37,285 nt of DNA, taken from Eubacteriales bacterium. GTDB lineage: Bacteria; Bacillota; Clostridia; Christensenellales; Aristaeellaceae. Made by a program: the position numbers and the translations under genes. Below, one piece after another: positions 1 through 37,285 of the stretch (positions within the stretch are counted from its first letter, which is position 1; each line of letters begins with the position of its first letter). A model generated the notes under the pieces. The model saw nothing but the letters and a program-made list of their open reading frames with translations, searched no databases and had not been told where the DNA came from. The stretch covers positions 1 to 37,285 of the forward strand of contig JAQVQY010000010.1 of assembly GCA_028701335.1 (NCBI GenBank), given 5' to 3'.

Positions 1-1177
1 GGAAACCGTTTACCGCCAGCTCCTCACAGCGTGAGAGCGTATTAACGAGTATGGCGATGTGCTCCGGGAGAGGATCGACATGAATGGGCTGGATGCCCGC
101 TCGGGAGGCAATGACCGGTACCTCTACACAAGCGCCCGCGGGCAGGTTTTCCACCAGCCCAAAATTGCGAAGGTTCCCGTTGAACAGGAAGGGGGTGTGG
201 TCTCCAAACAACGCGTTGAAAATGTTGGACGCGTACTCGCCGCCTCTTTCAAGATCTTTATTCGGATCATTCAGCCATTCCACATACTCCGCCTCCCAGG
301 TGTTTTCGCGCTCCAGGTATTCTTTCAACAGATACGCGTGTTCACCGGGGTTCCATTCAGTTCCGTGGGTGCAGTATTTTTCGATCAGATCCGGGCGTTT
401 CCGGAACCAATACAGGTATTCGGAATTGTGTCCGGAGGATTCTGTGCAATAATAGCCAAACGCCTTGAAAATCTCGTTTCGGACCGGTTCAGCGTTGGCG
501 ACCTCCGGCTTCTTCATCGCTTCCCGGATTAAGGGGTAGGCATCCTTTCCATTCCACTTGTACTCAGTGAAGTAGGCCTGATGGTTGATGCCAGCACAGG
601 TATAGGTGATTTCTTCCATTGGCGCGCCTATGAAGCCCGCCAACAGTTCACTGGTTCCCTGAACACTATGGCACAGCCCGGTAACATTGGCTTTCGTCTC
701 GCTCTGCAGAGCCCTGCAGAGCATCGCCATCGGATTTGTATAGTTCAGCACAATCGCTTCCGGGCAGTATTTCTCCACTTCGCAGCAGATATCCAGCATG
801 ACCGGAGCGGTTCGCAGAAAACGGAAGATGCCCGAGGGCCCGCGGGTGTCTCCAACGCAGATATCCACGCCAAAGCTTTTTGGAATCTCAATGTCATGCC
901 GCCATACCTGAACACCTCCCTGAAGGATGGTGATCAGAACACCATCTGATCCCTCAAGCGCGGTCTTCAGGTCTGTGGTTTTTGATACTGTCGCGGGGTA
1001 TCCTCCGGCATTGAAAATGCTTTGAACGCCCTTCATGGCATAATCAAGACGCTTCTCATTGATATCCATCAGGCAGATATGCACGTCCCGGAAAGCCTCA
1101 AATGTCATGATATCCGTTACCAGGCCCCTTGTGAATTCCAGTGATCCCGCACCAATGAAGGTGATCTTTCTTGCCAT
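1..1177 (-). CDS. melA: GH4 family glycosidase, alpha-galactosidase (MelA)-like; partial, C-terminus beyond left edge
   Basis: Manual reverse-strand translation from ATG at 1177: [24 protein letters not shown]...[14 protein letters not shown]...[17 protein letters not shown]...[17 protein letters not shown]4 NAD-binding start and metal-site motifs. Not in ORF track because no stop lies within the window. Confidence 0.9.
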
Positions 1178-1264
1178 TTCCTCGCTCCTTTTTTTATCAT
1201 CCGATACATTCGGACCGAAATGCAAACGGATAGCCATCAGGTCGGAGAATTCCCCGATATTGGT

Positions 1265-1293
1265 TTGGGCTATGCCTAACCGGCATAGCCCAA
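1265..1293 (-). other. Perfect intercistronic hairpin (12-bp stem, 5-nt loop)
   Basis: TTGGGCTATGCC-TAACC-GGCATAGCCCAA between isomerase stop and GH4 start; no U-tract after it on the transcribed strand. Confidence 0.8.
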
Positions 1294-1299
1294 TTCCTT

Positions 1300-2679
1300 T
1301 TAAAGCGCGACCACCTCCATGCCTGTCATTTCCGCGAAATCGATCATCTGGCGATACAAGTGTTTGCCATATCCGAGGCAACCATATTCGTTGTCCCAGT
1401 TTTTCATCAACTCGTCCACATCGCAATCCACCTTAACAAAAGCGTGGGGCCAGAACGGGATGCCGCACTCCGCCCTTCTTTCATCAATGATATCATCTTC
1501 CGGTTCATAAACCGTGCAGCGCGTAATTACCAGGCGGAATTTCCCGTCCACACGGCTCACCCTGCCAATTACGCCCTCCCCCGCTTTGCAGACGAGGCTG
1601 ACGGACAGTCCGCCGGCGGTTCCTTCTGTGGCGATCCCATGTTGGGCAAATTTGGCGCCATGCTTGTTGGCCAGGGAAGGCGGGCAAGCTCCATCCCCGA
1701 TAATCTTAATTTCCTTGTTCTTTTTGTCCAGATACTGCAGGTCACCATAGTATGTCGGTTCCTGGCTCAGGTATGTGAACAAAATACTGGTCAGGGCTGT
1801 GTTGAAGTCAGAGAGTGTGGAAGTCGGGATGCCCTCATCCAGCATCATGCTCTGCGCAAAACATGTGGCGGTGTAGTCATCCGCGAGGCCGGGGAAGGAC
1901 TGGATGGTGTAGTAACTGAAATTGTACTTGCCCATCAGCTTTTTAAGAGCCAGGTATAGCCGGACAGAGCGCTCTGTCATGGCATTGCGCTCAGGTTCCT
2001 CCACAAACTTCTGCCTGATCACACCAAACGCGCTATCCAGCTCTTCATCGCTGACAGCTTTGGCCGTATCCAGCAGTTCGGTGGTATCACGCGAATCAAT
2101 GTCAATGCCAAAGGTCTTCATCCACTGCGCGGGATCGGCCACGCCGCAGGTTTGCCCCATCCCCCGGCCTCCAAACGCAGCTATGGTGGTCATGTTGATG
2201 CGGTTCTTTACGGCAGATGCCTGGCAGTAACTCACGACAGATTCCAATGATGTTTCGTCTTCAGCGGCTCCATAGACAAAACGGTGCTTTATACCAATTT
2301 CGTTAAGCGCGGCTTTAAGCACCAAGCCGCCAACAGGACGCCAGCCCTGGGAGCCGGGATAGGTCCACACGATGATTCCCTTGCCGGTTTTCGCGAATTC
2401 GCGCAAGGCGCCAATCATGTTGGATGCCCACACCCAGGTGCCGGAAAACAGAACCAGGCAATCGATGCTGTCATCCTTGGCCATTGGCAGAATCACTTCC
2501 CTGGCATCGTCCTTGGTGGCCACAACCAGGTCATTTTCAACCAGCTTAACGCCCGCGTCAACCAGCGCGCGTTTTGAGCGATCAATAATCGCCTGATCAA
2601 TAAACAGGTCTCCCGAAGGATCTTTCAGCCCATCCTTATGAACCCCGTAAACAACGAAACCTGCAGTTGCCTTAATCAC
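1300..2679 (-). CDS. L-fucose/L-arabinose isomerase-like family protein
   Basis: ORF 1300..2715; likely GTG start at 2679 behind GGAGG with 8-nt spacing ([17 protein letters not shown]...). Overall layout and C-terminal region resemble FucI/AraA-like isomerases. Confidence 0.7.
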
Positions 2680-2721
2680 TTCCTGTACCTCCAAAAATAA
2701 TATTTCTCTATACAAAAACTG

Positions 2722-3777
2722 TCATTCGTCAAAGGCGATGACGAATTCAGTCTTGGAGAGGTATTCCTCTCCGGGATATAGCAGGACATCCGGACGATAT
2801 GCGTCCAGGTTGACCGCATTGGGAAAGCGGCCTGTTTCCAGGCAAACACCCCAGTTTTTCCCGTACACTTTTCCATCTTTCCCGGTGACCTGATGAATGC
2901 CGTTACCAGTATACACCAAAATGCCCGGCGAGTCGGTCATGCACGTAAGTGAAGGCGCGCATTGGCCGTCCGAAAGAACAGCTGCCCGCCGCATGCCCTC
3001 GCCATCCACAAGAAAGTAGTGATCAACGCCGTCCGCGGCGCAAATTTCAGGGTGCTCCTTGTGGGCAATCGCATCCGAGATTTTTTTACCGGCACGGAAA
3101 TCAAGCGGCGTGCCTTCGACTTTCTCAAGCTGGCCCGTAACTATCGGATCCTGCTCGCGGGCGGTCTTTGCGTAACGCTCTGCCATAATGGCCAACTGAT
3201 GATCCCGGCAACTTCCCTGTATCCCGTTCAGGTTGAAATAGCTATGATTTGTGAAGCTGACAGCCGTAAGCTCGCTGCACACAGCATGGTAGTCCAGCGA
3301 CAGGGTCAACGGCGCGACAAGCCGATAGCTCAGGCTTGCTTCCAGCAGGCCCGGAAAACCCAGCTCCATATCCGAGAATTTTCTGTAGAATTTTACGCCG
3401 TCATCCAGGATTTGCCAATCCCATACCTGGCGATGGAAGCCATGCGGGCCGCTGTGCATGCTATCGGGGCCCGCGTTCAAAGGAAGCTGAACCAAGGTTT
3501 CTCCAAGGCTGAACTTCCCGCCGGCCAAACGGTCCGCTATTGGGCCAATAAAAGCGCCGAAAAATGTACTGTCGTTTATGTAGCCCTGCAAACCATCGTA
3601 ACCAAGCACGAGATCCCGTGTAACGCCCTTCCCATCCTCAACCATGAATGCCTGCAGGATTGCCCCAAAGTTGCTTACTGATACCCTCAGGCCGGTTGAT
3701 TCATCCCGGATGTCAAATAAGCGGACCTCCCGGCCATTGGCAGCGCCCCATTTCCTGTGAACGATCCCGATGCTCAT
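2722..3777 (-). CDS. galM: aldose 1-epimerase (galactose mutarotase family)
   Basis: ORF with NHSYFNLNG, GYDGLQGYINDSTFFGAFIGPIADRLAGGKF and LETGRFPNAVN motifs. Confidence 0.88.
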   Translation of the reverse strand: MSIGIVHRKWGAANGREVRLFDIRDESTGLRVSVSNFGAILQAFMVEDGKGVTRDLVLGYDGLQGYINDSTFFGAFIGPIADRLAGGKFSLGETLVQLPLNAGPDSMHSGPHGFHRQVWDWQILDDGVKFYRKFSDMELGFPGLLEASLSYRLVAPLTLSLDYHAVCSELTAVSFTNHSYFNLNGIQGSCRDHQLAIMAERYAKTAREQDPIVTGQLEKVEGTPLDFRAGKKISDAIAHKEHPEICAADGVDHYFLVDGEGMRRAAVLSDGQCAPSLTCMTDSPGILVYTGNGIHQVTGKDGKVYGKNWGVCLETGRFPNAVNLDAYRPDVLLYPGEEYLSKTEFVIAFDE

Positions 3778-4797
3778 TCAAACACCCTTCTTTAATCCTT
3801 GGTTGATGAGTCCCATGAACAAATCGCGGTCTATATGGCCGGCTATTGTATCAGGTACACTTATTGCTTCAGCCGCAAGGCTCGATCCCAGTTCAGGTGC
3901 GGACAGTTCATTGCCGCCCAAAAACGGCAGCCCCATAGCCAAACCGCAGATGATGCCGGAGATATAGGCATCTCCCGCGCCGCCGGTCGCCACAACCTTA
4001 GCAGGCTTTGCCGCAATATGACGGAGTTTGTTCTCTGCCGCGATGAAACTTCCCTGAGCCCCGCAGGTCATAGCCAGCATAATCCCGGGATTTGTTTTCC
4101 GTAATTTCTCATAGCTTGCTTCTGCCAGTTTGCTAAAATCATCGGTTTTCAGCTGACAATAGGCCGCCGCTTCATCTTCATTGATAGCCAGCAAATCCGT
4201 GTTTTCAACGCCGCCGCCGCCAACAAACTCGCCTACCTCATCCAGCAGGAAAGATGAGACACAAAACGCGCCCAGGGCTTTCGCGCTTCTCAATAGTTCC
4301 AGCCTGCTTGCCACCGGCACCTCAGGCACCGCGACCACCAGGGTTCTCCCGCTGACCTGAAAGGGCAGGTTGTCCAGCGCCGTTTGAATGTCGATTTCCG
4401 ACACCAGGGAACTGGCGCTTTGGGATGTGGTTACGTTGCATATTGCCTTATCGGGGTACTGCAAACAGACGCTGTACATTGTCGGCTTTTGCTCCAAACG
4501 CTTTACAAAAGCTGTATCAATGCCCGCGCTTTCCATCTGCTGAAGCAACTCGCCGCCCGCGGAATCCCGCCCGACGGCCCCAATAGCGTGAACAGATACC
4601 TCTGGAGACAAGATGCGGGCCACATAATGAAGGATAATGTGCTGTTTGCAGTAATCCTTTGCCGGGCTCAGCATCGCCAGGCGGGTCTCATTCCGGCTCA
4701 ACGGCCTATTGTCTTCGAACTCGAAAATGATGCCGCTCCCTATTCCCCCCGTTCCAAGGACATGGTCATATTGTGTTTGCATTGCCATGGATGTCAT
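3778..4797 (-). CDS. PfkB/ribokinase-family carbohydrate kinase
   Basis: GAVGRDSAGGELLQQMESAGIDT and C-terminal VVATGGAGDAYISGIICGLAMG signature; GGAGG SD just before ATG 4797. Confidence 0.87.
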   Translation of the reverse strand: MTSMAMQTQYDHVLGTGGIGSGIIFEFEDNRPLSRNETRLAMLSPAKDYCKQHIILHYVARILSPEVSVHAIGAVGRDSAGGELLQQMESAGIDTAFVKRLEQKPTMYSVCLQYPDKAICNVTTSQSASSLVSEIDIQTALDNLPFQVSGRTLVVAVPEVPVASRLELLRSAKALGAFCVSSFLLDEVGEFVGGGGVENTDLLAINEDEAAAYCQLKTDDFSKLAEASYEKLRKTNPGIMLAMTCGAQGSFIAAENKLRHIAAKPAKVVATGGAGDAYISGIICGLAMGLPFLGGNELSAPELGSSLAAEAISVPDTIAGHIDRDLFMGLINQGLKKGV

Positions 4798-5671
4798 TGA
4801 ACCTCCACTCAGGATGCAGTGAAATGGGATGCCTTGCCGTATCTTCCGTGGCGGTCAGCATGGCATCGGGGTGCGATTGCAGCAGGGTCATCGGATACTC
4901 TGTCGTCAGCGGAGAAAACAACGCGACGCGAAGCGCCGTCTGCTTCCAGGCGCCGGTATCGCTGAACAACCTGACCTTTTTTGCGCTCAGGCATTCCTTG
5001 ACGCCCAGCGTGACCGACATGGGCGGCACAAACTGATAGGCCGCGCCGTATGTCCGCTGCGCCAGGGCAATAACGGTGTCCGCGTTGTTTTCCTGGATAC
5101 GGATGGAGGAGTTGCGCAACTGGTCCAATGACAGCTGGCTATAGGGAGCGCGGCGGGCCTGATTATAGGCGATGTGTCCGTCCTGCCCCCAACCCCCCAA
5201 TGTCAGGTCAAGCTCATGCTTATAGATTTCTTCCCGCACAGATTCCATGGTGGCAGGCGACAGGAAAAACCGCTGGTGTTGCGGAACAGCCAGTTCCTTA
5301 TCGATCCCGCCGTAGAAGTGTTTTTCCATAAAACTGCGGAAGTTGTATGGGTCGTCCCGGTGAAGAAGCTTTCCTTCCCAATCCAGGCATTCATCCATAT
5401 GGAATACCACCAGGTTACGCAGGTTGACTCTGCGGGTGTTAACAAGCGTCTCAAAAGGCTTGTACCAGCTGCTTGGCCCGCAGGGGATAATTGCCCGCAG
5501 CATGCGGCCTTCCCTGTTGGCCTGTTCGATCTCTTGCGCAAGCTCTTCAGCCATGAGCCGGCCCATGCTTGCCGAGTCTGCCACCATCCTGAAAGGTATT
5601 TTCCCGTCAGGATGCTTTTCCAGCTGTTCCGCAGGCACGCTGCACCATGTGTACAGTTGCTTGTTGTCCAA
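4766..5671 (-). CDS. NagB-like (glucosamine-6-phosphate deaminase/isomerase superfamily) protein
   Basis: VVFHMDECLDWEGK and LTLGGWGQDGHIAYNQ match NagB core motifs; overlaps the kinase start by 32 nt. Confidence 0.8.
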   Translation of the reverse strand: MDNKQLYTWCSVPAEQLEKHPDGKIPFRMVADSASMGRLMAEELAQEIEQANREGRMLRAIIPCGPSSWYKPFETLVNTRRVNLRNLVVFHMDECLDWEGKLLHRDDPYNFRSFMEKHFYGGIDKELAVPQHQRFFLSPATMESVREEIYKHELDLTLGGWGQDGHIAYNQARRAPYSQLSLDQLRNSSIRIQENNADTVIALAQRTYGAAYQFVPPMSVTLGVKECLSAKKVRLFSDTGAWKQTALRVALFSPLTTEYPMTLLQSHPDAMLTATEDTARHPISLHPEWRFNDIHGNANTI

Positions 5672-5692
5672 TGTTTCCTCCTTGCGCTCGTC

Positions 5693-6868
5693 TCAGATCG
5701 AATAGCGCTGTTTGTTCTTGAAATACATGTCAAACGCGACGGCCACCAGCACAACCAGGCCCTTGATCGCGGACTGCCAGTCGATGGAAACACCCAGCAG
5801 GGACATGCCGTTGTTCAGAACACCCATGATCAGCGCGCCCACCATGACGCCGTATACCGTGCCAGCTCCCCCGCTGATTGAAGCGCCGCCGAGGAAGCAG
5901 GCCGCAACGGCATCCAGTTCGTAGCCAACGCCTGCTTTGGGCGTAGCCGCGTTAAGGCGCGATGTGACCAGGATTCCCGCGAGTGCGGCCATCAATCCGG
6001 AAATGAGGTATACGATAAACATCATGCGTTTTGTGTTGATGCCTGAGAGCTTGGCGGCTTTGATGTTGCCTCCCATCGCGTATAAATGCCGTCCAAATAC
6101 CGATTTCTTCGTAATAAAGGAGAAAATCAGGATCAGCCCAACCAGAACCAGCATGGCAAAAGAGATGCCCTTGTAACCAGCCAGCAGCCAGCAAATGGCG
6201 TTTATAAACAGTGCGAAAATCAGTATTTTCACAATCAGCTGGCCAGTGGATTCCGTAGGAAGGCCATTCTTCTTGTTCCCGTAATGGGAAATCAGCAATA
6301 CCGCCGCCAGGACAAGCGTTCCAGCCGCCCCTATTACCAGGGTCAGCATATGCCGCCCCGTACCCGCGGAAAAGTCCTCAAGAAATCCTGTAGCCAAAAA
6401 CTGATACGCTTCCGGAAATGGCCCGATGGATCTTCCGTTCAGGATAACCTGCGCGAGACCGCGGAAAATCAGGCTTCCCGAGAGTGTTGTGATCCAGGGG
6501 TGCACCTTGACAAACGCAATCCAAAAACCTTGCCAGGCGCCTACCGCCAAGCCGGAAAGAAGGATTAACAAAACGGCTGGCAGGGTTGGCACTTTCATGT
6601 CAACCATCAGGACACCAGCTATTGCCCCGCAGAAAGCGACCACAGATCCCACAGCGAGGTCAATGTTGCCCCCGGTAAGAATGCAAAGCAGCATACCCAT
6701 CCCCAAGACAAAAACATACATGTTTTGGTGGAGCAGATTGCTGACGTTCAGCGGCTTGAGCATAGTGCCCTGTGTGGCGAATTGGAGGACTATGATCAAA
6801 ACCACGAGGGCAAACCCCATGGTATATTCCCGGATATTCGTTTTGGATGAACTCTTTAGTGTTGTCAC
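5693..6868 (-). CDS. Sugar ABC transporter permease (XylH/MmsB-like)
   Basis: Multi-TM protein with GGNIDLAVGSVVAFCGAIAG and HPWITTLSGSLIFRGLAQVILNG, typical of RbsC/XylH permeases; next to ATPase and binding protein. Confidence 0.92.
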   Translation of the reverse strand: MTTLKSSSKTNIREYTMGFALVVLIIVLQFATQGTMLKPLNVSNLLHQNMYVFVLGMGMLLCILTGGNIDLAVGSVVAFCGAIAGVLMVDMKVPTLPAVLLILLSGLAVGAWQGFWIAFVKVHPWITTLSGSLIFRGLAQVILNGRSIGPFPEAYQFLATGFLEDFSAGTGRHMLTLVIGAAGTLVLAAVLLISHYGNKKNGLPTESTGQLIVKILIFALFINAICWLLAGYKGISFAMLVLVGLILIFSFITKKSVFGRHLYAMGGNIKAAKLSGINTKRMMFIVYLISGLMAALAGILVTSRLNAATPKAGVGYELDAVAACFLGGASISGGAGTVYGVMVGALIMGVLNNGMSLLGVSIDWQSAIKGLVVLVAVAFDMYFKNKQRYSI

Positions 6869-6874
6869 GGTGCC

Positions 6875-8413
6875 TTACTCCTTTGAACTCTGAATGATTG
6901 CCGCCATAATGTTTTCCTGTGTAGCCGTTTCACCTGAAACTTCGCCAATAATGCTTCCCTCGTTCATAATGTAAATCCTGTCGCACAGTCCGATTAGTTC
7001 CGCCATCTCTGATGAAATGACCAGGATGTGCTTTCCTTCCAGCGCCAGCTTGTTGATCAGCGTGTAAACCTCATATTTTGCGCCCACGTCAATGCCGCGG
7101 GTCGGCTCATCCATAATCAGGACCTCCGGCTCCGCAAACACCCATTTCGCGAGCATCACCTTTTGCTGGTTGCCCCCCGAAAGATTCCCGACCGCCTGGA
7201 ACAGGTCCGGGGCCTTGATATGGAACTCGTCGCGAAGCTTTTCCGACTCTACCAGCTCCAGGAGATGGTTGACCGTGTGATTGCTGCCAACACGTTCGAG
7301 GTTGGATAGCGTCAGGTTAGTGGTCACGCTCTGGCTAAGGATGAGCCCTTCCCCTTTGCGGTCCTCCGTAACATAGGCGATACTGTGTTGAATGGCCTCA
7401 GCGGGGGTCCGTGCCCGGATCTGTTTTCCATGCAGACGCAGGTCACCTTCAACCGAGGCCCCATAAGTGCGCCCAAAAACGCTCTTGCACAACTCAGTTC
7501 GCCCTGCGCCCATCAGGCCAGCGATACCAACCACTTCCCCTTTTGCGACGCGGATATTGATGTTTTCCAGTTTTTTGCGCGAAGGATTGGCTTCATCACC
7601 CACACTCCAGTTTTCTATCTCGAACAACTTCGTGGGATCAATATCGCGTTCCCGGGGCGGGAATCGCTGGGACAAATCCCTTCCAACCATCCCCCGGATA
7701 ATGCGCTCCTCAGTTACGTCACTATCGTTCAGGAGCGTTTCCACAGTTGACCCATCGCGCAGAATGGTAATTTCATCCGCAACCTTTCGTACTTCATGGA
7801 TTTTATGGGAGATGATGATGGACGTGATGCCCTGCTGTTTAAGGCTCAGGATCAGCTCAAGCAGTTTCTCCGATTCCTCATCATTAAGGGCCGCGGTTGG
7901 CTCATCAAGAATAAGGAGCTTGACGTCCTTGGATAACGCTTTGGCTATCTCCACCAGCTGCTGTTTCCCTACCCCCAGTGTCTGCACCTGCGTGCCGGGA
8001 TCCACATGAAGATTCACGCTTCTCAGCAGTTTATCCGCATATAAATAGGTCTGCGACCAATCCACCACACCTTTGGCGCTGAGACGCTCATTTCCAAGAA
8101 AAATATTTTCGGCAACCGAAAGCTGCGGGATCAGGGCCAACTCCTGGTGGATGATGACTATCCCCTTCCCCTCACTGTCACGGACACCCTTGAATTTGCA
8201 TAGCTCGCCATCAAAATATATATCCCCATCATAGGTGCCATATGGATAAATGCCGCTGAGAACATTCATCAGAGTGGATTTGCCCGCCCCGTTTTCTCCG
8301 ACGATCGCGTGGATATGTCCCTTCTGAGCGCGAAGGCTGACACGGTCCAGCGCTTTTACACCTGGAAATGTTTTTGTGATCTCCCGCATTTCCAGCAACA
8401 CATTGTCAGACAC
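6875..8413 (-). CDS. Sugar ABC transporter ATP-binding protein, two-domain (XylG/MmsA-like)
   Basis: Walker A GENGAGKSTLMNVLSGIYP, second-domain LSGGNQQKVMLAKWV and EPTRGIDVGAKYEVY; likely GTG start 8413 behind GGAGG. Confidence 0.93.
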   Translation of the reverse strand: MSDNVLLEMREITKTFPGVKALDRVSLRAQKGHIHAIVGENGAGKSTLMNVLSGIYPYGTYDGDIYFDGELCKFKGVRDSEGKGIVIIHQELALIPQLSVAENIFLGNERLSAKGVVDWSQTYLYADKLLRSVNLHVDPGTQVQTLGVGKQQLVEIAKALSKDVKLLILDEPTAALNDEESEKLLELILSLKQQGITSIIISHKIHEVRKVADEITILRDGSTVETLLNDSDVTEERIIRGMVGRDLSQRFPPRERDIDPTKLFEIENWSVGDEANPSRKKLENINIRVAKGEVVGIAGLMGAGRTELCKSVFGRTYGASVEGDLRLHGKQIRARTPAEAIQHSIAYVTEDRKGEGLILSQSVTTNLTLSNLERVGSNHTVNHLLELVESEKLRDEFHIKAPDLFQAVGNLSGGNQQKVMLAKWVFAEPEVLIMDEPTRGIDVGAKYEVYTLINKLALEGKHILVISSEMAELIGLCDRIYIMNEGSIIGEVSGETATQENIMAAIIQSSKE

Positions 8414-8434
8414 AGAGTTCCTCCTTGTTTGATG

Positions 8435-8463
8435 GGGGATATGGCACAAATCGCCATATCCCC
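8435..8463 (-). other. Perfect intercistronic hairpin after the binding-protein gene (11-bp stem, 7-nt loop)
   Basis: GGGGATATGGC-ACAAATC-GCCATATCCCC between binding-protein stop (8477) and ATPase SD/start. Confidence 0.82.
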
Positions 8464-8476
8464 GGATATCTGCGCT

Positions 8477-9535
8477 TTATTTCAGCGCGTCGGCGGAGAT
8501 GTAGCCGGAGTCAATCAGCTCCGCTTCATAGTTGTCGATTGTGATAATGATCGCGCTGATGGCCATGGCAGGCACATCAATGGAGCCGTTGTTGTAGTAC
8601 GAATTGGTTTCAACTTCCCCGCCCGACAGGGCCTGCGTTGTCAGATCCACAGCGACCTTCGCCAGGGACGCGGTATTGTTGAAAATGGATGAGTACTGTT
8701 CCCCAGCGATCATGGATTTCACGGAGGTCACTTCGCAGTCCTGCCCGGTAACGATCGGCATACTCATATCGCCGGAGCCGTAGCCCACTGCCTTTAGCGC
8801 TGAAAGGATGCCTATGGACAGTCCGTCATATGGGGCCAGGACGCCATCGCAGGTTTCACCGCTTGAATAGTGTGCGGAAACCAGGTTGTCCATCCGTGCC
8901 TGAGCCTTCAGTGAATCCCAGCCCTCTGTGGCGCACTGGCTCAACTGTGTCTGACCGGAACGCACAACGAGAACACCGCTGTCAAGATAGGGCTTCAGAA
9001 TGTTCATCGCGCCTTCAAAGTAAAGCGGCGTGTTGCTGTCATCAAGGGAACCGGCAAACAGCTCAACATTAAACGGGCCTTCAGCTCCGTCAAGAACGCC
9101 CAGGCCAGTCAGCAGAGATGTCGCCTGCAGTTCGCCGATCGCAATGGAGTCAAAGGTGGCAAAATAATCTACGTCAGGGGAGTTAACCAGCAGCCGGTCA
9201 TAGGCAATCGTTACCACGCCCTGATCCTTTGCGTGCTTCAGGACACTGGTGAGGGTTGATCCGTCGATGGAAGCGATAACCAGCGCGTCCACTCCCCGGG
9301 TCAGCATATTCTCAACCTGGGCGATTTGCGCGTCAACGTCATCCTCGGCATACTGAAGGTCAACTGTGTATCCGAGCGCCTCAAGGCCGTCCTTCAGATT
9401 GTTGCCATCATGAATCCAGCGTTCGCTGGATTTGGTCGGCATCGCGATGCCGACCCGGCCGGTTTCGGCTGTTGCCAGCGTGATCATTCCCACCAGGGAT
9501 AGGGCAAGGAACAGGGCAATAAGTTTCTTCATCAT
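8477..9535 (-). CDS. Sugar ABC transporter substrate-binding protein (ChvE/XylF-like)
   Basis: Signal peptide MMKKLIALFLALSLVGMITLATAETGRVGIAMPTKSSERW; NMLTRGVDALVIASIDGSTL; operon context. Confidence 0.92.
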   Translation of the reverse strand: MMKKLIALFLALSLVGMITLATAETGRVGIAMPTKSSERWIHDGNNLKDGLEALGYTVDLQYAEDDVDAQIAQVENMLTRGVDALVIASIDGSTLTSVLKHAKDQGVVTIAYDRLLVNSPDVDYFATFDSIAIGELQATSLLTGLGVLDGAEGPFNVELFAGSLDDSNTPLYFEGAMNILKPYLDSGVLVVRSGQTQLSQCATEGWDSLKAQARMDNLVSAHYSSGETCDGVLAPYDGLSIGILSALKAVGYGSGDMSMPIVTGQDCEVTSVKSMIAGEQYSSIFNNTASLAKVAVDLTTQALSGGEVETNSYYNNGSIDVPAMAISAIIITIDNYEAELIDSGYISADALK

Positions 9536-9736
9536 TGAGTCTCCTTCGTTTATTAATCATCCAGGCTAAACCCGGAGATTATCCTTTTTGGCAATCGTGT
9601 TGTCGAAAGGTTGCTGAATCATCACAGCTGGATGCATGCGCAAAAAGTGAGCTTGCTCGTTTGCCTCCTTTCAATAGGCCGAATCCTGCAGTATTTTCCG
9701 GCGGGCTCGGCCGTTCTCTTCTGCCGTACGAACATG

Positions 9737-10903
9737 TCAGGCAATTTGTGCAACCAAAGAGTCACTCACATGCCTCATGCCGATAGCGAAACCGCCCAGG
9801 ACACTTGCCTTTTCCTGCAGACTTGAAATTAGGATATTCGGCGGAAAAGGAACATGGTTGGACAAAAGATTCTTCCAATAAGGCGCCAAATATGGACCGA
9901 TGAGATCTCCCAGCCTTCCCCCGATCACAATGAGCTCCACGTTGATAACGGAAACGGCATTAACCAGCATAATCCCTATATGGCTTGCGATCCGCTCGAT
10001 GATTTCCTGTACGGCGGGCATTTTGTTCCGGTTACCGTCGATAAGGCTTCTGAAATCCTGGCCAATTCCAATCTTTGTCATGTCTTTCTGGATCGTGCTG
10101 CCCGATACGAGCATTTCCAAAACACCCTGCTCATCAAATTCGCTTCTTAAGTTGGATTTGCCCGGGACCATATAGCCAACCTCGCCGGCGGCGTTATTGA
10201 CGCCCCTGTACAGTTCGCCGCTTAGTATCAAGGCGGAACCAATACCCACACCATAACTCAGGTATAGAATATCCCTGTGGCCTTTGGCTACGCCTTTCCA
10301 TTTCTCGCCAATGGCGCCCAGATTAACGCTGTTTTCCACTACAACCGGCGCATCAAAGATAGACTTTATACATTTTACAATCCCGTCGATGTCAATGCTG
10401 GACATGAATGGGACGAGAATAAGCTTTCCGGTGTTGGGGTCCATGATGCCCGGCATGCCCAGGCTGAAGTATTTAATCTGTTCCGGCTTTACGCCGGCCT
10501 CCTTAACGGCCGTCAACGCCAGTTCAAGCAGCCGTTCTTCCACGATGTTTTCGCCGTCCAGCGCGTTATAGTCATGTTTTAGGTAAATCAGTTCCTTTCC
10601 CTCAAGGTCGGAAAGCATCACTCTGATCTGGGAACGCCCGATGTCTGAGCCGATGATGTACCCCCAAGTGGCGTTGAACTCAAGCAGTGTGGCTTTCCGT
10701 CCAACCTTGTTATCTCCGCTTCCGGCGATTTTCAGGTAATTGCTCTCAAGAAGTTTTTTTACGTTTGATGAAACGCTCGGGAAGCTGATATCAAGCTTCC
10801 TGGACAATTCCGCACGCGAAACGGGACCGTGCTTACGGACAAAATCCAAGATTACGGTGCGATTATGCACCCCAAGGGTCTCTGGAGTTCCCGGATTCAT
10901 CAT
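9737..10903 (-). CDS. ROK-family transcriptional regulator (NagC/XylR-like)
   Basis: N-terminal winged HTH (HGPVSRAELSRKLDISFPSVSSNVKKLLESNYL) plus ROK domain (GVGIGSALILSGELYRGVNNAAGEVGYM). Confidence 0.92.
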   Translation of the reverse strand: MMNPGTPETLGVHNRTVILDFVRKHGPVSRAELSRKLDISFPSVSSNVKKLLESNYLKIAGSGDNKVGRKATLLEFNATWGYIIGSDIGRSQIRVMLSDLEGKELIYLKHDYNALDGENIVEERLLELALTAVKEAGVKPEQIKYFSLGMPGIMDPNTGKLILVPFMSSIDIDGIVKCIKSIFDAPVVVENSVNLGAIGEKWKGVAKGHRDILYLSYGVGIGSALILSGELYRGVNNAAGEVGYMVPGKSNLRSEFDEQGVLEMLVSGSTIQKDMTKIGIGQDFRSLIDGNRNKMPAVQEIIERIASHIGIMLVNAVSVINVELIVIGGRLGDLIGPYLAPYWKNLLSNHVPFPPNILISSLQEKASVLGGFAIGMRHVSDSLVAQIA

Positions 10904-10919
10904 TCAACCATTCCTTAAT

Positions 10920-10966
10920 TTACTTAGTAATGTTTAATAAATAACACAAGCTGGAATTTCTGTCAA
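10920..10966 (-). promoter_or_regulatory. Putative ROK-gene promoter with overlapping inverted repeat
   Basis: Minus strand has perfect -35 TTGACA (10966-10961), AT-rich -10 zone, and inverted repeat TTAC-TTA-GTAA at 10920-10930 upstream of the start at 10903. Confidence 0.5.
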
Positions 10967-11609
10967 GCGTTTTTCCACAAAAAACAAAAGTCTCAGGCTT
11001 TGTTGGTAAATCGCCTGGATAACTTGGCGGCTTGTGAGATGGCGCAGAAAAGAGACGTGATTCCATTACCGAACAAAACTATAAATGGAGTGCAACCCAG
11101 GACGGTTCAGGCAGCCATAATAGACGGATGCATCACGCGACCCCACTGCCCCCGCATGCTAAAAACCCTTCCCCTGTCCATATATTTAATGTCCATTGTC
11201 TTTGGATAATAAATGCCGACAACATGGTTGATACATTCCGCCCGCTTCGCCAGGAAGCGGATCTGGCGGATATGACTTAACAGCCAAAACCGCTTGTCTT
11301 CGCTCCGCCGTGTTATACTGCAATATCTTGTTATGCGGTGAAATTCGTAATGACTGCCCGGAAAACAGAGAGATATTTTGTCTCAAAACGGCAAGACAGC
11401 AAACACCCGGAAAAGCCCGATTCATCAGTTTGTGATGATATCCGGATACAGTATCGCCATGAACCTTGGCGGATTGTTGAAGCTGCCTGATCACGCCTGT
11501 TCACAAAACACATAATGCACAGCCTCCCGCTTCCGTTCCTGATTGAAGGCACCAGGATTCGATGCTATGATGCGCCTATCTGCCCTTTTGGGGGCTTGGG
11601 GAGGCGGGC

Positions 11610-12464
11610 ATGCGGGAAGACGGAAATCAGGCCAGGGGGGCCGTATTTATCATGCTGGCCAGCGTGGCCTGGAGCTTTTCCGGGGTGCTGAGCAAGTGGG
11701 CGCCCTGGGGTCCTTTCTCCTTGGTGGGGGCGCGGGCGCTCATCGCGGCCCTGGTACTGGGCGCCTCCCGGGGAAGCTTTAAGCCAAAGTTCAGCAAGGG
11801 CACCTGGCTGGGCGCCGTGGGGGTGACGGCCACGTCCACGCTGTTTATCGTGGCCAACCGGCTTACCACTGCCGCCAACGCCATCGTGCTGCAATACGCC
11901 ATGCCCATCGTGGTGATTTTCGCCTGTTGGATCCTTTGGGGGCAAAAGCCGGGGAAAGCGGACATCCTGGCCACCATCCTGACCCTAGGCGGGGTACTTT
12001 TGTGCTTTATCGGCGGTTTTGGCCGAGGGAGCCTTCTGGGGGACAGCCTGGCGCTTTTGACGGCCTTCACCTTTGCCCTGGTGTTCTTCGCGGCCAGGCT
12101 TCCAGGTATTGACCCTCTTGACTACACCTACCTGGGCAACCTCTTAAGCGCGCTGTTCCTCTTTGCCATCCCTTTTGACAAGGCGTTTGTGATAAACCCC
12201 CGCGCAACCGTCAGCGTGCTGGCTATGGGGGCCAGCCTGTCCGGCGGGTATTGGTTTTTTACCGCGGGGATGCGCACCCAAGTGCACCCGGTGACCGCCT
12301 CCATCGTGGCGATGGTGGAGCCCGTGTTAAACCCGATGTGGGCCTTCATTTTTCTGGGGGAGGATCCGGGATCCTATTCCCTTCTTGGCGCCGCGCTGGT
12401 AATCCTGAGTGTCAGCCTCTACAGTGCGCTCAAAGCCCGCCAGGCGCGCGTGGCGGTGGAATAG
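11610..12464 (+). CDS. EamA/DMT-family transporter
   Basis: Two-repeat multi-TM protein: SVAWSFSGVLSKWAPWGPFSLVGARALIAALVL, C-terminal EPVLNPMWAFIFLGEDPGSYSLLGAALVILSV. Confidence 0.9.
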   Translation: MREDGNQARGAVFIMLASVAWSFSGVLSKWAPWGPFSLVGARALIAALVLGASRGSFKPKFSKGTWLGAVGVTATSTLFIVANRLTTAANAIVLQYAMPIVVIFACWILWGQKPGKADILATILTLGGVLLCFIGGFGRGSLLGDSLALLTAFTFALVFFAARLPGIDPLDYTYLGNLLSALFLFAIPFDKAFVINPRATVSVLAMGASLSGGYWFFTAGMRTQVHPVTASIVAMVEPVLNPMWAFIFLGEDPGSYSLLGAALVILSVSLYSALKARQARVAVE

Positions 12465-12467
12465 TGC

Positions 12468-12974
12468 TTATTTCTCCAGCTGCCTCAATAGCTCCCGCAT
12501 AAAGGCGGGCAGGTCGGCAGGCGCCCTTGAGGTAACAAAGCCGCCATCCACTACCACCTCGCTGTCCTCCCAGACTGCGCCGGCGTTCACCAGGTCATCC
12601 TTGATGGCGGTGGTGGAGGTGAGGCGTACGCCCTTTAGGACCCCGGCGGATACAGCTACCCAGCCGGCATGGCAGATCATGCCGATGGGCTTGCCGGCCT
12701 GCCTGAAAGTACGGACCAGTTCCAGCGCCGCCGGGTCCCGGCGGATCCTGTCCGGCGCGTAGCCGCCGGGTATCACCAGGGTGTCATAGTCCGCCACATT
12801 TACCATGGAATAAATCATGTCAGCCTTGGCCTTAAGCCCCGATTTGCCCTTGTATTCCACTGCCTCATGCCCGGCTACATCCACATGGTATCCGGCCTCC
12901 TGAAATCGGTAGTAGGGGTAGATGAACTCCTTCTCGTCAAAAAGGGAGTCCAGGAATATCAACGCTTTTTTCAT
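12468..12974 (-). CDS. DJ-1/PfpI family protein
   Basis: YDTLVIPGGYAPDRIRRD and IGMICHAGWVAVSAGVLKG, the PfpI nucleophile-elbow (ICHA). Confidence 0.9.
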   Translation of the reverse strand: MKKALIFLDSLFDEKEFIYPYYRFQEAGYHVDVAGHEAVEYKGKSGLKAKADMIYSMVNVADYDTLVIPGGYAPDRIRRDPAALELVRTFRQAGKPIGMICHAGWVAVSAGVLKGVRLTSTTAIKDDLVNAGAVWEDSEVVVDGGFVTSRAPADLPAFMRELLRQLEK

Positions 12975-13050
12975 TGAATTGCTCCTTTCGGTGTGCAGGG
13001 TCCGGGTGTTATGCCCTTGCTAGGTTATATACCCTTTGGACGCTGTCCGG

Positions 13051-13079
13051 TTGATTCGCCAATAAAAGCGCCTTATAAT
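13051..13079 (+). promoter_or_regulatory. Sigma-70-type promoter for the C69 peptidase gene
   Basis: TTGATT (13051-13056), 17-nt spacer, TATAAT (13074-13079), about 60 nt upstream of ATG. Confidence 0.7.
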
Positions 13080-13141
13080 AGGGCATCATACGAAATCATA
13101 CGGGTTTGGCAGGGGGCATCCCCCGGGGAGGAAGAGAGAGT

Positions 13142-14686
13142 ATGCGTAGGAGAACCTTTCGGCTGATTTCTGCCATGATGGCATCCCTTTCCCTGCTTGG
13201 CTTCTGTGTAAGCGCAATGGCTTGCACGGGGTTTTATGTGGGAAAGGATGCAAGTGCCAACGGCGCGGTGATGCTTGCCCGCACGGTGGATCTGCACCCG
13301 CTGGCCGCCATGTTTCGTGTGCTGGTGGTGGACCGGGTGGAAGACCAGCCAGGACAGCATCATACGGGGACACAGGGCTTCTCCTGGCCGCTGCCGGACA
13401 CCACCTTTAAATACACCTCCACGCCCATGGCCACCGGCATGGGCTTTGGCCGCTACGGATCCGCCTGCATGAATGAAATGGGCCTTGCCATCACCGGCAC
13501 GGTGACAGCCTACGCGCGCAAGGAGATCCGCCAGATGGACCCGGCGGTGGAAGGCGGGCTGTGCGAGGAGGTCATCCCGGAATTGATTGCCGCCAGCTGC
13601 GCTTCGGCAAGGGAGGGCGTTGCGCTGATAGGTAAAATCATGGCGGAACTGGGCAGCAGCGAGCAGAACATCATCATGCTGGCAGACGCCAATGAGGCAT
13701 GGTATGTGGAGACTTACACCGGCCATCAGTGGGCCGCTCTCCGGATGCCGGAGGACAAGGTGGCCGTGTTTGGCAACCAGTTCATGATCCGGTACCTTGA
13801 TCAGGATTCTGAAGGCGCTCTCTACTCCCCCGGGCTGTTCAAGGAGCCTGAGAAGGCGGGGCTGGCGGTATATGGCGAAGACGGCCGGATGGACATCTCC
13901 AGGACCTATGCCGGAAGTCTCTCTGACTATGGCAACCGGCGAACCTGGATCGGCCACAAGACGCTGGCTCCATCCACGGCGGGGGACTATGACATCAACA
14001 CCCAGTATGACCTGTTCTACACGCCGGATGACAAGGTGAGCGTCAAAGACCTGATGGCCCTGACGCGCAACCGCTTTGAGGGCACGCCATTTTCCCCGGA
14101 GGAAACGGGCCGGGGAGACCTGCGCGTCATTGGCACGGAATCCCAGGGCACGGCTCACATCCTGCAGGTGTTTGACGGCCTGCCCGCCGCTTTAAGTTGC
14201 GTGGGCTGGCAGTGCCTGGCCAATGCAGAGCACTCAGTATACCTGCCCATCTCCAATGTGGTAACGGACACCGCTGAAAGCTACAAAAGAGACAGCCTGG
14301 AACGAGGCTATCAGCCGGAGATGGCAAGCATCGCCTATAAGCGCCTGTGCGCCCTGGCGGAACAGGACCGCATGAACTATGGCGCCGGCGTCCGGGGCTA
14401 CTGGGACGGGATGGAAGAGAAACTGCTGGCAGAATACCCTGAGGTTCTCGCCAAAGCCGCAGATCTGTATGACAATTCTCCAAAGGACGCTGCCGCGCAT
14501 CTGACGGAATACACCGTCAGGACCCAGGAAAAAGCGTATGAGGACGCCAACACCCTGTTTGAGGAGCTGCTGTGGTATGTGATGGACCACACCGACACGC
14601 TGAAGTACAGCTTCAGCTACGACACCCTCACCATGGGCGAAATCCCCACACAAAAGCCCTTTGTGCCCATCCTTGCGCTTGAATAA
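13142..14686 (+). CDS. C69-family dipeptidase (PepD-like), secreted
   Basis: ATG at 13142 behind GGGGAGGAAG; signal peptide ending ...SAMA|CTGFYVGKDASANGAVMLARTVD places Cys at the new N-terminus as in C69 Ntn hydrolases. Confidence 0.88.
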   Translation: MRRRTFRLISAMMASLSLLGFCVSAMACTGFYVGKDASANGAVMLARTVDLHPLAAMFRVLVVDRVEDQPGQHHTGTQGFSWPLPDTTFKYTSTPMATGMGFGRYGSACMNEMGLAITGTVTAYARKEIRQMDPAVEGGLCEEVIPELIAASCASAREGVALIGKIMAELGSSEQNIIMLADANEAWYVETYTGHQWAALRMPEDKVAVFGNQFMIRYLDQDSEGALYSPGLFKEPEKAGLAVYGEDGRMDISRTYAGSLSDYGNRRTWIGHKTLAPSTAGDYDINTQYDLFYTPDDKVSVKDLMALTRNRFEGTPFSPEETGRGDLRVIGTESQGTAHILQVFDGLPAALSCVGWQCLANAEHSVYLPISNVVTDTAESYKRDSLERGYQPEMASIAYKRLCALAEQDRMNYGAGVRGYWDGMEEKLLAEYPEVLAKAADLYDNSPKDAAAHLTEYTVRTQEKAYEDANTLFEELLWYVMDHTDTLKYSFSYDTLTMGEIPTQKPFVPILALE

Positions 14687-14753
14687 GCCCATAGTTGTCC
14701 CTATGCGGGCTCCTGTGATAAGTTGGGTCTAACGAAATGAACGGAGGAACGCC

Positions 14754-15128
14754 ATGAAACCAATCCACGCCCCCAAAGCCCCGGCGGCGCTGGGCCCCTA
14801 TTCGGCCGCCATCGCCCATGACAAGCTGCTGTTCTGCTCGGGGCAGACGCCCATTGACCCCCAGACCTCTGAGCTGGTGCCCGGCGGCATCACGGAGCAG
14901 ACGGAGCAGGTCATCAAAAATCTGGCGGCCGTGCTGGAAGCCGCCGGCGCCGGGCTTAATGATGTCCTGAAAACCACCTGTTTTTTGGCGGATATGGGCG
15001 ACTTCGCCGCATTCAACTCCGTCTACGCCCGGCATTTTGTCTCAAAGCCCGCCCGCTCCACGGTGGCCGTCAAGGCCCTGCCAAAGGGCGCGCTGGTGGA
15101 GATCGAGCTGATCGCCAGGGCCGGGTGA
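14754..15128 (+). CDS. ridA: RidA family (YjgF/YER057c/UK114) protein
   Basis: ALGPYSAAIAHDKLLFCSGQTPIDPQT, KTTCFLADMGDFAAFNSVYARHF, RSTVAVKALPKGALVEIELIARAG. Confidence 0.93.
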   Translation: MKPIHAPKAPAALGPYSAAIAHDKLLFCSGQTPIDPQTSELVPGGITEQTEQVIKNLAAVLEAAGAGLNDVLKTTCFLADMGDFAAFNSVYARHFVSKPARSTVAVKALPKGALVEIELIARAG

Positions 15129-15207
15129 TGGCGGGGACCAGGCGCTCATCACCCGCGCCCTGCGCGACACAAAGGATAAGCGGCTGGCTGAACTGGGCCT
15201 GGACGCC

Positions 15208-15675
15208 TTGCACCAATTTGGCAGCCTGCGGGCGCTGTCCCGCCCACGGCTCAACAAAACCTTGGATTATCTGATCACCCAGGGGTACATCCGGCGGAAT
15301 TCCACTCACGGGGCGCTGGGTTTGAGCCAGCGCGCGCTGGATGTGCTGAGCAGCAATATCAAGGTATCCATTCCGGTAAAAACTGAGGATACGCCTGCTG
15401 TCCCCCAGCCTGAATCGAAAAGCGGCGCCGAAAAAAACGCGGGCAGCCCGCTTTTTGACGCGCTGAAAGCCGCGCGGCTTAGCATAGCTCAGGAGGAGGG
15501 CGTGCCGGCCTACATCGTTTTTTCCAACGCCAGCTTGAGGGACATGGCCAAAAAAGCGCCCAGGACGCCGGCGCAGTTCCGGAATGTCTCAGGCGTGGGC
15601 GATGTCAAGGCAGCCCGGTATGCGGAGGTTTTTCTGCGCGCCATCAAAGAGTTCGCGGCCCCGAAACAGATTTAA
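15208..15675 (+). CDS. RQC-like winged helix plus HRDC domain protein resembling the C-terminus of RecQ; helicase domains absent
   Basis: SLRALSRPRLNKTLDYLITQGYIRRN followed by HRDC SPLFDALKAARLSIAQEEGVPAYIVFSNASLRDMAKKAPRTPAQFRNVSGVGDVKAARYAEVFLRAI; frame stays open upstream (ALITRALRDTKDKRLAELGLDA) into ridA with no obvious start, so start (TTG 15208) is uncertain. Confidence 0.75.
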   Translation: MHQFGSLRALSRPRLNKTLDYLITQGYIRRNSTHGALGLSQRALDVLSSNIKVSIPVKTEDTPAVPQPESKSGAEKNAGSPLFDALKAARLSIAQEEGVPAYIVFSNASLRDMAKKAPRTPAQFRNVSGVGDVKAARYAEVFLRAIKEFAAPKQI

Positions 15676-15722
15676 GGATCCCTACCCCGCCTTCCCCGGG
15701 GTTTTAGCGCCGGGCGGGAGCG

Positions 15723-16765
15723 TCAGCGTTCCTCCTCCGCCTCGTTTCCGTCATGCCGGTGCCTGTGCTTCTGTAATTTGGCCAGGTGCCGGTGGGCGTG
15801 GGAATGGCTCATGGTGCGGCTGTGCATGGCCCCGCCATGCGTGTGCGTAAACGTATGGACGTGCGCGTGCGTGTGATTGACCATGAGGGTATCAATGACG
15901 GACAGGGCGGAGCCCGCCAGCATGATGAGCAGCGCCAGGGCATAATAAGCGCCAGGCGGTTCCCCCAGAACACAAAGGACAGGAGCGCGCCCACAAAGGG
16001 CGCGATGGCATAATACGCGCTGGTTTTCGCCGCGCCCAGTTCATACTGCGCCCTGACGTACAGGAAGATGCTCAGGCCGTAGGCGACGAAGCCCAGCAGG
16101 AGCGCCAGCCCCGCGAAGCGGGCCTGGGGAAACCGCTCGCCCCGTATGAGGGCTACGATACCTGAGCCAAGCCCTGAGAATATGCCCTTGAGTGTGACGA
16201 TCTGGTAGGTGTTCTTTGAGGATAGTTTCCTGGTGAAGTTGTTTTCAAAGCCCCAGCATACCGCGGACGCCAACACAAAAAGGGAGCCATAGGAAAACTG
16301 AAAGCTTGAGATGTCCTCAAAGGACAGGAGCATGCTGGCCAGCGTGATCAGGACGATCGCGGCCCACAGGCGGGGGGAAATGGCCTCGTTGAACACCAGC
16401 AGCGCGACAACTGACGTGGCGACGATTTCAAAGTTGTTAAGAAGCGCCGCGTTTGCCGCGGACGCGCCGATAAGGCCCTGCATCAGCAAAATGGGCGCTA
16501 TGATGTCCAGCAATATCATGCCTGTAACATACGGCATATCTTCCCGCGCCAGCTTTTGGGTTCCATTGGCGCGGTTTTTTCCGCCCAGGAGATAGATAAG
16601 CCCGATGCCGAGCCCTGCCCCCAGATAGAGCAGGGATGCCATTGTCGCCGGGCCCGCTTCCCTTAAAAGCAGTTTTGAAAAAGGCATGTTGAGCGCGTAC
16701 AGCACGGCCGCCAGGACCGCCCAGGCGATCGCGGCTGTCTTTGTACCGGTGCGTATCTCACTCAT
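15723..16765 (-). pseudogene. EamA/DMT transporter with His-rich C-terminal tail; apparent single-base frameshift near 15948-15958
   Basis: ORF 15809..16765 is EamA-like up to SFVFWGNRLA, then reads through non-family sequence; the other frame continues YYALALLIMLAGSALSVIDTLMVNHTHAHVHTFTHTHGG...HRHRHDGNEAEEER to 15723. Confidence 0.8.
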
Positions 16766-16818
16766 TAATTCAAATCACCCACAGCCCCGGCATCAGCGAA
16801 AGCCCTGGCACGATTGGA

Positions 16819-18108
16819 CTATTCGCCCGCCTCAAACCCGCAGGGCAAATATTCCGGCAGTATCCGGTCCACCTCCGTGTAATCCAGCCGGGCGAAGCGC
16901 AGCAGGCCGTTTTCGCATTCATGTGAGGCCACGCAGTCCCCGATGAGGGGAGCGGCATAGCGGATGAAGTCATCGGTCACGTCGGTGCCGCCGGGGGCGA
17001 TCCATCCGGCCGGGAGCCTGCGGGCGGCGTTGGCCATTTTGTGAAGGGGCACCGAGTCATAGCGCACCTCATAGGGGCTGTCGCTGACCCTTAGAATGGT
17101 AGCCATGATATCGCTCCTGCCCGACAGGCCCAGGCGCACCGCCTCCTGGCCCAGCCTCCGGGCCTCCTGGCGGTCCACGCCGGACGCTTCCAGGGAGCAG
17201 CCGCGCTGGAGGACCCCGGGCACCTGGCCGGTGGCCTGGCCCCGGGCGTTTAGCTTTTTGCTGTTCAACAGGTTCACCACCGTCTGCATGGCGGTGGTGC
17301 GGCTGGCGCCGTACTCCACATGGCCAAATCCGTCCACTTTGTGGCTCTGGGCATCGGTCATCAGGCTCTCTGGCACCACCGCGATCACCCGGCCCCAGCG
17401 TTTGAGCCCGTCATTGACCAGGTCGCACACCTCTTCCGCTGTGTGCCCGGCCTCGGGCAGGAACAGGAGCAGCGGCATTTCACGCCCGGGGTCCCCCAGG
17501 CGGGCGGCGGCGGTGATAAAGCCGGAATCCCGCCCCATAGCCTGCAGCACGCTCACGCACTCGGACGGCGCCATGGCGCGGTTCTCCTCCTCCACGTTTT
17601 TGATCAGGTTGGCCCAGTAGCGCGCGCAGGAGCCGTAGCCCGGCGTATGGTCAATGAGGGTGCGCGCCTCGTCCCCCAGGTCGTTGTCAATGGTCTTGGG
17701 CACGCCCACTACCTTCAGGTCATAGCCCGTCTCCTGGGCCAGGCGCGCCACCTTGTCCGCCGTGTCCATGGAATCATTGCCGCCGATATAGAAGAAGTAG
17801 CCCACGTCATGGGCACGGAACACCTCGATGATCCGGCGGTAGTCGGCTTCATAGCTGTCCTTTAGTTTATACCGGCAGGAGCCGGCGGCGGCGGACGGGG
17901 TGATCATCAGGCGATTAAGCTCCGCCTGATCCTGGCGCCCCAAATCAAAGAGATGCTCCAGCAGCACCCCCTCAATGCCGTGGCGGGCGGCAAACACCCT
18001 GCCCACCTGCCCGCTCTTGATGCATTCCTCCGCCACCCCCAAAAGTGACGCGTTGATCACCGGCGAAGGCCCGCCGGACTGGGCCACCAGGGCGTTCCTC
18101 ATAGCCAT
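16819..18108 (-). CDS. 6-phosphofructokinase, pyrophosphate-dependent type predicted
   Basis: GGPSPVINASL, YIGGNDSMDTADKVA, VGVPKTIDNDL, QAMGRDSGFITAAARL; likely ATG 18108 (MAMRNALVAQSGG) behind GGGAGG. Confidence 0.92.
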   Translation of the reverse strand: MAMRNALVAQSGGPSPVINASLLGVAEECIKSGQVGRVFAARHGIEGVLLEHLFDLGRQDQAELNRLMITPSAAAGSCRYKLKDSYEADYRRIIEVFRAHDVGYFFYIGGNDSMDTADKVARLAQETGYDLKVVGVPKTIDNDLGDEARTLIDHTPGYGSCARYWANLIKNVEEENRAMAPSECVSVLQAMGRDSGFITAAARLGDPGREMPLLLFLPEAGHTAEEVCDLVNDGLKRWGRVIAVVPESLMTDAQSHKVDGFGHVEYGASRTTAMQTVVNLLNSKKLNARGQATGQVPGVLQRGCSLEASGVDRQEARRLGQEAVRLGLSGRSDIMATILRVSDSPYEVRYDSVPLHKMANAARRLPAGWIAPGGTDVTDDFIRYAAPLIGDCVASHECENGLLRFARLDYTEVDRILPEYLPCGFEAGE

Positions 18109-18216
18109 AGGCCACCTCCCATATATGCTTGCCCACAATGTACCATGCCACGGGCCATATCTCAAATGAAAAACAGCTGGAAGCCCGCAAAAGCCCCCAG
18201 CCGGTATACATTTCCG

Positions 18217-19152
18217 CTACTTCAGGAAACCCGCCACGATCCTGGCCTCAGCTTCCTCCTCGCTTAAGCCCAGGGTGCGGAGCTTGAGAATCTGCTCGCC
18301 GGCGATCTTCCCAATGGCGGCCTCGTGGATAAGGGCGGCATCGGGGCTCAGCGCGTCCAGCCGGGGGGCGGCGGTGACCACCGCCTCATCGGCCACGATG
18401 GCGTCACAGGCGCTGTGCCCGTGGCAGCGGGCCTCCCCCACGATGCGGCTGACAAAGTGCTGCCGGGAATGGCCTTTGGCCACCGAGCGGCTCACCAGGT
18501 CGCAGCCCGCGTCCTCACCCTCCAGCACCACATGGAAGACGCTTGTGGCCTCCTGGCTGCCGTCGGTCAAAAGGCGCTCCCGGATGATGAGCCTGGACCT
18601 GGCCTTCAGGTTGGCATGGGTCTCCCGCTCGGTAAAGCTGACACCGCCCAGCTGGGAGGTGTCCATGGTGAGGCTGGCGTCCTCCTCCAGCCAGCACTCG
18701 GTGACCGGGTTGATGCGCCGGATGCCTTGTCCCTCCCCGGTGCCCACGTGCTTTTCCTCATACATCACATCGCTCCCCGGGGAGAGATAAAAGCGGTGGA
18801 TGCCGTCATGGCGGCTCTCGCTCTCATCAGATGTATGCACGCCGCAGCCGGCCACAATCTTCACCTGGGCGCCGGCGCCGATGTAGAAATCATTATAGGC
18901 CACATCCCTGATGTCTCCGTGAGTGACCACGGCGGGAATATACACGGTCTCATCCCGTGTGCCAGCGGCCACATGGATCTCAAGCCCAGGCTTGCCGTCG
19001 GGCTTTGACTCGATGCGGATGTTGTCCGTGCTCCTGCGGCCGGCGCAGCCGGAATCCTGGCGGATGTTATAAGCGCCTTCAAACGCGCCCTCATACCCCT
19101 CTACGGTGTTAAGGAGCTCCCGTGCAACGGGGTTTAATTCCTGGATATTCAT
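18217..19152 (-). CDS. SufB/SufD-family Fe-S assembly scaffold (short, SmsB-like)
   Basis: C-terminal ALIHEAAIGKIAGEQILKLRTLGLSEEEAEARIVAGFLK and HSACDAIV motifs; adjacent to SufC-like ATPase; likely ATG 19152. Confidence 0.88.
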   Translation of the reverse strand: MNIQELNPVARELLNTVEGYEGAFEGAYNIRQDSGCAGRRSTDNIRIESKPDGKPGLEIHVAAGTRDETVYIPAVVTHGDIRDVAYNDFYIGAGAQVKIVAGCGVHTSDESESRHDGIHRFYLSPGSDVMYEEKHVGTGEGQGIRRINPVTECWLEEDASLTMDTSQLGGVSFTERETHANLKARSRLIIRERLLTDGSQEATSVFHVVLEGEDAGCDLVSRSVAKGHSRQHFVSRIVGEARCHGHSACDAIVADEAVVTAAPRLDALSPDAALIHEAAIGKIAGEQILKLRTLGLSEEEAEARIVAGFLK

Positions 19153-19871
19153 CACGCTTCCTTCCTGCCAACCGGGCAAAATCCCGCGATTTCCCCGGCC
19201 AGAAGCCCCGGCAGCACGTCTTCCCTTCTGCCCTGGTCACGCACCTGGCCCCCGGAGAGCACCACGATCTCATCGGCGATGTCGATCAGCCTTTGCTGGT
19301 GGGAGATGATGATAAGCGTCCGCTTCTCGCGCTTCAACCCGTTGAACACATCCACCAGGCCCCTGAAGGACCACATGTCGATCCCGGCCTCCGGCTCGTC
19401 AAAGATGGAGACCTGGGTGCCCCGGGCCAGCACCGAGGCGATCTCCACCCGCTTGATCTCCCCGCCTGACAGCCTCGCGTCCACCTCCCGGTCCACATAG
19501 TCCATTGTGCAGAGGCCCACCTTGCCGGTAATGTCGCACAGGGTGTCAAAGTCCAGCTCCCGGCCGGCCGCCGTCTCCAACAGGTCCCTGACCGTAAAGC
19601 CCTTGAAGCGGACCGGGGTCTGAAAGCCAAAGCTGATGCCAAGCCTGGCCCGCTGGGTCACGTCCAGGTCCGTGATGTCCTGCCCGTCCAGGCGGACGCG
19701 CCCCGCGGAGGGCTTCACCAGTCCGGCGATGAGTTTCGCCAGGGTGGTCTTGCCCCCGCCGTTGGGCCCGGTCACCACGGTGAGCTTGCCCCCTGGGATG
19801 GTGAGGTTTAAGTCCTTGATTATATCGCCGCCCTCCGGCAGCGTCCAAAAGACATTTTCCAGCCTGATCAA
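19152..19871 (-). CDS. sufC: SufC-like Fe-S assembly ATPase (SmsC-like)
   Basis: VTGPNGGGKTTLAKLIAGL, ISFGFQTPVRFKGFTVRDLL, ARLSGGEIKRVEIASVLARG, FDEPEAGIDMWSF; likely TTG start 19871 behind AAAGGAGG. Confidence 0.9.
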   Translation of the reverse strand: MIRLENVFWTLPEGGDIIKDLNLTIPGGKLTVVTGPNGGGKTTLAKLIAGLVKPSAGRVRLDGQDITDLDVTQRARLGISFGFQTPVRFKGFTVRDLLETAAGRELDFDTLCDITGKVGLCTMDYVDREVDARLSGGEIKRVEIASVLARGTQVSIFDEPEAGIDMWSFRGLVDVFNGLKREKRTLIIISHQQRLIDIADEIVVLSGGQVRDQGRREDVLPGLLAGEIAGFCPVGRKEA

Positions 19872-19910
19872 TGGCCTGTCCCTCCTTTGGGTATGGTGCC
19901 AACACAGGGG

Positions 19911-19939
19911 ATTGTACCCCGGATTTGAGGCTGTGTACA
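19911..19939 (-). promoter_or_regulatory. Putative promoter for sufCB-like operon
   Basis: Minus strand TGTACA - 17 nt - TACAAT; the -35 lies within inverted repeat GCTGT-GT-ACAGC. Confidence 0.45.
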
Positions 19940-20169
19940 GCTGTTTTGCCCCGGGCCGCCACCTGCATGTCAAACAGGATCATGAAGGGCTGTGAACCTT
20001 TTTCGCGTCCCAGGCGACTTATATCGTGAAAGGGGCAAATTGCCCCATGCCTATGTTTCCAGTTGTCTGTGCCATACGCCATACAGACAGAAGAAAGGGA
20101 TCAAAAAAGAAAACATCCTTAAAAATGGCGGGAATCTGCTTACTGAATGCCATGGAGCTGCGGGGAATA

Positions 20170-20178
20170 TGGTATAAT
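20170..20178 (+). promoter_or_regulatory. Extended -10 promoter element upstream of ABC ATPase gene
   Basis: TGGTATAAT (extended -10 TGnTATAAT) about 30 nt before ATG 20207; no good -35. Confidence 0.5.
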
Positions 20179-20206
20179 GGACCTGTATGTGGAAAGAGGT
20201 GAGGAT

Positions 20207-21109
20207 ATGCAGCTTGTCGTCAACAACATCACCAAGAGCTTCGGCGAGAAGGAGGTGCTCCACGGCGTCTCATTCACGGTTGAGTCCGGCCGGGCCATGG
20301 GCTTTCTGGGCCGCAACGGCGCCGGCAAGTCCACCACCATCCGCTGCCTGATGGACGTGTTCCACCCTGACAGCGGCAACTTCCTGCTGGACGGCAGCCC
20401 GTTTAAGCCCCGGAGCCTGAAAATCGGCTATCTGCCGGAGGAACGGGGCATGTACCAAAAAAACGGGGTGCTGGCCCAGCTGACCTACTTCGCCATGCTC
20501 AGGGGAGCCTCCATGGCCGACGCCGCCGCGTCCGCCAACCACTGGATTGATTATTTTGGCCTGGGGGAATACAAGAACAAAAAGCTGGAGACCCTCTCCA
20601 AAGGCAACCAGCAAAAGATCCAGATTGCCCAGTCCTTTTTAAACGAACCGAATATCCTGATCCTGGATGAGCCCTTCAGCGGTCTGGACCCGGTGAACGC
20701 CCAAATTTTTCAGAACGCCATCAACGAGTTTGTCAAAGAGGGCAGGCTGGTGATCTTCTCCTCCCACCAGATGAGCTATGTGGAGGAAGTATGCGATGAT
20801 GTGACGCTGATCCACAACGGCGATATCCTTTTATCCGGTGACCTGGACCTGATCAAACTGGAGGAGGGGCGGGACAAGCTGTTTCTCTCTGTCCTTTCGG
20901 GCGACACGGCCTGGGAAAAGGCGCTTTCCAATGCCTTCCCTGCCCTTGGGATCATCCCTGGGGATGACGGCCTGATCCTGGACACCAAAGGCCGGGTAAG
21001 CCAGGGGGACATCATGCGCTGGCTCAATGAGGAGCGCCTTACTGTCAGGCGTTTTGGCCTGTATGAGCCCAGCCTCAACGACATCTTCATCAAGAAGGCA
21101 GGTGACTGA
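20207..21109 (+). CDS. ABC transporter ATP-binding protein (NatA-like)
   Basis: GRNGAGKSTTIRCLMDVFHPDSG, LSKGNQQKIQIAQSFLNEPNILILDEPFSGLDPVN; ATG 20207 behind GAGGTGAGG. Confidence 0.92.
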   Translation: MQLVVNNITKSFGEKEVLHGVSFTVESGRAMGFLGRNGAGKSTTIRCLMDVFHPDSGNFLLDGSPFKPRSLKIGYLPEERGMYQKNGVLAQLTYFAMLRGASMADAAASANHWIDYFGLGEYKNKKLETLSKGNQQKIQIAQSFLNEPNILILDEPFSGLDPVNAQIFQNAINEFVKEGRLVIFSSHQMSYVEEVCDDVTLIHNGDILLSGDLDLIKLEEGRDKLFLSVLSGDTAWEKALSNAFPALGIIPGDDGLILDTKGRVSQGDIMRWLNEERLTVRRFGLYEPSLNDIFIKKAGD

Positions 21110-21111
21110 CA

Positions 21112-22374
21112 ATGCGCGATTTCCTTACCGTTTTCAGGTATGAGCTGAAGACGCAGCTGACCAAGAGGACTGCCATCGTCACCACGGTGATCCTGATGCT
21201 GGTGGTGCTGGTCATCACCAGCCTGCCCCGTTTTATCAGCCTCTTTGATACAGGCGAATTGATAAATGAAACCAGCGGCATCGTGGGGGACGCGGGTTAC
21301 GTGCTGCCAGGCGGCGCCATTGAAAACGCGGGCTACGTGCTGCCCGGCGGCGGGACGGACGCGCTCCTGGCCCCCATCGCGGGAGATGACCCGGCCGTTC
21401 TTTTTGAGGACAGGGACGCCCTGACCCAGGCGCTGAGGGACAAAGACATCCAGGTGGGCTTTGTCATCCAGGAGAACCTGGACTATGAGGCCATTTACCT
21501 GGACCGGTCCCTGCAGGACAGCCTGGACACACAGATGGCAGCCATCCTGACGCAGCTTAAGAAGCAGCAGCTGATTGAGCAGATGGGCATCACGCCAGAA
21601 GGCTTCGCGGCCGTCGAGGCCGCCCAGGCTGTGGGCATCACCACTGTCCTGGGCCGCAACAGCGTTGACAACTACGCCATCAGCTTCATCCTGATGTTTG
21701 TGGTGTACATGATGGTGCTGCTCTACGGCAACTCCGTCTCCACCATCATCGCCCGGGAGAAGGACAGCCGCACCATGGAAATCCTTATCACTTCCACCCG
21801 GCCTTCCAGCCTCATCCTGGGCAAGGTGGCGGCGGCGGGCCTGTCAGCGGTCATCCAGTTTGGCGCCGTTGTCCTGGTAACGGTGGCGGGCTACCAATTC
21901 AACAAGCATCTCTATCCCGAGATGGTCACTGCCATGCTCTCCGGCACCCTCACCACCAGCTATGTTTTAAGCTACGTCTTCTTCTCCTTCTTTGGCTTCA
22001 TCCTCTACCTCTTCCTCTACGCCGCCCTTGGCTCCACCGTCTCCAAGATGGAGGATTTGGGCAGCGCCACCGCCCTGGTGCAGTTCCTGTTCATTTTCGG
22101 CTACCTGATCGCCACCTTCGCCGCCAATATGCCTTCGAGCGCTGTGGCGGTGATTGGCAGCATCGTGCCCTTCACCTCCATCATGGTGATGCCATTAAGG
22201 AGCGCCGTGATGACGGTGCCCTGGGGTGAACTCATCCTGGCGGGGGCGCTGATGGTGCTGTTTGTGATGTTCTTCGCTTTCCTGAGCATCAAGATTTACC
22301 GCTGGGGCAGCCTCAACTACGGCAACAAAACCAAGATCAGCCGCATTGTGAAAGAAGCGCTCCGGAGCCACTGA
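21112..22374 (+). CDS. ABC-2 type permease (NatB-like)
   Basis: N-terminal TM, extracellular domain, then multi-TM with IIAREKDSRTMEILITSTRPSSLILGKV typical of NatB/YhaP-like proteins; coupled to ATPase. Confidence 0.9.
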   Translation: MRDFLTVFRYELKTQLTKRTAIVTTVILMLVVLVITSLPRFISLFDTGELINETSGIVGDAGYVLPGGAIENAGYVLPGGGTDALLAPIAGDDPAVLFEDRDALTQALRDKDIQVGFVIQENLDYEAIYLDRSLQDSLDTQMAAILTQLKKQQLIEQMGITPEGFAAVEAAQAVGITTVLGRNSVDNYAISFILMFVVYMMVLLYGNSVSTIIAREKDSRTMEILITSTRPSSLILGKVAAAGLSAVIQFGAVVLVTVAGYQFNKHLYPEMVTAMLSGTLTTSYVLSYVFFSFFGFILYLFLYAALGSTVSKMEDLGSATALVQFLFIFGYLIATFAANMPSSAVAVIGSIVPFTSIMVMPLRSAVMTVPWGELILAGALMVLFVMFFAFLSIKIYRWGSLNYGNKTKISRIVKEALRSH

Positions 22375-22389
22375 GGGCCTTCCTTGCAC

Positions 22390-22418
22390 TTGCCCCGCGC
22401 CTGAACAATGGCTATAAT
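22390..22418 (+). promoter_or_regulatory. Putative promoter for NusG-II protein gene
   Basis: TTGCCC - 17 nt - TATAAT. Confidence 0.55.
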
Positions 22419-22448
22419 GGCGTGAACTGACGCGGAGGTATGTGACGC

Positions 22449-23018
22449 TTGAAGAAGAAGGACCTGAAGATCATTATTCCCATTTTGGCGCTGGCGCTTA
22501 TCCTGCTAATCCTCTCCCAGGTTTTGCCCAGGGAAAACAAGCAGGCTAACGCCGGAGCCCTGGTGACCGCTACCGTTGCGGCCGATAAACTCACCCCCAG
22601 CCCGGCAAAGGAAGCGGGGAGCCCAAACCCTGAAACATCAGCCCAGGCCACGCCTGAGCCCTCTCCTATGCCCACCCTGGCACCGGCCAGGGCGTACCTG
22701 AAGGTGCAGATCGGCAGCTTCGTCTTTGAGCCTCTGGCGCTGACGGAGAACCGGGACCTGGACCTCACCCAAGCGGACGGGAAGCAGAACATCGTGCGGG
22801 TGACGCCTGAGTCCATCATCATGCATTCCGCAAACTGTGACAACCAGGACTGCGTGCATCAGGGCATGGTCAGCCTTGAGAACAGGGGCAATCGGGTGCT
22901 GCAGAACATGATCGTCTGCCTGCCCAACCAGGTGGTGCTCCAGTTGCTGGACCCCCAGGAGGCGCTCGTTGACTGGGAGTCCGCCCACGGCCCGCTGCCG
23001 GAGGCTGAAACGCTCTAA
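22449..23018 (+). CDS. Membrane-anchored NusG domain II-type protein
   Basis: TTG start behind GGAGG; N-terminal TM, P/T-rich linker, then KQNIVRVTPESIIMHSANCDNQDCVHQGMV...MIVCLPNQVVLQLL, typical NusG_II layout. Confidence 0.75.
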   Translation: MKKKDLKIIIPILALALILLILSQVLPRENKQANAGALVTATVAADKLTPSPAKEAGSPNPETSAQATPEPSPMPTLAPARAYLKVQIGSFVFEPLALTENRDLDLTQADGKQNIVRVTPESIIMHSANCDNQDCVHQGMVSLENRGNRVLQNMIVCLPNQVVLQLLDPQEALVDWESAHGPLPEAETL

Positions 23019-23035
23019 AGCCCCAAAAATCGCCC

Positions 23036-23064
23036 TTGCATTAATGCGCGGGCAGTGTTAAAAT
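23036..23064 (+). promoter_or_regulatory. rpmE promoter
   Basis: TTGCAT (23036-23041), 17-nt spacer, TAAAAT (23059-23064). Confidence 0.6.
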
Positions 23065-23068
23065 GCTT

Positions 23069-23115
23069 TTTGCGGCTCATGGTTGCGCGCCATGAATCCG
23101 GCAGTAAGGCGCAAA
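23069..23115 (+). ncRNA. Candidate structured rpmE (L31) 5' leader
   Basis: Outer pairing TTTGCG (23069-23074)/CGCAAA (23110-23115) enclosing hairpin TCATGG-TTGCGCG-CCATGA (23077-23095), 15 nt before rpmE ATG. Confidence 0.5.
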
Positions 23116-23130
23116 TGAGGTGAGAGAACC

Positions 23131-23340
23131 ATGAAAGAGAACATCCATCCCAAGTATCAGAAGGCCACGGTGCGCTGCGTTTGCGGCGAGACCTTTGAAA
23201 CCGGCAGCGTAAGCAAGGAAATGCGCGTGGACATCTGCTCCAAGTGCCATCCTTTCTACACCGGCAAGCAGAAGCTGGTGGACACCGGCGGGCGTGTGGA
23301 GCGCTTCAAGAAGCGCCTGGAAGCCCAGAAGCAGGACTGA
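23131..23340 (+). CDS. rpmE: 50S ribosomal protein L31 (zinc-binding type)
   Basis: [26 protein letters not shown]...[30 protein letters not shown]. Confidence 0.97.
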
Positions 23341-23356
23341 GACCAGTTTCGTCGGT

Positions 23357-23384
23357 AAACCGCCCCGCTGCGGGCGGTTTTTTA
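23357..23384 (+). terminator. Rho-independent terminator after rpmE
   Basis: AAACCGCCC-cgctgc-GGGCGGTTTTTT; also ends against the convergent gene. Confidence 0.85.
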
Positions 23385-23885
23385 TTCCTTCTTAAGAGCA
23401 TGTTCCTTGAGGATGGTGAAGCCGCCGCCTTCCTCCTCCCGGGAGAGCATGAGGGCCACCACCCGGGCTTCCCCTGGCAGGAAGGCGTCCCTGGCCCGGA
23501 CGGCCATGTTCTCCCCGATGCCATCCGGGTCAACCGCCAGGGTGATATGCGGACGGTAGTTGCCCTCCTTCAGGCTTGTGAAGGCATCGGCGTATTCATC
23601 ATGCCGGGCGTGGAAAAGCCTGTGGTAGCGCCCCAATTCCTCCGCTTCAGGCAGGCACACCAGGATATCAGGAGAGAGCAGGGCGATCCCTGCCAGCCGC
23701 ACCGGAAAGGCGGAAAAGCGCGGCGCCATCTCCTTCAGGTACCGGGCCAGGGGTTCCTCCTCCCAGAGGTAGTTCCCCAGGGTGATATGCGGGTGGATGG
23801 GCGGGGTATCAAGGGCGCCTGAGAGGGCAGAGAGCCGGCTCTCCGCCTTGTGGTCAAAGGTCCAGATGACCGACAGCCTGCGCAT
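23382..23885 (-). CDS. 2'-5' RNA ligase superfamily (2H phosphoesterase-like) protein
   Basis: Two HxT motifs: IHPHITLGNY and YRPHITLAVD. Confidence 0.85.
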   Translation of the reverse strand: MRRLSVIWTFDHKAESRLSALSGALDTPPIHPHITLGNYLWEEEPLARYLKEMAPRFSAFPVRLAGIALLSPDILVCLPEAEELGRYHRLFHARHDEYADAFTSLKEGNYRPHITLAVDPDGIGENMAVRARDAFLPGEARVVALMLSREEEGGGFTILKEHALKKE

Positions 23886-23951
23886 GCGCCCTCCTTGTGC
23901 AAACTTTTTTTGTATTATAGCCTCACTTTAGCCCAAACGCTACTTTTACCC

Positions 23952-23979
23952 TTGCTCCCCTTGCCCCATCGTGTATAAT
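23952..23979 (+). promoter_or_regulatory. Putative promoter for yqhQ-prmC-prfA
   Basis: TTGCTC - 16 nt - TATAAT. Confidence 0.55.
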
Positions 23980-24018
23980 ATCTCTATAGCGCCCAGGCGT
24001 TATGAGGAGGATATTGTA

Positions 24019-25056
24019 TTGAATTCCATTGAAGATAAAAAATCAACGCGGACGCCGGACATCGGCGGACAAGCCGTTTTGGATGGGGTGATGATGAAGT
24101 CCCCCGATGCCATCGCCATTGCCGTGCGCCGGGAGAACGGCGATATCGTGGTCAAGAGGCAGCCCTACACTTCCCCCGGCATAAAGCACGCCTGGATGGG
24201 CAAGCCCATCATCCGCGGCGCTGTCAACATGGGGATCATGATGAAGCTGGGCGTGGGCGTCCTTCAGGACAGCGCCGACATGACAGGCGCTTTGGCAGAT
24301 GAGAAGCCCTCCAGGTTTGAAGACTGGCTGAGCAAAAAGCTGGGCAAGGGAGCCGATAAGGTATTGATGGGCCTGGCCCTGGTATTGGCCCTGGCGCTGT
24401 CCCTGGCGCTGTTTGTGTTTTTGCCAAACATCCCCGCCAGTGCCATGCGCGCCGCCGGCTGGCCGTTGTTTTCAATAAACCTGACCAGCGGCCTCATCCG
24501 CACCTTGATCCTGATTGCATACCTCTACCTTACCGGCCTGGTGCCCGACATGCGCCGGACCTTCCAATACCACGGGGCGGAGCACAAGACGGTGTACACC
24601 CATGAGGCGGGCGAGCCCCTGACGCCTGAAAACGCGCAGAAGTTCAGCACGCTCCACCCCCGCTGCGGCACCAGTTTCCTTTTGCTCACCTTTATCCTGT
24701 CCATCCTTTTCTACTCAGTGTTTGATGAACTGGTGCTGGGGCTGACGGGCTTTGACATGGCCGGCAACTACTTTATCCGGGTGTTGAGCCGCATTGTGCT
24801 TTTGCCCCTGGTGGCGGGGCTGGGCTATGAGGCGCTCAAAGGGCTGGCCCATGCCAACAACCCTGTGACCCGCGCCCTGCGCTGGCCGGGGATGCAGCTG
24901 CAAAGGCTGACCACCAGGCAACCCACGGGAGAGATGCTGGAAGTGGCCATTGCCGCCATGAACGCCGCCCTTGAAGGCCTGCCGGAAGGCGCCAAAACCA
25001 AAGAGGGTTACACCCTTCTGTCCAAAGCCGCGCCAGGGGAGGCGGTGGCGGTTTGA
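24019..25056 (+). CDS. yqhQ: DUF1385 family protein, YqhQ-like
   Basis: DIGGQAVLDGVMMKSPDAIAIAVRR, FQYHGAEHKTVYTHEAGEPLTPENAQKFSTLHPRCGTSFLL; likely TTG start 24019 behind GAGGAGG. Confidence 0.92.
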   Translation: MNSIEDKKSTRTPDIGGQAVLDGVMMKSPDAIAIAVRRENGDIVVKRQPYTSPGIKHAWMGKPIIRGAVNMGIMMKLGVGVLQDSADMTGALADEKPSRFEDWLSKKLGKGADKVLMGLALVLALALSLALFVFLPNIPASAMRAAGWPLFSINLTSGLIRTLILIAYLYLTGLVPDMRRTFQYHGAEHKTVYTHEAGEPLTPENAQKFSTLHPRCGTSFLLLTFILSILFYSVFDELVLGLTGFDMAGNYFIRVLSRIVLLPLVAGLGYEALKGLAHANNPVTRALRWPGMQLQRLTTRQPTGEMLEVAIAAMNAALEGLPEGAKTKEGYTLLSKAAPGEAVAV

Positions 25057-25895
25057 CCGTTGCCCAGGCCCTTCAAGACGCCTACGCGCTCCTTGCCCAG
25101 GTGCCGGATGGAAAGCTGGATGCCCAGTGGCTTTTGTCCCATGTGCTGGGGGTCAAGCGCCTTGCCCTAACCCTTATGCAGGATCAACCGCTTTCTGCCG
25201 CACAGGAGGCGGCTTTTACGGATTATGTCACCAGGCGGGCCAAAAGGGAGCCGCTTCAGTACATTCTGGGCAGCGCCCACTTCATGGGCCGCCGGTTTGT
25301 GGCACGCCCCGGCGTGCTTATCCCCCGGGATGACACAGAAACCCTGGCGCAGATGGCCATCAGCCGGGTCAAGCCCGGGGACAGAGTGCTTGATTTGTGT
25401 TGCGGCAGCGGGAACCTGGCCATCGCCATCAAGCTGGCCTGCCCGAAAGCTGAGATCTGGGCCAGCGATGTGTCCCAGGAGGCGGTAATCCTCACCCGGG
25501 AGAACGCGCGCCAACTGGGGGCGGAGATCACCGTGGCCCAGGGCGACCTGTTTAATCCTTTAAGGGGACAGCGCTTTGACGTTATCGTGTCAAATCCCCC
25601 TTATATTCCGGCGGGGGAACTGCCGGGCCTGCAGGCTGAGGTGGGCTTCGAGCCGGCGCTGGCGCTTTCAGGCGGGGAGGACGGCCTGTCCTTCTACCGC
25701 GCGATTATAAGGGAGGCTCCCCACTTCCTTGCCCCCGGCGGATTCCTGATGCTGGAGGTGGGAGACGGGCAGGCGGAGGCGCTTCATGCGCTTTTGCCCC
25801 CCGGCTTTGCGCACTGGCAGATGGCGCGGGACCTCTCGGGGCTTTTACGTGCTGCGGAAACCCGCAGGAAGGACTATGATGCAGGAGAAGTTTGA
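25053..25895 (+). CDS. prmC: Peptide chain release factor N5-glutamine methyltransferase
   Basis: [45 protein letters not shown]; between yqhQ and prfA. Confidence 0.95.
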
Positions 25896-26940
25896 GGCCT
25901 TGAGCGCCCGCCTTCAGGAGCTGTCGCTTACGGCCAACCAGCCTGAGGTCATTTTGGATCAGCCCCGCTACCAGGCGCTGGTGAAGGAGATAGCGGGGCT
26001 TACGCCAACGGTCACGGCCTGGGAGGACTTTCAGGCGCTTGAAGAAGAGATAGCCTCCACCCGGGAGCTGCTGGAGAGCCCGGAACTCGCAGGCATGGCA
26101 AAAGAAGAGCTTGAAGCGCTTGAGGAAAAGCGCGGGAAAGCGGAAACCCAGCTGCGCCTGATGCTGCTCCCAAAAGATGAGGATGATGACCGCAACGTGG
26201 TGATGGAAATCCGAGCGGGCGCTGGCGGAGACGAAGCGAGCCTGTTTGGCGGGGTGCTTTTGCGCATGTACACCCGCTACGCCGAGCGTCATGGCTACGA
26301 AGTCAATTACCTGAGCCTGTCGGACACGGAACTGGGCGGTGTGAAGGAGGCGGTGTTCACCCTCTCGGGAAAGGGCGCCTTCAGCCGGATGAAGTATGAA
26401 AGCGGGGTGCACCGCATCCAGCGGGTGCCGGCCACCGAGTCCCAGGGCCGCATCCACACCTCAACCGCCACCGTGGCTGTCCTGCCGGAGGCCGATGAGG
26501 TGGATATCCAGATCAACCCGGCCGACCTGCGGGTTGATACCTACCGCTCCAGCGGCAAGGGAGGCCAGCACGTGAACCGGACGGACTCCGCCGTGCGCAT
26601 CACACACCTGCCCACGGGCCTGGTGGTCACCTGCCAGGATGAGAAAAGCCAGCTGAAAAACAAGGAGCAGGCATTAAAAGTCCTCCGCAGCCGTTTGTAT
26701 GAGCAGAAGCAGGCCCAGCAGCACGAGGTGTACGCCCAGAATCGCCGGGGGCAGATAGGCACCGGGGACCGCAGCGAGCGCATCCGCACCTACAACTTCC
26801 CCCAGGGCCGGGTGACCGACCACCGCATCGGGCTCACCCTTTACCAGATCGACCAGATCATGGACGGCGACCTGGACCCCATTATTGACGCCCTGGCCAT
26901 GGAAGCCCGGCAGCAAGCCCTGGCCGAAAGTCGCATATAG
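25876..26940 (+). CDS. prfA: Peptide chain release factor 1
   Basis: [54 protein letters not shown] (GGQ); start MMQEKFEAL at 25876. Confidence 0.97.
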
Positions 26941-26973
26941 GCTCCGCCGGGGAGAAAAACAAGGAGACACAGC

Positions 26974-27510
26974 ATGTCCAGCAACAGCCCCCTGACCCGT
27001 GCGCAAAAACAAATCCTGGTGTTCAGCCTTTTAATTATTTTCCTGCTTGGCGTCCTGGTCTATCTCTTCAGGGACCAGGGCGCGCCCGCGGCGCCGGTCA
27101 CAAACGCCACGCCGACGCCTGCGCCGGAAGCCACCTACGTGACGGTGGACGACGCCAAAGATTTCCTGCCGACTCCCACGCCCGTCCCCACACCTGCGCC
27201 CACCCTCGCGCCAACGCCCGCCATTACCCCCACTCCCGCGCCTGAAATCACACTGATGCCGCAGAGTTACCCCACCCTGCGCCGCAATGACGCGGGCGCT
27301 GAGGTAAAGCGCATGCAGACCCGGCTGATCGAGCTGGGCTACCTTAAGCCCGGCGGGGACGACGGGGACTTTGGTACCGGCACGTTTAACGCCGTGCGGG
27401 AGTTCCAGCGCAACAACAACCTGGGCACGGACGGCGTGGCGGGGCCCGCCACCCTCTCCGTCCTGTATGGCAATAGCCCGGTGCCCGCCAACCCGGGAGG
27501 AGAAGAGTAG
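26974..27510 (+). CDS. Membrane-anchored peptidoglycan-binding domain (PG_binding_1) protein
   Basis: N-terminal TM, P/T/A-rich linker, then LRRNDAGAEVKRMQTRLIELGYLKPGGDDGDFGTGTFNAVREFQRNNNLGTDGVAGPATLSVLYG. Confidence 0.9.
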   Translation: MSSNSPLTRAQKQILVFSLLIIFLLGVLVYLFRDQGAPAAPVTNATPTPAPEATYVTVDDAKDFLPTPTPVPTPAPTLAPTPAITPTPAPEITLMPQSYPTLRRNDAGAEVKRMQTRLIELGYLKPGGDDGDFGTGTFNAVREFQRNNNLGTDGVAGPATLSVLYGNSPVPANPGGEE

Positions 27511-27835
27511 TAGCCGCTTGAGCTGTGGCCTGGACGCGCGAAACAGACGCTTCCAGGCTTTTTAAAGTGATTGACAGGCCGGCCCAAATGTTCCGGCGCT
27601 TACAGGCTTCAAACGCCGGGTATGGATGCAACGCGGGCGCATCCAACAACACCGGGAAACCTACATCCGCAACCTGGAAACGGAGAGGGAGGAGACGCCG
27701 CTTCACTGCTTCGCCCACCATGAAGGAACTTGTGATCAGCTTCCAGCTGGCGCTTGCGGGCGAGAAGGCCCTGCTGAAAGAGGGGATATACCTGGCCGCG
27801 GTCATCGAGGGGACGACTTTTAAGAAATCACTATC

Positions 27836-27870
27836 AAAAAAACAGCGCGGGATTACGCCGTGCTGTTTTT
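27836..27870. terminator. Bidirectional terminator between convergent genes
   Basis: A-run, CAGCGCGG-gattacg-CCGTGCTG, T5 run. Confidence 0.8.
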
Positions 27871-27884
27871 GTGTATCAAGCGGA

Positions 27885-28997
27885 TTAATTTGCCGGGCTT
27901 ATCCGGATGATCCGGTCATCGCTGCCATTGTCGGTGGTGATATACAGGCTGCCATCAACCCCAGAAAGGGCCGCGCGGATACGGCCGAATTCTCCCTCAA
28001 AAAGCGTTTCTTGGCTGGCCGTCTGCCCATCCTTAAGCCACACCGCCCGCAGTTGGCGGCCCTTGAGCACGCCCATCACCAAGGCGCCCTGATAGCCGCC
28101 CCAGGCCTCCCCCTGAATCAGCGCCAGGCCGGACACGGCGATGGTGGGGTTGCCGGAGGCCCAGGCGGCGGGGACGGCGTCCGGGAAGCGCTCCAGGTCA
28201 GTCATGGGCACCCCCTCGTCATAAGGCGGCCGGGGCGCCCATCCGAAGTTGCCGGGGAGAAGCGGGTTCATCTCGTCATCCCGCCCCGGGCCGTGCTCGG
28301 CGCTGAAGCCGTACAGCCCGTCCACGGGTTCATCAAACAGCGCCAGGCCCTGGACGTTGCGGTGGCCAAAGCTGAAGATCCTGGGGTCAAAGGGCGCCTT
28401 TAGGTTGCCGGGGGCGGGCTCCCCCTCCCGGGTCACCCGGAGCACCTTGCCGGCCAGGCTCCGGGGGTTCTGCGGGTTATCAGCATTGGCCGCGTCCCCG
28501 GTGCCTATAAACAGGATGCCGTCCGGCCCCATCTGAAGCTGGGTGCCCGAATGCCGGCCGCTGGGGTTGGCCGGGATGCCGGTAACGATGTCCAGGGCGT
28601 CCGCCAGTTCCAGATTCTCCGACAGCCGGTAACGGGTCACACGCACCTCGGGGCTGCCGGCGGCGGTGTTATATGCCAGGTAGATGAGGCGGTTTTCCGT
28701 GAAATCCGTGTCCGCCGCCAGGCCCGTGAGCCCGCCTTCGCCCCGTGCCGCCACCTGGGGAATATCGGCGATGTGGATCACTTCTCCCTCCCGCCAGAGG
28801 CCAAGGCTGCCCCGGCGCTGGGTGAACAGCAGGCTCCCATCGGGCAGCTGCGCCACCGCCCAGGGGTTATTAAGCCCGCTGACAAGAGCCTCAGCCTCCA
28901 GTTCCGGAAGAGGCGCCTCCGCCCCCGCGCCGGGAATGGCCATGCCAACAACCAGGGCGGCGGCAAGGATCAGCACCGCCAGCTGTTTCTTCTTCAT
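27885..28997 (-). CDS. PQQ-dependent sugar dehydrogenase family (glucose/sorbosone dehydrogenase-like), secreted
   Basis: Signal peptide; GLNNPWAVAQLPDGSLLFTQR, GEGGLTGLAADTDF, GRHSGTQLQMGPDGILFIGTGDAANADNPQNPRSLAGKVLRV, FSFGHRNVQGLAL. Confidence 0.92.
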   Translation of the reverse strand: MKKKQLAVLILAAALVVGMAIPGAGAEAPLPELEAEALVSGLNNPWAVAQLPDGSLLFTQRRGSLGLWREGEVIHIADIPQVAARGEGGLTGLAADTDFTENRLIYLAYNTAAGSPEVRVTRYRLSENLELADALDIVTGIPANPSGRHSGTQLQMGPDGILFIGTGDAANADNPQNPRSLAGKVLRVTREGEPAPGNLKAPFDPRIFSFGHRNVQGLALFDEPVDGLYGFSAEHGPGRDDEMNPLLPGNFGWAPRPPYDEGVPMTDLERFPDAVPAAWASGNPTIAVSGLALIQGEAWGGYQGALVMGVLKGRQLRAVWLKDGQTASQETLFEGEFGRIRAALSGVDGSLYITTDNGSDDRIIRISPAN

Positions 28998-29072
28998 GTT
29001 TCTTCCTCCTTCTCTGAAGCGGGCCGTCCCGCCCGCCTGAAACCTACCCTCTGGAGGCCGCTTCAGTCACGC

Positions 29073-29101
29073 TTGCCCATAGCCCCGCGATTGGATACAA
29101 T
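29073..29101 (+). promoter_or_regulatory. Putative promoter for the beta-hydroxyacid dehydrogenase gene
   Basis: TTGCCC - 17 nt - TACAAT upstream of ATG 29146 (SD AAAGGAG). Confidence 0.55.
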
Positions 29102-29145
29102 GGTTTCAACGGCATATATCCCCACGGGGAAAAAGGAGTAAGGGT

Positions 29146-30006
29146 ATGAAAATCGCGTTTATCGGCATCGGCGTCATGGGCCTTCCCATGGCGGAGCACC
29201 TGCTGGCCGCGGGGCATGAACTGAACATATACACCCGCACACGGGAAAAAGCGGAGCCTCTTATCCAGCAGGGCGCCCATTGGTTTGAGGCGATAGCGCC
29301 CTGCGTTGCGGGCCGGGAGGCTGTCATCACCATGGTGGGCTTCCCCAGGGACGTGGAGGAGGTCTACCTAGGCCCAGGTGGCATCCTTAAAAACGCGGCA
29401 AAAGGGGCGCTGGTCATCGACATGACCACCACCAGCCCTGCCCTCTGGGAGCGGATCGCCGGGATGGCCCGTGAAAAAGGCTTAAGGCCCCTGGACGCGC
29501 CGGTGTCCGGCGGCGATGTGGGCGCCCGGGCCGGGACCCTGGCCATCATGGTGGGCGGGGAGGCGGCGGACTTTGAGGCCGCCCTGCCCCTGTTTCAAAA
29601 GATGGGCCGCAATATCGTCCACGAGGGCCCGGACGGCGCCGGCCAGCACACCAAGATGGCCAACCAGATCGCAATCGCGGGCGCTGTGGCGGGGGTAGCC
29701 GAGGCCATCCGCTACGGCGAGGCAACCGGACTGGACCTGAACAAGATGCTGGCCACCATCTCTACCGGCGCCGCCGGCTCCTGGCAGATGTCCAACAACG
29801 GCCCCAAGATGGTGGCCCGGGACCATGCTCCTGGCTTTTTCATCAAGCACTTCGTCAAGGATCTGCGCCTGGCCCACCAGGAAGGCAAAGACCGGAACCT
29901 GAAACTCCCTATCCTGAAACGTGTGCTGAAGCTCTACGCCGCCATGGAAGAGGACGGCAAGGGAGAACTGGGCACCCAGGCGATTATTGAGGCGTATCGG
30001 GAATAG
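29146..30006 (+). CDS. NAD(P)-dependent beta-hydroxyacid dehydrogenase (GarR/3-hydroxyisobutyrate dehydrogenase-like)
   Basis: IGIGVMGLPMAEHLLAAGHELNIYTRT, DAPVSGGDVGARAGTLAIMVGG, GQHTKMANQI. Confidence 0.93.
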   Translation: MKIAFIGIGVMGLPMAEHLLAAGHELNIYTRTREKAEPLIQQGAHWFEAIAPCVAGREAVITMVGFPRDVEEVYLGPGGILKNAAKGALVIDMTTTSPALWERIAGMAREKGLRPLDAPVSGGDVGARAGTLAIMVGGEAADFEAALPLFQKMGRNIVHEGPDGAGQHTKMANQIAIAGAVAGVAEAIRYGEATGLDLNKMLATISTGAAGSWQMSNNGPKMVARDHAPGFFIKHFVKDLRLAHQEGKDRNLKLPILKRVLKLYAAMEEDGKGELGTQAIIEAYRE

Positions 30007-30074
30007 CTGTTTTGCAGGGGTATCAGGATGGCAATCTGCCCTCCCCACTTCTCCTTGTCCTCCGAAATCTCCTC

Positions 30075-30685
30075 CTACGCCTTCTGTAGGCTGTCTGCCG
30101 GCTGAGCGCCAGACACGGCATACTTATTGTTAATGACGAACAAGGGCAACGCTGTGGCGCCCAGTGAGCGGGCATCGGAGAGGTTCTGCTCCAGCTTTTC
30201 CCGGTAGGCATCGCCGCTTGGGATTTCCCGGACTTTCGCCCCGTCAAGCCCCGCCTCTTGTTCCAGGCGGATGATCGTCTCATGGTCACTGATTAAATCG
30301 CCCTGCGCAAAATGGGCCTGGTATACACGCCTGAAAAACTCCGCGTCCTTGCCCTGTTCCCTGGCGTGCTGCAGCACCCGGCGGGCGTCAACCTTGCTGG
30401 CGCTATTGGCGATGTCAGAATTGATGTTAGGGCCATCTTCACGCCCCATATCCGTCACCCGCCGGAAAACCGCCTTGGCTTCTTTCTCCGAAACGCCTTT
30501 CTGTTCAACAAAAGCCCCGCAATAATCCTGGCCGTGCACATATCGGGTGTCCGGACTTAAAAAAAACTCCTGTATTCAACCTGGACTTCGCCGGCATATT
30601 CAAGCCCCTCCAGGGCCTGATTTATGCGGGCCTGTCCGATATAGCAGAACGGGCATACAAAGTCTGACCAGATGGTGATGTTCAC
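30075..30685 (-). pseudogene. DsbA/FrnE-family thiol oxidoreductase, frameshifted at a homopolymer
   Basis: N-terminal frame from GTG 30685: VNITIWSDFVCPFCYIGQARINQALEGLEYAGEVQVEYRSFF* ; after T8 the continuation (SPDTRYVHGQDYCGAFVEQKGVSEKEAKAVFRRV...LFVINNKYAVSGAQPADSLQKA) is in another frame (ORF 30075..30539). Confidence 0.8.
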
Positions 30686-31016
30686 GCGTTTTCCCTCCAT
30701 GGGATCTTCGCCGCGGCCGTCTGCCATTCGCCGGTAGTGTTCAAAATATACCCGCTTCCACCTGGGGCGGGCATTGGCGTAGACGGGACGCCGAAAACCC
30801 GGATGTCATTTAGCGACTTTTTTCAAAAACCTTCAGTATGGCCGTTAAGACAGCAAATAAGCCTCGCGCACATTGATATCATTGGCTTTCCAGCCGTTTT
30901 GGGACTATGCGAAGTATTTGATTGGGGGCTTGCATGTATATAAAAGAGAAGCCCCAAGATGGGAGTTGCGAAATCGCCTCTTCCGGGCCGGGAAATTTCC
31001 CGGGCGCTCCGCGCGG

Positions 31017-31400
31017 CTACCGCACAGGCCCCTCCCCTGTATACCCATACTCCCTGAACATCTCCACGCGCTTTTCCCCTATGCCCTTCACGATATCCAG
31101 ATCCTCAATGTGGCTGAAGGGGCACAGGTCGCGCTGGGTGATGATGGCGTCTGCCAAACTGGCACTGATGCCGGGGAGGCCCATGATCTCCTCCCGGGTG
31201 GCAGTGTTCAGGTTTATCCCATTTTGATTGCCGGATACGGGGCGGGGCTTCATGGATGGAATCGGCGCATTTGCCGCCGTCAGGGTGTTCAGCTGGCTTA
31301 CCCGCCCCTTTTCCGCGATGGCGGATACGGCGATATACCCCGCCAGAAACAAACAGGCGGCAAGCATCACGCAGCCTGCCGCTTGGCGGAACCTTATCAT
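31017..31400 (-). CDS. ComEA-like helix-hairpin-helix protein
   Basis: N-terminal TM and GINLNTATREEIMGLPGISASLADAIITQRDL...IEDLDIVKGIGEKRVEMFREY. Confidence 0.88.
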   Translation of the reverse strand: MIRFRQAAGCVMLAACLFLAGYIAVSAIAEKGRVSQLNTLTAANAPIPSMKPRPVSGNQNGINLNTATREEIMGLPGISASLADAIITQRDLCPFSHIEDLDIVKGIGEKRVEMFREYGYTGEGPVR

Positions 31401-32794
31401 AAGGCTTTGCGCACTTTCTGGCCCTGGGGTGTGTCCTCAATGGTATAGCCCAGGTCGGTGAGCTGAGCCCTTAAGGCGTCGCTTTTTTGCCAGTCCCTGT
31501 CTTTGCGGGCCTGGGCGCGCTGCTCTGCCAGGGCCCTCACCTTTTCCGGCAGCTCTTCACGCTTTTTGGTGATCAGGCCCAGAATGCCTGTGGCCTCATG
31601 CAGAGTGTCCCAGGCGGCCTTGATGGCCTGGCGGGCGGAGCGCTCCGTGAGGCTGGTGTTCACGGCATAGACCAGCTCAAACAGCGCGCCCAGGGCTTCG
31701 GCGGTGTTCAGGTCATCCGCCAGGGCTTCGTCAAAGCGGGCCAGCGTGTCTTTAACGTCCTTGATAAACGCCTCATCGTCAGGCTCCAGGGCCTTGTTCT
31801 CCGTCTTTTCCATAAGGAAGGCCAGGTGATCCCGGACGGTATAAAGCCTTGTAAGTGAGGCGCGGGCCTGCTCCATCATCTCCCGGCTGAAATTAAGAGG
31901 GCTGCGGTAATGGGCGGAGAGCATGAGCATGCGCACGTCCTCCGCGTCATACTCTTTTAAGATATCCCTGACGGTGAAGAAGTTGCCCCGGGATTTGGAC
32001 ATCTTTTCGGAATTGATGTTCAGAAACCCGTTGTGCATCCAGTAGCGCACGAACGGCTTGCCCGTGGCGCCCTCGGACTGGGCGATTTCGTTCTCATGAT
32101 GGGGGAAGATCAGATCCTGACCGCCGCAGTGGATGTCAATGCTCTCGCCCAGAATGGACATGCTCATGGCGCTGCACTCGATGTGCCAGCCAGGCCGGCC
32201 CTTGCCCCAGGGGCTGTCCCAACTGGGCTCCCCAGGCTTGGCCGCCTTCCAGAGGGCGAAGTCCATGGGACTGCGCTTGTCCTCATCCACGACCACCCGG
32301 GCGCCTTCCTCCAGGTCCTCCATGTTTTGTCCTGACAGCTTGCCATAGTCCGGGAAATCGGCGGCGCTGTAATACACGTCGCCATCGGCCTCATAGGCCA
32401 GGCCCTTGTCCACCAGCTCTTCAATCAGCTCTACAATTTGCGGAATGAATGATGTGGCGCGGGGGTGCTCATCCGCCGGCTCAACGCCCAGGGCGCCCGC
32501 GTCCCTAAAGTATTCGGCGATGAACCTGTCCCCCAGCTCCTTGACCGACACGCCCTCGCGGGTGGCCCGCGTAATCATCTTGTCGTCAATGTCGGTGAAG
32601 TTCTGCACATAGGTCACTTTCAGCCCCTGGCGCTTTAACACCCGGCGCAGCAAATCAAACATGATGAAAGGGCGGGCGTTGCCGATATGGAAATAGTCAT
32701 AAACCGTGGGCCCGCAGCAGTAGACGCCGGCCTGTCCTTCCACAAGGGGGATAAATTCCTCCTTTTGTCTGCTCTGGCTGTTGTAAATGCGCAT
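31397..32794 (-). CDS. cysS: Cysteine--tRNA ligase
   Basis: [56 protein letters not shown]. Confidence 0.97.
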
Positions 32795-32809
32795 ACGCTC
32801 CGTCCTTTC

Positions 32810-34882
32810 CTATGATGGGATATCGTATCCGAGGGCCTTTTGCCTGTCAAGCAGGGGGTTTTCAGAGCGGATCAGCTCCTCCTGGGTGTTGATGGCGGGT
32901 TCCCGCCGGGGAACACGTTCGTAGCGGTTGCCCTCTGTCAGCCGCCAGGCCTTCCGGTTGTCCAGGAAACCCAGTTCCAGTATATCCGCAATTTGGCCGG
33001 CGATTGCCTTGTCCTTAACCGGGGCCGTCAGCTCCACCCGCTTATTGAGGTTGCGGGGCATCAGGTCGGCGGAGGAGAGGAACACCTCGCGTTGGCCGCT
33101 ATTTTCAAACACATACACCCGGGAGTGCTCCAGGAACCGTCCCACCAGGCTATAAATCCTGAGGTTCTCGTGCGGCTTATAGCGCAGGGTGCAGATGCCC
33201 CGAACCATCACAAGCACCTTCACCCCGGCATGGGCGGCTGACAAAAGGGCCGAGATCACCTCGGGGTCGGATAAGGAGTTCATCTTCATCATGATGCCGG
33301 CAGGAAGCCCGCGGCGGGCGTGCTCTTCCTCCCTTTTTATCCGCGCGACCATCTCCTGCCTCAGGGAATAGGGGGAGGCGATCAGTTCGCGCATGGGGGT
33401 GGTATAGTCGTAGCCGGTGATGAGGTTGAAAAAGGCTCCCGCGTCCTCCCCGATCTGCTTGTCACAGGTCATGATGCCCATGTCGGTATAGATGCGGGCG
33501 GTCACGTCATTATAATTCCCGGTACCCACGTGCACATATTGCGTAAGGCCCTGGGGCTCCCGCCTGATCACCAGGGTCAGCTTGGAGTGGGTCTTCCACC
33601 GGGGCACGCCGTAGAGCACATGGCAGCCCGCTGTTTCCAGGGACTTGCTCCAGGCGATGTTGTGTTCCTCGTCAAAGCGGGCGCGTACCTCAATCAAGAC
33701 AGTCACCTGCTTCCCGTTCCTGGCGGCCCGGGCCAGGGCTGTGATGAGCGGGCTGTGGGAGGACACCCGGTAGAGCGTCTGCTTGATCGCCAGCACGTTG
33801 GGGTCAGCCGCCGACTCCGCCACCAGGCGCGTGATTGGGTCAAAGCTGTCATAGGGGTGGTGGAAAAACAGGTCCCCGTTGCGGATGGTTCGGAAGATGG
33901 ACTCCCTGGCCAAAAGCCGGGGTTGCACCCGGGGCGTGAAGGGAACATAGCACAGGGCGTCAAAGCCCGGCAGACCGCACAGCTGCCGCATGAAAAAGCG
34001 CAGGTCCAGGGGGCCCTCCACGTGGGTTACGGCGCTGTCCGGCACCTCAAGGGCCCCCTGAAGGATACCCAGCAGCTTTTTATTTGCCTTAGCGGGCACC
34101 TCCAACCGCACGATCTTGCCGTAGGAGCGGCGCTTGACGCTCTTTGACATCTCGGACACCAGGTTGTCCATGTCGTTCAGGCGCATCACAAAGTCCGTGT
34201 TGCGGGTGATGCGAAAAGGCGTCTGGGCAATAGGCGCCATGCGCGGGAAAATGGCAGGCAGGAATATCATGATGATGTCTTCCAGCAATATCCCCCGGGC
34301 TGTGCCCTCCCCAAAGGGCAGCATCACAACCCGGTCAATGGCCCTGGGCACCGGCACCAAAGAAAGCTGGGGCGGGCCGCCCTTGTCTGACTGGAGCAGC
34401 ACCGCCACATAAAGAGCCTTGGCTGTCAAAATCGGAAAGGGCCGCTGGAGGTCGATGACGCGGGGGGTGAGGATGGGCAGCACCTGGGCGGTGAAATACT
34501 GCTGAAGCCACTGGTATTGCTCATGGCTCAGCTCATCCGGTGATAAAAGCCAAAGGCCCTCCCGCCTGAGAGCGGGCAGGAGGGTATCATTCAGCGCGTG
34601 GTACTGGCGCCTTACCTGGTCAGCCACCGCCTTGCGCACCAGCTTTAACTGCACCGCGGGGATCAGTCCCGCCGGGTCCGGCCGGGTGATGCCGGTGTCC
34701 ATCTTCCGCTCCAGCTTCCCCACCCTCACCATAAAAAACTCGTCCAGGTTGCTGGACACGATGGACAGGAACCTGGCCTGCTCCAAAAGCGGATTGTCCT
34801 TGTTTATGCCCTCGGCAAGCACCCTGGCGTTGAAGTTTAGCCAGCTCAATTCCCGGTTAAAGAACAGGGCTTTGTACTTCAA
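32810..34882 (-). CDS. ppk: Polyphosphate kinase 1
   Basis: FFNRELSWLNFNARVL, LAIKQTLYRVSSHSPLITALARAARNGKQVTVLIEVRARFDEEHNI, RWKTHSKLTLV, YVHVGTGNYND. Confidence 0.97.
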   Translation of the reverse strand: MKYKALFFNRELSWLNFNARVLAEGINKDNPLLEQARFLSIVSSNLDEFFMVRVGKLERKMDTGITRPDPAGLIPAVQLKLVRKAVADQVRRQYHALNDTLLPALRREGLWLLSPDELSHEQYQWLQQYFTAQVLPILTPRVIDLQRPFPILTAKALYVAVLLQSDKGGPPQLSLVPVPRAIDRVVMLPFGEGTARGILLEDIIMIFLPAIFPRMAPIAQTPFRITRNTDFVMRLNDMDNLVSEMSKSVKRRSYGKIVRLEVPAKANKKLLGILQGALEVPDSAVTHVEGPLDLRFFMRQLCGLPGFDALCYVPFTPRVQPRLLARESIFRTIRNGDLFFHHPYDSFDPITRLVAESAADPNVLAIKQTLYRVSSHSPLITALARAARNGKQVTVLIEVRARFDEEHNIAWSKSLETAGCHVLYGVPRWKTHSKLTLVIRREPQGLTQYVHVGTGNYNDVTARIYTDMGIMTCDKQIGEDAGAFFNLITGYDYTTPMRELIASPYSLRQEMVARIKREEEHARRGLPAGIMMKMNSLSDPEVISALLSAAHAGVKVLVMVRGICTLRYKPHENLRIYSLVGRFLEHSRVYVFENSGQREVFLSSADLMPRNLNKRVELTAPVKDKAIAGQIADILELGFLDNRKAWRLTEGNRYERVPRREPAINTQEELIRSENPLLDRQKALGYDIPS

Positions 34883-34894
34883 GCGCGCCTCCCG

Positions 34895-35962
34895 CTACCT
34901 GAGCCTGGAAGTAAGCTGAATGAGGGTGGCGGCTGGGCGGTTGAACAGCCTGATGGGAATTGGATAGTAACTGGAAACGCCAAGGCCCGGGCTGATGTAC
35001 ACGGCCTGGCCTTTGACATAATTAAGCCCCGAAAGCCCCTGATCCCCCGGCAGCCAGCCGCCCCTTCCGTCCGCCTGGGGGGGAAGATAGATGGGCCCCA
35101 GACCCGGCAAGCGTGCCTGGCCGTTGTTGTACTGCCCGCTCAGGTAAACGTCGGGCAGAGGGGCGGCGGTGCCCTCAGCGGCCTCCCGAAGCTCGTCCAG
35201 CAGCCTCGTTTCCGGCGGGTGGTGCCGAAGCGCCACGATGATGTCCTCCGGCTTCATCTCCGCCCTGGCGGCGGCGCTGTCTTCCAGCATCTTTAACTGG
35301 TATTCCACCAGGCGGATTTGCGCCGCGTTTTCGGGCGAGGCGGGGTTATCGCCTGTATTCAACTGATTGAGCCTGTCCTGATAGGCGCGCTGTGCGCTCA
35401 AAAGGTCCAGTTCAAATGTGTCCGCCGGGCAGAACCAGATACGGGCGCCGTCCTCCTCCATCATCACCGGCCGGTCCAGGTAGACGGCGCCCCTGGCTTG
35501 GGCTTCCCGGATATAGGGGGCCAGCACCTCGGCATCCCCACGGGGAAAGGAGAGCAGCGGCGCCGGGTCGCCCGCGCCGGCGATCAGGATGACCGGAACC
35601 TTATCACCTATCACATCCAGCAGCTTTATCATCGGCTGGGCATTGCCGCCCTTCCCCACCATGTCGCCGGTGAGGCAGACGGCCCCATAGCTCTCCCCCT
35701 CAAGCGCCTTGCGCAGGTGCTCGTGATTTGAGCCCAGTGTGGCGGCGTTTAAGTCGCTGAGGTGCAGGATAGCAAAGCCCTCCAGCGCCCGGGGCAAGTC
35801 CGGCAGGGTGAGTGCCTGAATTTCCAGCTTCACAAAGCGGTTGGAGAGGCTGTTGAGCCCTATCATCACGCCCAGGGAAATCAGCAACAAAAAAACCACA
35901 GCCAGGCAGCCATAGCGTTTCCTGCGGCGTCTGGGGCCAAAAAGGCCCTGCCGGCGGGCCAC
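34895..35962 (-). CDS. Metallophosphoesterase-like membrane-anchored protein with degenerate metal-binding motifs
   Basis: FAILHLSDLNAATLG, AVCLTGDMV, PVILIAGAGDPAP, LRHHPPE, VYLSGQYNNGQARLPGLGPIYLP align with the order of metallophosphoesterase motifs. Confidence 0.75.
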   Translation of the reverse strand: MARRQGLFGPRRRRKRYGCLAVVFLLLISLGVMIGLNSLSNRFVKLEIQALTLPDLPRALEGFAILHLSDLNAATLGSNHEHLRKALEGESYGAVCLTGDMVGKGGNAQPMIKLLDVIGDKVPVILIAGAGDPAPLLSFPRGDAEVLAPYIREAQARGAVYLDRPVMMEEDGARIWFCPADTFELDLLSAQRAYQDRLNQLNTGDNPASPENAAQIRLVEYQLKMLEDSAAARAEMKPEDIIVALRHHPPETRLLDELREAAEGTAAPLPDVYLSGQYNNGQARLPGLGPIYLPPQADGRGGWLPGDQGLSGLNYVKGQAVYISPGLGVSSYYPIPIRLFNRPAATLIQLTSRLR

Positions 35963-35975
35963 TATGAAACTCCCT

Positions 35976-37285
35976 TCATGTCACGTCCCCGCCCTCGGGC
36001 GCCGGGGCTCCCTCGTCCGGGATAGCGCTGGGGCTACCCAGGGCGTACTTTGCCAGGTAGTCCTGATACACCGCTTCAAAACGAACCCCGGCCTCACCCT
36101 GGGAGAGCGATCTGACATACTCATGTGCGTCCAGGCTGCCGCGGCGCTCAATTTCAATGACGCTGGCGGCGATGTTGGAGCAGTGGTCGCTCACCCGCTC
36201 CAGGCTGGTCAGAAGGTCTGAAAGGACAAAGCCCAGCTCAATGGAGCAGGAGCCCGTTTTAAGCCGGTCGATGTGGTTCGCCTTGATCTGGCTGCGCAGG
36301 AAATCCACCACCTGCTCCAGCGGCTCCACCTGTTCAGCCTTAGCCAGGTCGCTAAAAATAAAAGCGTCCACCGCCAGGGTGAGGACCTCCCCCACCGCCT
36401 GGCGCATCACCCAGGTCTCCTGCTGGGCGGCCGGGGAAAACTGGATCTTCTTCGAGTGAATCTCGTCTGACACCTCCGTGATATTCACCGCATGGTCGCT
36501 GATGCGCTCAAAGTCGCCAAGGATGTGCAGGAGCTTGGACACCTCCTGGCTGTCCTTTAAAGAGAGCGGGCGTGTGCTGATTTTCACCAGGTATTCGCCC
36601 AGCCTGTCCTCATACTGGTCAATTTGGCTCTCCGCCTTTGATACAGCGTCGGCTTTCTTCAGGTCGAAGCGGTCCAGCAGCAGCATCGCGTCCAGGAACG
36701 CGTCCCGGGCCATCCCGGCCATCTCGCGGGTGAGCTTGCGGCACTGCTCCACGGCGACGGTGGGTGTGGCCAGAAGCCGGTCATCCAGAACCATGAAGCG
36801 CTCGCCCTCCTTGCCCTCTTTGACCAGGCGCCGGGCCATCCATTCCAGCCTGCCGATAAAGGGAAAGAGCACCACCACCGTGAACATGTTGAAAACCGAA
36901 TGCGTGACCGCGATGCCAAACGCCGTCGCGGCCTGATCCAGAAAGGGGAAATGGAAAATGGCGTTGAGCGCGTAAAACAGCGCCAGGAACAGAACGGTGC
37001 CAATCATGTTAAACGTCAGATGCACCGCCGCCACCCGTTTGGCATTGCTGTTGGCGCCGATGGAGGAGATGATGGCGGTTACACAGGTGCCGATGTTCTG
37101 CCCCATGATGATGGGGATGGCGGAAGAAAAGGGCAGGGCCCCTGTGTTGGCGATGGCCTGCAGGATGCCCACGGAGGCGGAGGAACTTTGTAATACTGCC
37201 GTGACCACAGCGCCCACCAGGACGCCAAAAACGGGATTTGAAAACAGGGTCAGCAGGCTGATGAACCCGGCGTCCTGTGAAAGGC
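35976..37285 (-). CDS. Na/Pi cotransporter family protein with PhoU-like C-terminal domain; partial, N-terminus beyond right edge
   Basis: GAVVTAVLQSSSASVGILQAIANTG, IIMGQNIGTCVTAIISSIGAN, then helical PhoU-like region; frame stays open to 37285 (LSQDAGFISLLTLFSNPVFGVLVGAVVT). Confidence 0.93.
   Translation of the reverse strand, partial: LSQDAGFISLLTLFSNPVFGVLVGAVVTAVLQSSSASVGILQAIANTGALPFSSAIPIIMGQNIGTCVTAIISSIGANSNAKRVAAVHLTFNMIGTVLFLALFYALNAIFHFPFLDQAATAFGIAVTHSVFNMFTVVVLFPFIGRLEWMARRLVKEGKEGERFMVLDDRLLATPTVAVEQCRKLTREMAGMARDAFLDAMLLLDRFDLKKADAVSKAESQIDQYEDRLGEYLVKISTRPLSLKDSQEVSKLLHILGDFERISDHAVNITEVSDEIHSKKIQFSPAAQQETWVMRQAVGEVLTLAVDAFIFSDLAKAEQVEPLEQVVDFLRSQIKANHIDRLKTGSCSIELGFVLSDLLTSLERVSDHCSNIAASVIEIERRGSLDAHEYVRSLSQGEAGVRFEAVYQDYLAKYALGSPSAIPDEGAPAPEGGDVT

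Follow-up and report, generated by a model that had tools for sequence, protein, structure and literature searches.

An FrnE-type DsbA gene interrupted at a run of eight Ts: a probable recent pseudogene of a laterally acquired thiol oxidoreductase

Introduction

The FrnE subfamily of DsbA, represented by DR_0659 of Deinococcus radiodurans (PDB 5cnw) and the FrnE-type protein SCO1869 of Streptomyces (PDB 3gl5), has a CP(F/W)C active site near the N terminus. We analysed a stretch of 37,285 nucleotides (hereafter referred to as the window), the minus strand of which carries a gene with this same active site in the same part of its read-through protein, but differing from DR_0659 and SCO1869 in that its frame is interrupted. 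A change of frame at a homopolymer is also found in Thermus dnaX, Shigella mxiE and IS elements, which are expressed by slippage, and in mxiE the product with an extra U is the longer protein, as it would be here (PMC1088944). However, the broken gene has eight Ts at the break rather than at least nine, its shift site does not appear to be conserved and any product of it is putative. The locus also resembles the “hypothetical pseudogene or error” class (PMC3711429), in which a lone frameshift has similarity on either side and no conserved shift site; to this pattern it adds further signs of decay and of foreign origin. Our preferred reading, to which we attach a probability of about three in four, is that of a recent ordinary pseudogene of a laterally acquired FrnE-type thiol oxidoreductase.

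Structure of the gene and family assignment

A first-pass annotation, based on the sequence alone, had described a DsbA/FrnE-like gene interrupted at an 8-nt homopolymer, and this frame break is confirmed. The gene begins with a GTG at 30685, with a Shine-Dalgarno-like GGAGGG (30693-30698) 7 nt before it (the start region reads GGAGGG-7 nt-GTG AAC ATC on the minus strand); an in-frame ATG lies farther upstream, at 30700. The zero frame from this GTG, MNITIWSDFVCPFCYIGQARINQALEGLEYAGEVQVEYRSFF, extends over 42 codons that include the CPFC active site reported for the first fragment, and then meets a TAA at 30559-30557 (N-terminal fragment, 30557-30685). The stop lies at a run of exactly eight Ts (30566-30559; context AG-T8-AAGTCC), where the sequence reads GAA TAC AGG AGT TTT TTT TAA GTC, such that the run holds the heptamer U_UUU_UUU and UAA is the next zero-frame codon. 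The -1 frame after the break begins TTA AGT CCG GAC (LSPDTRYVHGQDYCG) and is open for 161 codons (LSPD...LQKA), with the C-terminal end NNKYAVSGAQPADSLQKA, up to a TAG at 30077-30075 (C-terminal fragment with its stop, 30075-30560). The two fragments joined by read-through make a protein of 203 residues, and the proposal that one extra T, or equivalently a -1 shift, restores the family sequence was borne out.

Both fragments scored above the Pfam cut-off for DSBA (PF01323). The N-terminal fragment matched profile positions 2-38 (34.3 bits, E 2.7e-8) and the C-terminal fragment positions 53-189 (64.6 bits, E 1.4e-17), of 191 in all. The presence in two frames of consecutive parts of one profile is far beyond chance. 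The DsbA/FrnE-like assignment was further upheld by the alignment of the read-through protein, over its whole length, with the structures of DR_0659 (E 2.7e-27) and SCO1869 (E 2.6e-28). The active site and the cis-Pro loop are both present, but are split over the two frames. Many FrnE proteins carry a C-terminal CXXXXC motif, which is absent here, the last Cys being C56 of the C-terminal fragment; this motif is not required, as some intact FrnE proteins do not have it (PMC8945050), and it is likewise missing from the sister sequence from Ornithinibacillus described below. The protein of the restored frame is predicted to be a cytoplasmic thiol oxidoreductase of the FrnE-type DsbA family. Judged from its sequence, the gene itself appears to be a relic of a member of this family.

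The only other match to the DSBA profile in the genome is a distant intact protein (C10:35759-36367; L003), with about 21% identity. In eight relatives from this phylum (L065, L130, L134, L146, L157, L158, L159 and L160), an in-frame TGA occupies exactly the position of the first Cys in the CPFC-type active site (e.g. WTDFA*PFCYIG), suggesting that these are selenocysteine-containing DsbA/FrnE-like proteins.

Kinship and probable lateral acquisition

The closest sequence found in the genome_contigs set was the intact FrnE-type gene of Ornithinibacillus californiensis (L026), with 53% identity over 201 residues; the search used short exact peptide patterns, and closer relatives may exist. In a tree of 75 rows, the broken gene and the Ornithinibacillus protein were sisters (support 100/99) and fell outside the clade formed by the FrnE-like genes of the genus itself. 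The frame of the sister is open and has no T run at the site (AGCTTTCTTCTTATG). No relative above 36% identity was found in the order, class and phylum samples, and a plasmid search returned many FrnE genes, none of them close (all <60%; best listed 35.7%).

Neither of the two nearest species, G004 and G001, has a copy of the gene; their proteins are 85 and 81% identical, respectively, for HIBADH and 88 and 82% for CysS. DNA similarity to the neighbouring genes in these species breaks off near 30001 on one flank and at 31027/31062 on the other, leaving a segment without similarity (30002-31026) that comprises the broken gene together with some 330 bp of upstream sequence. In both species, the two neighbouring blocks are located on different contigs, with other genes next to them. 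When 30 relatives were searched for this region at the DNA level, only short pieces were recovered (60-62 bp, 77-79%), from the genus's own paralogues. The GC3 of the gene fragments is 0.65-0.67, versus 0.77-0.81 in the flanking genes. Taken together, the kinship with Ornithinibacillus, the absence from the nearest species, the points at which similarity stops and the low GC3 appear to be best explained by a lateral gain in a variable spot.

Elsewhere in the genus, tandem pairs of diverged FrnE-like genes were observed (L005 in G002, L006 in G006 and L009 in G003), but not in this genome. A separate block of minus-strand genes in the window (1300-10903), including ABC-transporter-like genes, has a GC3 of 0.59-0.68, versus 0.72-0.84 in the genes after 11610, and may be a foreign island.

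Signs of decay

The frame is disrupted with respect to its intact homologues, with a TAA after 42 of 203 codons at a site at which 74 relatives are open. In the tree, the branch leading to the broken gene measured 0.80 changes per site, versus 0.23 for its sister (about 3.5 times longer; the sister branch is less than one third of its length). With each of 13 outgroups, 25-33 private changes were counted in the broken gene, versus 11-16 in the sister, and this excess, about double the sister's count, was found in both halves of the protein. The altered conserved positions include H102R, within the DAHR motif, and the helix substitution L156P, and the C-terminal tail after GAQ has eight residues, the shortest of the 75 sequences. 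Conserved columns were violated at 6/27 positions, as opposed to 3/29 in the sister, a count that is not extreme among 50 sequences and thus lends minor support only. The long branch, the altered conserved residues and the short tail, considered together, favour a relaxation of constraint on the broken gene, although part of the fast branch could reflect adaptation after transfer. Against the pseudogene reading, there is only one clear lesion, the remainder of the 203-codon frame being open and the ribosome-binding site and CPFC motif intact.

It had also been suggested that an in-frame TAG after LQKA might be a second lesion. The TAG is present, with EEISEDKEKW next in frame. In an ungapped alignment with homologues, it falls at a conserved Leu of the last helix in relatives; with a 4-residue deletion, it lies near the end of this helix, close to where the protein ordinarily ends (cf. 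...LNKAAAK in L006 and ...LNKAAGK in L009). Read-through of the TAG leads 46 codons into the antisense strand of the neighbouring gene. The two alignments fit about equally well, though no other tail among the 75 is as short. The TAG may thus be a second lesion, or a shortened tail may end there natively.

Under the pseudogene reading, the ancestral gene, gained by lateral transfer and subject to weak constraint in this lineage, would have specified a thioredoxin-fold protein with a CPFC motif, about 205 residues long. We infer that a one-base replication slip in a short T run then cut the frame off at 42 codons, immediately beyond the helix of the active site, with loss of function. Neither fragment should fold as an enzyme: the first would be without the helical domain and the cis-Pro loop, and the second without the CPFC cysteines and with no evident ribosome-binding site. 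A pseudogene of this kind would matter little, as a further instance of a small genome losing a redox gene that it had gained laterally, but it calls for caution in annotation, as the site should not be annotated as two short DsbA proteins.

Switching, slippage and frameshifting at the T run

The first-pass annotation had favoured a switchable redox protein, dependent on slippage or phase variation, over a dead gene. The comparative data do not bear this out. In the alignment, runs at the frame-break site reach six at most among the 49 sequences representing the 74 intact relatives, so the shift site is not conserved among homologues, and the comparison lends no support to a programmed switch. 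The absence of the gene from the two nearest species and its faster evolution than its sister point in the same direction, and eight Ts are fewer than is usual for programmed T-run slippage (n > 8; PMC3711429).

Phase variation would imply that the length of the run differs between cells, through replication slippage, turning the gene on and off. The location of a homopolymer inside the frame is in keeping with such a mechanism, but a contingency locus would be expected to have a run of more than eight Ts, cytoplasmic redox enzymes are not typically encoded by contingency genes, and the run has not been kept in relatives; we consider this explanation highly improbable.

In a leaky rescue, the gene would be broken in the DNA while some full-length protein was nevertheless produced, either through the addition of one U by RNA polymerase on U8 or through -1 ribosomal frameshifting on U_UUU_UUU-UAA. 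The two routes would yield an identical 203-residue product, and the second is not named in the first-pass annotation. The T8 run and the stop are in the right register, an A8 run in apoB gives about a tenth of full-length product by slippage, and a U run is exploited in mxiE (PMC1088944). RNA structure around the T8 run and beyond it is also somewhat stronger than is usual (z about -2.7, a value reached by 3/100 coding stretches), but no structure is evident in the 59-79 nt immediately 3' of this run (z 1.77 and 0.19). An Rfam search of the window gave no match. The heptamer U_UUU_UUU is weak in Escherichia coli, in which it shifts much less than A_AAA_AAG (PMC5009743), no comparable run exists in the 49 representatives, and a conserved site is needed to call a programmed case, such slippage having been described for T runs longer than those observed here (PMC3711429). 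The accelerated branch, moreover, does not suit a needed product. Low-level rescue is possible, but we judge it unlikely. If it were demonstrated, such recoding would be unusual for a thiol-redox enzyme. The stronger proposition, that slippage or -1 frameshifting at U8-UAA serves to make an FrnE-type oxidoreductase, a laterally acquired enzyme kept at a low and possibly regulated level, seems about half as probable as leaky rescue itself.

Homopolymer runs in the assembly

An error in base calling or assembly would mean that the genome truly has an intact gene, with a run of another length. The draft nature of the genome (166 contigs, 89.5% complete) leaves room for such an error, and lone frameshifts with similarity on either side are often sequencing errors (PMC3711429). 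We examined the distribution of such runs in the 2.09 Mb of the genome, which contains 41 A/T runs of at least 8 nt (44 overlapping matches), or one per 51 kb. One such run would be expected in a 37-kb window about half the time, and the T8 run is therefore unremarkable in itself. Of the 41 runs, 27 were inspected. Long intact frames contain 21 of these; three fall at the ends of genes or between them, one where two frames of a transposase overlap, and one within a small frame of an operon for ribosomal proteins, which is probably rpmC, judging by its location. The T8 run at 30566-30559 is the only one of the 27 to disrupt an ordinary gene. Given that no other ordinary gene is broken at any of the inspected runs, the assembly is unlikely to suffer from homopolymer errors in general, and the accelerated branch and short tail of the broken gene are independent signs of decay. 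We rate an error at this one site as slightly less probable than leaky rescue, and well below an ordinary pseudogene.

The A8 run located at the transposase overlap (G000 C53, 37858-37865) lies within L111 (1117-2309), in which a helix-turn-helix orfA overlaps an integrase-like transposase frame. This run, which belongs to a mobile element within the same genome, is a likely site of recoding.
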